Assembly (NCBI GenBank): GCA_029975435.1
Contig: JARKPC010000088.1
Coordinates: 1 to 64,000 of the forward strand
Origin: Propionivibrio sp.
Lineage (GTDB): Bacteria > Pseudomonadota > Gammaproteobacteria > Burkholderiales > Rhodocyclaceae
Direction: 5' to 3'
DNA length: 64,000 nucleotides
Shown: positions 1 to 64,000 of the stretch, one piece after another
How positions within the stretch are numbered: position 1 is the stretch's first letter
Layout of the letters: each line of letters begins with the position of its first letter
The notes under the pieces: generated by a model
The model's input: the letters and a program-made list of their open reading frames with translations, nothing else
Told to the model about the DNA's origin: nothing
The model's database searches: none
Position numbers and translations under genes: made by a program

Positions 1-209
1 ACGAACGATTCCGGCGGTCCCACGCAAAACATCGGCCACGCTCCGAGGAGGCTGACTTCCGTTATGGCCAAAATATCATCACATTGGCATCAGGCTGCGG
101 GTTTATGAAACATTCGGGCTAGAGGAGACAATTTCAAGCTAGTCCGGCGGCGCGGCTTTTGCAAGGACGTCGAACACGTACGTGGAACCCGTGACCGTCG
201 CGCCGGCGA

Positions 210-782
210 TCAGACGGCCGACCCCAGTCCGTAGGGCGCCGGGGTCAGGTTGACGATCTTGCGGAACAGTTCGGCGAACTCGCCTGCAGCGCCGGTGTAG
301 GGGTTGAAGTTGGCACAGAACGCGGCGTCGAGTTCGCGCCAGTCGTCTTCGCTGAGCGCCTGGCGGGCCAGCGGCAGGAGTTGGCTTTCCTCGAGGTTGA
401 GGTGATTCCAGTTGAAGTCCAGATACTCGCGGACGAGATCGTCGAAGGCGGCAAAGCCCGGCGCTCCGACGCTCTGATAGTGGATCAGCGCCTGCAGCAG
501 CGCGGTGGTCATCCGGTAGCCATCGCTGTGCTGCTGTTCCAGCGTGTCGATCAGCGCCGAGGCCTCGGCCGAGCGGCTGCGCAGCCTGGGAAACAGGTAA
601 TCGTCCTCTTTCGGGTGGTGCACCTTTTCCGGCACCTGGGTGATGTAGTCGACCATCGCCGCCAGCAGCCGGAAGTCGGGCTGCATCTTCCCGTTGCGTA
701 TCTCTCCGACGATGTAGCGCAGGGCCTGCAGCACGGAGGCCAGCGCTCGGTGTTCGTCGTGGATGATGTCGATGGTTTTCAT
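210..782 (-). CDS. hemerythrin HHE-domain protein
   Basis: Begins MKTIDIIHDEHRAL, with HHPKEDDYLFPRL and NWNHLNLEESQLLPLA, spaced as in HHE cation-binding proteins. Confidence 0.85.
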   Translation of the reverse strand: MKTIDIIHDEHRALASVLQALRYIVGEIRNGKMQPDFRLLAAMVDYITQVPEKVHHPKEDDYLFPRLRSRSAEASALIDTLEQQHSDGYRMTTALLQALIHYQSVGAPGFAAFDDLVREYLDFNWNHLNLEESQLLPLARQALSEDDWRELDAAFCANFNPYTGAAGEFAELFRKIVNLTPAPYGLGSAV

Positions 783-809
783 TGCCGCTCCTTGGTGTTC
801 CGGATGGCC

Positions 810-1517
810 TCAGTGGGCGCCGACGCTGAGCCAGCGGTCGAGCTGGCTGCGATCCCTGCGCAGGGCCTGGCTTTCGCCCGAATAGACGACGCGTCCGCGT
901 TCGAGCACCAGCGCCTGGCGGGTCAGGGGGAGAATCTGGTGGGCGTGCTGTTCGACGAGGATCACCGCTACGTCGCCGGACGCGACCATGCGCCCGATGA
1001 TCCCGAGCAGGTCCTGCACGATCAGGGGCGCCAAGCCTTCCAGCGGCTCGTCGAGGAGCAGCAGGCGGGGGTTGAGCATCAGCGCGCGGGCGATGGCCAG
1101 CATCTGCTGTTCGCCGCCGGAGAGTTCGTTCCCCATGTTGCCCTTGCGGTCCTCCAGGCGCGGGAACATCTCGTAGACGCGCGGCAGGTCCCAAGGGCCG
1201 GGCCGGGCGACGACAGTGAGGTTTTCCTCGACGGTCAGCGAGGGAAATATGTCGCGCTCCTGCGGCACCCAGCCGATCCCGAGGTGTGCGCGACCGTGGC
1301 CGGGCACGGCCGCGAGGTCGCACCCCCGGAAAGCCATGCGCCCCGACTTGAAGTGCGTGGCCCCCATCAGAGTGGACAGCAGGGTGGTCTTGCCCATGCC
1401 GTTGCGTCCGAGCAGCGCCAGGCTGTCGCCTTCGTCGAGCGAGAACGAGACGTCCTCGAGCACGACCGAGTCGCCGTAGCCGGACCACACGTTTTCGATG
1501 TTGAGCAGTTCAGCCAT
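810..1517 (-). CDS. livF: branched-chain amino acid-type ABC transporter ATP-binding protein (LivF-like)
   Basis: Walker A LLGRNGMGKTTLL, signature LSGGEQQMLAIARAL, Walker B LLLLDEP; next to LivG/M/H-like genes. Confidence 0.9.
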   Translation of the reverse strand: MAELLNIENVWSGYGDSVVLEDVSFSLDEGDSLALLGRNGMGKTTLLSTLMGATHFKSGRMAFRGCDLAAVPGHGRAHLGIGWVPQERDIFPSLTVEENLTVVARPGPWDLPRVYEMFPRLEDRKGNMGNELSGGEQQMLAIARALMLNPRLLLLDEPLEGLAPLIVQDLLGIIGRMVASGDVAVILVEQHAHQILPLTRQALVLERGRVVYSGESQALRRDRSQLDRWLSVGAH

Positions 1518-2262
1518 GGATCGCCTCGCCCAGATAGACTTCCTTGACCCGCTTGTCGCTGGCGATGGCCTCCGGCGTGTCCTCGGTCAGCAACGCGCCA
1601 TTCACCAGCACCGAGATGCGGTCGGCGAAGCGGAAGACTAGGTCCATGTCGTGCTCGATGAGGAGGATCGTCACGTCGTGCGGCAGGCGCGCGATGGTCT
1701 CGAACAGCTCGCGGCTCTCGCCGGTCGGCACGCCGGCCGCCGGTTCGTCGAGCAGCAGCACCTGGGGTTTCGCGGCCAGGGCCAGGGCGATCTCGATCAG
1801 GCGCTGCTTGCCGTAGGCCAGATTGCGCGTTTTCTCGTTGGCCACGTCAATGAGACGCAGGGATGCCAGCAAGTCGGCCGCCTCGTCGATGGCCGCAACA
1901 TGCCGGCCGACCGGCCGCCACCAGTTCCAGCCGAACCCGAGGCGTTCGCAGACGGCCATCGTCACCGATTCGAGCACCGTCATGTCGGCAAACAGGCGGT
2001 TGATCTGGAAGGTGCGCGCCAGCCCGCGTTTTACCCGCTGATGCTGCGCCAATTTCGTAACGTTATACCCCTTGAGGAAGACCTCGCCCGCCGTCGGTTC
2101 GAGAAAGCCGGTGAGCAGGTTGATCAGCGTCGTCTTGCCGGCGCCGTTCGGCCCGATCAGGGCATGGCGCGCGCCGTGTTCGATGTTCAAGGTAACGTCG
2201 TTGGTCGCGGCAAAAGCGCCGAATTTCTTGACCAGGTTGCGGGTCTGCAGCACGGCGCTCAT
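1510..2262 (-). CDS. livG: branched-chain amino acid-type ABC transporter ATP-binding protein (LivG-like)
   Basis: GPNGAGKTTLINLLTG; LAYGKQRLIEIALALAAKPQVLLLDEPAAG. Confidence 0.9.
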   Translation of the reverse strand: MSAVLQTRNLVKKFGAFAATNDVTLNIEHGARHALIGPNGAGKTTLINLLTGFLEPTAGEVFLKGYNVTKLAQHQRVKRGLARTFQINRLFADMTVLESVTMAVCERLGFGWNWWRPVGRHVAAIDEAADLLASLRLIDVANEKTRNLAYGKQRLIEIALALAAKPQVLLLDEPAAGVPTGESRELFETIARLPHDVTILLIEHDMDLVFRFADRISVLVNGALLTEDTPEAIASDKRVKEVYLGEAIHG

Positions 2263-3335
2263 GGCGTTGCCCTCCTAGCCAGCCGGGCCTGCAGCCGCTG
2301 CGCGATGCCCATGATGCCGTCACGCGCGAAGAGCACGATCAGCACCAGCGCCGCGCCGAGCCAGAACTGCCAGTACTGCGGATTGAGATCGGAGAGGAAG
2401 TGGTGCGCCGTCATGAATACGATCGTGCCGATCAGCGCGCCGTACAGGCAGCCCGTGCCGCCGAGCACCAGCATCAGCATGATCTCGGCGGAGCGCGTGA
2501 AGGCCAGCACGTCGAGCGAGACGAACTGGGTGGTCTGCGTCAGCAGCGCGCCGGCGACGCCCGCGTAGGCGGCACCCAGCGTATAGACGGCGACCAGCCG
2601 GCCATGCACCGGGGCGCCGATGGCCGGCATGCGCGCGACGTTCTGCTTGATGCCGCGCAGCGACATGCCGAACGGGCTATGCACGATGCGCCGCGCCACC
2701 CAGAACAGCACGAACAGCACCGCCACGCTGTACCAGTAGGCCGTCTTGCCGTACAGGTCGAAGCCGAACACGCCGAGCAGCCTGGTCATCTCCACGCCCT
2801 GCAGACCGTCGACGCCGCCGGTGAACGGGGTGGCCTTGTTGGCGGCTTCGAAGAGCATCATCGCCACGCCCAGGGTCACCATCAGCCGGGTCAGGTCCGT
2901 GCCGCGCAGCACGAGGAAGCTGGTGAGGAAGCCCACCGCCGTCGCCACCGCCGCGGCGAACGCCAGGCCGAGCAGCGGATCGCCGTAACCATACTTGGCC
3001 AGCAGCCCCGCCGCATAGGCGCCGAGCCCGAAGAAGGCAGCATGGCCGAGCGTGACGATGCCGGCATAGCCGAGGATGAGGTCGATCGACAGCGCAAAAA
3101 GCGCTGTGATGGCGATCTGCGAGAGCAGGGACAGGCTCTTGGGGAACAGGAAATAGGCGATCAGCGGGATCAGCCAGAAGATGACTTCAGGCACCCGCCA
3201 CGCCGCCGCCCGGCGCAGCGGCGCAAGGTCGGGAGCGACGGTACTCTCGGGCGCCTGCGCCGCCAACGGTCGCATCATGGATTCGTGCAATGCCGGTTCT
3301 CGCACCATGCGTTCTCCGTTATCGGGTTGTGGCAC
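2259..3335 (-). CDS. livM: branched-chain amino acid-type ABC transporter permease (LivM-like)
   Basis: Polytopic protein with YAGIVTLGHAAFFGLGAYAAGLL and GGTGCLYGALIGT; the start may be internal. Confidence 0.88.
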   Translation of the reverse strand: MPQPDNGERMVREPALHESMMRPLAAQAPESTVAPDLAPLRRAAAWRVPEVIFWLIPLIAYFLFPKSLSLLSQIAITALFALSIDLILGYAGIVTLGHAAFFGLGAYAAGLLAKYGYGDPLLGLAFAAAVATAVGFLTSFLVLRGTDLTRLMVTLGVAMMLFEAANKATPFTGGVDGLQGVEMTRLLGVFGFDLYGKTAYWYSVAVLFVLFWVARRIVHSPFGMSLRGIKQNVARMPAIGAPVHGRLVAVYTLGAAYAGVAGALLTQTTQFVSLDVLAFTRSAEIMLMLVLGGTGCLYGALIGTIVFMTAHHFLSDLNPQYWQFWLGAALVLIVLFARDGIMGIAQRLQARLARRATP

Positions 3336-4176
3336 GGCCGAAGAATCCCTGCGGCCGGAAGATCAGCATGACTACCATGACCGCGTAGATGACGAAGGAA
3401 CCGACCTGCGGCACCAGGTACTTTCCGGCGACGTCGAAGATGCCGAGCATCAGCGCGGCCAGCAGCGAGCCCTTGATGTTGCCGGTGCCGCCGACCGCCA
3501 CGACGATCAGGAAATAGACGATGTACTTGAGCGGGAACCCCGGATCGAGCCCAAGCATCTCGACGCCGAGCGCGCCGCCCAGTCCGGCCAGCGCCGAACC
3601 GAGCGCAAACGTCAGGGTGAATACCCGGTCGACGTTGATGCCAAGTCCGCGCGCCACCCGGGGATTGTCCACGGCGGCCCGCAACTGGGCGCCGAAGCGC
3701 GTGCTGCCGACCAGCCACTGCAGGGCAACCGTCAGGATCACGCCGACGACGATCAGGAACAGGCGATAGATGCCGATGTCCAGCCCCGGCAGGTTGATCT
3801 GGCCCTTGAGGAAGTCGGGCAAGACGAACGGTTGCTGCTGCGCGCCGAAGAAGAAATGCGCGGTGGCCACGGCCATGAAATTGAGCCCGATGGAAAACAG
3901 CACCTGGTCGAGGTGCGACGCTGTGTAGAGGCGGCGATAGAGCGTACGTTCGAGGATGACCCCGGCCAGCGCCGCCGCGGCCGCGGCGATCGGCACGGCG
4001 AGCAGGAAAGGAATCCCGGCGCGGGAGAGCAGCAAAGCGCAGGCGTAGCCGCCGACCATGGCGAAGGCGCCGTGCGCGAGATTGACGAAATTCATCAGCC
4101 CCAGCGTGACCGACAGACCGACGCTGATCAGGAACAGCAGCATGCCTTCAGCAAGGCCGTCGAAGATGATGGTCAT
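3319..4176 (-). CDS. livH: branched-chain amino acid-type ABC transporter permease (LivH-like)
   Basis: GLMNFVNLAHGAFAMVGGY and GGTGNIKGSLLAALMLGI permease motifs. Confidence 0.9.
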   Translation of the reverse strand: MTIIFDGLAEGMLLFLISVGLSVTLGLMNFVNLAHGAFAMVGGYACALLLSRAGIPFLLAVPIAAAAAALAGVILERTLYRRLYTASHLDQVLFSIGLNFMAVATAHFFFGAQQQPFVLPDFLKGQINLPGLDIGIYRLFLIVVGVILTVALQWLVGSTRFGAQLRAAVDNPRVARGLGINVDRVFTLTFALGSALAGLGGALGVEMLGLDPGFPLKYIVYFLIVVAVGGTGNIKGSLLAALMLGIFDVAGKYLVPQVGSFVIYAVMVVMLIFRPQGFFGRATTR

Positions 4177-4273
4177 GTATCGGATTCCCTCGCCAGAATT
4201 TCGATTGCCACGTTGCCTGTACCGCTGTGGACTTCGAACACGGTTCCTACGGCAACGGTCAGTCCGGATTCCT

Positions 4274-4349
4274 CGTCATTCCGGCGAAAGCCGGAATCCA
4301 GCACGGGCGGTGGCGCCCCTCCTGGACCCCGGCTTTCGCCGGGGTGACG
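4274..4349. repeat. REP/BIME-like dispersed palindromic repeat, copy 1
   Basis: cgtcattccggcgaaagccggaatcca ... ctggaccccggctttcgccggggtgacg; related copies at 15073 and 18226. Confidence 0.7.
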
Positions 4350-4375
4350 TTCTGTGCTTTTTTCCGCCAGACCAA

Positions 4376-5545
4376 CTACTGCTTCCCCGGATCCTTGAAC
4401 TCGGGAACCTGGTCGAATTCCACGTTCTGCAGCTTGCCGTCGACTCTTTCGACCTTGCGCACGTACACCGTCTGCACGATGTCGCGCGTGGCCGGGTCGA
4501 TCATCACCGGGCCGCGCGGGCTCATCCACTTCAGGCCCTTGGCGGCTTCGATGAATTTGTCGGCGTCGGCGTTGCCGCCGGTCTTCTTCAGCACCTCGGC
4601 GATCAGGTGCATGCCGTCATACGCGCCGACGGCCATGAAGTTGGGGCGATCCTTCGGGTAGGCCTTGTAATAGGCCTTGGTGAACGCCTCGTTTTCCGGC
4701 GACTTGTGCGCCTCGGAGTAGTGGAAGGAGTTGGTGACGCCGAGCGCGGCATCGCCGATCGCGTCGATCACATCCTCGTCGAGCAGGTCGCCGGTGGCGA
4801 TCAACTTGATCCCGGCCTGTGCCAGCCCGCGCTCCTGGAACCCCTTCATGAAGGTGATGCACATCTCGCCGTTGGGCACGAAGAGGAAGACGGCATCCGG
4901 CTTGGTGTCCTTGACCTTCTGCAGGTACGGCGCGAAATCGGGGTTGCCGACCGGCACGCGCACTTCGCCGACGATCTCGCCGCCGGCGGCGGTAAAGGTT
5001 TTCTTGAACTGGCCTTCGGCATCATGGCCGGGGCCGTAGTCGGCGACCAGCGTGAACACCTTCTTGATGTTGTTCTTCGCCGCCCATGTCGCGATCGGCG
5101 CGGTCACCTGCGGCAGCGTCATCGACGTGCGCACGATGTAGTTGGAACGGGTGGTGATGGCCGACGTGGCAGCGTTCATGATGACCATCGGCTTTTTCGC
5201 TTCGGTCGCCAGCGGTGCGACGGCGAAGGCTTCCGGAGTCAGGCTGAAGCCGGCGAGGATATCCACGTTGTCCTGGATCACCAGTTCCTGCGCCCGGCGT
5301 TTGGTGGCGTCGCCCGCCGTTCCGGGCGAGTCGTCCTTGAGGATGATCTGCACCTTGCGTCCGGCGATGGTATCGCCGTTCTGCGCCAGATACAGTTTGA
5401 TGCCGTTGGTGATCTGCTTGCCATGCGATGCGAATGGACCGCTCATCGGGACAATCAGGCCGATCTTCAGGTCGGCGGCTTGCGCCAGCCCCGTCATGGC
5501 CAGGGCGATGGCGGCGGCGGTGACGATCTTCTGCAGGTGCTTCAT
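4376..5545 (-). CDS. ABC transporter periplasmic substrate-binding protein (LivK family)
   Basis: Signal peptide MKHLQKIVTAAAIALAMTGLAQAADLKIGLIVPMSGPFASHGKQ; periplasmic-binding fold; start taken at 5545. Confidence 0.88.
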   Translation of the reverse strand: MKHLQKIVTAAAIALAMTGLAQAADLKIGLIVPMSGPFASHGKQITNGIKLYLAQNGDTIAGRKVQIILKDDSPGTAGDATKRRAQELVIQDNVDILAGFSLTPEAFAVAPLATEAKKPMVIMNAATSAITTRSNYIVRTSMTLPQVTAPIATWAAKNNIKKVFTLVADYGPGHDAEGQFKKTFTAAGGEIVGEVRVPVGNPDFAPYLQKVKDTKPDAVFLFVPNGEMCITFMKGFQERGLAQAGIKLIATGDLLDEDVIDAIGDAALGVTNSFHYSEAHKSPENEAFTKAYYKAYPKDRPNFMAVGAYDGMHLIAEVLKKTGGNADADKFIEAAKGLKWMSPRGPVMIDPATRDIVQTVYVRKVERVDGKLQNVEFDQVPEFKDPGKQ

Positions 5546-5725
5546 GTTTGCCTCCTTGGACGTATTGCCTCTTTGCCTCGATTTGCAGACCGATTTGCTG
5601 TCCAGTCGGCCTGAACTATGATGGGATGGACGCTTGGATAGGCATGCGGCCGTTCCGTTCAATCCCGCTTGGCGACCATAATGCGGCGCTTCGAATCGCG
5701 GAACAATCCAGCTTCGCGTCTAGTA

Positions 5726-5746
5726 GCTATAGTGTTCTGTTATAGC
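5726..5746. promoter_or_regulatory. candidate LysR-type operator between the ABC operon and the divergent LysR gene
   Basis: Perfect inverted repeat GCTATA-N9-TATAGC in the divergent intergenic region. Confidence 0.45.
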
Positions 5747-5790
5747 CCGCGACAGAGAATGAACGAAGAGGGCACGGGGAGAAGACAACG

Positions 5791-6747
5791 ATGAACCTGA
5801 AGCAGCTGGAATATTTCGTGCGCGTTGCCGAACTCGGGAGCTTCAGCAAGGCCGCCCTGATCCTGAATATTGCCCAGCCCGCACTGTCCCGGCAGGTGCG
5901 GCTGCTGGAGACCGATCTGCACGTTACCCTGCTCACGCGCACCGGCCGCGGCGTGGTGCTGACCGAGGCGGGGAAACGCCTGTTTGACCACAGCATCGGC
6001 ATCCTGCAGCTGGTCGCCCGCGCCACCGAGGACATCGAGGCGGCGCGCGACGTGCCGACCGGGCGCATCGTCATCGGGTTGCCGCCGAGCATGGGGCGCA
6101 TGCTGACGCTGCCGCTCGTGGAGAACTTCCGGCGCACGCTGCCGAAGGCCCGGCTGGTCATCGTCGAAGGCCTGTCGACGCATCTGACCGAATGGATCGC
6201 CACGGGCCGCGTGGACCTCGGGCTGGTACTCAACCCGGAGCCGAATCCGGCCATCGAAGTCACGCCGCTGCTCGACGAACCACTCGGGCTGGTCGGCCCG
6301 GCAAAGGGTGGAAAGGCGGGAATAGGCGGCAAGGGCGCCAAGCCTGCGACCATCGCTTTCGGCGAACTGATCAAGTATCCGCTGATCCTGCCGGAACGCA
6401 GCCACGTGCTGCGCAAGCTCCTCGAAACCCAGGCGGCGCAGGCCGCACTCAAGCTCGACGTCGGTTTCGAGGTATCGAGCGTCCAGTCGATCCTCGACCT
6501 GGTGGAGGCGGGATACGGCTACGCGGTACTGTCGCAGACGGCGCTGCGCGCCTCGGGACGACCCAAGGCATTCGATTTCCGTCCGCTGACCAAGCCGGCG
6601 CTGAACAGCATGTTCTATCTCGCCGTGTCGGCGCACAAGCCGGCCACCCCGCTGGGGCGCCTGGCCTTCAGGATGCTGCAGGAGCTGGTGACTTCGATCG
6701 CCAGGCGGGATGACAACCACGACCCCATATCAAAACGCGATAGCTAG
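5791..6747 (+). CDS. LysR family transcriptional regulator
   Basis: MNLKQLEYFVRVAELGSFSKAALILNIAQPALSRQVRLLE, a LysR HTH. Confidence 0.92.
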   Translation: MNLKQLEYFVRVAELGSFSKAALILNIAQPALSRQVRLLETDLHVTLLTRTGRGVVLTEAGKRLFDHSIGILQLVARATEDIEAARDVPTGRIVIGLPPSMGRMLTLPLVENFRRTLPKARLVIVEGLSTHLTEWIATGRVDLGLVLNPEPNPAIEVTPLLDEPLGLVGPAKGGKAGIGGKGAKPATIAFGELIKYPLILPERSHVLRKLLETQAAQAALKLDVGFEVSSVQSILDLVEAGYGYAVLSQTALRASGRPKAFDFRPLTKPALNSMFYLAVSAHKPATPLGRLAFRMLQELVTSIARRDDNHDPISKRDS

Positions 6748-6819
6748 TAGTGCGCTCCTCGGCTTGGACGACCGCCTCGCCGTGATCAGAATGGCACCAT
6801 CAACCAACCGGGTGCCAGG

Positions 6820-7926
6820 ATGCAAACGTCGATTCCCTGCCTTTTCATGCGCGGCGGCACGTCGCGAGGGCCGTTCTTCCTTGAGGACGACCTGCCGACG
6901 GACGTCGAAACGCGCGACCGCGTGCTGCTCGCCGTCATGGGCTCGCCCGACCGACGGCAGATAGACGGCCTCGGCGGCGCGCACCCGCTGACCAGCAAGG
7001 TCGGGATCGTCCGCCGCAGCACGACGCCGGGGGTCGACCTGGACTTCCTCTTCGCCCAGGTGATGGTCGAACAGGCCATCGTCGACACCACGCCCAACTG
7101 CGGCAACATGCTCGCCGCCGTCGTGCCGTTCGCGCTCGAAACGGGGCTGCTGCAGGCCCAGGGCGAAACGACCACACTGCGCGTGCTGACGCTCAACACC
7201 GACATGCAGAGCGACATCACGGTCCAGACACCGGGCGGCAAGGTCTGCTACGACGGCGACGCGCGCATCGACGGCGTCCCCGGCACCTCGGCGCCGATCC
7301 GCATCAGCTTTCTCGATACCGCCGGCTCGGTGTGCTCCGGACTGTTGCCGACGGGGCGCGTACTGGACGCCGTCAACGTCGAGGGCATCGGCACACTGCA
7401 GATCACGTGTATCGACAACGGCATGCCGCTGGTGATGATGCGCGCCATCGACCTCGGCCGCACCGGCTACGAAAGCGTCGCTGAAATGAATGGCGACGCG
7501 CTGCTGAAGAGCCGGCTCGAAGCCCTGCGCCTGAAAGCGGGCGTGCTGATGGGCCTGGGCGACGTAACGAACAAGACCTACCCCAAGATGTGCCTGGTCG
7601 CCCCGCCCAAGGACGGCGGCAGCATCGCCACGCGCTGCTTCATCCCGCACGTCTGCCACGATGCCATCGGCGTGCTGGCGGCGGTGACGGTCGGGACGGC
7701 GTGCGTGCTCGACGGTTCGGTGACCGCCGGCATCGCCAAGGTGCCGCAGGGCAACCGCAAGGCGATATCGGTCGAGCACCCGACCGGTGAATTCACCGTC
7801 GAACTCGACATCGACCCGGCCAACCCGCAGAACGTCACCCGCGCCGCCCTGCTGCGTACCGCGCGCCTGCTGATGCGCGGCGAGGCGACGATTCCCGCTT
7901 CGATCTGGAAAGGAAAGACAGCATGA
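6820..7926 (+). CDS. 4-oxalomesaconate tautomerase (PrpF/GalD family)
   Basis: [39 protein letters not shown]; in a protocatechuate 4,5-cleavage cluster. Confidence 0.85.
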
Positions 7927-8948
7927 TCATCGATTGCCACGGCCACTACACGACGGCACCCAAGGCGCTGGAAGACTGGCGCAATCGGCAGATTACTGGC
8001 CTCAAGGACATCTCGCTCGCCCCCAGGGCCAGCGAACTGAAGATCAGCGACGACGAGTTGTGGGAGAGCATCGAGACCAACCAGTTGGCCAAGATGAAGG
8101 AACGCGGCTCGGACCTCACGATCTTCTCGCCGCGCGCCAGCTTCATGGCGCACCACATTGGCCACTTCAACACCAGCGCCACGTGGGCGGCGATCTGCAA
8201 CGAGCTATGCTACCGCGTGTCGCAACTGTTCCCGGACAACTTCATCGGCGCGGCGATGCTGCCGCAATCGCCCGGCGTCGATCCGGCGACGTGCATCCCG
8301 GAACTGGAGAAGTGCGTCAAGGAGTATGGCTTCGTCGGCATCAACCTCAATCCCGACCCCTCGGGCGGCCACTGGACCAGCCCGCCGCTCTCCGACCGGC
8401 ACTGGTATCCGCTGTACGAGAAGATGGTCGAACTGGAGATCCCGGCGATGATCCATGTCAGCACCAGCTGCAACGCCTGCTTCCACACCACCGGCGCGCA
8501 CTACATCAACGCCGACACCACGGCCTTCATGCAATGCCTGACCTCGGACCTGTTCAAGGACTTTCCGACGCTCAAGTTCGTCATCCCGCACGGCGGCGGC
8601 GCGGCGCCCTACCACTGGGGGCGCTACCGGGGCCTCGCGCAGGAACTGAAGAAGCCGCTGCTCAAGGACCACCTGCTCAACAACATCTTCTTCGACACCT
8701 GCGTGTACCACCAGCCGGGCATCGACCTGCTCACCAAGGTGATTCCGGTCGACAACGTGCTGTTCGCCTCCGAGATGATCGGCGCCGTGCGCGGCATCGA
8801 CCCGGAGACCGGGCATTACTACGACGACACCAAGCGCTACATCGAGGCCGCCAACCTGACGGCCGAGGAACGTTACAAGATCTACGAAGGCAACGCCCGT
8901 CGCGTCTACCCGCGGCTCGACGCGGCGCTCAAAGCCAGGGGGAAATGA
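7923..8948 (+). CDS. ligJ: 4-oxalomesaconate hydratase (LigJ-type amidohydrolase)
   Basis: [20 protein letters not shown]; amidohydrolase HxH and [19 protein letters not shown]. Confidence 0.88.
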
Positions 8949-9640
8949 ACATGAGCCTGAACAATCTCGGCATCGTCCGGCGCAACATCGTGCGCGCCGA
9001 CAAGTTCGCCGTCGACAGGCTCGCCCGCTTCGGCGTGGCGACGATCCACGAGGCGATGGGCCGCGTCGGGCTGATGAAGCCGTACATGCGCCCGATCTAC
9101 CCCGGCGCCCACGCCTGCGGCACGGCGGTCACGGTGCTGCTGCAGCCGGGTGACAACTGGATGATGCACGTCGCCGCCGAGCAGTTGCAGCCGGGCGATG
9201 TGATCGTCGCCGCATGCACCAGCGACTGCGAGGACGGTTTCTTCGGAGAACTGCTGGCCACCTCGTTCCGCGCCCGCGGCGGCGGCGGCTTGATCATCGA
9301 CGCCGGGGTGCGCGACGTGAAGGATCTCACGGCGATGGAGTTCCCGGTGTTCTCGCGCGCCATCAACGCCAAGGGCACCGTCAAGGCCACGCTCGGGTCG
9401 GTGAATATCCCGGTGGTGTGCGCCGGCGCACTGGTCAATCCGGGTGACGTGATCGTCGCCGATGACGACGGCGTGGTCGTCGTGCCGGGGGCGATTGCGC
9501 CGCAGGTAGCCGACGCCGCCGAAGCGCGCGAGACCAACGAGGCCGACAAACGCCAGCGCTTCGCCGCCGGCGAGCTCGGCCTCGACATGTACAAGATGCG
9601 CGAGTCGCTGGAGAAGGCGGGGTTGAAGTATGTTGATTGA
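8945..9640 (+). CDS. ligK: 4-carboxy-4-hydroxy-2-oxoadipate aldolase/oxaloacetate decarboxylase (LigK/RraA-like)
   Basis: [42 protein letters not shown]. Only the C-terminal part of ORF 7934..9640 is real. Confidence 0.88.
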
Positions 9641-9667
9641 AACGCGTCGCGATCAGGCAGACCAACC

Positions 9668-10573
9668 ATGAGCTTTGAAAAGACCCCCGGCTGGCTGGAC
9701 TGGTACGCCAATCCTTCGAAACCGCAATTCCGCCTGCCGCCCGGCGCGGTCGACGCGCATTGCCATGTCTTCGGTCCCGGCGCGGAGTTTCCCTACGCAC
9801 CGGAGCGCAAATACACGCCGTGCGACGCAGGCAAGGAACAGCTATTCGCCCTGCGCGACCACCTCGGCTTTTCCCGCAACGTGATCGTGCAAGCCACGTG
9901 CCACGGCGCCGACAACCGCGCGCTGGTCGATGCGCTCGAACATGCCAACGGTCTCGCCCGCGGCGTGGTCACGGTGCGCCGCAGCGTCACGGACCGGGAA
10001 CTGCTCGAACTGCATGCCGCCGGCGTGCGCGGCGTGCGCTTCAACTTCGTCAAGCGGCTGGTCGACTTCACGCCCAGGGACGAACTGCTGGAGATTGCCG
10101 GCCGCATCGCGCCGCTCGGCTGGCACGTCGTGGTCTATTTCGAGGCCGCCGACCTGCCCGAGCTGTGGGACTTTTTCACCACGCTGCCGACCACCGTCGT
10201 CGTCGACCACATGGGCCGGCCGGACGTGAGCCAGCCGGTCGACGGCCCCGAATTCGGACTGTTCCTCAAGCTGATGCGCGAGCACGGCAACGTCTGGTCG
10301 AAGGTAACCTGTCCCGAGCGCCTTTCCGTCACCGGGCCGAAGGCGCTCGACGGTGAGCGCAACGCCTACCGCGACGTCATGCCGTTCGCGCGGAAGATCG
10401 TCGAGGAATTCCCCGACCGTGTGCTGTGGGGCACCGACTGGCCGCACCCGAACCTCAAGGACCACATGCCGGACGACGGGCTGCTCGTCGACTTCATCCC
10501 GCATATCGCGGCGACGGCCGAACTGCAGCGCAAGCTGCTGGTCGACAACCCGATGCGTTTGTACTGGAGCTGA
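9668..10573 (+). CDS. ligI: 2-pyrone-4,6-dicarboxylate hydrolase (LigI-like)
   Basis: PPGAVDAHCHVFGPGAEFPYAPERKYTPCDA; VLWGTDWPHPNL. Confidence 0.9.
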   Translation: MSFEKTPGWLDWYANPSKPQFRLPPGAVDAHCHVFGPGAEFPYAPERKYTPCDAGKEQLFALRDHLGFSRNVIVQATCHGADNRALVDALEHANGLARGVVTVRRSVTDRELLELHAAGVRGVRFNFVKRLVDFTPRDELLEIAGRIAPLGWHVVVYFEAADLPELWDFFTTLPTTVVVDHMGRPDVSQPVDGPEFGLFLKLMREHGNVWSKVTCPERLSVTGPKALDGERNAYRDVMPFARKIVEEFPDRVLWGTDWPHPNLKDHMPDDGLLVDFIPHIAATAELQRKLLVDNPMRLYWS

Positions 10574-10576
10574 TTC

Positions 10577-12757
<2,181 letters not shown>

Positions 12758-12762
12758 GCGCA

Positions 12763-13776
12763 ATGGGCCTGCCACGCCGCGAGATCGGCCCTTTCAGCGT
12801 CTCGTCCATCGGACTGGGCTGCATGAGCCTGAGCGAGAACTACGGCGCGCCGCCCCCCATCGACGTTGCGGAAGCTGTCCTGCACCGCGCTTTGGACCTC
12901 GGCATCGACTATTTCGACACCGCCGCGCTGTACGGCTTCGGCACCAACGAGGCGCTGGTCGGCCGCGTGCTCAAGCCGTACCGCGACCGGATCATGCTGG
13001 CCAGCAAGTGCGGCGTAACCGGGGTGGATGGCAAGCGCGTGGTCGACAACCGGCCCGAGACGCTCCGCCGGACCTGCGAAGAGTCGCTGCGCCGCCTGCA
13101 GACCGACGCCATCGACCTGTATTACCTGCACCGCCTCGACCGCAGCGTGCCGATCGAGGACAGCATCGGCGCTCTGGCCGGCCTGGTGCGCGCCGGGAAG
13201 ATCCGCAGCATCGGGATTTCCGAGATGTCGGCGGCCACGCTGCGGCGGGCGCATGCGGTGCATCCGATCGCCGCCGTCCAGAGCGAATACTCGCTGTGGA
13301 CGCGCGAGCCGGAAATCGCCGTTTTCGACGCCTGCCGCGAACTCGGCACGGCCTTCGTCGCGTTCAGCCCGCTGGCGCGCAGCTTCCTCACCGGCGTCCT
13401 GTACGACCCGGGCACGCAGTTCGAGAAAGGCGACATCCGCCTCGGCATGCCGCGCTTCCAGCCGGAGAACTTCCGCAAGAACCTGGAACTGCTCGGGCCG
13501 TACCGCCGGATTGCCGAGGAAGCCGGGTGCACCATGGCGCAGCTCGCGCTGGCGTGGATCCTGGCGAAGGCGCCGTTCATCGTGCCGATCACCGGCACCA
13601 GGAATCCGCGGCATCTCGAAGAGAGCGTCGGCGCGGCGGCGGTATCGCTTCCGCCCGAGATCGTCGCCCGCCTCGATCGGCTGATCAACCAGCACACCGT
13701 CGCCGGCCCACGCTACAGCGAAGCCACGCAGAAGGACATCGACACCGAGACCTTTGACGCCGCGCAGGCAAGATGA
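12763..13776 (+). CDS. aldo/keto reductase
   Basis: SSIGLGCMSLSENYG; LDLGIDYFDTAALYG; ALAWILAKAPFIVPITGTRNPRHLEE. Confidence 0.9.
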   Translation: MGLPRREIGPFSVSSIGLGCMSLSENYGAPPPIDVAEAVLHRALDLGIDYFDTAALYGFGTNEALVGRVLKPYRDRIMLASKCGVTGVDGKRVVDNRPETLRRTCEESLRRLQTDAIDLYYLHRLDRSVPIEDSIGALAGLVRAGKIRSIGISEMSAATLRRAHAVHPIAAVQSEYSLWTREPEIAVFDACRELGTAFVAFSPLARSFLTGVLYDPGTQFEKGDIRLGMPRFQPENFRKNLELLGPYRRIAEEAGCTMAQLALAWILAKAPFIVPITGTRNPRHLEESVGAAAVSLPPEIVARLDRLINQHTVAGPRYSEATQKDIDTETFDAAQAR

Positions 13777-14156
13777 AACGGCAGGGCACGAGGAGACTCA
13801 CCATGGTCATATCGAAACAGAAACGCGAAATCCCCGGCACCGTGTTGTTCGACGGCGAGCAGGCGCGCAAGGGTTACGCGCTCAACAAGATGTGCTTCTC
13901 GTTCAACTCGGCGGAGAACCGCGCCGAGTTCGTGCGCGACGAGGACGCCTACTGCGCGAAGTACGGCCTGACCCCCGAGCAGCGCGCCGCCATCGCCAGC
14001 CGCAACGTATTGCAACTGCTCGCCGCCGGCGGCAACGTCTACTACCTCGCCAAGTTCGCCGGCATCTTCGGCCTCGATATGCAGGACGTCGGCGCCCAGC
14101 AGACCGGGATGAGCAAGGATGCGTTCAAGGCCAAACTGATCGACGCGGGGAGATGA
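13773..14156 (+). CDS. ligA: protocatechuate 4,5-dioxygenase alpha subunit-like (LigA), copy 2
   Basis: IPGTVLFDGEQARKGYALNKMCFSFNSAENRAEFVRDED, a paralogue of 10577..10969; start may be 13803. Confidence 0.85.
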   Translation: MKRQGTRRLTMVISKQKREIPGTVLFDGEQARKGYALNKMCFSFNSAENRAEFVRDEDAYCAKYGLTPEQRAAIASRNVLQLLAAGGNVYYLAKFAGIFGLDMQDVGAQQTGMSKDAFKAKLIDAGR

Positions 14157-15001
14157 GCATGGCCACCATCGTCGGCGCGATCACCACCTCGCACGTCCCC
14201 GCCATCGGCGGCGCCATCGCCAAGAACAAGCAGCAGGACCCCTACTGGAAGCCGTCGTTCTTCGACGGCTTCCCCGTGGCGCACCAATGGCTTGACAAGG
14301 TCAGGCCGGACGTTGCCGTCGTCATCTACAACGACCACGGCCTCAACTTCTTCCTCGACAAGATGCCGACCTTCGCCGTCGGTGCCGCGCCGGAATACTG
14401 CAACGCCGACGAAGGCTGGGGCATCCCTGCCCTGCCTCCGCACCGCGGCGACCTCGATCTGTCGTGGCACCTGATCGAGTCGCTGATCGCCGAGGAATTC
14501 GACCTCACCACCTGCCAGGAGATGCTGATCGACCACGCCTTCGCCATCCCCATGGAATTGCTCTGGCCCGGCCCGGCGCCCTGCCCGGTGCGCACCGTGC
14601 CGGTGTGCATCAACACCGTGCAGTTCCCACTGCCGACGCCGGCGCGCTGCTTCAAGCTCGGCGCGGCCATCGGGCGCGCCATCGAGTTTTGGGACAACGA
14701 CGCGCGCGTGGTCATCGTCGGCACCGGCGGCCTGTCGCACCAGCTCGACGGCCAGCGCGCCGGATTCCTCAACAAAGAGTTCGACCTGCTGTTCATGGAC
14801 AAGCTGATCGACGACCCGCTGTGGGTGACGCGCTACTCGATCCCCGACCTGGTCGAGCTGACCGGGACGCAGGGCGTCGAGCTGCTGATGTGGCTCACCG
14901 CGCGCGCCGCTTTGCCTGGCGGCGTCAACAAGGTGCATTCCAACTACCACATCCCGATCTCCAACACCGCCGCGGCGCTGATGGTGCTGGAGTCGGTCTG
15001 A
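14153..15001 (+). CDS. ligB: protocatechuate 4,5-dioxygenase beta subunit-like (LigB), copy 2
   Basis: [60 protein letters not shown] overlap with LigA2. Confidence 0.87.
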   Translation: MSMATIVGAITTSHVPAIGGAIAKNKQQDPYWKPSFFDGFPVAHQWLDKVRPDVAVVIYNDHGLNFFLDKMPTFAVGAAPEYCNADEGWGIPALPPHRGDLDLSWHLIESLIAEEFDLTTCQEMLIDHAFAIPMELLWPGPAPCPVRTVPVCINTVQFPLPTPARCFKLGAAIGRAIEFWDNDARVVIVGTGGLSHQLDGQRAGFLNKEFDLLFMDKLIDDPLWVTRYSIPDLVELTGTQGVELLMWLTARAALPGGVNKVHSNYHIPISNTAAALMVLESV

Positions 15002-15072
15002 GAGCCATGAAATCGACTGATGGCCAATCAGCCCATCCCAGTCAAGAGGCCACCGCATACCCGTCACACATC

Positions 15073-15146
15073 GGTCATTCCGGCGAAAGCCCGAATCCCG
15101 GTTTTTCGGAGCACAAACTGGATCCCGGCCTGCGCCGGGATGACGA
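15073..15146. repeat. REP/BIME-like dispersed palindromic repeat, copy 2
   Basis: gtcattccggcgaaagcccgaatcc ... ggatcccggcctgcgccgggatgacga. Confidence 0.65.
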
Positions 15147-15171
15147 AAGATTGGGCCGGGGAAGGGGATGA

Positions 15172-16425
<1,254 letters not shown>

Positions 16426-16584
16426 GCGCGGCTGATACCGAGTACTGGGGATAGGCCAGGATTGTTTCAAATGTGGAAGAAGCAGTCCTGGCTGCCCTTG
16501 CAAGCGCAAACAGAATCAGCTGCGATCACGTGCCTTCGCTGGTTTGATCCGGGAACAATCGTGGCCTGTCCCCGCTCGGGCAAC

Positions 16585-17541
16585 TCAGATCCCGTATATC
16601 CGGTTGTAGGCCGCCAGCGCCTTGCTGACTTCGGCCGAGGGACGGGCGGCGTCGCCGAGACCGAACTCGGCCTGCAGCGACGTCCTGTTTTCCGTGATGT
16701 AGTCGATCACGCGGTCGAGATTGTCCAGGCGGTTGGGGATGAAGTTGTTGCTCGAATTGAGCAGTTCGGCCGACTTGGCGAAATTGGCCGCAAACTGCTG
16801 CACCGTGTCGATCACACCGCTCCGGTTCTTCGCGAGGGCAGCATCGAGCTCGGCGGCGTCGATGGACAGCAGATTCGAGGATGGGTCGATACTGAAACCG
16901 AGATCGTTCAGCCCGCGAAAGCCGCTGGCTGCGCCGTTGAAGATGTTTTCGATGCTCTGTTCGAGTTCGTACAGCGAGATCTCGGCGGCTTGCGTGCCGT
17001 GCAGCAAGCCGTTGGTCCTGATGCTGGGATCGAAGCGTTCGATCCAGGCGTTGTACTTGTCGGCGAAGTCCTGCAACTGCGCCTTGATCGTCGCGTCGTC
17101 CATCGTTCCGTCGACGCTACCCAGCGTTTCCGCCGTGCCCTGCAAGGCCTTGACGCCCGCGCCCAGTTCGCTCAACTCGGCGTACTGCGCCTTGTAGGTG
17201 ACGTCCCTAGAGTTGATGACGCTCATCATGCGGTAGGCGGACTCCGGGTCGAACAGCGAGACGTTGCGACCGATTGCGGAGAGGCGCTGGCTGTCGGCGG
17301 ACGAGGATTTCAGCGTGCTCAGGAAATCGAGGTTTGACGTATCGCCGTTGTTGCCGAGCAGCGATCCGATCAACGCGCTGAACGACTCCGACCGGATGCT
17401 CGCCACGCGTAATGCCAAGGACGAAGCGAAATCCCCGGCTGTGCCCTGATTCAGCGAGAGCATCGAGTTGCCGGCGCCATTTGTCTGGCGCGCGGATTGA
17501 AGCATTCCCAATAGGCTGCTTACGGTTCCGATGGGTGACAT
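16585..17541 (-). CDS. FliD-like (flagellar hook-associated protein 2 C-terminal-like) protein, no flagellar neighbours
   Basis: GFRGLNDLGFSIDPSSNLLSIDAAELDAALAKNRSGVIDTVQQFAANF resembles the FliD C-terminal core; start MSPIGTVSS at 17541. Confidence 0.55.
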   Translation of the reverse strand: MSPIGTVSSLLGMLQSARQTNGAGNSMLSLNQGTAGDFASSLALRVASIRSESFSALIGSLLGNNGDTSNLDFLSTLKSSSADSQRLSAIGRNVSLFDPESAYRMMSVINSRDVTYKAQYAELSELGAGVKALQGTAETLGSVDGTMDDATIKAQLQDFADKYNAWIERFDPSIRTNGLLHGTQAAEISLYELEQSIENIFNGAASGFRGLNDLGFSIDPSSNLLSIDAAELDAALAKNRSGVIDTVQQFAANFAKSAELLNSSNNFIPNRLDNLDRVIDYITENRTSLQAEFGLGDAARPSAEVSKALAAYNRIYGI

Positions 17542-17890
17542 GGTGCCTCCTGCTGCAATTACTTGATGGGATGTCCGGACTTCCGGCGCATCGATGTGCA
17601 TTGAGCAATTTGTGCGCCAGATTGCGAGCGCGCACCGATGGGGACTTGAAACAAGGCTTGCCGCCTACCTGCGGCCGTCGGAAATGGCGAATAGGACAGT
17701 GTTGTCCGGCGATACGGCAAACATTGCCGGACTGGCAGGCTGGGACACCGGTCATAACCGCATCGCTTGCCTAACGCACATCGGCGGGCCTATTCTGGAA
17801 TCCGGCCGCCCTCGCTTCCGTGTGGGAAATCCCGAACGTCGCTAGGCAAATCATCCCGAACACGCGTGAATAGAAAAAAGGAGAACCATC

Positions 17891-18202
17891 ATGAGACAAA
17901 CCGCCGTTTCCCTCGCCCTTGCCGGCCTGCTCGCCTTCACCGCCGCCGGCTGCGCCGTGACGCGCGACCAGTCGACCGTCGGCGAGTACATCGACGATTC
18001 GGTCATCACCACCCGCGTCAAGGCGAAGTTCGCCGACGACAGCCAGGTCAGCGCGATGTCGATCACCGTCGAGACATTGAAGGGCGTCGTTCAGCTTTCG
18101 GGGTTCGCGAAAAACTCCACGGAAAGAAACCGCGCCGGTGAGATTGCGCGGACGACTAGCGGCGTCAAGGGCGTGGTCAACAACCTCGTGATCCGGCCGT
18201 AG
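17891..18202 (+). CDS. BON-domain lipoprotein (OsmY-like)
   Basis: Lipobox-like TAAGCAV; YIDDSVITTRVKAKFADD ... GVVQLSGFAKNSTERNRAGEIARTTSGVKGVVNNLVI. Confidence 0.85.
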   Translation: MRQTAVSLALAGLLAFTAAGCAVTRDQSTVGEYIDDSVITTRVKAKFADDSQVSAMSITVETLKGVVQLSGFAKNSTERNRAGEIARTTSGVKGVVNNLVIRP

Positions 18203-18225
18203 TCGGTTTTGAACCAGGAGAAGCT

Positions 18226-18296
18226 CGTCATTCCGGCGCACGCCGGAATTCAGCAAGATCAACGCACTGGGCGCCGGCTTTCGCCGGTGCGACGAC
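18226..18296. repeat. REP/BIME-like dispersed palindromic repeat, copy 3
   Basis: cgtcattccggcgcacgccggaattca ... gcgccggctttcgccggtgcgacga. Confidence 0.6.
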
Positions 18297-18299
18297 GGC

Positions 18300-18569
18300 T
18301 TAACGCTCCGCCCCCGACCTGCTCTTCCGCCACGCTTCCAGGTCCGCCCGCTCGATCAGCGTCTCCTGTTGATTGATGTTGCCGGGCAGGCCGCTGCCGT
18401 CCCATTGCTCGGTTGCCCAACGCTTGATGTTGGCGTTCAGTTCGCCGTGCTCGACGGCGTGGATCAGCGCCACCTCCGCATCATGGAAGGACAATGATTC
18501 GCCCGCCAGCAGTTCGGTCGCCTCGCGCAGCGACAGCGACGTACCGTGCCCCAGTTGCTGTTTATCCAT
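18300..18569 (-). CDS. hypothetical protein
   Basis: MDKQQLGHGTSLSLREATELLAGESLSFHDAEVALIHAVEHGELNANIKRW; compact ORF next to the DUF1289-like gene. Confidence 0.5.
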   Translation of the reverse strand: MDKQQLGHGTSLSLREATELLAGESLSFHDAEVALIHAVEHGELNANIKRWATEQWDGSGLPGNINQQETLIERADLEAWRKSRSGAER

Positions 18570-18756
18570 GTGCTGCCTCCTTGATCGACGCCAGTTGCTT
18601 CGGAGCTTCCGGCGACGCTTCGTCCTTGCCAACCTTGCCGATGGCGCAGTTCTCCGGCGCTCCGAGGTCGGGCGGTCGGCCGCATGCGGTGCAGTAGCCA
18701 CGCGCATCGATGATGCAGTACCCGATGCACGGGTAGGGAATCGCTCGTCGCTTCAT
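18562..18756 (-). CDS. small DUF1289-like Cys-rich protein
   Basis: PCIGYCIIDARGYCTACGRPPD, spaced like DUF1289 (PCIGVC...CxGCxRT); overlaps the start of the next ORF. Confidence 0.55.
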   Translation of the reverse strand: MKRRAIPYPCIGYCIIDARGYCTACGRPPDLGAPENCAIGKVGKDEASPEAPKQLASIKEAAHG

Positions 18757-18960
18757 GAAGACACTCCTTGTTTCCGATCCGTTTCAACAGCAATGCGTTT
18801 TCCGGAACCGTACGACCCCATCCGAACTACTCGCCGCAACCGGCAATTGGCGCTATCGGCAACCAGTAAACATGGAAACACACCCTTACATCTTCAATGT
18901 TGTCCTCCATTCCTGCCCTGCGTTAATCAATTACAGGACATCGCCTTATTGGAGAGCAGC

Positions 18961-19149
18961 GTGAGAAAAGCCTTGTTTGCCCTTGTTGCGACGGTCACGC
19001 TCGCGGGCTCGGGCGGTTGCATGGTTGTGCCGGTCCACGACGGTTATGGCTACGGTTATGTGGAGCCCAGAGTCTCGGTAGTAGTTCCGTATGGGTATTA
19101 TGGAGAAGGACACCACCACTACCACGGCGGGCCGAGAGGTAGATGGTAA
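18961..19149 (+). CDS. small lipoprotein, Gly/Tyr/His-rich
   Basis: GTG start; VRKALFALVATVTLAGSGGCMVVPVHDGYGYGYVEPRVSVVVPYGYYGEGHHHYHGGPRGRW. Confidence 0.5.
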   Translation: MRKALFALVATVTLAGSGGCMVVPVHDGYGYGYVEPRVSVVVPYGYYGEGHHHYHGGPRGRW

Positions 19150-19349
19150 AACTGGGCTGGTCGCCAAGAAAAATTGCCGGAGCTTGAAAAATGTGAGCGC
19201 GGAGAGCGGATAAGCGGCCGATTCACTTCTACAATATCGGTTGCCGACACTGGCGCGCCCCGCTCTCTCCCCTATGCACCCCGATGATCTGCCGACGCCC
19301 CCTCCGTTCCAGTCACTTGTGAGGATGCGGCCTGCCGCTCCCGGCCGCC

Positions 19350-20258
19350 ATGAGTAAGCCTCATTCTGGGAGTTCCGAAGTTTCCAGAGGCGTATTGATG
19401 GTCATGACGGCGGTGGCAATTTTCTCCGTCGGCGACCTCATGGCCAAGTACCTGACGCGCTTCTATCCGATCGCCCTGATCGTCTGGGCGCGCTTCGCCT
19501 TCCACCTGTTGCTCGTCGTGGTCGTGCTCGGCCCGCGCTATGGACGCTCGCTGGTGCGGACCACGCGGCTCGGTGCGCAGACGCTGCGGGGGCTGTTGCT
19601 GGCCTTCGGATCGATATTTTTCGTCAGTGCATTGAAGTACATGCCGCTCGCGGAGACCACGGCCATTGCCTACCTGGCCCCGCTGCTGGTCACGCTGATG
19701 TCCGTTGTGTTTCTCAAGGAGAAGGTCGAACTGGCGCGGTGGATTGCCGTGTTTTGCGGATTCGTCGGCGTTCTCACCATCATCCGCCCCGGCAGCAATG
19801 TGTTTACGTGGGCCGTTCTGCTGCCCATCGGAAACGCCATCTCCTTCGCTTCATACCAGATTCTCACGCGCCGCCTGGCCGGTCTGGAGAGTCCCTACAC
19901 GTCGATTTTCTACGCCGGGCTGGTCGGTATGGCGCTGATGTCGTTCGTGCTGCCCAGCGTCTGGACGCCACCGCAATCGGCGCTCCACGCCGCCCTGTTC
20001 GTCGGCATCGGCACGCTGGGCGGGTTCGGACACCTGATCCTGATCAAGGCCTACGACCACGCACCCGCCTCGCGGCTGGCTCCGTTCAGCTATTCGCAAC
20101 TGATCTGGGTGGCGGCGATCGGTTTCCTTGCGTTCGGCGACTTTCCGGATGCCTGGTCGTTACTCGGAATCGCCATCCTCATCGCCAGCGGGATCTATAT
20201 CGCGAGCCACCAGCGCCGATCGGAACGGCAGCTGCTCAGCGAAGGGAATGACGGCTAG
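19350..20258 (+). CDS. DMT/EamA family transporter
   Basis: Ten hydrophobic segments; AETTAIAYLAPLLVTLMSVVFLKEKVELARW. Confidence 0.88.
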   Translation: MSKPHSGSSEVSRGVLMVMTAVAIFSVGDLMAKYLTRFYPIALIVWARFAFHLLLVVVVLGPRYGRSLVRTTRLGAQTLRGLLLAFGSIFFVSALKYMPLAETTAIAYLAPLLVTLMSVVFLKEKVELARWIAVFCGFVGVLTIIRPGSNVFTWAVLLPIGNAISFASYQILTRRLAGLESPYTSIFYAGLVGMALMSFVLPSVWTPPQSALHAALFVGIGTLGGFGHLILIKAYDHAPASRLAPFSYSQLIWVAAIGFLAFGDFPDAWSLLGIAILIASGIYIASHQRRSERQLLSEGNDG

Positions 20259-20526
20259 TCGGCACGTTCCGGTGCCAACTTGAACGCCACGAGAAGCGCG
20301 ACAGCCTGAAGGGTGGCAGCAAACAAGCGCCACATCGGGAGGTCGTCGCTTTCAATGATGTCTTGCATGGTCAAGTGCATGGTTGCCTCCGGGAAAGCGC
20401 CAATCTATCCCGAGCCGTCTTAAGTGTCAGTGCACTACGTCACACCCGACCCGGTTTTTTTACTCGCGCCGGCAGGCCTTCAAAAGATCACCCCAACTCA
20501 CTTCGCGATTCTTTCGTCCCACCGGT

Positions 20527-20736
20527 TCAATGGAAGTTCTCGGAAGGGATGCTGCGCAACCTTTCCCAGTAATCATCCTCGCGTTCTGCCACTGCGGTTT
20601 TGTAGATTGCCGTCTCGTCCAGCGCGTTGGATCGCTGGTCTTGGTCCCGTCGTCTCTCGATGTCACGGGGCGCCAAGGAGGCAAGGTCGAATTGCCGGCG
20701 ATCCTTGCCGGTTCGTCTTTCATGTTGGGCGCGCAT
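20527..20736 (-). CDS. small charged protein with ERRTGxDRRQ motif
   Basis: MRAQHERRTGKDRRQF ... EDDYWERLRSIP; paralogue of divergent ORF 20894..21076. Confidence 0.5.
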   Translation of the reverse strand: MRAQHERRTGKDRRQFDLASLAPRDIERRRDQDQRSNALDETAIYKTAVAEREDDYWERLRSIPSENFH

Positions 20737-20893
20737 CGCTTCACTCCTCTCTGGAGATCAGAGTTCACCTGATGCTGCTAAGACTGGTCGGGTCGGTCGC
20801 GAGTTCCGGACGGGCTATGAGGAACTCGTGCCCTCGATGGCCTGTCTTATCAATCGTTCGGGAAACTCTGATTTTTTGGAGAGGAGAGCAGCG

Positions 20894-21076
20894 ATGAATG
20901 CCCAACTCGAGAGAAGGACCGGCTACGATCGTAGGCAGGCTGGCACTCATGGTGTCGAGAGACGATTCGTCGATGATCGGCGCGCCGGCTCGGTCAGAGG
21001 GAAGTCGATTTTCGCAAGGCAGTCGAACGAGTCCAACGACGATTACCTGGAAAGGTTGTTCAGACTCCCGATCTGA
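20894..21076 (+). CDS. small charged protein with ERRTGxDRRQ motif
   Basis: MNAQLERRTGYDRRQAG ... NDDYLERLFRLPI; purine-rich RBS gagaggagag. Confidence 0.55.
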   Translation: MNAQLERRTGYDRRQAGTHGVERRFVDDRRAGSVRGKSIFARQSNESNDDYLERLFRLPI

Positions 21077-21147
21077 GGGAAAGTCAGGGTTTCTGCGCGC
21101 CAGGAAGCGATCCGGGCACCCAAGGCCCGAAGTCGCGGCGGCGTCCT

Positions 21148-22302
21148 TTACGCAGGCGGTATTCCGTATCCGACCAGCCTTTCGACCATACGCGACAGGA
21201 TGCCGATGCCATCCTGCATGGCGGCGTGGTCGAAACCCATCTCCGGGTGGTGCAGGCCCGGAAGCAAGCGGCTGCCTAGTCCGACGAATCCGGCTTTGAG
21301 CGCAGGCTTATGCTGCGCGTAGAAGTGGAAATCGTCGGCGCCGGGTGTGACGATAGGGACGAGCAAGCCCTGTTCGCCGAGCACGGCGACGATGGCTTCG
21401 CGCGCCAGATCAATCATGTCGTCGCTGTATTCCGCGGCGACCACGCCCCCCTTGATAGTGACCGAGGCCTTGGCGCCGACGGTGAAGGCAGCGCTTTCGA
21501 CGGCGCGGGTGACCTTGTCGATCAGTTCGCGCATCAGCGGGTTGGTCTGGCAGCGCAGATCCAGTGCCAGCTCGGCCTTGTCCGGGATGATGTTGTTGGC
21601 GCCGCCGCCGGCGATCAGGCGCGTCACCTTGGCGCTATGCGGCACCGTCGGATCAATCCGGATGGCATTGATCGCATTGACCACGGCTGCCGCTGCATCG
21701 ATCACGTTCACGCCGAGGTGCGGACGCGCCCCATGGGCGGAGACGCCGGTCAGCGTCGCCTCGAGGTGGTAGCTCGACCCATGGTAGAGCGCTGGCGTGG
21801 CCTGACCGAGACCGGCTTCCTGTGCCGGGCGCAAGTGAATGCCGAGCAGATGGTCGATGTCGTCTATGACACCGTGCTCGATCATCTTCCTGGCGCCGAA
21901 CAGGGTTTCCTCGCCGGGCTGGAAGATCAGCTTGAGCACGCCCTTTTCGACCTTCCGGCTGGCGGCGACCTTCGCCAGCCCGAGCACCATGGTCATGTGC
22001 GCGTCATGGCCGCAGGAGTGGATATTGCGCAGCTCGCCGCCAACGGTGTGGCTGAGCGCATCCATATCGGCGCGGACACCGACCCCCGGACCGGAGTGCT
22101 TCCCTTTGAGCGTACCGACCACTCCAGTCCCCGCAATACCGGTAGCAACCTCGAAGCCGAGCCGACCAAGCATTTCGGCAACAAAAGCGGAAGTCCTCTT
22201 CTCCTCGAAGCCGACTTCCGGCATGGCGTGAAGGGCTCGGAACGTGGTTTCTATCCACTCTGAATCGATCATCTCATGTACCCCGTTTCGGCTAGACAAC
22301 AA
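21148..22302 (-). CDS. M20 family amidohydrolase (hippurate hydrolase-like)
   Basis: GVRADMDAL; HSCGHDAHMTMVLG; FQPGEE; start may be 22272. Confidence 0.88.
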   Translation of the reverse strand: MLSSRNGVHEMIDSEWIETTFRALHAMPEVGFEEKRTSAFVAEMLGRLGFEVATGIAGTGVVGTLKGKHSGPGVGVRADMDALSHTVGGELRNIHSCGHDAHMTMVLGLAKVAASRKVEKGVLKLIFQPGEETLFGARKMIEHGVIDDIDHLLGIHLRPAQEAGLGQATPALYHGSSYHLEATLTGVSAHGARPHLGVNVIDAAAAVVNAINAIRIDPTVPHSAKVTRLIAGGGANNIIPDKAELALDLRCQTNPLMRELIDKVTRAVESAAFTVGAKASVTIKGGVVAAEYSDDMIDLAREAIVAVLGEQGLLVPIVTPGADDFHFYAQHKPALKAGFVGLGSRLLPGLHHPEMGFDHAAMQDGIGILSRMVERLVGYGIPPA

Positions 22303-22813
22303 GGTTCATGATCCAGAGGGAGATGAACGCGTTCAAGACACAAATCGCGAACATGACAGGAAAGTACTTGCCCTTGGTGCCCGCCACTCCCAGGAGCCTC
22401 CCCATATACTGCAACTGCGAACCCATCAGATACATTGCCGGCGCCAGTATCGCGACGTTGGCTGCGGTCAGCTTGCCCGTAGCGAACAGGCTCGAGGCCA
22501 CGCCGACGCCACCACCCATCGACAGCCAGGAAGCAAACAGCACCATGGCCGCCTCACCGGGGAGCCCAAAGACTCTCATCATCGGGCCAAAGAACGAACC
22601 GAGGAAATCCAGAAACCCGGTAACCTCGAACGCGTAGATGACGACGAAGGCCATCAAGACATTGGGAACCGTGCTGCTGGTGGCGATCTGCCATCCCTTC
22701 CTGGCGCCTTCGACGAAGACATCCGTTACCATTTTTCTCTCTTTGACGGCAACTTGTTCTGCGCCGGCCGTCACATCCTCATTAATTACAGCGACATTTT
22801 CTGCATTTGCCAT
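22292..22813 (-). CDS. YjiG-like membrane protein (nucleoside-recognition/SpmB-type)
   Basis: FVEGARKGWQIATSSTVPNVLMAFVVIYAFEVTGFLDFL; LFASWLSMGGGVGVA. Confidence 0.7.
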   Translation of the reverse strand: MANAENVAVINEDVTAGAEQVAVKERKMVTDVFVEGARKGWQIATSSTVPNVLMAFVVIYAFEVTGFLDFLGSFFGPMMRVFGLPGEAAMVLFASWLSMGGGVGVASSLFATGKLTAANVAILAPAMYLMGSQLQYMGRLLGVAGTKGKYFPVMFAICVLNAFISLWIMNLVV

Positions 22814-22852
22814 CGTATTCTCCCTTGCTGCGTATGCTTGATGAATTGACTC

Positions 22853-23573
22853 TCAGGCGTTCCTGCTGACCACGCTCATATAGGCCCGGAACACGTTCGT
22901 GCCAAAGACCTTCATCACGAAGATGACCGCAAGACACGCGCCTATCGAGACCGGTATGGTTTCACCCGTTGCGCTCGACAAGGCCAGCAGTGCCGCGCCG
23001 GATGAGAGGAAGTTGCTGAGCGGGGCGCCTGCCGAGAACTGGAACATGACGAAGGTTTCCTTTTCCCTTTCGGTCATGCGTTTCTCGTCGGAAAGCGCCC
23101 GGGTCATCGCCGCGCCGGCATCGGTGCTTTGCAGACTCGCAATCAGCGCCAACCCGGCCTCGCCGGGAATGCCGAGCAGCGGGCGCGAGATCACGGTCAG
23201 GATCTGCCGCATTGCCTCCAAGGCGCCGAAGTATTCGACGACAGCGACCATGCCCAAGGCAAACATGACGGTCGGGATAAGTGTCAGGGCGAACATGAAT
23301 CCCTGGCGAGCGCCGTCGCCGCCGGCGCCGGTAAAGTTCCCGCGCTTGGTGACGGTCTTGTTGTCCTTGTCGAGTGTCGCCGAGTTGAGCAAGGTCCCGA
23401 ATTTTCCGTTCAGCGTATTGAAATCCAGCACGCTGGCGATCTTTTGTGACTGTGGTGTGGCGAATACCGTCTTCTTGGCGAGATCGCTCACCATAATCCC
23501 GGAGAAGAAGATGACCGCGAACAATAGCGCCAAGTACGCGCCAATGCCCACTCTTTCGTTGTTTCGTGACATA
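22853..23573 (-). CDS. YjiH-like membrane protein (nucleoside-recognition/SpmA-type)
   Basis: Multi-TM; ALIASLQSTDAGAAMTRALSDEKRMTEREKETFVMFQFSAGAPLSNFLSSGA; adjacent to yjiG-like. Confidence 0.7.
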
Positions 23574-23773
23574 TGAACTCTCCCCAATGTGGAACAGCCT
23601 GGAACCGCTTGGATCACTCAATCGAACCATCACTCCTCGCCCAACACCAGCCAAGGAATTCCCCTTCTCGGGCATTGATCTTGTGAAATATATCTTCTCG
23701 ATAGCGATGCCAAAAGATGTAATATTTTTTGTCGCGATAACTATCTTTTATCACCATCAGGGCGCAAAACCAG

Positions 23774-24667
23774 ATGAAACTTCATCAGCTTCTTGTATTC
23801 AACGCCGTCGCCGAGGAGAAAAGTCTCCGCGCCGCCGCGCGAAAGCTGAATCTCACGCAACCTGCTGTCACCCGCGTTGCCCAGGAACTCGAAGCGGAAT
23901 TGGGCGTCACGCTCATGACCCGGAGCACGCAGGGAATCGAACTCACCCAGTACGGCCTGGCGCTCAAGGCACGAGGATGTCGGGTGCTGGAAGAGGTTCG
24001 CCGGGCCCGCGAAGAAATCGATCAGATCAAGGGCAATCTGAGCGGGAAGGTCAGGGTTGGCGTAACGCCTACCATTGCGCTTGCCATCCTGCCTCGCGCG
24101 ATGCAGCGCTTTCGAGACAAGGCACCGGACGCGGAAATATCGTTCGTGGAAGTTCGCTATCCGGTTTCAGAGGGCTTGCTGCAGGATCCGGCGACCGATT
24201 TCGTCGTTTGCCATGTCACGGAAAACATGCTGGACGAAAACGTTCGCAGCATTCCTTTGTTTGCCACGGACTTTCTGGTGCTGGCCCGCAAAGGGCACCG
24301 ACAGGCAAACGCGCATCACGTCGCCGAGCTCATGGACGAGGAGTGGGTGGCAACCAACCTCACCGGGACTTTCCGGCAGATGTTCGAACAGCAAGGTCTG
24401 CCGCTGCCGCGCCGCATCATCCGGAGCGCATCGTTTGCCGTTACGCTAGCGCTGGTTTCCAGGACCGATGCACTGGGGTTTTTCTCGGAGCATCTGGTGC
24501 ACAGCATCGCCGACCTGGGGCTGCAGAAGATCCCACTGGAAAGCCGCAAACCCAGATTGCATATGAGCATCGTCATGCGGAAAGACGCTCTGTTTACACC
24601 TGTGGCCCAGCTATTCATGGCATGCTTGCAGGAGGTGTCGAAGGCAGCCAGGCTGTCTCCCGAGTAA
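23774..24667 (+). CDS. LysR family transcriptional regulator
   Basis: MKLHQLLVFNAVAEEKSLRAAARKLNLTQPAVTRVAQELE. Confidence 0.92.
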   Translation: MKLHQLLVFNAVAEEKSLRAAARKLNLTQPAVTRVAQELEAELGVTLMTRSTQGIELTQYGLALKARGCRVLEEVRRAREEIDQIKGNLSGKVRVGVTPTIALAILPRAMQRFRDKAPDAEISFVEVRYPVSEGLLQDPATDFVVCHVTENMLDENVRSIPLFATDFLVLARKGHRQANAHHVAELMDEEWVATNLTGTFRQMFEQQGLPLPRRIIRSASFAVTLALVSRTDALGFFSEHLVHSIADLGLQKIPLESRKPRLHMSIVMRKDALFTPVAQLFMACLQEVSKAARLSPE

Positions 24668-24768
24668 TTCAGACTGTACGGATCGGTTACGAGTCCTCGC
24701 CTGGCTTTTTCCTGAGGGGCGATGCGGCATAAAGTCGCCCCTTATCGCTGAATTAGCACCGCGCCAGG

Positions 24769-25860
24769 CTAGTGCCGCAAGTGCAGTGTGCGACGACGAA
24801 GGAACCCAAAACCGCCCAGAAGCAGGCCAAGAGCCGCCAGCGGCATGGAGGAAGGCTCAGAAACGGTACCGCCGCCACAACCTCCGGGTTGAGTCGTGCA
24901 TCCTGGATTGATTATCGCTGCCGTAACGAAAATACCATCCTCCGGCTGGCCACCGAAGTTCCCTATGAATGTCTTGGCAAAGCTGGTGCCGTTCCACGAG
25001 ATCGAATACAGGTCATGCGTATTCTCCTCCGTGATGACCGCCTGGCCTGCATAGCTGGCAAATTCGCTTGCTGACGCCTTTACGACTTCCGTTGGGTACC
25101 GAGCCGCGTAAAAGCCTGCCAACGGGTCCAGCGTCAGGCTGAAGTCCAGCGGAACAAAACTGAGCATTTCAGGAGTATTGAACTGCAACCCCAGATCGGT
25201 AACGACTCCGGTGGGGCTGACTGCACGGACCCGGCCATCTCCCTCGGACAGCACAATAAGCGTTCCGGCGCCAAACGGACCAAAAGCCTGGGGAGTAAAA
25301 TCCAGCCCTTCCGTATCGAGGCCAAGATTCGCTATTTCGGTCGCGACCCCGGCCGCATTCACCCGGTAAATTCTGCCTGCCGAAGTTGCGACGATCATGT
25401 CATTGTTGTAATTGCCGTAGGGGTCAAAGGCGATGCTGCGAACACCACCCGTCAACCCGGTGACGAATTGGGTTGCCGCGGTCAGGTTCGTTGCTCCATT
25501 GGCATACGTCCAGACCGTACCGAAGCTTTGCGAGCCGGCAAATATGCTTCGCGAGGCAAACCCACCCAAACCAAGGGAACTCGACACATATATTTCGCCG
25601 GCACTACCCGACGAGATCGGCAACGGTGCGCCAAAAGCCTGGACACTATTGCCTGCCAAGTCGGTTTGATATAGCTGGTTGTTGAAATAGACCGACCCAA
25701 CGAATTTGTTGCCCGCATAGGCGAATCCGATGGCGTCGTTGCCGCCAACGGCGCTCGATAGTTCGCTCGACGTGACGAAGGAATTGAAGGTGATCGCGGA
25801 TACGTTGCCCGCGACAATCATGCAAAACATACCAGTGATTAAAGCAAGCTTTGTCTTCAT
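24769..25860 (-). CDS. secreted PEP-CTERM-type protein
   Basis: N-terminal signal MKTKLALITGMFCMIVAGNVSA; C-terminal VSEPSSMPLAALGLLLGGFGFLRRRTLHLRH. Confidence 0.75.
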   Translation of the reverse strand: MKTKLALITGMFCMIVAGNVSAITFNSFVTSSELSSAVGGNDAIGFAYAGNKFVGSVYFNNQLYQTDLAGNSVQAFGAPLPISSGSAGEIYVSSSLGLGGFASRSIFAGSQSFGTVWTYANGATNLTAATQFVTGLTGGVRSIAFDPYGNYNNDMIVATSAGRIYRVNAAGVATEIANLGLDTEGLDFTPQAFGPFGAGTLIVLSEGDGRVRAVSPTGVVTDLGLQFNTPEMLSFVPLDFSLTLDPLAGFYAARYPTEVVKASASEFASYAGQAVITEENTHDLYSISWNGTSFAKTFIGNFGGQPEDGIFVTAAIINPGCTTQPGGCGGGTVSEPSSMPLAALGLLLGGFGFLRRRTLHLRH

Positions 25861-26156
25861 GGCTGACCTCCATAGATCACGGCTGGCGTGACTTCGTCAG
25901 CCTGGAGGAGCAGAAGCAATAGCCGTACCGATAATTGTTATCAATTTCAAAGACCAATGAATTCATTGACTTAGAAAGCATATCGAAACAAGAGCCACTC
26001 TCAATTAACCATGATGCAAACAAGGAATGTCAAATGTTTCGACAAGCCCGGGGCACCACAATACCGCCAACTAGCCACCTTCGGTGCGGATATCGCTAAG
26101 TTGGAAGAGTGGAGCGAGGAAGATCTAACCGGACACAAGAGATTGCCCGGTGTCGG

Positions 26157-26531
26157 TTAAGCCACCTCAGCTTGAAGACTGAATCGATTGGCCGTCGCTC
26201 GGACTTCCTTCATGCGTCCATGTCCAGGCAGTACCTTGTCGGCGATCGTCACCAACCCCGCACGCTCCAGTTCATCAACATCGCGTTTCACCGCACTGCG
26301 GTCTCGATGCAGCCGCTCCGAAATCTGCGTAATCGATCCCGGCATTTCTTTCACTGCCCGGAACAGTGCCAAGCGTGCCGCCGTAATCAGCTTCATCACC
26401 TCTGCGGGGTCTTCAAAGCTGATAATGCGCTCATCAGGTAGTTGTTCGCCACGATCCGCCGCCTTGGCCAATTGACGGCCACGTTTGAAGAAGTCTTCTT
26501 CCGTTCCGGTCTTGATAGTGAGCTTGCTCAT
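26157..26531 (-). CDS. HTH antitoxin (TumA-like) of a TumE/TumA-type toxin-antitoxin system
   Basis: PGSITQISERLHRDRSAVKRDVDELERAGLV wHTH; 4-bp overlap with the TumE-like gene. Confidence 0.65.
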   Translation of the reverse strand: MSKLTIKTGTEEDFFKRGRQLAKAADRGEQLPDERIISFEDPAEVMKLITAARLALFRAVKEMPGSITQISERLHRDRSAVKRDVDELERAGLVTIADKVLPGHGRMKEVRATANRFSLQAEVA

Positions 26532-26827
26532 TTGCGATCCTTCAGGGCAATCCAGTCTTGTTCAAAACGCGCTTCAGTATCTTCGAAACTGACAAACTCG
26601 ATAGGTTCTACGACACCGAAATAGTGGCGATGATGGCCATCATGGGCATTGTCGTAACCCACGACGCGACCGTTGTCGTCAGCAAGGATGCTGTGATTGA
26701 TGTAGGCGAGGTTGTACCGGGTAACTTTGCCGGTGACCTCATCAACCCATACCTCCCGGCGCAACTTCCCATTCCCGCGTTTGTCGGAAATTTTGTGGGA
26801 CTCATCGATGATTTTTACATCAGCCAT
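26528..26827 (-). CDS. TumE-like (DUF6516) toxin
   Basis: RREVWVDEVTGKVTRYNLAYINHSILADDNGRVVGYDNAHDGHHRHYFGVVEPIEF. Confidence 0.65.
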   Translation of the reverse strand: MADVKIIDESHKISDKRGNGKLRREVWVDEVTGKVTRYNLAYINHSILADDNGRVVGYDNAHDGHHRHYFGVVEPIEFVSFEDTEARFEQDWIALKDRK

Positions 26828-26848
26828 GATGCATCATATCATGGCTGA
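26820..26848. promoter_or_regulatory. 11-bp perfect inverted repeat spanning the tumE-like start codon
   Basis: TCAGCCATGAT-N7-ATCATGGCTGA; the minus-strand ATG at 26827 lies in one arm. Confidence 0.6.
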
Positions 26849-27721
26849 AAGCGTTCCGGACAAGCACACGATCTGGCGTCGGCACCCACAATATTGGTCG
26901 CGCCAAAACACACAACTGTCGGATGGAACAACTGGCAGAGTACACCCATGGTCAGTTCCTAATGAAAAATTCCGTAGTAAATATGGATACGCAGTAACAC
27001 CTAGGCAGTCAAAACCATGCAGCCGAATCATCCCTTCTGGGATTCCGAACGGCTTCGCTGTGCTTCCCGTCGGGCACAGAGTTCCGATAATGGGGGCATT
27101 AATATCCCGTGAAAGCGACTTAAGCCGAATCCAGATGGCTTCGCGTTCCTTAGAGGAGGATTCCATTCCTTCTGATACCATTAGTCGATCCAGGTTTTCA
27201 ATGACGACACCCCCTATTGAGTAGAGACTCATCAAGGCGTTTTTGATTAGTCGACACGTACTATCAATGGTTAGTCCGTCATCAACATTCACGTACAACG
27301 GCGCATCATGCAATACCCCCAATGCCTGGCTCATGCGCATCCAATCATCATCATCAAGATCGCCCATTGCCACGTTCCAGAAAGGTAGCTGACCTTGTAA
27401 GCAGAGTAGCCGGAAGCCAATTTCCGTTCGAGCACCTCCTTTACCAATAATCAGTACTGGCAGGCGTCTTACCCCTGCAGTGTGCAGAGCAAAGACGTAG
27501 GCAAGATAACCAAAGTCGTCAGTCAAACTATCCATCTCACTTGAAAGTCCGCTCGCAACGGCGATCGGATTCCGGGCACAGAATTCTTGCCGGAACGCGC
27601 TCGACTGAACATGTAACCAAGCATCAGGTTCATTGAGCAGAATGCCGTCAGCCCGGTCCTGTATTGACTGGACGACATTCATCAAGATTGGATTGATATG
27701 TGTGAATCCGTTACAACGCAT
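26834..27721 (-). CDS. DnaB helicase C-terminal-like protein lacking a recognisable Walker A
   Basis: SGLSSEMDSLT ... FALHTAGVRRLPVLIIGKGGARTEIGFRLLCLQ ... MGDLDDDDWMRMSQALGVLHDAPLYVNVDDGLTI ... LSRDINAPIIGTLCPTG follows DnaB-C in order. Confidence 0.55.
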   Translation of the reverse strand: MRCNGFTHINPILMNVVQSIQDRADGILLNEPDAWLHVQSSAFRQEFCARNPIAVASGLSSEMDSLTDDFGYLAYVFALHTAGVRRLPVLIIGKGGARTEIGFRLLCLQGQLPFWNVAMGDLDDDDWMRMSQALGVLHDAPLYVNVDDGLTIDSTCRLIKNALMSLYSIGGVVIENLDRLMVSEGMESSSKEREAIWIRLKSLSRDINAPIIGTLCPTGSTAKPFGIPEGMIRLHGFDCLGVTAYPYLLRNFSLGTDHGCTLPVVPSDSCVFWRDQYCGCRRQIVCLSGTLSAMI

Positions 27722-27974
27722 CGTGTTGCCTTATTGAATGTTTGTAATCGACCGGGCTGACATGGCACTCCTCAATAGCGCCCAGTGTCTCCAAGCAAAA
27801 CTTCACCGACAGTTCTTTTCAACCGACGTTATTGTTGATTGCCGAGGCGACAATACGTGTCGCTTCGCGAGAAGGCTTGTTTGTTTGATCGCAGCGACGC
27901 CCAATGCCGTCGGAACTGCAAAATTGCTTGCATGAAAAGCATTCCTCGATAACCCGTTCGGAGATTATTACGCC

Positions 27975-28286
27975 ATGCAAAGTCACGTATTTGAAGAGTT
28001 ATTTATTGAAGACGATCCCGAGAGGGTTGGAGAAATCGCCGAATCGATAATCAACGGTCACTTCACATTCTGTAACCCTTTTTTTTGGTCAATCGCCTTC
28101 CAGTCCCTTAGGCAAGAGATCAACACGAGCCGGAGTGGCCACTTCCTCTGGCTCGAATCGGTAGGCCGACGGTGGTTGATCCATTACGACGTACACAGCC
28201 AAACAAGATGCTGGGCCGGCCAGAAGGGGTTCAGGAATTGGATTTCTTCATTCAAGTCATTGACAGCCAAACTTCAGCTTCGCTAA
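27975..28286 (+). CDS. hypothetical protein
   Basis: 103-aa ORF; only ordinary composition supports it. Confidence 0.35.
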   Translation: MQSHVFEELFIEDDPERVGEIAESIINGHFTFCNPFFWSIAFQSLRQEINTSRSGHFLWLESVGRRWLIHYDVHSQTRCWAGQKGFRNWISSFKSLTAKLQLR

Positions 28287-28321
28287 AGTTATTACACAAA
28301 TTCCGCATCACAGTCCTGTAG

Positions 28322-28451
28322 GGCTAAGGTAGTTTTTGCGTGAGAAGTGGGGGATAACCCCGAATCACGAGGCTGGCAGCCTTAACTATCCTTTTACTGA
28401 CGTTTCCGCAGTAGGTGATGTTTTTCGGGAGGTTGGTTTTTAGACCACCTC
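28322..28451 (+). ncRNA. candidate structured RNA / structured 5' leader (unclassified; strand assumed from the downstream ORF)
   Basis: GGTAGTT(28328-28334)/AACTATC(28384-28390) can close two hairpins: GGGG-ATAA-CCCC (28350-28361) and AGGCT-GGC-AGCCT (28370-28382). A third hairpin is GAGGTTGG...CCACCTC (28429-28451). Confidence 0.35.
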
Positions 28452-28515
28452 GGACCGTATACAGGGGGCCACCGCATTCGGCTGTCGTACGGCATTAACC
28501 TCAAAAGGTAATGTC

Positions 28516-28911
28516 ATGCCAGTACGAAATGCCGAAATCAAGCCCACGACCCTCGCTGCTCACAAGCAGTTGTCCTTTGAAAGCCTGCTGGCCGCTTGGC
28601 TACTGGGCGACGGGTGGGAGGTGTTGGTTCCCGTGATTGATCACGGCAAAAAGACGGACCTCGTAGTCGCCGACGACAACCGGTATTTTCGCATTCAAGT
28701 CAAAAGTCTCAATACTGCCGACGAGACTGCTGTCGTGGAAAACAAGTGGCATGGGGCGAAAATCGACTACGTTGTCTATTTTTCAGTGCCGGGCGAGTGG
28801 GGGTATATCTGCCCCGCGTTCGATGAAGAACGCAGGCCGCTCAAGTCGCCCGATCACGTCAGATTTCACAAGCATCCTACGAACTTTTTGAAAGCGTTCA
28901 GGAAAATCTAG
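28516..28911 (+). CDS. PD-(D/E)XK nuclease-like protein (group I-intron endonuclease-like fold)
   Basis: SFESLLAAWLLGDGWEVLVPVIDHGKKTDLVVADDNRYFRIQVKSLN, a D-X(n)-QVK pattern. Confidence 0.55.
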   Translation: MPVRNAEIKPTTLAAHKQLSFESLLAAWLLGDGWEVLVPVIDHGKKTDLVVADDNRYFRIQVKSLNTADETAVVENKWHGAKIDYVVYFSVPGEWGYICPAFDEERRPLKSPDHVRFHKHPTNFLKAFRKI

Positions 28912-29204
28912 GGATTGCTTGAGAAAGTGAAAGCCGAGCGACCTTATTCAAGGTGGCCCGGCTCTCTTCCCACCCCATACCCTGTCGAGCCACGCGCTTT
29001 TTGGTTACACCTAAGAGATGTAAGACCTAGCCGGCATTGCCAGCAGGCGATTGGCTCACCGAAGGTGGCTTCTTGCGTGGCGCCGCGGTTGCGAAAGGCA
29101 ATTCCGCAAGGCTGGGTAAACCCGAAAAAGCCAAATGATCACGCATGATCTTGTGCGACCGACCTTGACGTGGCCGTAACGCTCATGTGGTTGGAGTTGG
29201 GAGA

Positions 29205-29900
29205 CTACCAAGTTGCCAGATGCTCTTCAATCCCTTCCACTGGATAGCCGTGCTCAAGCAGAGCCTTTCTTGCAAGCATCTGGAGCATCAGATGCTCCTC
29301 CAGTTTCATCTCGTCATCGCTCAGTTCTTTGCAGCGCGTTTCGAAACGGTTAAGCAATTCATGAGACGTGAACCGACCAACAACCTCACTTGCAAAGATG
29401 TTTGTCTCCGGAAATTGCATCTGCTTCTCATCTTTGAGTAGTCGAACTTGCCGAATTAGGCAGAAATCGCCTTTACCCATCGCATGGACTACCAACCGTC
29501 GGGTCGGGATGATCTTTTTCGATTTCTGGCTTCCGCCGCAGGAATGGTAATCTGAGTGATTCAGGACAGCATGGCATTTGGTGCAAAACTCTCTATTCCG
29601 ATACGGAAAGGACAGTATTACTTCGCCCTCTACCTTGATTACTCGGATACCGGTTGGCCTCTCCTCTTCCCAAATCAAAGAGTGATAAACACGAAAACTC
29701 CGTCGCCGAAGTCTTGGCCCGTATATCTCAAGTAGTTTCGATAGCTGGCTCTCCTTGGCTTGAGCCGAGCCAGTTTTCCAACTGCTCACTATGGATTGCT
29801 GAGTACGGCAAGCTTCGGCAATTTGCTTCTGCGTCCAGCCATCGCGCAAAGCCATGTTGATGAGTTGCTTGGTGTAACGATATTTCTTGTTTTCTTCCAT
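29205..29900 (-). CDS. HTH protein with Cys/His cluster, unknown function
   Basis: ALRDGWTQKQIAEACRTQQSIVSSWKTG HTH; CTKCHAVLNHSDYHSCGG possible zinc site. Confidence 0.55.
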   Translation of the reverse strand: MEENKKYRYTKQLINMALRDGWTQKQIAEACRTQQSIVSSWKTGSAQAKESQLSKLLEIYGPRLRRRSFRVYHSLIWEEERPTGIRVIKVEGEVILSFPYRNREFCTKCHAVLNHSDYHSCGGSQKSKKIIPTRRLVVHAMGKGDFCLIRQVRLLKDEKQMQFPETNIFASEVVGRFTSHELLNRFETRCKELSDDEMKLEEHLMLQMLARKALLEHGYPVEGIEEHLATW

Positions 29901-29951
29901 GTCCCTTTGCCAAGAGGCGGGTTTGCCCCGACTCTCGGTTCTATTTATGAA

Positions 29952-30092
29952 TCATTTTTTCTTCACCGGGGCTGGCTTAGGCTGATGTTGCTGTAGCTGC
30001 TTCCCCCGGTTGCCCTGATTCATGTCGTACGTCTTGTTGGTACCGGATGTTCCTTTATTCTTGTTAACGATATCGGCGTTATGGTTCGGCAT
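29952..30092 (-). CDS. small basic protein, 46 aa (below the ORF-track cutoff)
   Basis: MPNHNADIVNKNKGTSGTNKTYDMNQGNRGKQLQQHQPKPAPVKKK*, hand-translated. Confidence 0.5.
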   Translation of the reverse strand: MPNHNADIVNKNKGTSGTNKTYDMNQGNRGKQLQQHQPKPAPVKKK

Positions 30093-30537
30093 TTCAAGCT
30101 CCTAGTGCTGTGGTTAAGGAGCCTTCATTTTGCCGACACCACCAAATTTTGCCATTGATATTATGGCGATATTTTTCTTATAAAGACTGATATTTTCTTC
30201 GACACGGCCCGAATCGCCCTAATCCGGCAGGGTAATCCCGATGGCCGCCAGTTCCTTGCGGTACCGGTAGAAGTTGCCTTTGCTCATGGAGGTTAGGAAG
30301 CTTGCCACATTTGCATCTTGGTCACGACGTACAACGAAGCATGTAACTTCGGTTTCGTTGATAAGCGTGACAAACAGTCCGAGTGGGCAATCAAGACCAA
30401 CTTGCAGCGTGGCTACAGCGTGATCTGGTTGCGAAACAAGCTACGAGGCGTCTCACAGGAGTGATATTGAGGATGTACGCTCCTTGTAGTGCATTTAAAT
30501 CGACCACTGGCAACCTCTCTCGGCAGTCATATTCGAA

Positions 30538-31188
30538 TCAGTCCGCCTGCTTCCGAAGCCAAGCCGGAATATCGGATCCGTCCGTCTTCTTGCCACTGAC
30601 TATTGCTTGGCCTGCGTCCTCTTCGATGTCCTTCCAGACGGAAATGAAGTGGCGCCCAATTTCTCCGCCGCGCACGATGACGTAGCCCTGCCGAATATCC
30701 TTGCTGCCCCACGTACTGGTCCAATGGGAGGTAAAACTCCAAAGACTATCGAAGGGCTCCATGCCCTCGCAGAACTTCTTCCATGCCGTGTTCAGATGTC
30801 CGAATGGCACATGCGGTGCGGCCCCCAATGGATCGAAAACAATTTCCCGCTGTTCTATCTCCTGGACGCTCAACTGTGTCTGCAGGTCGCCACGAGTGAC
30901 GGCAAACTCTGGCTCGTCAATGGGGCCACGATCGGACTCGCCGACCACGAAATCCTTGACCTTGAAGAAAACGAGTACTGGCCAGAATGGAACAATCAGC
31001 GTTCCGACCAGGGCGGGACCAAGTACATCGTTCAGAAGCCTAAACCACAGCGATTTCCGCTCTGGCCTAAGATCCCCGAAGACATCGTTCAAAGAGTTGT
31101 CGTCCTTCTTCTTGGTGAGCTTATGGAATGCCGCCATGAGGACTAGGACGACCGCCCCGATGCCCAAATACCAATAGAGATAGATCAT
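30538..31188 (-). CDS. hypothetical membrane protein
   Basis: N-terminal TM MIYLYWYLGIGAVVLVLMAAF; ATGA overlap with the upstream ORF. Confidence 0.55.
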   Translation of the reverse strand: MIYLYWYLGIGAVVLVLMAAFHKLTKKKDDNSLNDVFGDLRPERKSLWFRLLNDVLGPALVGTLIVPFWPVLVFFKVKDFVVGESDRGPIDEPEFAVTRGDLQTQLSVQEIEQREIVFDPLGAAPHVPFGHLNTAWKKFCEGMEPFDSLWSFTSHWTSTWGSKDIRQGYVIVRGGEIGRHFISVWKDIEEDAGQAIVSGKKTDGSDIPAWLRKQAD

Positions 31189-31685
31189 GGTGCATCCCCC
31201 ACCGCTTGCTTGCCACGCGGGAAGACCGTCATTCCACCGATCCCGTAGCCCTCTGGGCCACTGTCACCTTCGGCGTGCCCGTTCTGGCGCACACGGGTAT
31301 TCTCGATGACACCTCTCTCGATCTCCAGAAACAGATCCCGCTCGTAGGTACTGCCGTACCCCATGTGGACATAGTTGAGCAGTTTGCCTTGCGGAATCCG
31401 GAGCGTTTCCGAATACCAGTGCGCGAATACTCGATCGGGATAGTCCGGAAAAATGGTCGCCACGGAAGCCTCTTCGCCGCCTTCCAGCGTCCCATGCAAT
31501 TCGATCAAATACAATCGGCCGTCGACGATTTCCCAGGTGCCAACGTAGCCACGCCACAACGCAGTGCAGTTGTATTCAAAGTTGGGGCCATCCCCGCCCA
31601 TCGCGAAATAGAGGCTCAAGGGATTGGTACACATCGAGAGTTGCTGGCCCTCGTAGATAAGTCTTTCTGGAATCTGCGCAGTCAT
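31185..31685 (-). CDS. hypothetical protein
   Basis: MTAQIPERLIYEGQQLSMCTNPLSLYFAMGGDGPNFEYNCTALWRGYVGTWEI; coupled to the membrane ORF. Confidence 0.6.
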   Translation of the reverse strand: MTAQIPERLIYEGQQLSMCTNPLSLYFAMGGDGPNFEYNCTALWRGYVGTWEIVDGRLYLIELHGTLEGGEEASVATIFPDYPDRVFAHWYSETLRIPQGKLLNYVHMGYGSTYERDLFLEIERGVIENTRVRQNGHAEGDSGPEGYGIGGMTVFPRGKQAVGDAP

Positions 31686-31767
31686 TCTTTCTCCTCCGGG
31701 GGTTCCGTACAGCGATCAGATAGGTGGGAAATCGTTCAACCACAGGACGGGTGGCCGCGATCCTGAC

Positions 31768-32781
31768 TTACCCCGATGCCACCGACGCCCGAATGCGCGC
31801 TAGTGTTGCCGATTTCAGCCGGTCGCCACTGCCAAGCAGGGAATGTGCATAGCGGTCACTCTCCGTCGTTTGGACGTGATCGCTCCAGGCAGTGACAGAA
31901 TTCAGTGCACCCCACCAGGTCTCTTCAGCCGGCGCGATCTGCCGATCGACAATCCCGTTCAGGTGAACCGCCAGGATTTCATTGCGCGTATGGCGTAGCG
32001 TCTCAAGGCGTGTTTCGTAAGCAGCCCTCACGGATGTATTGCGTGCCGCCGTTGCCGGTTTCGTGGGATCCGGCACCAACTGTTTGAGGAATGACTGAAG
32101 ATCTTCCAGGGTACAGCGCACTGCAGCAAGGCGGGCGAAAAGCGCTTCCACCTCCTTCGATTGCCGCACTGAAAACTCGAAGAATTCTTTCGCCTGCGCC
32201 TCGATCAACTCGTAACTACCATTGTGCCCGCGACGAAAGACGGTCCTGGCAACCCCGTTCGCATGCAGCGCCACGGACAGCGTGTTCTGGCATACCACGC
32301 GCACCGTGGTCAAACGGATATCGATCGCAGACGAACCATCGTGGCTATTGCTAAACAGCAAGTACGTTTCCAGTACATCATCCCCGCGGACACAAATATC
32401 ATCCGGCATCCTGGCCAGCAACCAAATCACCTCCCCGTTCTTGAGAAAGCCGCCGGTGTGATAAACCGCGCGACCTTGCCCAAGCAACGCGTCGAACATC
32501 AGTGCTCCTTGTCGGTTTTGCAACGGACGGAAGCCGGGGTGCACAACGCCCACGACGCGGCCAGGCTCCCCCGGCCGGCGGTCTTTGCGCACCACGGCCA
32601 CCCGATGCGGAATCGACGAATCCGGCTCCCCGACCGGGACGATTGGGACCGCCTCGACTTCCCAGTCCAGGCCCCCCGCCTGCAAGGCCGTGGTCAGGTT
32701 CGCCGGTTGGCTGAGACGAACGCCGAGTTTGTGCCAGGGCTGTTCGCCGAAATAGAACATCTGCCCAATATTGTGTGGCAT
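31768..32781 (-). CDS. DUF932 / phage-plasmid-like protein
   Basis: MPHNIGQMFYFGEQPWHKLGVRLSQPANLTTALQAGGLDWEVE; DUF932-type sequence; start 32781. Confidence 0.85.
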   Translation of the reverse strand: MPHNIGQMFYFGEQPWHKLGVRLSQPANLTTALQAGGLDWEVEAVPIVPVGEPDSSIPHRVAVVRKDRRPGEPGRVVGVVHPGFRPLQNRQGALMFDALLGQGRAVYHTGGFLKNGEVIWLLARMPDDICVRGDDVLETYLLFSNSHDGSSAIDIRLTTVRVVCQNTLSVALHANGVARTVFRRGHNGSYELIEAQAKEFFEFSVRQSKEVEALFARLAAVRCTLEDLQSFLKQLVPDPTKPATAARNTSVRAAYETRLETLRHTRNEILAVHLNGIVDRQIAPAEETWWGALNSVTAWSDHVQTTESDRYAHSLLGSGDRLKSATLARIRASVASG

Positions 32782-32825
32782 ATGACTTCTCCGATGGGGT
32801 ATGTGCGAAGAGATTACCGGCAAAC

Positions 32826-32844
32826 AGGCTCATCCAATGAGCCT
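32826..32844. promoter_or_regulatory. family A operator candidate, site 1
   Basis: AGGCTCA-TCCAA-TGAGCCT, perfect 7-bp arms, 45 bp upstream of the DUF932 start. Confidence 0.65.
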
Positions 32845-33090
32845 TAGAAAATATGTTGGAAACTTTTCGCCAGCGTGGGGCTCACGCTGTACGCCCCAAT
32901 TGGCTCTTTGTCGCCTCACATCCCGCTGTAGCTTTGCGACGGGGTTACACCGGCGCCGCAAAGCCACGGGGATCTGTGTCGCCCCATATTGCAGAGGATC
33001 GTCGCTCGGTATTCTGCCGCGAGGTGAATTACGGGGTGGATACGCCATCGCACCGCGTTCGCGCAACAATGACGAAAAGGCGTCTCGCGT

Positions 33091-34587
33091 TTAGTCTCGC
33101 CGGCCCAGGATCCAATCATGAATCGCCATATTGGTCGCTTCATCGAGAACAATCTGCTCGCGAAGACAGAGCGCGCGTACATTGTCCACATGCTTCTGGC
33201 CTAGCGTCGCTGCATCGTTTGGCCCATCATCAAACGAGTACCCGCTCATTAACAGGCCGCGCAGCACTTGATTCACGTCTGCGCGACTCACCGGATGACC
33301 CGACTCCCTGCAGCGATCACGCACTCTCTTTCCGGTTTCCATGAGATGGAATGGCGATGCTGCCACATCGGCCGCAATGATTCCAAAGAGATTGCCATAC
33401 TTCCGTGGCGTGAGCAGGGGCGCATCGGTGGCCTCATGAATCTGACGGGCGATTTTGTAGAGTTCTGGGACTTCCCACTCGCTCGCAGGCACTTCCATAG
33501 TCGCTACCCGGCCGTTGTGGCGGGAAGGGTCGTAGGCTACGCCTCCCGAACTGTTCCAGTCGAGATAAATGTTGCCTAGGTCGAGCGCTTCGACAAACTT
33601 CCGGAAGGTTCCCCTGCCCGCCCAATCAGCAGCAAGAGCGCTGTCCAGTTCCAAGACTTTTGTCGCAAGCCGACCGCACTGTACGGGTTGCAGCGACCTG
33701 CTGACCTCCTCTTTGATCGTTTCTGCCGCTTTTGACATCAGGCTGCCCGTTTTAGGCTCGTTCGCTCCTGGGGATTTTTGCGGAGAAAGTCTGTGGCGTT
33801 TCGGATCATGAATAGTCCCGCCGTTTTCCCAAGTTGTTACCAAGGGCGACATCTCAAGTGATTCAAGAAGTCCACGGAAGCTGCCGAACCCTCCCCACGA
33901 TGCGGCATCCAGTCCATCAACCTGCGCAAGCAGGAGTGAAGCCAGTTTGGCCAGAGAAACAGGACCGGATCCTTCTTTGACGGTTTGCTGTACCAGTCGC
34001 CGAACTTCCAGCCTGACTTCCACTCCGGAAGAATCGGCCTCCGTTGCCAATCCTGGTAGACCGGACTCGGTAACACCGAGCGCTTTCCGCACGAACTCAT
34101 CCTGGTCAATCAATAGATCGGCGGAGGCACGATAGGCCGCCGACGGGAATCCAATAGCCAGTACAGTCGTGCGCCGGTCCGAGCGACGAAGCTTGCGAAG
34201 TACCGGGGTAAAGTCTGCGTCTGCAGAGAAGACAATGAACTCGTCGTAGCGCGCCTCATGCTGCAGGAGGTCTACGATATCTAGAACCATGTGGATATCC
34301 GTGCTGGTTTTCCCCTCACTGGTCAGTGCGGGGCAATCGATGATCTCGAAACCTGCGATATTGAACGCAGGCCGGAAACGCTGATACGCCTGCGGATTCA
34401 AATAGCAGCGACGGACCAGCACCCGACGTTTCGCGTCCGGACTGGCGGGCTCTGGCAATGGTAGGGATTGAACCAGCCAGTTCATCCACGCTGATGGATT
34501 TCGGGCGAAGTGGTCGGCCGTCTCCTGATCAAGCCTACGCAGGCCCGAATAAACGTTGTCGAAATCGACAAAGAGCGCGCTTTTCAC
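33091..34587 (-). CDS. NYN-domain RNase-like protein with LOTUS/OST-HTH-like repeats
   Basis: MKSALFVDFDNVYSGLRRLDQ; TSTDIHMVLDIVDLL; DEFIVFSADADFTPVLRKLRR; repeated FGSFRGLLESLEMSPLVTTWENGGTIHDP / GTFRKFVEALDLGNIYLDWNSSGGVAYDP. Confidence 0.8.
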   Translation of the reverse strand: MKSALFVDFDNVYSGLRRLDQETADHFARNPSAWMNWLVQSLPLPEPASPDAKRRVLVRRCYLNPQAYQRFRPAFNIAGFEIIDCPALTSEGKTSTDIHMVLDIVDLLQHEARYDEFIVFSADADFTPVLRKLRRSDRRTTVLAIGFPSAAYRASADLLIDQDEFVRKALGVTESGLPGLATEADSSGVEVRLEVRRLVQQTVKEGSGPVSLAKLASLLLAQVDGLDAASWGGFGSFRGLLESLEMSPLVTTWENGGTIHDPKRHRLSPQKSPGANEPKTGSLMSKAAETIKEEVSRSLQPVQCGRLATKVLELDSALAADWAGRGTFRKFVEALDLGNIYLDWNSSGGVAYDPSRHNGRVATMEVPASEWEVPELYKIARQIHEATDAPLLTPRKYGNLFGIIAADVAASPFHLMETGKRVRDRCRESGHPVSRADVNQVLRGLLMSGYSFDDGPNDAATLGQKHVDNVRALCLREQIVLDEATNMAIHDWILGRRD

Positions 34588-34789
34588 TCATATACCTCTC
34601 TGTTTTTCTGTTTGGAACATGATAACTCGAAGATGCCTGTAGTCTGTTGAGCGCCTATTCCACACGGATCTTGAGCTTGCTTGGCGTGAGGACCGTTGCA
34701 TCGAGAAAACACAAGAGATCAGTTTTGTCTACGCAGCCCGGGTCGACTCAACCCGGACTTCTTCGGCGCGAAAAGAGAGTGTCACGACG

Positions 34790-35224
34790 TCAAGCCACGC
34801 CACCATGTTCGACAGCGTTAATGATGCGAATGACTTCTTGCGCGCCAAGCTCGGTATCGAGCAGGGATAACGGCGATACATTCCCCAAGCCAATGTTGCT
34901 CGTCAGCAGCCATGCTTGGGCCAGATCTACACTGCCGAACACAGCCACTGCGCGTTTTTCTATGGCGCCGATTCGCAATAGGCGTTCGCTGACTGACGGG
35001 CTGAGATTCCTGTTAAGGGCGATCTGTCTTCTTGCGGCGGACGGAGAAAGGCCTACGAGGCGAGAAACCGTTGCTTGCCGCACATTAAGCGACTCGGCAA
35101 TCCCGTGGAGGTGGCACGCCGGAATGCCTGCGTGAAACCCACGGAGTTGATCGGAAACTGACCGCAAAAGGAAAGCATCACGGAAGGCCCGCCAGTGCAC
35201 GGCTAGAGGACTCGGCGCCGTCAT
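34790..35224 (-). CDS. Xre/MbcA/ParS-type antitoxin-like protein (DUF2384 C-terminus), no adjacent RES toxin
   Basis: LSPSVSERLLRIGAIEKRAVAVFGSVDLAQAWLLTSNIGLGNVSPLSLLDTELGAQEVIRIINAVEHG. Confidence 0.75.
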   Translation of the reverse strand: MTAPSPLAVHWRAFRDAFLLRSVSDQLRGFHAGIPACHLHGIAESLNVRQATVSRLVGLSPSAARRQIALNRNLSPSVSERLLRIGAIEKRAVAVFGSVDLAQAWLLTSNIGLGNVSPLSLLDTELGAQEVIRIINAVEHGGVA

Positions 35225-35563
35225 CAGTATGGTCGCAACAAATTAACCTTGGAAATGGCTTGCCAACAGTTCATACCTTTCGCGCTTTCCTGTTTTGCTG
35301 TGGGGTTCGAGGGCAAGGGGAAGAACCTGCACACTGTCGAAATGTTTTCGAGCCCTGCAAGCATGGCTCGTGGGGCGGCCCCTCCTACGTCTCTGTGCTA
35401 AATTCACCGCGTGGAGAGAATACCAACAGCCCTCCTTGCGTTCAACGCATCTGTTGCGTTCGCAGATCCCAATCCCTATGCGGTAGGGACAGCCATTTAT
35501 AACGGTCGAGGCTCTTTATCCAAATAGTAACGGAACAGGATTCGGAACCGACGTTCTTGTTGT

Positions 35564-36133
35564 TTATGAATTCTCAAACCTGCAACGCTGATAAATTTTG
35601 GCTTTGTCTTTGTCACTTGTAACGGCATGGAGATCAACAAGATTACCCAGATCAACTTCATCGAAAGGGAAGTGGGGCTCCTTGTACACACCGGCCCAGC
35701 ACAGCAATGCATCTTTCCCTAGGCTGTATTCCTTGACTTGGGGTTCTGGGCCCAGGTATCGCTCAACAACCAGATTCACTTCCTCCTTTCGCGAGAAAGC
35801 TCGTAAGGTCTCAATATCCTTGCTAACCCCATCCGAAACTTTCTTCAACAGGCTCCGGGGGGCATATTTCAATTCGACGACCCCAATTATCTGCCTGCCA
35901 TTGCAAATAACTAAATCTGGGCGAAGAGTTCGTTCACCAACAACAAAAGACTGCTCGAAATACACATGCCTCTGATCTCCTACAGAATCTTCATTGAATT
36001 GATCGCGTAGATATGAATAAAAAAGCGCGTGAAGCCCATGCTCGGTGTTGATAAGCCGTTTATCGTAGCCTTTTCTGATTGTATTTTCCCAAGCATCAGT
36101 GAGCTGATCGCGCAAGCGTTTTCGTGCTGTCAT
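35564..36133 (-). CDS. PD-(D/E)XK nuclease-like protein
   Basis: RTLRPDLVICNGRQIIGVVELKYAPR, a PD...ELK catalytic pattern. Confidence 0.55.
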   Translation of the reverse strand: MTARKRLRDQLTDAWENTIRKGYDKRLINTEHGLHALFYSYLRDQFNEDSVGDQRHVYFEQSFVVGERTLRPDLVICNGRQIIGVVELKYAPRSLLKKVSDGVSKDIETLRAFSRKEEVNLVVERYLGPEPQVKEYSLGKDALLCWAGVYKEPHFPFDEVDLGNLVDLHAVTSDKDKAKIYQRCRFENS

Positions 36134-36213
36134 GGTGTTCTCCCATAATGTTTTTGGACGGCTATCAAGTTGGTTTCGAGATTAGCCCCGCGCGGTCGAT
36201 CGAACGCTAGTCA

Positions 36214-37008
36214 CTATTTGCCTGCTTCGAGCAATCGAACCGCCAGCCTTTCCATGACGACGCCCGCTCTCTCCCGTAAATTGTAAGTGGCCATGGGATC
36301 GAGGCTTGTCGGCCGGGGATTGATTTGAATGACACAGGCACCATGCCGTGCAGCTTCGTCAGGCAACGACGCTGCCGGATAGACAAGCGTTGATGTACCA
36401 ATACAGATGAACACGTCGCAGGTGTCGGTTGCAGTCCTTGCCCTGCTCCATGCATCGTTTGGCAGATCCTCGCCAAACCAAACGACCCCCGGCCTAATCC
36501 AACCACCACAACTGCCACAGCGAGGCGGGAGAAATTTCCACTGCCCCGAAGCATCTTCAGGAATCCCCGGAGCAAATGTGTACGGCGCGGCGCAGCCACG
36601 ACATCTGGGTTGAAACAGACTTCCGTGCAAATGAATCACATCCTTGCTGCCTGCACGCTCATGCAGGTCGTCCACGTTCTGTGTTATCAACGTAAATTGT
36701 GGGAATCTGTCGGCAATCGCGGCAACGGCCCGGTGTGCGGGATTCGGATCGCAGAGCATGACCATGCGGCGCCGGTACTCGTACCATCCCCACACCACAT
36801 CGCGCTGGCGCGCGAAAGCGCCAGGGGTTGCCAATTCCTCAGGATCATACTGTTCCCAGAGACCCGTCTGGGCATCACGGAAGGTTGGGATACCGCTTTC
36901 CTGAGAAACCCCAGCTCCGGTAAATACGACCAAATGCCTCGACGCATTCAGTCGTTCAATCACCGTCTCAGGAATATCACCGTCGCGGTTAGCGGATTGT
37001 GCGTTCAT
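36214..37008 (-). CDS. Sir2 family NAD-dependent protein deacetylase
   Basis: VVFTGAGVSQESGIPTFRDAQTGLWEQYDPEELATP; TQNVDDLHERAGSKDVIHLHGSLFQPRCRGC; start 37008. Confidence 0.93.
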   Translation of the reverse strand: MNAQSANRDGDIPETVIERLNASRHLVVFTGAGVSQESGIPTFRDAQTGLWEQYDPEELATPGAFARQRDVVWGWYEYRRRMVMLCDPNPAHRAVAAIADRFPQFTLITQNVDDLHERAGSKDVIHLHGSLFQPRCRGCAAPYTFAPGIPEDASGQWKFLPPRCGSCGGWIRPGVVWFGEDLPNDAWSRARTATDTCDVFICIGTSTLVYPAASLPDEAARHGACVIQINPRPTSLDPMATYNLRERAGVVMERLAVRLLEAGK

Positions 37009-37073
37009 GGTTCTCACGAAATGAAGCAAATGGTCGCATCTGTCCGAGTTCCTCGACTATCGAACCTTATTGG

Positions 37074-38036
37074 TCATGGCATCGCATCTCGGCGCACTTC
37101 CGAAATTGCATCACCAAAACCTCGCAGCCACCACTCCAGCATGGCGCTATCCACCACAGTGGCTACGACGGTCAGGGTCCCATTGTTTGATTCGATGACT
37201 TCCTGATCGATCGACAATGGGGTCTCCAGAAGATGATTCCCTGCCTCCCGTGTAATCGTGAAGGAAAGGCGGATGCGCTCTCCTTCTCCATAACCAAAAC
37301 GACCGTCATCATCATATTTCTTGAGATCAAAGTCCTTCGGTCTATTGAATGTCAGCGTTGACATTGTGGCCGAGAGAATGCGGTGGAGTGCCAGGCTGCG
37401 TTCGTTGTCGTACCCCTTGAATCGACACACCAGATAGAAACGCACCCCTTGCTGTGCCAAACCCAGAGGCATGACATCCGACTTGATCCGTTTCCCGGCC
37501 AAATTCCGGTACTCGAGGCCGAGCCATCGATTGCTATACAAAGCATCGCTGACGGTTTCGAAAACGCCAGGAACAAGTCTGGGCGGCAACAACGGTTGGC
37601 TTGTAGCGACGAAGCGTACTTTACGCGGCCATTCACGCTCAAGGCGCGCACTACTGTCCGGACCAAGATTGTGCTTGGCCTGACTGAAAAAACCTTCCAT
37701 GGATTTCATCAGCCGGGCTGGCAGCAGGTGCTTCAAGTGTTCTTCGGCCAGCTGGAGCAATAGCGATTCCTGAGGCGTAAGGTTGGGCACCGCAAGCGAC
37801 CTGGCCTGTTCCAGCCAGCGATAACCATAAGGCTTACTGCGGTCGTCGCGCTCGATCTCAAAATGCTCGCTGAGCATTTCCAGTTGCCGTTGGATCGTGC
37901 GTAGATCGCGATCGATGCCGGCGTCCTTCAACTGGCGGTGCAACTCGGCTGCGGTAACCTTGCGTCCGCGCGGAATGCGCCGCAGCAACTCAACGGCGAG
38001 CAATACTGTTTCCAGCGTGTCAGAGCGTTTCGCCAT
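37074..38036 (-). CDS. WYL-domain transcriptional regulator 1
   Basis: N-terminal HTH RGRKVTAAELHRQLKDAGIDRDLRTIQRQLEMLSEHFEIERDDRSKPYGYRW, then a WYL-type core. Confidence 0.85.
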   Translation of the reverse strand: MAKRSDTLETVLLAVELLRRIPRGRKVTAAELHRQLKDAGIDRDLRTIQRQLEMLSEHFEIERDDRSKPYGYRWLEQARSLAVPNLTPQESLLLQLAEEHLKHLLPARLMKSMEGFFSQAKHNLGPDSSARLEREWPRKVRFVATSQPLLPPRLVPGVFETVSDALYSNRWLGLEYRNLAGKRIKSDVMPLGLAQQGVRFYLVCRFKGYDNERSLALHRILSATMSTLTFNRPKDFDLKKYDDDGRFGYGEGERIRLSFTITREAGNHLLETPLSIDQEVIESNNGTLTVVATVVDSAMLEWWLRGFGDAISEVRRDAMP

Positions 38037-38037
38037 G

Positions 38038-39537
38038 TCAATCCTTCAGGTCAGAACCGGAGAACTTCGCCCACAGGCGCACCATAGCGAAGGTATCGAG
38101 TGCGCAGTACGCAAGCAGTTGACGCTCGATCTCCGCCTTGCGCTCGATACTGGTCTGTGGAGCCAACGCCTCCAGATAGGCCTCCATGGCCATTCCGCCA
38201 TTCTGGACACCGTCGAGGTCGCCGTAACGCAGTTCGGGGCAAAGTGCAGGTAGCACCGCCTTGATACTCCAACTGCCCTGTTGGCTGGGGTGGTAGTAGC
38301 AGTCACGCGCCACGGGCAACAGATCGACAACGCGCTCGTTTAACGCCAACAGCGATCCGGCCAGACGAGGGAAGCGATCAGCCAGTTCGCGGATGCGGGC
38401 TGTCTCGAAGCCCGCGTTGTAGACAAAGATGGGGCCGCACTCGCCGCATACCGTAATCAAACTTTCGGCGAACGCCTTGGAGGGATCCTTGCCCGAGAGG
38501 TCCAGAAATGCCTGCTGTTCGAGTTTGCCCTTGCGTGAAAGGCGGTGCAGACTGAATTGGAAAGGGATTTGCTGGTACGGCCGAGTGCCCTTCCAGATCG
38601 GTACGGCAAACTGGATGGTCTCGAAGTCCAGGAAATAGGCCGGTAGTTTGTGAGCGGCAAGTGCCGCTACGGCGGCCTGTTGATCGAAATAGGGCTTTCC
38701 GGACAGAGTGGCGGCCTTGACGCGTTGCTGCTTGTCGTTGAGCAGTTCATCAGGCACATCACGCAACTCCGTCAGTCCGTGCGCTTCGATATGGGCTTGC
38801 AGCCGGTTGCTCAAGCGTCCGGGAAGCCAGTGTATCGGTTGTTCTGCCCGCGGTCCCTGGCTTTGACAATGGGCAAGGAAACCACACTCGTAGGGATCGC
38901 CACATTGCTTACCCGTAGCGACGCTGGGCTCGCGTTTTTTGGCCACAATCTCTTGAGCCTCTGCAATCCAGCTGCGAACCTCCTCAACGCGGCCGAATAC
39001 CTCGTCGGTCAAGTCACTTTCCCGCAGGAGTCCACTGTAATCGTCGTCGCCCGGATACACCCAATCGCTATCGATATGCGCCAGCGCAATCCCGGTCAGC
39101 GGCACGCCGGAGGAACGAGCGACGAAGGATTGCACAGCCGCGTCGTCGCGATGGTAATCCTTGACGGAAGTAGATGACTTCACCTCAACCATGCGCCAGC
39201 CAATCTTTCCGCGCTGTTTCACCGGCTGCATCACGTCCGCAAAAGCCAGAACCCCTTTGGCGCAAAAACCGGCTTCAAAGATCGGCTGCTCTGACTGCAA
39301 CAGGCCTTGAGTACGGCTGAACGCGGCATCGAAGCCTTCAGATTGCGCATCAATAAGCAATCCTCTTCCCGTAGGATCATATAACCGCCGTGCGATATCG
39401 CCGACTTGATGCCCGACAGTGAAACGGGCCCGGGTTGTCTCCGAATCTTCGCGCAACTCGGGGCGATGAACTTCAAGCCACAATCGCTTCGGACACTGCC
39501 TGAATGCCAGCAGTCTGGATTTTGAGAGCGGACGCAT
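38038..39537 (-). CDS. DUF2779 domain protein (Cas4/Dna2-like nuclease plus RNase H-like region)
   Basis: LSKSRLLAFRQCPKRLWLEVHRPEL; GWRMVEVKSSTSVKDYH; LPAYFLDFETIQFAVPIW; start 39537. Confidence 0.8.
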   Translation of the reverse strand: MRPLSKSRLLAFRQCPKRLWLEVHRPELREDSETTRARFTVGHQVGDIARRLYDPTGRGLLIDAQSEGFDAAFSRTQGLLQSEQPIFEAGFCAKGVLAFADVMQPVKQRGKIGWRMVEVKSSTSVKDYHRDDAAVQSFVARSSGVPLTGIALAHIDSDWVYPGDDDYSGLLRESDLTDEVFGRVEEVRSWIAEAQEIVAKKREPSVATGKQCGDPYECGFLAHCQSQGPRAEQPIHWLPGRLSNRLQAHIEAHGLTELRDVPDELLNDKQQRVKAATLSGKPYFDQQAAVAALAAHKLPAYFLDFETIQFAVPIWKGTRPYQQIPFQFSLHRLSRKGKLEQQAFLDLSGKDPSKAFAESLITVCGECGPIFVYNAGFETARIRELADRFPRLAGSLLALNERVVDLLPVARDCYYHPSQQGSWSIKAVLPALCPELRYGDLDGVQNGGMAMEAYLEALAPQTSIERKAEIERQLLAYCALDTFAMVRLWAKFSGSDLKD

Positions 39538-39581
39538 TATTGTCTCCCTTGTCTTTCGCAAATTATCCCATGCGGCTCTGG

Positions 39582-41672
39582 TCAGAGAAATCCAATCCTC
39601 GCCTTTCGCCCGTCCTTAACCGCACATTCGGCCTCAAGTGCCGCTACCAGCGTGGCGGACGTCTCGATTGGGCGGAATCGATGCTGTCTCATGACAGCGG
39701 CGAAGTCGCCCGGCGTGAGCTTGGTCAGGCCCCTGACCCGTGCCATCAAATCCACCGGAGGCTCGGGGAACTTCAGCCTCGCACAGTAACGGCATAGCAA
39801 CTCCCAAGCCTGATCGTGCCGCAGATAATCGAAACGCACCTTGAGATCGAAGCGACGCAGTGCCGCTTGATCCAGCCCCTCCATCAAGTTCGTCGATGCA
39901 ATGAACACGCCGGAAAACGATTCCATCTGGGTCAGCATTTCATTGACCAGGCTCACTTCCCATCCACGTTGAGCACCCTGACGATCCTGCAGAAAACTGT
40001 CCACTTCGTCGATCAGCAGCAGCGCTCCGTCCTGTTCTGCCTCATTGAACGCGCGGGCGATGTTTTTCTCATTCTCTCCAAGCCACTTGGACATCAGATC
40101 CGAAGCCCGCCTGACCACCAGCGGAACATCAAGTTGCTCTGCCACCCAACGTGCGTAGGCGGACTTGCCGGTACCAGGAGGGCCATACAGACAGAGTCTT
40201 CCGGCGCGTGCCGCGACAAGCCCGTCAGCAACACTTTTCAAGTCTGCATCAGCGCGAATGAAGCACGGATCATAGACATCCGACAACAAACTGGGATCGG
40301 TCCGCGCCAACGGGCGGTGCCCTTGGGCCTCAAGCGTGTTGCAGATCAGTTGCTCGAAGGCCGTAGCGCTTCCTTTCGGTCCCAGTTCGGCCTGGATGGA
40401 ACGGATGACTGATGCGGCCTTGGTCACCACTGCCGGCGCCAGAGTTTCGGCTTCGGCGATGCGCGAGATGCGCTCTGGGTCCAGCAAATCGCTACAGGCG
40501 TCACGCAGGATGCGTTCGCGCTGAAGTTTCGGCGGAACGGGCAATTCGAACACCATGTCGAAACGACGGATGAAGGCGGGATCAAGACCGTAAATGGAAT
40601 TTGACAGCCAGATTGTTGGAACCGGGTTTTCTTCGAGGGAGCGGTTGATCCACGCCTTGCGAACCTGAGCAGTGCTCTTTCTTCCGAAGAGACTGTCGCC
40701 ATCATTGAAAACGTCCTCGACTTCGTCAAACACAATCAGCGCCTGACGCTGCGAAAGAAAGCTCTGCGCTGCACGAAAAGCACGCAGGCGCCGCTCCCCG
40801 CTTACTGGGTCTCCGTCAGCGTCTTCGCTCGCCACTTCGAATAACTCACAGCCCAGTTCGTCTGCGATGGCGCGCGCCAACTGGCTCTTCCCCGTTCCTG
40901 GCGAACCGTGCAAGAAGATGTTCACGCCTTTTCGACCTGTCTTGCTCGCTTTGCGAAGATAAGGAAGCAAGATTTCAAGCGATCGCTGAATATGGCAGTA
41001 GTTTTGCAGATTCAGGTTCCCATGGCCGGCGGCCGATATCGTTCCACGGAGGAGGCTTATCGGGTCGGCTTCCGAAGATGTCATCAAATCCGCAAAGCCA
41101 TCGGAGAGCAGATCCAGTTTGCCGCGTAGCGTGCTGCTGCCGCAACGCTCAACCGAGACCAGACCGGAACGCGCAAGGATTCCCTGAGCGCTCAACGAGG
41201 CACGAATCTCTGATTCAGGCAGATTCAGGACGACAGACAAAACCTGAAACACCTTGACTGACGAAAGCTGCCCAAGCCAATCTGCGGCGTCATCGAGTAT
41301 GCGCTCGTTATGGAGCGTCACCGCGAATTCCAAAACCCGGCAATCGGTGGCGCTGAGGCCTACTAGGTTAGACAGTTGGTCGACGTTGTTACGCAGGCAC
41401 ACGGGCAACGAGGCATTGGTCCATTGCTTTTCCGCTTTGCAATGCAACTGGCGCAATGCGGACCGGACGGCTTTCACGTCGAACGCGTCGGAGCCCGTAT
41501 CGATCCAATCACCGAGCCCCAGCCCTTCAGCAAGCGCATCGTTCTCGAACCCGCCGGATTTGACAAACTCGCGATGACCGCCAAGCGGTACCAGAATACG
41601 GAACAGCCAAAGAACAAGACCAGCGTCGATACTTGCCGGATTTGCAGAGGGGCGAGGACGAAATTTGGCCAC
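39582..41672 (-). CDS. AAA+ ATPase with two AAA modules
   Basis: Walker A FLHGSPGTGKSQLARAIA and LYGPPGTGKSAYARWVA; Walker B ALIVFDEVEDVF and ALLLIDEVDSFL. Confidence 0.9.
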   Translation of the reverse strand: MAKFRPRPSANPASIDAGLVLWLFRILVPLGGHREFVKSGGFENDALAEGLGLGDWIDTGSDAFDVKAVRSALRQLHCKAEKQWTNASLPVCLRNNVDQLSNLVGLSATDCRVLEFAVTLHNERILDDAADWLGQLSSVKVFQVLSVVLNLPESEIRASLSAQGILARSGLVSVERCGSSTLRGKLDLLSDGFADLMTSSEADPISLLRGTISAAGHGNLNLQNYCHIQRSLEILLPYLRKASKTGRKGVNIFLHGSPGTGKSQLARAIADELGCELFEVASEDADGDPVSGERRLRAFRAAQSFLSQRQALIVFDEVEDVFNDGDSLFGRKSTAQVRKAWINRSLEENPVPTIWLSNSIYGLDPAFIRRFDMVFELPVPPKLQRERILRDACSDLLDPERISRIAEAETLAPAVVTKAASVIRSIQAELGPKGSATAFEQLICNTLEAQGHRPLARTDPSLLSDVYDPCFIRADADLKSVADGLVAARAGRLCLYGPPGTGKSAYARWVAEQLDVPLVVRRASDLMSKWLGENEKNIARAFNEAEQDGALLLIDEVDSFLQDRQGAQRGWEVSLVNEMLTQMESFSGVFIASTNLMEGLDQAALRRFDLKVRFDYLRHDQAWELLCRYCARLKFPEPPVDLMARVRGLTKLTPGDFAAVMRQHRFRPIETSATLVAALEAECAVKDGRKARIGFL

Positions 41673-41712
41673 GGTGGATTCTCCTTTTGATGAGAACCAT
41701 CATCCGGAGACT

Positions 41713-41731
41713 TGCGACAAAATGTGTCATA
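41713..41731. promoter_or_regulatory. family B operator candidate, site 1
   Basis: TGCGACA-AAATG-TGTCATA, 41 bp upstream of the AAA+ start. Confidence 0.5.
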
Positions 41732-41834
41732 TCGACTCCGAACTCCTGGCGAAGACATTCTTGACCATGACCATGCGCCTCGTTCTGTTTCGCCGTACCG
41801 AATTGCCGTACACAGGCACAGTTAGCTTATGAAG

Positions 41835-41859
41835 GGATACGACTCATCTTGTCGCATCC
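41835..41859. promoter_or_regulatory. family B operator candidate, site 2
   Basis: GGATACGACTCATCTTGTCGCATCC; arms pair at 8 of 9 positions, 65 bp upstream of the cpYpsA-like gene. Confidence 0.55.
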
Positions 41860-41923
41860 GAAAGTATCATGAGCGCTGCGATGGACGGAGCAAGAGATTG
41901 AATCGTACGAGGAGAATGCTGCA

Positions 41924-42400
41924 ATGAATTGCCGATACGTAGTGAAGGGCCTCAGAATTATTTCCGGAGGGCAGACCGGCGCTGATCGTGCCGGGCTCGA
42001 TTGGGCGATCGAACATCATGTGGCCCACGGCGGGCGGTGTCCAAAGGGGCGGAAGGCTGAGGACGGACCGATCGATGTGCGGTACCAACTGATCGAAACC
42101 GGAGATCCGAACTATCTGGTTCGCACGAAACTGAACGTGGAGGATAGCGACGCCACGCTCATTTTTACGATGGAGAAAGAACTGGATGGCGGATCAAAAA
42201 AGACTCACGAATTCGCCGACAAACTCGGCAAGCCGAGTCGCCATGTCCATCCCGATACCAAACCTGAATGGATCATCGCGTTCCTCGAAAGAAACAATGT
42301 CAGAGTACTGAACATCGCCGGAAAGCGGGAATCATCAGCACCTGGCATCTATTCCTGGGTAAAGCGCTACCTGGATCTGATTATCGAACCACTGGTGTAG
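41924..42400 (+). CDS. putative molybdenum-carrier/cpYpsA SLOG-superfamily protein
   Basis: RIISGGQTGADRAGLDWAIEHHVAHGGRCPKGRKAEDGPI; GSKKTHEFADKLGKPSRHV. Confidence 0.85.
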   Translation: MNCRYVVKGLRIISGGQTGADRAGLDWAIEHHVAHGGRCPKGRKAEDGPIDVRYQLIETGDPNYLVRTKLNVEDSDATLIFTMEKELDGGSKKTHEFADKLGKPSRHVHPDTKPEWIIAFLERNNVRVLNIAGKRESSAPGIYSWVKRYLDLIIEPLV

Positions 42401-42493
42401 TTTGCTCGTCACCGGCGTTTTGGACCCCTGTCGCATCAGACCTCGAACCGGTCGAGTGAAGGACACACCGCCACCCACCCCGGATACTAATCA

Positions 42494-42709
42494 ATGGCAA
42501 CATTCGGAAAAGATCAACGTGTGTGCGCGACGTGCGCATTGTGGGCGGGACCAAGAGAGCCGGTTGGTGCCGTTCCGTGCTCGGCAATTCGGACGACCAG
42601 TTTTGATGTGAGAGGAAAATGCTGCGGAGGCGCGTTCAACAACGTAAGCATGGGGCCGACAGCTGGATGTTGTCGGCATCTCACGTGGCCGGTCTTCTCC
42701 TCCCCGTAG
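42494..42709 (+). CDS. small Cys-rich protein
   Basis: VCATCALWAGPREPVGAVPCSAIRTTSFDVRGKCCGGAFNNVSMGPTAGCCRHLTWP. Confidence 0.5.
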   Translation: MATFGKDQRVCATCALWAGPREPVGAVPCSAIRTTSFDVRGKCCGGAFNNVSMGPTAGCCRHLTWPVFSSP

Positions 42710-42750
42710 AGACGGACAGGTTATCTACGCTCCCCCACCCTGATAGGATT

Positions 42751-43383
42751 ATGAACCGTATCAGCAAGCTTCTCTGCACTACCCAAAACAGCGAGGAACC
42801 TCACATGGAATACCCGTCGATAGAAGGTGTACATGAGACAAAGAAAGGGTTTCCGTCTCTTAACGAACTCAGCCGATGGATAGCCAATACACTCAGAGAC
42901 GAACAGATTCATGAACGAATCAAGGAACAAGTCATTATCACGTCATTGCTCTGGGCGGCCGATTACTCGGGAAAGATGGAAAAATTCAAGAGCCGCACTC
43001 CATCCATAAAATTCATGAGCAGGCGGGCGGTTGAGCAAATTGACAGGGGGGATGACTCGGGATTGGTTCATGAGCATATCATTCCAAAAAAGATGCTTTC
43101 CCAAGCGATATGGGAGACTTTCCGCAGAGATCATGCTCAAAAGAACCAATGCATCGAAGAGGAGATTTTACGTTTGCTCCGCTTATCCGTTTATTGCCTT
43201 GTCACGAAGGAGGAAGACCAGATTCTGTCAAAAAATGGCTTCAGACAAACCGGTCCAGGTCCAGCACCTTTAAAGGAGATTGTGGACGGGAAAGTGAGCT
43301 TGGGCCATATTTGGTGCCGCTACAGCGAGTGCAGAGATCTGGACAAAAACACGCCTGCCCCGATCGAAGTTTTGCGCGTCTAA
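42751..43383 (+). CDS. hypothetical protein with HNH-like motif
   Basis: LVHEHIIPKKMLSQAIWE resembles HNH EHIxPK; start MNRISKLLCTT. Confidence 0.5.
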   Translation: MNRISKLLCTTQNSEEPHMEYPSIEGVHETKKGFPSLNELSRWIANTLRDEQIHERIKEQVIITSLLWAADYSGKMEKFKSRTPSIKFMSRRAVEQIDRGDDSGLVHEHIIPKKMLSQAIWETFRRDHAQKNQCIEEEILRLLRLSVYCLVTKEEDQILSKNGFRQTGPGPAPLKEIVDGKVSLGHIWCRYSECRDLDKNTPAPIEVLRV

Positions 43384-43585
43384 CCTTAGCGGACAATATC
43401 CCCAGGTCGTGAATCGATCTACCACGTAACGGGATGACGCCAGACACACCCACCGAGTACATTCGATTGGTCAATGGTTGTCGTACGAGAACTGTGTCAA
43501 TCCGCGCGGAACAACCGCAAAGTCGCCATGTGTCGCTTGGCGAACCTCACCAACGCCATCTCCCCGACGCCGGCCGTTGAAGGGG

Positions 43586-43795
43586 CTAAGAAAGTGCGTC
43601 CTCGATCACGAGTGATTCGTTGTCGGACAAACGCGCAACCACACATCTTCCGAGAATGGAAAACGAGAACGATACTGTCACCTCAAGCGAGAACTGATCG
43701 TCATCCTTGGCCCAAGCAGTGGATCGCTCGTCTATCCATGCCGAAAGTTGCTGGAGTTGTTCCTCCGAAAGAAGAAACTGCTCGTTCGTTACCAT
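43586..43795 (-). CDS. small hypothetical protein
   Basis: MVTNEQFLLSEEQLQQLSAWIDERSTAWAKDDDQFSLEVTVSFSFSILGRCVVARL; downstream of the helicase operon on the same strand. Confidence 0.4.
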   Translation of the reverse strand: MVTNEQFLLSEEQLQQLSAWIDERSTAWAKDDDQFSLEVTVSFSFSILGRCVVARLSDNESLVIEDALS

Positions 43796-43855
43796 CGTTA
43801 CCTCTCCTCGCCACATCAAGATCGTACGTTCCCCTGACAGGGACCGCCGGCGTCC

Positions 43856-46800
43856 CTATACCTTGATTCCATGCCCCGACACAGGCAGGAACAACCACCT
43901 CTCGACAACCGGCCTGCCGGTCGCCTGCGTGATTGCCGTCGCGTAGGCATCGAGTTGTCCGGCGTATTTTTGCGCCAGATCGGCCCACGCCGATGCACCT
44001 TGCGGATTTGATTTGTGGTCGATCAATATCCAACCGTCGGGCGTATCGAGCAGCAGGTCGATGCGTCCGTTCATGACCTGACCGTTCGGCAGCATGTGTT
44101 GCACCGGATACTCGGGATATGCGGTGTGTCGTGGCCAGCGGGCTCCGATCCATTGGCTGAATGCGCTGATTTGGTGGAGCAGGCCATCGACAGCGATCTT
44201 TCCATCCTGGCCATAGGATCGCAGCAACCGCTCTGCCTCGTCGTTGGTTCTTGGCCGGCTCTGATCGACCAACGATAGAGCAAGACACGCATGGATCGCC
44301 GTTCCGAGCGCGGTGATGTCCGTTCCGGGCATGAGCGCAAGGCGCTCACCGATGACCGTCTGTTCAAGGATTTTCGCCTCGCGCAGGCCGGCCGACGACG
44401 GGTTGAAGATCAGAGGCAGTCGCTCCTGGCGTGCTTTGGCAGCGATGAATCCATGGATGCCGGGCGGAGAGTCGGACGAAATCACATTGGTTTCACCTTC
44501 GGCATCGAGTTCCCAATAGATTGCTTCGACCTGATCGCCCGCTGGGCCGATCAGCGAGTCGCCGCTCGAATCGGGAAGCAGCCACGGCGCATTGAGACTA
44601 TCCAGCGATTCACCGGAGGGCTTCTTGGCCGGCCGGGCAATGATCAACAGATCGCGGGCGCGGGTCATCGCCACATAGAGCAGCCGCTTGCCTTCCTCCA
44701 CCGCCGCTTGGTGAGCCGCCTGGCCAATCCCCGATACGGCGATGTCTTCGGCCAATGCCGCCTTTTTCTTGTCTCCGAATGGCCATGGCCAGTAGCGAAT
44801 CCGCCGGTCGTCCAACGGGGCGTTAACGTCAAAGCGGTCCCCGGATTCTGAAGCGACATCCCAGAGCCGGGTCTTGATGTCGCTCGACAGTCCCGTCAGG
44901 ACGACAACCGGCCATTCGAGCCCTTTTGACGCATGTTGGGTCATGACCCGAACGGCATCGACCGCGGCCTCGGCGCACAGGTCTTCCTCGGCGTTGGCGA
45001 GATCGGCAAACCAGAGAATCAGTCCGGACAGCGAGCCTGCCACCTGCTCGCCGCGACATTCATCCTCGTATGTTCCGGCAGCGGCCAGCAGTGCTTCGAG
45101 GTTGGCCAGGCGCTTCCGCGCACCATCCGGATTTGCCGACCAGTGCAGCACGATGCCCGGCAGATCGCATTCGTCGATCACCACCTGCAAAGCTTCGCGG
45201 GGGGCAAGCAATGGGAGCTGGGCGCGCAACGATGCAATCTTGGCGAGCACGGGATGGGGTGGCTGTTCTTCCGTTCCTTCTTCCTTCCACCTGGCGGGAT
45301 CGCCGCCGCCAGCGAGGTAACGCAAGCGGTCGGCAACCCATGTTTCCGGGTCGGCGCAATCTGCCAGCGAAATGATTTCCGCCGTGGCTACGGTGTCGTT
45401 CGGATCGTTGAGCCGGCGCAGGCAGGCCATCGCCAGCGTGGCTTCCGGCGTGGCGAGCAGACCCGGCTGCGCCGTGGCGCTCGGGATGCCGGCGACTTGG
45501 AGCGCGGCGGCAGTGGCAGTGACCTCTGCATTGGTACGGACCAGCACGGCGATGTCGGCATATCGGACCGGATGGACGTGTTGGCCCGACTTGTCGGCAA
45601 CGGCATAGCCGGACTCAACAAGACGGCGGATGCCGAGCGCGAGACTGCTGGCGATCCGGCCGGCATTCTTGCCGGCGAGTAGCCAGTTGGCGAAGGCCGG
45701 CCGATCCAGAATCTCGGCGCGCTCGGGCTTGAGCACGACTTCTTCCGGCGTCAGCGTGTTGGCGAATGCCGGCGCAAAAATCCCGTTGATTAGTTTCACC
45801 AGCGGCGGGCGCGAACGCCAGGAAGACGGCAGGACCTGTTTGACGCCCCCCAGCTTGTCGAGGGACCCGAGGATCGAGAGCATCAGTTCGCTGTCACTGC
45901 CCCGGAAACCGTAGATCGCCTGCTTGATGTCGCCGACCCAGAAAACGCGCTTGGCGAGTCGGGCAAGCTTCAGGAACAGAGCGAGCTGGATCGGACTGGT
46001 ATCCTGGAACTCATCGACCAGCAGCAGGTCGAGTTCCTCGGCAAGTGTTTCCGAGACGTACGGGTTGTCGAGCAGGGTCAGGAGGAGATTCTCCTGATCG
46101 ACGAAGTCGAGCGCTCCGCGCTCGCGCTTGAGTGCCGAGAAGATGTCGAGCGCCCCGGCGCTGAGCGCAAAGATCCGGTCGAGGTAATGGCGCAGGTCGG
46201 CCTGCAGCTGGGGATGTTCGGCGTAGCGTTTGGCCACATCGGCCACGGGTTCCGCCGCCGGCTTGAGCTTCGCTTCGGGCGCGGCCGATGCCAGCTCGAT
46301 CCAGGCCGACCATGGAAGGAGGCCTTGGCTGAGCGGACGGACCGCGTCCTTGAGCAGGTTCAGGTACCCTTGGGTATTCTTCTTGTCGCTATTGACCGGT
46401 TCGATGGTGCTGATCGCGGTCCGTATGGCCGAGAGCAACTCGGCGCCAAGATCGGTCGCCGCCGCCGGCGGAAAATGTGCGAGCAGCGAGTTGGCGCTGC
46501 TTGAGGCAAAGCCGGACAGGCGATCAGGAGGAATATCGTTGCTGCGGGCGATGCCAACGAGTTTGGCCAGATCTCCCTGCCAGTCCTTTTCCAGGCCGAG
46601 ACGACGCACGATGACGAGCAGATCGGCGAGATCAGACGCATCCTGGACGCTGTCGATCGCGCGCTGCAGAAGGAGCTTGCTGGTGCCCTCCTCGATCACC
46701 TGCTGTTCGGCAGACAGTCCGGCTTCGAAGCAGAAACGCTGCAGCAGTTCGCCGCAAATGCTGTTGACCGTGCCGATACGCGCCTGGCCCATGGCCGTAG

Positions 46801-47008
46801 CCAGTGCGAATTCATCCTTGTCCAGCAGGAAGCCGCGCACACGCTCACGCAATTCACTCGCGGCCTTGCGCGTGAAAGTGGTGGCAATGACGCCGCCCGG
46901 TTGCGCGCGGCCGGCCACAAGCTCATCACGCAGAATCTGCGTCAGCGTGTAGGTCTTGCCGCTGCCGGCGCCGGCACTGACGAAGGTGATATGCGACGGT
47001 TGTGTCAT
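43856..47008 (-). CDS. UvrD/AddA-like helicase-nuclease
   Basis: ITFVSAGAGSGKTYTLTQIL; TTFTRKAASELRERV; LLLVDEFQDTSPIQLALFLKL; RLLYVAMTRARDLLI; C-terminal LLLDTPDGWILIDHKSN; start 47008. Confidence 0.9.
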   Translation of the reverse strand: MTQPSHITFVSAGAGSGKTYTLTQILRDELVAGRAQPGGVIATTFTRKAASELRERVRGFLLDKDEFALATAMGQARIGTVNSICGELLQRFCFEAGLSAEQQVIEEGTSKLLLQRAIDSVQDASDLADLLVIVRRLGLEKDWQGDLAKLVGIARSNDIPPDRLSGFASSSANSLLAHFPPAAATDLGAELLSAIRTAISTIEPVNSDKKNTQGYLNLLKDAVRPLSQGLLPWSAWIELASAAPEAKLKPAAEPVADVAKRYAEHPQLQADLRHYLDRIFALSAGALDIFSALKRERGALDFVDQENLLLTLLDNPYVSETLAEELDLLLVDEFQDTSPIQLALFLKLARLAKRVFWVGDIKQAIYGFRGSDSELMLSILGSLDKLGGVKQVLPSSWRSRPPLVKLINGIFAPAFANTLTPEEVVLKPERAEILDRPAFANWLLAGKNAGRIASSLALGIRRLVESGYAVADKSGQHVHPVRYADIAVLVRTNAEVTATAAALQVAGIPSATAQPGLLATPEATLAMACLRRLNDPNDTVATAEIISLADCADPETWVADRLRYLAGGGDPARWKEEGTEEQPPHPVLAKIASLRAQLPLLAPREALQVVIDECDLPGIVLHWSANPDGARKRLANLEALLAAAGTYEDECRGEQVAGSLSGLILWFADLANAEEDLCAEAAVDAVRVMTQHASKGLEWPVVVLTGLSSDIKTRLWDVASESGDRFDVNAPLDDRRIRYWPWPFGDKKKAALAEDIAVSGIGQAAHQAAVEEGKRLLYVAMTRARDLLIIARPAKKPSGESLDSLNAPWLLPDSSGDSLIGPAGDQVEAIYWELDAEGETNVISSDSPPGIHGFIAAKARQERLPLIFNPSSAGLREAKILEQTVIGERLALMPGTDITALGTAIHACLALSLVDQSRPRTNDEAERLLRSYGQDGKIAVDGLLHQISAFSQWIGARWPRHTAYPEYPVQHMLPNGQVMNGRIDLLLDTPDGWILIDHKSNPQGASAWADLAQKYAGQLDAYATAITQATGRPVVERWLFLPVSGHGIKV

Positions 47009-49647
47009 TGTGCGTTCTCCCAGCCGGCAAGACAGAGATAGTCGTTGTAGTCTTCGTTGAGGTATTCGGGGGCCATCGCCTCGTCGGGAGGAACGCTGTC
47101 CTCGTCTTCCGGAACTCCTTCCAGCGCGACTTCGATGCGTCCCGCGTTCAACTGTTCTCGGCGCCACGCATAGGACGCGACGAATCGCTGCCAGAGATGG
47201 GCCGCCGTCTCGTCGGTTGCCGGTGTGATCCGACGCGCCTGGGCGAACACCCGGTCGTCCGATGCCAGCAGGCAGGCTTCGTCGAGGATGAAATACGCCA
47301 GGGCAGGCCACGCACCGGTTTTCTGGCGGAGCAACTCCGCGTAAATGGCGAGCTGAAGATGCCGGTTGTCGGATAGTTTCTTGCTGTACTTCCTGAATCC
47401 GGACCATTTCATGTCGATGATCGCCCGATCCGTGCCGGAAGGATCTGCGCGCGCCATAACGAGGTCGGCGGAACCGCCGAGCGCCCCGCCAGCAAAGAGC
47501 CCCTCAACCTCCTGTTCCGGGGTGACCGCCTGTGCCTTGGCGAGCGCCAGGTGGCCGCGCAGTTCACTCATGGCCCGGTGCAGCCGGTGGCGGAATCCTG
47601 CCAGATCGGCACTGCGGCCAGGCATCAGGAAAGTCGCTCCCTGCTCGGCGATGAGTTGCGGGAAGCGCGTATCGAACCAGCGATCGAACTCCGCATCGCC
47701 ATGATCCAGCGCTCGCGGCGTACGGTAGTACTGCTCGATCAGGTGGTGCGCCAGATTGCCGCGCAGCAGAAACTCGTTGGTGAGTTCGACGAGGTTCGAT
47801 GACCGGAGTCTGGCCGGATACTTGAGCAGCCAGTGGAAGGGCGTAAACAGGAGCAGCTCCAGACTCGAGAACGACTCTTTCTCCCGGGGCGGCAAGGTGA
47901 CATCTGGCGGCAGTTGCCACCAGCGCCGGCGTGCCGGCAAGGGGGTTTCAACAATGACCTGCGTCCCGTCACCCCCCTCCTTGAGCAGCGTTTCCAGCGA
48001 CCGGACCGGCGCCTCCGGAATCAGCGCGCGGATCATCTGCCACGCCGGATGGACGTCGATTCCTGGCGGAGGCAGCACCAGTGTCAGCTTCGTGCGGGCC
48101 GCGTTGACCGGGCGGCACCACGTGGCGGCGATGCGCTGCAGTTCGCCGTCGATTCCCGGCAGGTGGACGCCGGCGTCGGCCAGGGCAGACAGCTCCGATC
48201 TGGACCACGGATAGGGATTCGGCAGGAGAGGCAATTGCATCTGCCACCAGATGACCTGATCGGCGTCTTCGATGGCGGCGGCCGGATCGCTGATGGCGCG
48301 ATGGGCGCCGACTTCGGCCACGCGCATCGGATTCTCACTGCCGCGGGCCGTGGCTTGGGTAATCAGTTTCTTCAGCTGCGTCGGCGAAAGGGTGTCGACG
48401 CACTGCATCGACAAGGCGCGCAAGGCGTCAACCGCCGCGCTGCATTGACCGAACGCGGCGTTGAACGCCGAACGGCGAGAGGGATCGCCGTCGATAAGCC
48501 GGTTGCGGAAGAAGTCGGTCAGGGCAATGGTTCGAGCCAGCACGTCGCTGACCGGGGCTCCTTCGGCGATGTCGTGGCGGACAGGTTCGATCCACAGGGA
48601 GATGGCGTCGCTAACCCCCTCGGCACGCTCGTCGGACTCCTTCCGATAGTGTGCATTGATGTCGTCGAGCGCCGCTTGCCAGTCCGCGCCCCCGATGCCG
48701 GGCGCACCGGCGATCTTCTCAGCCAGACGCCGACGGGCGAAACTCGGGATCGGGCATACGGGATGGGTCAGGAACTGGACGAGCGCCTGGAAGTTGAGCG
48801 GCGCCCAGAGGAGATCGAGCGCCAGCGGCAATACCTGAAGCGCCGGACGGAAAGCGCTGGCGTCGCGCAGACCGACTCTGGCACCGACCGAGGCGGCAAG
48901 CGCGCCGTCAAGTCGTTCGCCTTCGCCGCCGCAGACGATCAGCACGTCCTGAACTCCGGCCATTCTGTGGGCGACCCAGCGGGCGGCCAGCGCCACCGTT
49001 TCAGCCTGCACGATTTCCAGGCTTCCGTCATCCTTCCAAGCGATGGGAGAAACGGACTCGCCCACAGTACGCGCTGTCAGTGCGCGCTGCAGGTCGCCAA
49101 GCATACCCGTCGACGGCAGCGCCGGCAGGATGGCTTGCTTTAGCGGCAACTTGGCCAGGACCCGTTGCCACATCCGCGGAAATGCGTCGAGCGAGTCAAG
49201 AAGGGCAATCTCCTGGATTCCGGTGCTTCGGGACTCGAGCGCCGTCAAAACGAACGCCAAACGATCGCCGATGCCCGGCGAGACGCGCTGCCCGGCTTCG
49301 ATTTCGACCTCGGCCATGTCCTGCAACCGGGTCGGGAAGTTTGCCGGGAAACATCCGGTCCAGCCTGCCAGGCGCCAGGTGTCGCGCCATTCCAGAAGCA
49401 GCGCGGCGGTACCGAGTTCGTCAGTCCGGAAGCTTCGGGTATAGAAGCGATGATCCGTCAAGCTCCGGGCCAGGCAGTCGCGGTATTGGATGACCCGTTC
49501 GGCGGTCGGTGCGACCGGCGCCGCCAGCCCCAGAAAGGTCTCCAGCAGACCGAGCAGGCCCAGCGGACCGACGTCGATGTCGCCCAGCCGGTTCGAGGGA
49601 CGAATGGCGCGCTGGCCGTCCAACGACAGGCCGAGTGTGATTCTCAT
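47005..49647 (-). CDS. AddB-like PD-(D/E)XK nuclease
   Basis: GGSADLVMARADPSGTDRAIIDMKWSGFRKYSKKLSDNRHLQLAIYAELL; ATGA overlap with the helicase gene. Confidence 0.75.
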   Translation of the reverse strand: MRITLGLSLDGQRAIRPSNRLGDIDVGPLGLLGLLETFLGLAAPVAPTAERVIQYRDCLARSLTDHRFYTRSFRTDELGTAALLLEWRDTWRLAGWTGCFPANFPTRLQDMAEVEIEAGQRVSPGIGDRLAFVLTALESRSTGIQEIALLDSLDAFPRMWQRVLAKLPLKQAILPALPSTGMLGDLQRALTARTVGESVSPIAWKDDGSLEIVQAETVALAARWVAHRMAGVQDVLIVCGGEGERLDGALAASVGARVGLRDASAFRPALQVLPLALDLLWAPLNFQALVQFLTHPVCPIPSFARRRLAEKIAGAPGIGGADWQAALDDINAHYRKESDERAEGVSDAISLWIEPVRHDIAEGAPVSDVLARTIALTDFFRNRLIDGDPSRRSAFNAAFGQCSAAVDALRALSMQCVDTLSPTQLKKLITQATARGSENPMRVAEVGAHRAISDPAAAIEDADQVIWWQMQLPLLPNPYPWSRSELSALADAGVHLPGIDGELQRIAATWCRPVNAARTKLTLVLPPPGIDVHPAWQMIRALIPEAPVRSLETLLKEGGDGTQVIVETPLPARRRWWQLPPDVTLPPREKESFSSLELLLFTPFHWLLKYPARLRSSNLVELTNEFLLRGNLAHHLIEQYYRTPRALDHGDAEFDRWFDTRFPQLIAEQGATFLMPGRSADLAGFRHRLHRAMSELRGHLALAKAQAVTPEQEVEGLFAGGALGGSADLVMARADPSGTDRAIIDMKWSGFRKYSKKLSDNRHLQLAIYAELLRQKTGAWPALAYFILDEACLLASDDRVFAQARRITPATDETAAHLWQRFVASYAWRREQLNAGRIEVALEGVPEDEDSVPPDEAMAPEYLNEDYNDYLCLAGWENAQ

Positions 49648-49708
49648 GGGAACTCCCTTGGTTCTTCTTGTTAAAGCTTGCTGCCATTATCTCCGAGGAC
49701 TGGGGATT

Positions 49709-50842
49709 TCATCGCCCCGGATAGCGCTGAACAATCGCTTCGTCGAAATCGAATTCATCAAGGTTCCATTCACGATGCTGGAAAAGATCGTCCGCCAGTT
49801 GCGCAATTTCGCTCCGGAGTTCAAGGGGCGCAAGCCAACGTTCGGGGATCGCTGCTTCGCCATACTTGGCGCCAAGGAGTTGGCCGACAAGAATGCCCGT
49901 CGTATCCGAATCGCCGCTGTGATTCACGGCAAGGCAGATGCCGTGCTCAAGATCGGAGGCCACCAGCGCGCAGTAGAGGGCGATGCCCAGCGCTTCTTCG
50001 CCGACCCAGGCTTCGCCGATGGTCGGAATGGCTTCTCGCGGCAGCGTTCCCTGACGTGCCAGTTCGACGCCGCGCGCCAGCGCCCGCCTCGTCTCGTCGG
50101 CGTCAGGATTGACGCTCAAGAACTGCTCTGCACGGTCGATGCCCACCTCGAGCGGCTCGTTGCAGAGAAGCGCGTGAAGAATCACCGCAAAGGCGGCGGC
50201 CGAGTAATAGCCGCAGGGATGGCCGTGGGTAATCCAGGCCGATTCCTTGCCGAGCTGGAACACATAGTTGGCCTGATCCGCCCGGTCATGGAACATCATC
50301 GCGACCGGCGCGACGCGCATGATGCCGCCGGCGCCCTTGCTGTTGTTATCAGCCTTTCGGTCCGTAAAGGCGGTCATGGCCTGCAGAGCGGAAAGACAGG
50401 TGTTGCCCGGGGCGCGCCGGCTATGCAGTGCGCGCAGAAGGATCAATCCGTGTTTCTCGTCGATCGAGGCGCTGGGCGTGATGCCCTGTGTCTTGAGCCA
50501 GCGCAGATAAGCGTGGCTGACGACCGAGGTGATGCAGCAAATCCCGCGAAGGTTTCCCCGCACGTAGGCGCGCAGCAATCCTTCGGCGGTGAACAGCGTC
50601 ATCTGTGTATCGTCGGTAATGGCACCGAGTCTGCCGTGGTAGGGAGCGTAGTCGCTGATTCCGTCGGAACCGTATAGTCGTTGGATGTCTGCAAGGCTCA
50701 TGAATTCGATCGGGGCGCCAAGCGCATCGCCCACCGCGCCCGCCAGCAACGAGCCGCGAATTCGATCGCGAACAATGACAGGTGCTGTTGTTTCCGGATG
50801 GTTGTCTGCCATGGCGTTCTCCGCAGAATTCCTGTTTGTCAA
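49709..50842 (-). CDS. ADP-ribosylglycohydrolase family protein
   Basis: RIRGSLLAGAVGDALGAPIEFMS; GAITDDTQMTLFTAEGLLRA; GDSDTTGILVGQLLGAKYG. Confidence 0.92.
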   Translation of the reverse strand: MTNRNSAENAMADNHPETTAPVIVRDRIRGSLLAGAVGDALGAPIEFMSLADIQRLYGSDGISDYAPYHGRLGAITDDTQMTLFTAEGLLRAYVRGNLRGICCITSVVSHAYLRWLKTQGITPSASIDEKHGLILLRALHSRRAPGNTCLSALQAMTAFTDRKADNNSKGAGGIMRVAPVAMMFHDRADQANYVFQLGKESAWITHGHPCGYYSAAAFAVILHALLCNEPLEVGIDRAEQFLSVNPDADETRRALARGVELARQGTLPREAIPTIGEAWVGEEALGIALYCALVASDLEHGICLAVNHSGDSDTTGILVGQLLGAKYGEAAIPERWLAPLELRSEIAQLADDLFQHREWNLDEFDFDEAIVQRYPGR

Positions 50843-50899
50843 AGTATCTCCTTACCGCGACGAGGCTGAACCGAACAGAAACACAGATTAGTACGCTTC

Positions 50900-50918
50900 A
50901 GGCTTACCAGATGAGCCT
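50900..50918. promoter_or_regulatory. family A operator candidate, site 2
   Basis: AGGCTTA-CCAGA-TGAGCCT, one mismatch, 58 bp upstream of the ADP-ribosylglycohydrolase start. Confidence 0.6.
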
Positions 50919-51043
50919 CAGATGGTGTGCCGATCGATATATCCATGGGAAAGGCTGATCTCGCGGGTAACACACGACGGTCGTTCTTACGCCGTTCGTT
51001 GTCAACGGAATCTCTCACTCGCTCCGAGCGTGTTCATAGAGGA

Positions 51044-51062
51044 TGCGACACGAGTTGTCGTG
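51044..51062. promoter_or_regulatory. family B operator candidate, site 3
   Basis: TGCGACA-CGAGT-TGTCGTG, 42 bp upstream of the ORF at 51104. Confidence 0.5.
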
Positions 51063-51103
51063 TGACCGAACGAAACTGTGTGTCATTGCTTTCTCGGGAA
51101 CAC

Positions 51104-51484
51104 ATGGATATGACGTCGCTTCAGACTGTTCGGCAGGCACTCAGAACGCTTGTGGCCGGGCATTGCTGCCCTCTTTGGGATTCTCCCGAAACCTATCAGG
51201 AGGCCCTGGGAGCCCAGTGTTCGGATCGCCCCCGGGAAATAAAATTGATTGTGCTCGCCCTCCAGAACGAAATCGTGAGCGAAATGTTCCGCCTACGGAA
51301 CCGCCTGATTGCGTCGATTCTCCTTCCAAAACTCATTCACTGGCTGATTCGTCAGAGCAATCTGGCGCACCATGAAGCAAAATGGGCTGTCGATTCGTGG
51401 GCCATGGCACTGGGCCTCTTGCCTTTCGAGGACGAGGAACTGGCCGATCTCCCTCCTGCGCAGGCCGAATCCACCGATCATTGA
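51104..51484 (+). CDS. hypothetical protein
   Basis: MDMTSLQTVRQALRTLVAGHCCPLWDSPETYQEAL ... SNLAHHEAKWAVDSWAMALGLLPFED; family B palindrome upstream. Confidence 0.6.
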   Translation: MDMTSLQTVRQALRTLVAGHCCPLWDSPETYQEALGAQCSDRPREIKLIVLALQNEIVSEMFRLRNRLIASILLPKLIHWLIRQSNLAHHEAKWAVDSWAMALGLLPFEDEELADLPPAQAESTDH

Positions 51485-51582
51485 GGCAGGCAGGAATTCC
51501 GGCGAATCAGCTACGGATTTTCCAAGAAGCGCTTGACCGGCGGTAACATTCTTCCCGATACGGTTTTCTCGGGAATTACCTC

Positions 51583-53229
51583 ATGGCCAAGGTTGTACCG
51601 GAAGGTTGGCGGGAATTGGCCGCCATCGGCGCCGTGTTGCGCGAAATCGAAACGCTGACCGTGCTGGCGGAGGGTCTTTCCGACGACTACACGATCTACC
51701 ACGGACTGCACTGGACCCGCATTCATCAGGGGTGTGCACTGGTCGGCGAAATCGATTTCGCCATCGTCACGTCGTCGGGGAGACTGCTGCTGATAGAGCA
51801 GAAATGCGGGTTCCTCAAGGAAACGCCGGAGGGACTGTGCAAGATGTACGGGGCAAAGGAGAAATCCATCCCGTTCCAGATCGGCCGCTCGATGGATGCC
51901 CTGCACAAGCGGCTCGGGAAAAGTTGTCCGGACGCGCAATACCATCTCGATTCACTACTATTCTGCCCGGACTATTCGGTCAAGGATCCCGGATCCGCCG
52001 GCATCGATCCGGCGCGCATCGTCGATGCCTCGCGGCGCGGCCAACTGGTGTCCATCGTCCGGAACATCCTGTCGCTCGAAGAATCGGCACATCCCAATAT
52101 CGACAAGCTGCATCGCTTTCTGGGCGACGAACTCAACCTGGTGCCCGACGTCCAGGCCATTGCGGGGCAGGCACGGACCCTATACACCCGGATTTCCGGG
52201 GGCCTGACCACCTGGGCACGCCAGATCGAGTGTGAACCGTTTCGCCTGCGCGTCATCGGTACCGCCGGCTCCGGAAAGACACAGCTGGCCCTCGCGGTCT
52301 TTCAGGATGCGCTGGCCGCGGGCCGTCGGGCGCTCTATGTCTGCTACAACCGGCCGCTGGCCGACCACGTCGCGCGCATTGCCCCCCGTGGCGGCGAGGT
52401 GGCGACCTACCATCAACTCGCTGACCGGATTCTGCGCGAGCGTGGAGAGGTTCCTGACTTCTCACAACCCGGCGCCTTCGGACGCCTCGAAGCGTTCATG
52501 GACACGCTTGAGCCGGGAGATCGCTGGTGTTTTGACGAACTCATCGTCGACGAAGGTCAGGATTTCAAGGAGAGCTGGAAGGACAACCTGCTCCGCCTGC
52601 TCCGTCCCGAGGGACGGGCCTGGTGGCTGGAAGACCCGATGCAGAATCTCTACGGGCGCCCTCCGGTGACCTTGCCCGGGTGGGTCACGCTCCGCTCGGA
52701 GGTCAATTACCGCAGCCCGCAGGATGTCCTCGAGCACCTGAACCGTTTTCTGTCCGAAACATACCAAATCTCGGCCGGCAGCCCGCTGACCGGATCGGAC
52801 GTCGAGATTCTGACCTACAACGGTACCGCGGACCTGATCACCCAGACCAAGCGGGCCATCACCGGTGGACTCGGTGCCGGTTTCAAGCGCGACATGATGG
52901 CGATCGTCACGTACCGAGGACGGGAGCACTCGTCCCTGACGCCTTACGACAAGCTCGGGACGTTTCCGTTACGCGCCTATACCGGCGAATACGATCTCTT
53001 CGGCAACCCTGTCTTCACCTCGGGCGACATCCTCATCGACTCGATCTACCGCTTCAAGGGTCAGTCAGCGCCTTGCATCGTCTTTACGGAAATCGACTTC
53101 GAGACATTCGATGAGTTGGTGTCGCGCAAGCTCTTCGTCGGCATGACCCGGGCGACGATGAAGCTGTTCCTGGTCATCTCGGAACGTTCCGCGCAGGCGC
53201 TGCTTCAGCGACTGGCCGGAGACGCGTAG
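51583..53229 (+). CDS. NERD-like nuclease domain fused to UvrD/DUF2075-like helicase
   Basis: GEIDFAIVTSSGRLLLIEQKCGFLKETPEGL; RVIGTAGSGKTQLAL; DELIVDEGQDFKESW; LFVGMTRATMKLFLV. Confidence 0.85.
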   Translation: MAKVVPEGWRELAAIGAVLREIETLTVLAEGLSDDYTIYHGLHWTRIHQGCALVGEIDFAIVTSSGRLLLIEQKCGFLKETPEGLCKMYGAKEKSIPFQIGRSMDALHKRLGKSCPDAQYHLDSLLFCPDYSVKDPGSAGIDPARIVDASRRGQLVSIVRNILSLEESAHPNIDKLHRFLGDELNLVPDVQAIAGQARTLYTRISGGLTTWARQIECEPFRLRVIGTAGSGKTQLALAVFQDALAAGRRALYVCYNRPLADHVARIAPRGGEVATYHQLADRILRERGEVPDFSQPGAFGRLEAFMDTLEPGDRWCFDELIVDEGQDFKESWKDNLLRLLRPEGRAWWLEDPMQNLYGRPPVTLPGWVTLRSEVNYRSPQDVLEHLNRFLSETYQISAGSPLTGSDVEILTYNGTADLITQTKRAITGGLGAGFKRDMMAIVTYRGREHSSLTPYDKLGTFPLRAYTGEYDLFGNPVFTSGDILIDSIYRFKGQSAPCIVFTEIDFETFDELVSRKLFVGMTRATMKLFLVISERSAQALLQRLAGDA

Positions 53230-53237
53230 CTCCGCCA

Positions 53238-54191
53238 CTAGGCGGCCTGGTTCTTGATGCCGTACGGCACGTGCCCGGTGGCCACGACATCGGCGGCGGG
53301 GCCGCAATGTCCCATCTGGTCGTCGAAAAAGATATCCGCGCCGAAGCCGTGGAGGAATGCCGCCTTTTCCTTGCCGGCGAGGAACAACAGTTCGTCGATC
53401 CGGATCTTCCAGTGGCGCAACGTCTTGATCACCCGCTCGTGCGCCGGGGCGCCACGGGCCGTAATCAACGCGGTACGAATCGGTGGATCATCGAGCGAGA
53501 ATTCCGACTGGAGCGAGTGCAGTGCCGTGAGGAAGGGCTTGAACGGTCCACCCGAAAGCGGGGTTTCCCGCGCCTCGATCTCATTCCTGTTGAACGCTTC
53601 CAGCCCGTCCGCCGAATACACGCGTTCGGCTTCGTCGGAAAACAGCACGGCGTCGCCGTCGAATGCGATCCGCAACTGCGCGTCCCCGTTCCGGTCACCC
53701 TTGGAAGGCAGGATCGTCGCGGCGGCAATGCCCGCCGCCACGGCGTTTTTCACGTCCTCCGAACTCGCCGAAAGAAACAGATGCGCACCAAAGGGACCAA
53801 CGTAGCGATAGGGCGCCACGCCGCGCGTGAACGCCGCGCGCGTGATATCCAGACCATGATGGTGAATCGAATTGAAAACGCGCAGGCCGGTATCGCCGCT
53901 GTTGCGCGATACGAGCACGACCTCCACCAGGCGCTTCCCGCGCTGGCCGTTGAGCGCGAGCAGTTTGCGAACCATCGGGAAAGCTACGCCGGGCGCGAGG
54001 GGAACATTCTCGTGCGCGATCTGATACCGCCCGTACGCATCCTCCCCTTGCTCAATGAAAACCTGATGACTTTCATCGAGATCAAACAGGGCGCGCGACG
54101 AGATGGCTACGACAAGCCTGACTCCGGAGGAGTCAGGCGCATTGACGGCATGAAGAGGATTTGGCACAGGGAACGAGGGCTGAGTTTTCAT
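53238..54191 (-). CDS. cytosolic 5'-nucleotidase family protein
   Basis: RLVVAISSRALFDLDESHQVF; RIAFDGDAVLFSDEAERVY; DELLFLAGKEKAAFLHGFGADIFFDDQMGH; start 54191. Confidence 0.88.
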   Translation of the reverse strand: MKTQPSFPVPNPLHAVNAPDSSGVRLVVAISSRALFDLDESHQVFIEQGEDAYGRYQIAHENVPLAPGVAFPMVRKLLALNGQRGKRLVEVVLVSRNSGDTGLRVFNSIHHHGLDITRAAFTRGVAPYRYVGPFGAHLFLSASSEDVKNAVAAGIAAATILPSKGDRNGDAQLRIAFDGDAVLFSDEAERVYSADGLEAFNRNEIEARETPLSGGPFKPFLTALHSLQSEFSLDDPPIRTALITARGAPAHERVIKTLRHWKIRIDELLFLAGKEKAAFLHGFGADIFFDDQMGHCGPAADVVATGHVPYGIKNQAA

Positions 54192-54212
54192 GGTTGGAAT
54201 ACTACCTGCAAT

Positions 54213-54233
54213 AAGGCTCACCACATGAGCCTT
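54213..54233. promoter_or_regulatory. family A operator candidate, site 3
   Basis: AAGGCTCA-CCACA-TGAGCCTT, perfect 8-bp arms, 22 bp upstream of the 5'-nucleotidase start. Confidence 0.68.
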
Positions 54234-54447
54234 GCGGACAGCAGAGAACAGTTCCAAACGGCACGCCGGATGCGCAAACTTGGTACAGATCCGGCCGTAT
54301 GGAAACGCAATAACCAGGTATTCCTCCGGACAAATCCCCACAGGAGAAGCGATTCGCGCCACAGGAAATATTTCCAGAAATTTGTTCCCGCGCCTATTTC
54401 CGGTTGTTAACCTTCGTTCCGTCGAACATCAATCAAGGACAAACAAG

Positions 54448-55722
54448 ATGGAACGGAACATGTTTATGCGATTCTCAGCCGCCCTGAAGCGCTTGGGCCG
54501 GGACGGAGTTGGGGCGCCAGAGTTCAGCCTTGGCAAGGAGGGAAAATATAGCCTCCAGTACATCCCCTTCGAGCACGTCAACCTCGCCGCAACGCTCGTC
54601 ATTGTCGGGATTACACCAGGGAACAATCAGCTTGATCTTGCGTATCAGACGGCACAAGAGTTGCTGAAATCCGGGCGGCCTGTTGACGAAATTCTCGTTG
54701 AGATTAAGAAGACAGGGGCCTTTGGTGGGAAGTCAATGAAGCCAAATTTGCTGAAGATGCTTCGGCACTTCCGTTTCGAGAAGCTGCTGGGTATTGACGA
54801 CGTTGAGTCGTTGTGGGGGTCGAACGCGGGGCTTCTTCATTCAACTTCGGTGATTCCTCATGCAGCCTTCAAAGACGGCGAGCGGTTCAACGGTGACTTC
54901 GACGAAATCATGGCGTCTCCGTTACTTGAAAAGTGCTTTCGCGACTGCTTTGTCGCTTCTGTGCGTGAAATCACCGGAAAGGCATTATTCGTGGCCCTTG
55001 GTCCGTGCCCGGAGGCGGCACTGGATTGGTGCATCAAGGAAGGTGCTCTTCGGCAAGAACAGGTGCTCGGCTCTTTCTGCCATCCTTCAACGGCCGGTGG
55101 AAGCACCACCCGCTATTACCTCCGTGAAGTGACGAAGGACCAGCTTGATGCGAAGAACCCCGTACGCCATCGCTGTGACTGGCTTGACCACGCATACGAG
55201 CAGATGCGCTCTTCGACATCTGCATTGCTAGGAGTGAATTACCAGGCTCCTGTAGCAACCCGACGGATCACGGCTCCGGTTGTTGCAACGCCGGTCACCA
55301 CAACCAGCGCAACGAAATCGACCACCGTGAAACCGACTACCCGTACTTCGGCGACCACCGACGCTGACATTGCAACGATCCTGAATGAAGTCGAACGAGC
55401 TGGCTACAGGTCGACCAACACGACCAAAAAGCTCTCGGAGTTTCAGTCTCCCGCAGGCCAGACGATCTATGTCGTTAAGACAACCTCTAAATTGAACAAT
55501 ATCAACCTGATGGTGCACCCCGGCCACAAGCTGGAGGTTCTGAAATCGATTGACGGTGTTGATTCGGTTAGTGACGGCCATCGGTTTCACGCGAATATGA
55601 CCAGATTTCCGAAGCGCATCAACAAGGGGGAGTCGCAAACAGCATTTGGCTGGCAGTTGAGCATCGCAACTTTATCTGATCTTCCTCGCTTCTTGGCTGC
55701 GTTCCAGTCAATCGGTTTCTGA
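54448..55722 (+). CDS. uracil-DNA glycosylase-superfamily-like domain fused through a Thr/Ala linker to an uncharacterised C-terminal domain
   Basis: LVIVGITPGNNQLDLAY; LLHSTSVIPHAAFKDGERF; FVALGPCPEAALDW; VLGSFCHPSTAGGSTTRYYL; linker PVVATPVTTTSATKSTTVKPTTRTSATTDAD. Confidence 0.7.
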   Translation: MERNMFMRFSAALKRLGRDGVGAPEFSLGKEGKYSLQYIPFEHVNLAATLVIVGITPGNNQLDLAYQTAQELLKSGRPVDEILVEIKKTGAFGGKSMKPNLLKMLRHFRFEKLLGIDDVESLWGSNAGLLHSTSVIPHAAFKDGERFNGDFDEIMASPLLEKCFRDCFVASVREITGKALFVALGPCPEAALDWCIKEGALRQEQVLGSFCHPSTAGGSTTRYYLREVTKDQLDAKNPVRHRCDWLDHAYEQMRSSTSALLGVNYQAPVATRRITAPVVATPVTTTSATKSTTVKPTTRTSATTDADIATILNEVERAGYRSTNTTKKLSEFQSPAGQTIYVVKTTSKLNNINLMVHPGHKLEVLKSIDGVDSVSDGHRFHANMTRFPKRINKGESQTAFGWQLSIATLSDLPRFLAAFQSIGF

Positions 55723-55759
55723 TTTTCATGTAGTACCTTTCGTAGAGCAGTAACTTGAG

Positions 55760-55786
55760 CGGCGGGCATATCCCGCCGTTTTTTTT
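55760..55786 (+). terminator. Rho-independent terminator
   Basis: CGGCGGG-CATAT-CCCGCCG followed by an 8-T tract, 38 bp after the UDG-like stop. Confidence 0.9.
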
Positions 55787-56014
55787 GCACCCTAAACTTC
55801 CATTCCGACGACTACCAATTTGAACCAACGTAGCCGTTAACACGCTCTCTTCGGTACTTTCTTGGAGACCCAACTCGCCCCGAATCGAGCTTGGATTGCG
55901 CAAATCCTACAATCGGCTGCTTTGCAGTTCTGACTACTACTTTGTTTGGCGCGACCGCCTGCCAGAGAGGTCAAGCGAAGCACTGATGCCAACTTTTTGC
56001 GCCTTTGTGACTAC

Positions 56015-56033
56015 GGGCTCGCTCCATGAGCCT
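56015..56033. promoter_or_regulatory. family A operator candidate, site 4 (degenerate)
   Basis: GGGCTCG-CTCCA-TGAGCCT between the terminator and WYL regulator 2; two arm mismatches. Confidence 0.45.
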
Positions 56034-56123
56034 TCACTTTTCTATGCTTCCACTCTAACGCCTCGAGACTTTGCTGCCTTCGCACCGGGGATAAAAGTCA
56101 ATAGAAGCAAGAAGGAGTGCCCC

Positions 56124-56309
56124 TTGGGACAGACTCTGCAATTGATCCAGCGAATTATCAATCGGTTGGTCGGCATTGCCCGCTATGAAGCTGCTTTGCG
56201 CAGGCGCGCCCGCTTGGTATTCGCCAATCCCAGCACCGACTTCTCGCGGTTCGATTACCCGGCCTATTTGCGTCGTCCCGCCCGGATTAGCCAACACCAT
56301 CGGCACTAG
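56124..56309 (+). CDS. possible small basic protein with TTG start
   Basis: gaaggag RBS, then TTG; GQTLQLIQRIINRLVGIARYEAALRRRARLVFANPSTDFSRFDYPAYLRRPARISQHHRH*. Confidence 0.4.
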   Translation: MGQTLQLIQRIINRLVGIARYEAALRRRARLVFANPSTDFSRFDYPAYLRRPARISQHHRH

Positions 56310-56455
56310 CCGGATCGCGTACCACGACAGTTATCAGTCTCCGCATATATCTTTAGCCAAGGGATGGCGTTATGATCGCAACGATGGCTCGAAATCGAGT
56401 CCGGAAGGGGGACTGGCGCTGCATTGCCTCCCGAACAAGAAAAACAACGTACGGC

Positions 56456-57433
56456 ATGAACCAGACGGAACGCTTCTACAAGATCGACCAGATGCTCCAC
56501 GACCGGGGCGTGGTTTCCTTCCAGACGTTGATGGACGAGCTGGAAGTCTCCCGGGCCACCCTGAAGCGTGATCTCGCTTATCTCCGCGACCGGCTCAACG
56601 CCCCGATCGTTCATGATCGCGACGCCGGCGGATATCGTTTCGACCCCACGTCCAAGCAGATTGGCGGCCAATACGAATTGCCGGGATTATGGTTTTCTGC
56701 GGAGGAAATCCATGCCCTCCTCACCATGCAGCACTTGTTGGCGAACCTGGACACCGGCGGGCTGCTTGGGCCACACATCAAGCCGCTGCTTTCCCGGCTA
56801 ACCGCGCTGATCGGCGTAGCCGACAACCCGGCCGATGAAGTCGTCAAGCGCATCCGCATCCTGACCGTCGGCGCCCGGCAGCTTCATCTCGACAACTTCC
56901 AAGTGATTGGCTCGGCGCTGTTGCGCCGCAAACGGCTGATCATCCGTTACCACGCCCGTGGTACCGACAAGATCACCGAGCGGGAGATTTCCCCACAGCG
57001 GCTGATCCATTACCGCGACAACTGGTATCTCGACGCCTGGTGCCATCTGCGCGAGGAATTGCGCAGCTTCTCTGTCGATGCAATCAAGCGCGTCGAATTG
57101 CTGGAGAGCAAAGCCAAGGATGTGGCAGAGAAACACCTCAACGAAGTGCTCGGTTCCGGTTACGGGATATTTTCCGGGAAGGACGTGAAATGGGCGACCT
57201 TGCGGTTCTCTCCAAAACGGGCGCGCTGGGTGGCAGCGGAGAAATGGCATCCGAAGCAGGAAGGAAGAATGCTCGACGACGGCTCCTACGAACTCAGCGT
57301 ACCGTATAGCAAGGATCCGGAACTGCTGATGGATATCCTCAAATACGGGGCAGATTGCGAGGTAGTGAAACCAGAGGGCTTGAAGAAAACAATTGAAGCA
57401 GAGTTGAAGAGATTGGTGCGGTTGTACGAGTGA
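56456..57433 (+). CDS. WYL-domain transcriptional regulator 2
   Basis: MNQTERFYKIDQMLHDRGVVSFQTLMDELEVSRATLKRDLAYLRDRLNAPI; RRKRLIIRYHARGTDKITEREISPQRLIHYRDNWYLDAWCHLREELRSFSVDAI. Confidence 0.93.
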   Translation: MNQTERFYKIDQMLHDRGVVSFQTLMDELEVSRATLKRDLAYLRDRLNAPIVHDRDAGGYRFDPTSKQIGGQYELPGLWFSAEEIHALLTMQHLLANLDTGGLLGPHIKPLLSRLTALIGVADNPADEVVKRIRILTVGARQLHLDNFQVIGSALLRRKRLIIRYHARGTDKITEREISPQRLIHYRDNWYLDAWCHLREELRSFSVDAIKRVELLESKAKDVAEKHLNEVLGSGYGIFSGKDVKWATLRFSPKRARWVAAEKWHPKQEGRMLDDGSYELSVPYSKDPELLMDILKYGADCEVVKPEGLKKTIEAELKRLVRLYE

Positions 57434-57464
57434 CTACTGACACCGAAACAATTGGAGCAACCGC

Positions 57465-57515
57465 ATGAAGAGATACTACCGATTCATCCTGGGCAGCCAA
57501 GGCCACTATGAGTGA
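57465..57515 (+). pseudogene. 16-codon ORF resembling the N-terminus of Mrr-like restriction endonucleases
   Basis: MKRYYRFILGSQGHYE*, hand-translated; its stop overlaps the DUF262 start. Confidence 0.3.
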
Positions 57516-59274
57516 ATCCCACATCTGTTTGAAGACGGTCTATGGGCTACGAGTTGACGAATCCGACGACTCCATCCGTTACCACATTCCTGCGTATCAA
57601 CGCGGTTACCGTTGGACCCCGACGCAGGTGACGCAACTGCTGGACGACATCAGAGAGTTCACCAGGCGCGAGAATCCCCGGCCAGAAGAGTTCTACTGCC
57701 TCCAGCCTCTGGTCCTTCGAGCGAACAACGACGGCGCCTACGAGGTGGTGGATGGTCAGCAACGCCTGACAACACTGCTCCTAATCTTGCGCCATTTCAA
57801 TGAACGTCTCGCTGTCCGCTACCAGCAGAAGCTTTACCGACTGGAGTATCAGACGCGACCTGATCTCTACGGCTTTCTCGACAATCCCTCGCCAACGCAA
57901 GCCGCATCAAACATCGACTTCTTTCACATCGACCAAGCGGTAAAGACAATCTCAGACTGGTTCGAGAAGCGGGAAAGCGAGGTCGAGGCGATCAAGGATG
58001 CGTTTCTCAACAAAGCCAAAGTCATCTGGTTTCAACTGTCGTCGGGCGAGAATGCCGTGGCCGCCTTCACGCGACTCAATGTTGGAAAGATACCCCTGAC
58101 GAATGGTGAACTGATCCGGGCTCTTTTCCTGAAACGGGGAAAGAGTGGGCCGGTGGAACCGCTGCAACTCAGGATCGCCCACGAATGGGATGCCATAGAA
58201 AAGACCCTGCAGGGCGGCGAGTTCTGGTGTTTTCTGAGCAACGACACGAAGCGGACCGGTGGCCGAATCGATTTCCTTTTCGACCTGGTAGCGCGACAGG
58301 ATGGGATGGAATCGAGCGCCGACGAATACGCGACTTTCAATCACTTCAGCGAAAAACTCACTAGAAAGGATGCTGATCTCGAAGCGGAGTGGCTCTCCGT
58401 GAAAAGAACATTCATGGTTCTCGAAGAGTGGTTCGTGGATCGCCGCCTTTACCACTTGGTGGGTTTCCTGATTTGGGCGGGAGTGGATGTCAATGAACTG
58501 CGGGTGTTAGCCGTCGGGGCTACCAAGCGCGAATTCAAAGAGAAGCTCAGAGCGCAAGTATTCGAGCGCACGTTCGGCGTTAAGGCCGATGTACCCGTCA
58601 CGGCAGAATGGATTGCAGACCAATTGGACGGAATGAACTATAGCCCCGGTTCTGGGCGTATTCGAGGCATCCTGCTGCTGTTCAACTTGGCGACGCTGCT
58701 CCAGAACGCACAGTCCAATATGAGATTCCAATTTGACAGCTTCAAGACGGCCATGTGGGACATCGAGCATGTGCGTTCCGTAGCTCCAGATCGGCCCGGC
58801 GCCCGAAAAGGGCAAGTCGAATGGCTGGAGCGATGCATGGGGTATCTGAAATCAACCGTCGAATCAACCGACGAAACATCCGACCTTCAGGCTGACATTC
58901 AGGCATACATCAACCTTCCCGCCAAGGAGGCAACTGATGCCGCCTTTGATCCCGTGTACGAAAAGGTTCTACGCCACTTTCAGGAAAGTGATACGGACGA
59001 GGAAGACAACGGCATATTCAATCTCGTTCTCCTCGACTATGCGACAAACCGAAGCTACAAAAACGCCGTATTTGCAGTAAAGCGTCATCGGATTCTATCG
59101 CTCGATCGGGACGGGGTGTTCGTTCCCTTATGTACCCGAAACGTGTTTTTGAAATGCTACAACGCGCAAGTTGATCACGTCATGTTCTGGACACGGAGGG
59201 ATCGCGACGGTTACCGGCAGGCACTGATCGATATTTTGCATGGTTTCTTTGCCGGGGGATGGATTCATGGATGA
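57508..59274 (+). CDS. DUF262 + DUF1524 (GmrSD-like) protein
   Basis: YHIPAYQRGYRWTPTQVTQLLDDI; YEVVDGQQRLTTLLLILRH; WDIEHV ... FNLVLLDYATNRSYKNAVFAVKR; GVFVPLCTRNVFLKCYN. Confidence 0.85.
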   Translation: MSESHICLKTVYGLRVDESDDSIRYHIPAYQRGYRWTPTQVTQLLDDIREFTRRENPRPEEFYCLQPLVLRANNDGAYEVVDGQQRLTTLLLILRHFNERLAVRYQQKLYRLEYQTRPDLYGFLDNPSPTQAASNIDFFHIDQAVKTISDWFEKRESEVEAIKDAFLNKAKVIWFQLSSGENAVAAFTRLNVGKIPLTNGELIRALFLKRGKSGPVEPLQLRIAHEWDAIEKTLQGGEFWCFLSNDTKRTGGRIDFLFDLVARQDGMESSADEYATFNHFSEKLTRKDADLEAEWLSVKRTFMVLEEWFVDRRLYHLVGFLIWAGVDVNELRVLAVGATKREFKEKLRAQVFERTFGVKADVPVTAEWIADQLDGMNYSPGSGRIRGILLLFNLATLLQNAQSNMRFQFDSFKTAMWDIEHVRSVAPDRPGARKGQVEWLERCMGYLKSTVESTDETSDLQADIQAYINLPAKEATDAAFDPVYEKVLRHFQESDTDEEDNGIFNLVLLDYATNRSYKNAVFAVKRHRILSLDRDGVFVPLCTRNVFLKCYNAQVDHVMFWTRRDRDGYRQALIDILHGFFAGGWIHG

Positions 59275-61660
59275 AATCAATCAACCCATCACATTTCGTC
59301 AGCTTCTGAGCAAGTGCCCTCGAATCGAGGTGCCGTTGATCCAAAGGGATTACGCGCAGGGCCGTGAGTCGGAGAAAGAGGTACGACAGCACTTTCTCAA
59401 AGCTCTCCATGCCGCATTAATTCTGGAATCCGGGGATTCCGGGCCGCCGCTTAATCTGGACTTCGTCTATGGCAGCATGGAGAATGGAGCCTCGGGGAGC
59501 TTTCTTCCGCTGGATGGACAGCAGCGTCTGACCACACTGTTCCTGTTGCACTGGTATCTAGCATGGCGTGATGACCAACATTCCCAATTCAAACGCTTGC
59601 TATGGGATGGTCGGCATGCAAGGTTCACTTATGGCGTTCGGCCCAGCAGTACAGAATTTTTCGATGAACTGGTGCAATACGCACCAGATTCTGCACCGGA
59701 AGACGTGCCAACACTCAGACTGATGGTGGAAGATCGGCCGTGGTTCTTCTCGCATTGGCGCCTTGATCCGACTATTCAATCGGCTCTCGTAATGCTAGAG
59801 GACATACACTACCTATTCAAACCAACAGCAGGACTCTTTAAGCGTCTGACGAATGATGAACGGCCGGCGATCACCTTTCAGCTCTTGCCATTGGAGCATT
59901 TCGGTCTGACCGACGATCTCTACATCAAGATGAATGCGCGGGGGAAGCCTCTCACACCATTTGAAACCTTTAAGGCTCGATTCGAGGAACTTTTGATCGA
60001 ACTGTTTCCGACTGAGAAGAGAACGTTGGGCGATGGAGAGGTAAGTGTCGCTGAGTTCTTCGAACGACGCATTGACACTCGGTGGACTGATTTCTTCTGG
60101 GCCCACAAGAACGCGAAGACCAACACGTTCGATGACTTAGTCATCAATCTTCTTCTGGCGTTGGCTCGTGTGAGTCTGGATCCGTCAAACCCTAACTTCA
60201 ATCAAGACACATCGGCACTAGGCGACAAGCAACTCAGCGGAACATTTGCACTGTTTCACGAGCGCGGCTGGCTGACCCGCGGCTTCGCTGAAAACCTAAT
60301 CGTCCTTCTGGAAGCATGGAGCATTAGCGGTGGCAAGCAAGCCCCCGTATTGCCGAACTCTAGATACTTCGATGAAGCGGCATTGTTCCTGAAAGCCATA
60401 CAACAACCAGCGGCACTTGATTACACGGAGCTGGTTCAGTTTGCAGCGCTCGTGTTCTACCTTCGGCACCACGAAGGAAACGTACAGCCAATTGACCTGA
60501 AGGAATGGATGCGCGTTGTTCGCAACCTTTCAGCTAATACCGCAATCGAGCGACCGGAAGAGTATGGGCGCAGCCTTACGGGGCTGACCAAGCTCTTGCC
60601 TCATAGCCACCGAATACTTGAGTACCTATCCACTGAGGCTGTTGGTCCGATCGGCTTTAGCCCTCAGCAGGTCCGTGAGGAAGTTCTCAAGGCAAAACTG
60701 ATTCTCGCTGATGCCGCTTGGAGAGACCGCATTGATCGAGCGGAAGAGCATGGCTACTTTTTCGGGCAGATTGAATTCCTTCTGGATTTCTGTGGCGTGC
60801 TTGCGCATCCGGAGAAAGACCCAACAAAGTGGGGGAATACCGTTCACGCGAACCTGCAAACCGAATTTGATTTGTATCTTAGAAAGGCACAAATTACTTT
60901 TGGCTCGTCCGGCCTTGCACTTACCAAGCCGGCCGCAGGAGAGCACTTGTGGAAAAGGGCATTGCTGGCCATCGGGGACTATTTGCTTTCAAACGGTAGC
61001 AACAGCTCATTTCTTACCGATCCGCCATCAAATTGGGATAGCTGGAAAAGATTGCTGCGAGGTGATGATGGAAAGCGCACATACCTCAAGGCCCTTTGGG
61101 ATCGCTTAGCCCATGATGCCGACATTGAGCCGCAACTGAATGACGTCATTAAGTCCGCTACAGACCTGGAACCGTGGCGTGCCATTATTGTTGGCACTCC
61201 AGAGGTGATCACCTACTGTGGCTTGCAGAAAATTCGTCGTGAGGTTTGTTCCGAGGAAATATACCTCCTTAATAAGACGCAAATGAATGGGAATCACGCG
61301 GAATTGTTCAGTTATGGTCTTTACCTTGACTTGGGCAAGCTAGGTGTCGACCACGAATTGAGTGCGTTGGCCTCGAGGTACTACGAATCGGTTTCTACAA
61401 CCGACGCGGAACCGCGGCTCGTGTTCAGGCCAGAATGCGCCGGACAGCGCCTCAAGATTGCAGTCGAGTCTTCAAATGGGCAGTTTCTAGTTTGTGTTAG
61501 TCGATCGGAATTAGCCAGCCTTCCCGAGTTGGCGACTGCATTGCGCGACGATGTAGGTCTCGATGAACAATTTGGGACTTTAAGCCGGCGTGTGTTACGT
61601 GCTGACATTCACGAGGTACTGCGCCAGGTAGCAAGTACCCTGCAAAAGTTTTCAACCTGA
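59240..61660 (+). CDS. DUF262 domain protein
   Basis: RIEVPLIQRDYAQGRESEKEVRQHFLKAL; FLPLDGQQRLTTLFLLHWYLAWRD; overlaps the first DUF262 gene. An in-frame start at 59267 (MDEINQPITFRQL) is likely. Confidence 0.85.
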   Translation: MVSLPGDGFMDEINQPITFRQLLSKCPRIEVPLIQRDYAQGRESEKEVRQHFLKALHAALILESGDSGPPLNLDFVYGSMENGASGSFLPLDGQQRLTTLFLLHWYLAWRDDQHSQFKRLLWDGRHARFTYGVRPSSTEFFDELVQYAPDSAPEDVPTLRLMVEDRPWFFSHWRLDPTIQSALVMLEDIHYLFKPTAGLFKRLTNDERPAITFQLLPLEHFGLTDDLYIKMNARGKPLTPFETFKARFEELLIELFPTEKRTLGDGEVSVAEFFERRIDTRWTDFFWAHKNAKTNTFDDLVINLLLALARVSLDPSNPNFNQDTSALGDKQLSGTFALFHERGWLTRGFAENLIVLLEAWSISGGKQAPVLPNSRYFDEAALFLKAIQQPAALDYTELVQFAALVFYLRHHEGNVQPIDLKEWMRVVRNLSANTAIERPEEYGRSLTGLTKLLPHSHRILEYLSTEAVGPIGFSPQQVREEVLKAKLILADAAWRDRIDRAEEHGYFFGQIEFLLDFCGVLAHPEKDPTKWGNTVHANLQTEFDLYLRKAQITFGSSGLALTKPAAGEHLWKRALLAIGDYLLSNGSNSSFLTDPPSNWDSWKRLLRGDDGKRTYLKALWDRLAHDADIEPQLNDVIKSATDLEPWRAIIVGTPEVITYCGLQKIRREVCSEEIYLLNKTQMNGNHAELFSYGLYLDLGKLGVDHELSALASRYYESVSTTDAEPRLVFRPECAGQRLKIAVESSNGQFLVCVSRSELASLPELATALRDDVGLDEQFGTLSRRVLRADIHEVLRQVASTLQKFST

Positions 61661-61669
61661 TTGCTGACC

Positions 61670-61807
61670 ATGCATGAACTATCCCGCTCCAAAAGCAAGA
61701 CGCAAAACCGCGTCATCGACCGTATCCACCGACAAAACGCGGCCCGACCGGCTGAGCTATTTGAGCCGGTTCTTCCAAGACCAATAGCAGCCGCCAATTC
61801 GCAGTGA
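61670..61807 (+). CDS. small ORF (45 aa) between DUF262 and dam
   Basis: MHELSRSKSKTQNRVIDRIHRQNAARPAELFEPVLPRPIAAANSQ*; GTGA overlap with the dam start. Confidence 0.4.
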   Translation: MHELSRSKSKTQNRVIDRIHRQNAARPAELFEPVLPRPIAAANSQ

Positions 61808-62637
61808 AAAATAGTACAACTCTCATTCCGTTTCTCAAGTGGGCAGGAGGAAAACGCTGGTTTGTACAGCGGCACGCCGATTTGCTCCCCCAAAGCTTCA
61901 ATCGTTACATCGAGCCTTTTCTTGGTGGTGGTTCCGTTTTCTTCAGCCTACAACCGGATAATGCAATACTAGGTGATACAAACCCGGATCTGATTGCCAC
62001 GTACCGTGGAATTAAAGAGAAATGGCAGAGCGTTGTCAGAAGTTTGCAGTATCACAATCAGCAACATTCTGACGCTCATTACTACAAGATACGCGATGCG
62101 AAACCGAGACATGATTTTCAGCGCGCTTCGCGCATGATCTATCTCAATCGGACATGTTTCAACGGAATTTATCGGGTAAATCAGCGAGGCGAATTCAATG
62201 TGCCGCGAGGAACCAAGAACTCGGTTCTGCTCGATACGGACAATTTCGAACAGATGTCGAGACTGCTCAAAGGAGCAGATATTCGCGTGGCCGACTTTGC
62301 AGCGTTAATCAGTGAAGCGAAAGCAGGAGATTTTATCTTCGCCGATCCGCCTTACACGGTACGGCACAATTTCAATGGTTTCGTGAAATACAACGAAAAA
62401 CTGTTTAGCTGGAGCGACCAAGAGCGCTTGGCAGAAGCTCTATATTGGGCAAAGCGAAGAGGTGTAAACATTGTGGCTACCAATGCTAATCATCCTTCTG
62501 TCCGAGATCTCTATGAAGATTGTGGATTCAAGTTAATCACCACATCGCGATACTCATCAATCTCGGCACTGCCGGAACATAGAAAGCAGTTTGACGAACT
62601 CATTATTTCCTTCAACGCGAGTGATAACCAGCCATGA
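61804..62637 (+). CDS. dam: DNA adenine methyltransferase (Dam family)
   Basis: GTG start; PFLKWAGGKRW; YIEPFLGGGSVFFSL; FADPPYTVRHNFNGFVKYNEKLFSW. Confidence 0.93.
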   Translation: MKNSTTLIPFLKWAGGKRWFVQRHADLLPQSFNRYIEPFLGGGSVFFSLQPDNAILGDTNPDLIATYRGIKEKWQSVVRSLQYHNQQHSDAHYYKIRDAKPRHDFQRASRMIYLNRTCFNGIYRVNQRGEFNVPRGTKNSVLLDTDNFEQMSRLLKGADIRVADFAALISEAKAGDFIFADPPYTVRHNFNGFVKYNEKLFSWSDQERLAEALYWAKRRGVNIVATNANHPSVRDLYEDCGFKLITTSRYSSISALPEHRKQFDELIISFNASDNQP

Positions 62638-64000
62638 CAGATCTCTTTCAGATGGTCAATGCTACGGCAATCCAGAATAATCCAATCGAGGCTTTGCGAA
62701 CTTTTCTTGATCGTGAGGCAGGCGTAGAAGCAGCCCGTCAAGTCGACAAAATGCGCTTCGTTGGCTACGTCTTGGAATTAGGCTACGACACCGCGAAGAT
62801 CATTACCAGCGACCCGTACAAACTTGCCGTTGGAGGAATTCCGCGCGGATCATTTTTGATCATGACACCTGTGAGTGCCGGGAGTGCGCCTCCACATTTC
62901 ACTTTGCTCCGGGTAACTGGCGTATCACCAACGCCTTTGAGCAATCAAGTGCAACAGACATATTTTGAACTCCACAAAAAGTCGATGCCGGAACTCGACC
63001 GTTGGACGCAAAGCGAACTCCAGTGGGGGGCCCTAGATTGTGATGTCCTGGGTATGTTCTATGCGGACCCAACCAATATGCAGCGACTAGCGTTTTCCGG
63101 TGATGTGAATAACGTCGTTAGTGCTCATCGCTACAAGGTGTTCGCTCCAGATGAGGCCCTGCTGAAGGTCATCGTCAACGGCACAGTAAAGCCAGAGCAG
63201 CAATTTGAGATTGGAAGGCTGCGAACAATGGAATGCGGCCTTTCTAGTAATGGCGGTGTTAGCAATATCCCGGTGAGTATTTCAATCCGTGACTTTCGTG
63301 GCTGCCGAACGGCCATGTTCGGAAAGACCAGGCTCGGCAAGTCCAATGTTGTTAAGCTGATTGCTCAGGGGTTTCTTGAAGCGACAAAGCCTGAGCGCAA
63401 TGTGGGGCAGCTAATTTTCGATATCAATGGAGAGTATGCTAATGACAATCCGCAAGATGGAAACAAGTCAATACGATCGGCGTATAAAGATAGTTGCCAT
63501 GTTTATGCTCTAACCAAGCGAGAGGGTACAGATTCGAAACCTCTTCGCCTAAACTTTTATGAGCAGCCAGATTCGTGCATTTCGGTCATTGCCTCTTTGC
63601 TGCTGCAGGATAGCCGAACGTCGATTTATATCAAGGGATTCTCCAGTGTTGAATTACCGTCAATAGCATCGATACTTGCTAAACCTATAGAGGCAAGAGA
63701 CCGCGATGTGAGAAAAATTCAGATCTACTGGGCAATACTTAAGAAAGGCGGTTTCGTTGAGAATGCTACACGCCTAAAACAACTCGGACTAAGAGGTGCC
63801 AACGCCTACAATTTCACTCCTTCATTTAGCAAGGCATTGCGTGAAGCAGCCTACAAATTCGCTGACATTGATTCTCCTCCAGAGCACCCTCAGTCGTTAG
63901 CCGAATTGGTGGCGGAGTTAGAGGTAATAGCCGCGTTTGCAGCTGAGAAACCTAAAGACAAAGCGCTGAACTCGACTGGGTCAGGCGAGCCTATTCTTGA
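62634..64000 (+). CDS. HerA/DUF87-type ATPase, truncated by the window end
   Basis: ATGA overlap with dam; 455 codons open to the window end; Walker A MFGKTRLGKSNVVKLIAQ, Walker B QLIFDINGEYAND; absent from the ORF track. Confidence 0.82.
   Translation, partial: MTDLFQMVNATAIQNNPIEALRTFLDREAGVEAARQVDKMRFVGYVLELGYDTAKIITSDPYKLAVGGIPRGSFLIMTPVSAGSAPPHFTLLRVTGVSPTPLSNQVQQTYFELHKKSMPELDRWTQSELQWGALDCDVLGMFYADPTNMQRLAFSGDVNNVVSAHRYKVFAPDEALLKVIVNGTVKPEQQFEIGRLRTMECGLSSNGGVSNIPVSISIRDFRGCRTAMFGKTRLGKSNVVKLIAQGFLEATKPERNVGQLIFDINGEYANDNPQDGNKSIRSAYKDSCHVYALTKREGTDSKPLRLNFYEQPDSCISVIASLLLQDSRTSIYIKGFSSVELPSIASILAKPIEARDRDVRKIQIYWAILKKGGFVENATRLKQLGLRGANAYNFTPSFSKALREAAYKFADIDSPPEHPQSLAELVAELEVIAAFAAEKPKDKALNSTGSGEPIL

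What the first reader, a model, noticed from the sequence alone, without database searches (positions are those of the whole stretch)
56456..64000. WYL - DUF262/DUF1524 - DUF262 - sORF - Dam - HerA: candidate composite anti-phage system
Co-directional genes with start/stop overlaps join a GmrSD-like pair (DGQQR in both; HNH-type EH...N...N residues in the first) to an adenine methyltransferase and a HerA translocase, preceded by a WYL regulator. Established knowledge: GmrSD and SspE DUF262 proteins are modification-sensing nucleases, HerA ATPases power several defence complexes, and WYL proteins often control BREX/CBASS-like loci. I do not recognise this exact set as a named system, and it continues past the window.
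Basis: partly seen in the sequence, partly recalled or inferred. Interest (0 to 1): 0.78.

Follow-up and report, generated by a model that had tools for sequence, protein, structure and literature searches.

The report
Dam-HerA-NurA restriction cassette beside a GrwAB-like pair
The supposed six-gene anti-phage system is two unrelated defence units that happen to sit side by side: an already described type of two-gene enzyme pair that attacks modified phage DNA, and a rare three-gene unit, also carried by prophages, in which a DNA-marking enzyme replaces the sulphur-marking enzyme of a known translocating DNA shredder.

Summary
The genes are real, but the proposed composite is not. In relatives, dam-herA-nurA is a compact, co-evolving operon in several bacterial phyla and in proviruses. 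The DUF262 pair was absent from all 23 loci with the HerA/NurA genes. Conversely, the DUF262 pair occurs alone in six other loci, none with dam, herA or nurA. Its gene order and catalytic residues match GrwAB, a two-gene modification-dependent restriction system published in 2025. The WYL gene is a 92% paralogue of one beside a type I-F-like cas operon in the same genome. The small ORF is not conserved.

The interesting part is dam-herA-nurA. Its HerA and NurA are closest, among solved structures, to TdpA and TdpB, the phage-DNA-degrading pair of the phosphorothioation system TdpABC. The modification gene here is instead an M.DpnII-like adenine methylase (predicted GATC). I infer a restriction-modification-like defence in which m6A replaces phosphorothioate as the self mark. 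No paper found describes it; function is untested. DNA donation, as with Thermus TdtA-NurA, is the main rival.

The parts
56456..57433 (+). WYL-domain transcriptional regulator (HTH_11 + WYL + WCX); probably a local regulator, not a conserved part of either module
   Evidence: Pfam WYL 3e-21, WCX 6.5e-16; 92% identical paralogue next to a cas operon on contig C105
57508..59274 (+). GrwA-like protein, 588 aa: DUF262 (GmrSD_N) NTPase/sensor + C-terminal DUF1524 His-Me nuclease
   Evidence: GmrSD_N 5.8e-32, GmrSD_C 2.2e-4; invariant DGQQR 82-86, E420 H421, N505, N514 in six homologues; best PDB profile hits are DUF262 protein 9jfl (4.8e-14) and SspE (2.9e-12)
59267..61660 (+). GrwB-like protein, 797 aa: DUF262 + long C-terminal region of unknown fold; overlaps the previous gene by 8 bases
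   Evidence: GmrSD_N 2.5e-17; DGQQR invariant in six homologues; always directly downstream of the GrwA-like gene in the six other loci
61804..62637 (+). Dam-family adenine-N6 methyltransferase, 277 aa, predicted GATC (M.DpnII-like); first gene of the three-gene module
   Evidence: MethyltransfD12 3.1e-48; TIGR00571 dam 3.8e-67; best solved relative M.DpnII 2dpm 1.1e-51; invariant DPPY 181-184 and NG.YRVN..G.FNVP
62634..64000 (+). HerA/TdpA-like DNA translocase; runs past the window edge to contig 64628 (664 aa in all). The third operon gene, a NurA/TdpB-like nuclease (447 aa, 4-Cys zinc ribbon), lies wholly outside the window at contig C131 64639-65982
   Evidence: HerA: DUF87 2.9e-12; profile closest to TdpA 8wet 8.4e-37, next HerA 3.5e-16; Walker A GKTRLGKS and Walker B YFEEAH. 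NurA; AlphaFold2 model pLDDT 73.8, pTM 0.76; Foldseek best matches TdpB 8wfd_G 4.5e-8 and 8wet_G, then HerA-NurA and NurA entries; relatives annotated NurA on plasmids

Best explanation
The stretch holds two independent defence modules with a WYL regulator in front. (1) A GrwAB-like type IV restriction pair (57508-61660): both DUF262 domains sense modified phage DNA and hydrolyse nucleotide, and the His-Me nuclease of the first protein cuts. (2) A three-gene operon dam-herA-nurA (61804 to contig 65982). The most likely mechanism of the second: the M.DpnII-like methylase marks host GATC sites with m6A; a HerA/TdpA-like hexamer loads on and pumps along DNA without the mark; the NurA/TdpB-like nuclease docked on it degrades both strands, so unmarked phage or plasmid DNA is destroyed. 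Shown: gene content, families, conserved catalytic residues, operon conservation and co-evolution, closest structural relatives, presence in proviruses. Inferred: GATC specificity, HerA-NurA complex formation, anti-phage activity, and that m6A is what protects self DNA.
For: Two modules: reciprocal absence in 23 HerA/NurA-bearing and 6 DUF262-pair loci. dam-herA-nurA in the same order with gaps of -32 to +20 bases in 13 loci, with correlated distances (Mantel r 0.55-0.85, at most 1 of 5000 permutations reaching it). HerA closest to TdpA; NurA model closest to TdpB. Methylase closest to M.DpnII, the methylase of a GATC restriction-modification system. The methylase class is exchanged while HerA-NurA stays: D12/Dam here, another D12 class in a Vibrio phage, PF01555 in Deferribacter and Halorarius plasmids, as expected of a self-mark enzyme. 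Provirus position: between CI repressor and integrase in L026, right behind the integrase in the Vibrio phage. Thermococcus HerA-NurA degrades both strands of dsDNA and was proposed to be antiviral (PMC12977600). No PAPS-reductase-family gene on the window's contig, and none at all in four genomes that carry the operon. GrwAB match: order, domains and residues (PMC12137116).
Against: No experiment. The TdpABC mechanism is recalled from memory; its paper is not in the held library. HerA/TdpA translocases are thought to contact the backbone, so it is unclear how a base methyl group would be read. No target-recognition domain was found in HerA or NurA, so sequence-specific restriction is not evident. 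In Thermus, a HerA-like TdtA, a NurA-like protein and a PF01555 methylase serve DNA donation, and the methylase is nearly dispensable. Three cyanobacterial plasmids carry HerA-NurA without an annotated methylase (that gene table is incomplete). Flanks of the operon are only partly defence-like. The module is rare (1 of 399 Pseudomonadota genomes, its own).
Confidence: 0.66

Rival explanations
1. dam-herA-nurA is a DNA-donation or transfer module like the TdtA-NurA-methylase operon of the Thermus element ICETh1: HerA pumps host DNA out or processes transfer intermediates, NurA trims ends, and the methylase is accessory.
For: Same three kinds of gene (HerA/FtsK-family ATPase, NurA-like, DNA methylase) in the ICETh1 operon, with NurA and TdtA needed for DNA donation. 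The window's operon lies in a contig with a tyrosine integrase 9 kb further on.
Against: ICETh1 also needs a type IIG restriction enzyme, absent here; its methylase is another class and nearly dispensable. The operon recurs as a compact cassette in tailed-phage proviruses, where a donation role is hard to see. Closest solved relatives are the anti-phage TdpAB.
Confidence: 0.12
2. HerA-NurA is a DNA-end-resection or repair complex acquired by transfer, and Dam is a co-transcribed regulatory methylase.
For: Archaeal and Deinococcus HerA-NurA are described in DNA end processing (literature).
Against: No mre11/rad50 beside it; sporadic presence; phage and plasmid carriage; methylase exchange; the archaeal complex does not make 3' overhangs in the 2026 study.
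Confidence: 0.08
3. The nuclease attacks methylated rather than unmethylated DNA, or the cassette serves phage-versus-phage exclusion in which Dam chiefly protects the carrying phage's own genome.
For: Presence in proviruses and near a terminase gene (L026, L034, L037).
Against: Most copies found are in bacterial genome contigs rather than viral ones; a co-encoded methylase that condemned its own host's DNA would be lethal.
Confidence: 0.1
4. One reading: WYL, both DUF262 proteins, sORF, Dam and HerA form one composite defence system.
For: Close spacing and common strand in this contig; GmrSD-type enzymes can be embedded in other restriction loci (PMC11411939).
Against: Reciprocal absence in 29 loci; no conserved sORF; the module is complete without the pair in 12 other loci.
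Confidence: 0.04

Closest known systems
TdpABC (phosphorothioation defence system; TdpAB structures 8wet, 8wfd, 8y1k)
   Same: HerA-type translocase and NurA-type nuclease encoded with a DNA-modifying enzyme; both proteins have TdpA/TdpB as nearest solved relatives
   Different: The modification gene is a Dam-family adenine methylase, not a sulphur-incorporating TdpC; no PAPS-reductase-family gene on this contig; TdpA similarity is concentrated in the ATPase halves
GrwAB of Vibrio cholerae (two-gene GmrSD-like restriction, PMC12137116)
   Same: First gene DUF262+DUF1524, second gene DUF262 plus unknown domains; DGQQR in both; His-Me residues H/N/N with the same 9-residue spacing between the two Asn (GrwA H431/N521/N530, here H421/N505/N514)
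TgvAB (PMC11411939)
   Same: Two DUF262 proteins, one with DUF1524
   Different: Gene order reversed; TgvA and GrwB are stated to differ outside DUF262
ICETh1 DNA secretion operon of Thermus thermophilus (TTC1877-1880; PMC5365140)
   Same: NurA-like nuclease, HerA/FtsK-family TdtA and a DNA methylase in one operon
   Different: Contains a type IIG enzyme; PF01555 methylase; works in DNA donation; different gene order
Archaeal and Deinococcus HerA-NurA
   Same: Same two families, adjacent genes
   Different: No methylase; no mre11/rad50 here; closest structural match is TdpB rather than these
DpnII-type restriction-modification
   Same: Methylase is closest to M.DpnII (GATC)
   Different: No site-specific endonuclease; a translocase and nuclease take its place

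Membership tests
TdpABC | TdpA: hexameric HerA-family translocase | tested here: met
   Profile against PDB: TdpA 8.4e-37, next best 3.5e-16; family only, the hexamer itself was not tested
TdpABC | TdpB: NurA-fold nuclease working with TdpA | tested here: met
   Model best match TdpB in TdpAB, E 4.5e-8, probability 1.00; fold only, complex formation not tested
TdpABC | Adjacent phosphorothioate-synthesising TdpC | tested here: not met
   Its place is taken by Dam; no PF01507 gene on contig C131, and none in four genomes with the operon. That TdpC would be caught by PF01507 is from memory
TdpABC | Phosphorothioate in host DNA | not testable with these tools
   Needs chemical or sequencing assay
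GrwAB | Two-gene operon, DUF262+DUF1524 first, DUF262+unknown second | tested here: met
   description
GrwAB | DGQQR in both proteins and His-Me H...N...N in the first | tested here: met
   Invariant in six homologues
GrwAB | Sequence homology of both proteins to V. cholerae GrwA/GrwB | not tested
   V. cholerae sequences were not in the collections searched
GrwAB | Restriction of phages with modified bases | not testable with these tools
   Plaque assays needed
TgvAB | DUF262-only gene upstream of the DUF262+DUF1524 gene | tested here: not met
   Order reversed here and in six homologous loci
ICETh1 DNA secretion operon | HerA/FtsK-family ATPase + NurA-like + methylase | tested here: met
   operon described
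ICETh1 DNA secretion operon | Type IIG restriction enzyme required for donation | tested here: not met
   No such gene in the three-gene operon here or conserved beside it in relatives
Type II restriction-modification | Methylase with a cognate site-specific endonuclease | tested here: not met
   Methylase present (M.DpnII-like); the nuclease is NurA-type and no other nuclease gene is conserved beside it
Archaeal-type HerA-NurA end-resection complex | herA and nurA adjacent, with mre11-rad50 (thermophilic archaea) | tested here: not met
   herA-nurA adjacent, but no mre11/rad50 next to it in the window's contig
   0 of 23 and 0 of 6 loci

The most novel reading that the evidence does not exclude
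A class of restriction-modification in which a TdpAB-like HerA-NurA translocating nuclease is gated by adenine methylation at GATC instead of phosphorothioation, within a wider set where the same shredder is paired with interchangeable DNA-marking enzymes (TdpC, Dam-type, other D12, PF01555 methylases), carried by chromosomes, plasmids and prophages across bacterial phyla and at least one archaeon.
Probability: 0.5. Interest if true: 0.75.

Novelty: new variant of a known kind. Interest (0 to 1): 0.6.

Why it matters
TdpAB is understood (recalled, not read here) to be inhibited by phosphorothioate on the DNA it translocates. If the same kind of machine is held off by a base methyl group, a DNA pump of the HerA family must be able to read two chemically unrelated self marks, or a separate sensing step is missing from current models. 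That is directly testable in E. coli, because a dam+ host already carries the predicted mark and a dam deletion does not. The result also separates a published type of system (GrwAB) from an undescribed one, and shows that gene adjacency in a defence island is not evidence of a composite system.

Tried and rejected
Composite system: rejected by reciprocal absence. Conserved sORF upstream of dam: none. TgvAB as the closest relative of the DUF262 pair: replaced by GrwAB because of gene order. NurA by sequence alone: Pfam and PDB profile searches of the window's protein found nothing. Viral structure library: no significant match. PADLOC: no model for the NurA protein, only generic HerA and methylase models. 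Flanking-gene tally for defence enrichment: a few type III and type IV restriction genes among 64 neighbours, many housekeeping genes; inconclusive. Promoter/terminator scan: about as many as chance. Profile surveys of 399 Pseudomonadota genomes: only the own genome. Literature for Zac and for TdpABC: nothing relevant in the library. SXT-family ICE and hypersaline-pond papers mentioning HerA: unrelated.
Full report
WHAT IS THERE. The window is bases 1-64000 of a 76,990-base contig (C131) of a 4.39 Mb, 292-contig, 82% complete genome (contig length). The WYL gene has WYL, WCX and HTH domains. The first DUF262 protein has GmrSD_N and a sub-threshold GmrSD_C; the second has GmrSD_N only; then a D12 adenine methylase and a DUF87/HerA protein. 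The remaining contig was fetched. HerA is 664 aa, ending at 64628. It is followed 10 bases later by a 447-aa ORF (64639-65982) with no Pfam match of its own. Further on, on the other strand, lie a helicase, a PLD-domain protein and a 417-aa protein, then an integrase.

TWO MODULES, NOT ONE. A scan of GTDB species genomes with the 447-aa protein gave 14 loci; two scans of viral contigs added three. Wherever an intact nurA has enough DNA upstream, the order is dam-herA-nurA, in Pseudomonadota, Bacteroidota and Bacillota and in proviruses. Two truncated nurA remnants (L020, L021) lack the rest. Spacing is tight (-32 to +20 bases between genes) and pairwise distances of the three proteins are correlated over 13 loci (Mantel r 0.69, 0.55, 0.85; at most 1 of 5000 permutations). 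The DUF262 pair was found in two genomes of the same class and on plasmids of Chryseobacterium, Paenisporosarcina, Paraburkholderia and Rhodococcus. Six-frame comparison of all queries against both sets shows no DUF262 homologue in the 23 HerA/NurA loci and no dam, herA or nurA in the six pair loci. So the two are neighbours by chance, or by shared residence in a defence island.

THE DUF262 PAIR IS GrwAB-LIKE. A 2025 study of V. cholerae (PMC12137116) describes GrwAB. GrwA has DUF262 and DUF1524 and comes first; GrwB has DUF262 plus domains of unknown function. Mutation of GrwA R81, H431, N521, N530 or GrwB R86 abolished defence, and targets carry hypermodified bases. The window's pair has the same order and domains. 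DGQQR is invariant in both, and H421, N505, N514 are invariant in the first, with the same nine-residue spacing between the asparagines. TgvAB (PMC11411939) has the opposite order. Direct sequence comparison with GrwAB was not possible, so this is a strong assignment by architecture, not by alignment.

THE DAM-HERA-NURA OPERON. The methylase's closest solved relative is M.DpnII (1.1e-51), then E. coli Dam. DPPY and the NG.YRVN..G.FNVP stretch are invariant in 12 copies. From general knowledge of EcoDam, Arg124 and Pro134 in this stretch contact GATC; this is the basis for predicting GATC. HerA keeps Walker A (GKTRLGKS) and Walker B (YFEEAH). Against the PDB, the HerA profile matches TdpA best (8.4e-37; next 3.5e-16), with long near-identical runs around AKEG...STQSP...QTEN. 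The 447-aa protein aligns at 22-26% with proteins annotated NurA on cyanobacterial and Deferribacter plasmids. One of these passes the Pfam NurA cut-off. D67, E240, D268-G-P-L, and four cysteines are nearly or fully conserved (Met-less numbering). A structure model built from 15 sequences (pLDDT 73.8, pTM 0.76) has TdpB as its top two matches, followed by HerA-NurA complexes and NurA. TM-scores are moderate (0.4-0.6), so this is a family-level, not subfamily-level, statement.

MARK EXCHANGE AND MOBILITY. The same HerA-NurA family occurs with a different D12 methylase in a Vibrio phage (integrase, HerA in two ORFs, NurA, methylase on the other strand). It occurs with PF01555 methylases on a Deferribacter megaplasmid and an archaeal Halorarius plasmid, and without an annotated methylase on three cyanobacterial plasmids. 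In provirus L026 the operon lies between a CI-type repressor and the integrase, a usual place for cargo defence genes. No PAPS-reductase-family gene lies on the window's contig, and four genomes with the operon have none at all. So a phosphorothioate partner is unlikely there, on the assumption (memory) that TdpC would belong to that family.

HOW IT MOST LIKELY WORKS. By analogy with TdpABC (recalled from memory; the paper is not in the library), HerA would encircle and pump DNA, NurA would degrade both strands, and the host's mark would stop the machine on self DNA. Here the mark would be m6A at GATC. A 2026 study found that Thermococcus HerA-NurA degrades both strands and proposed an antiviral role (PMC12977600). 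The weak point is how a base methyl is read. The main rival is DNA donation, as in Thermus ICETh1, where NurA and TdtA are required and the methylase nearly dispensable (PMC5365140, PMC7767461). Provirus carriage, the TdpAB match and the R-M type methylase favour defence.

WYL AND sORF. The WYL gene has an 87% DNA-identical, 92% protein-identical copy next to ORFs that read as a type I-F-like cas operon on contig C105 (my reading; not run through a CRISPR typer). It is not fixed to either module elsewhere. The sORF is not conserved.

NOVELTY AND LIMITS. No paper found in ten library searches describes a methylase-HerA-NurA defence operon, but most subscription literature is absent, including the TdpABC paper, so prior description cannot be excluded. 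The operon is rare: 14 loci in 84,980 species genomes by peptide-pattern scan (limited sensitivity), and only the own genome among 399 Pseudomonadota genomes by profile. I file it as a new variant of a known kind.

Noticed in passing
contig C131 66157-72853 (L003 4558-11254), minus strand: Three-gene cluster: 417-aa protein of unknown family, PLD-domain protein (PADLOC ZacB 2e-18) and SNF2/DEAD helicase (ZacC 1.6e-28, DISARM DrmD-like 3.5e-27), convergent with nurA; looks like a further defence system.
   Followed up: partly
L004 (contig C105 42000-60000), 1707-11134 minus strand: ORFs that read as a type I-F-like cas operon (cas1, cas2-3, csy-like genes) with an array-like stretch at its end, preceded by a WYL gene 92% identical to the one in the window.
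   Followed up: partly
L034 1309-3502 (Vibrio phage 10N.286.54.E5_PE002): The HerA homologue is split into two overlapping ORFs; a second Vibrio phage also matches in two pieces. Frameshift, decay or recoding is undecided.
   Followed up: no
L028 2126-5924 (Deferribacter megaplasmid): The HerA gene is interrupted by an IS200/IS605 element with TnpB.
   Followed up: no
L032 4204-5935 (Paraburkholderia plasmid pSYMBR3459): The GrwA-like gene is broken into two ORFs, with IS21-family genes further on; the pair is probably inactive there.
   Followed up: no
L037 591-11000 (IMG/VR contig): Viral contig with a ParB-methyltransferase fusion, terminase large subunit and the dam-herA-nurA operon.
   Followed up: partly
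window 51583-53229: NERD-like/UvrD-like helicase (PADLOC RTasNERD-Hel 5.8e-18) upstream; no reverse transcriptase was looked for.
   Followed up: no
window 54289-55719: 477-aa protein without a Pfam match next to a 5'-nucleotidase (53238-54362, PF06189).
   Followed up: no
contig C105 784-1536 (L039): A second, distant Dam-like methylase (27% identity) elsewhere in the same genome; it could complicate a methylation test in the native host.
   Followed up: no
L020 9983-10813 and L021 10023-10853: Truncated nurA remnants without herA or dam, in Peptococcaceae and Paenibacillus.
   Followed up: no
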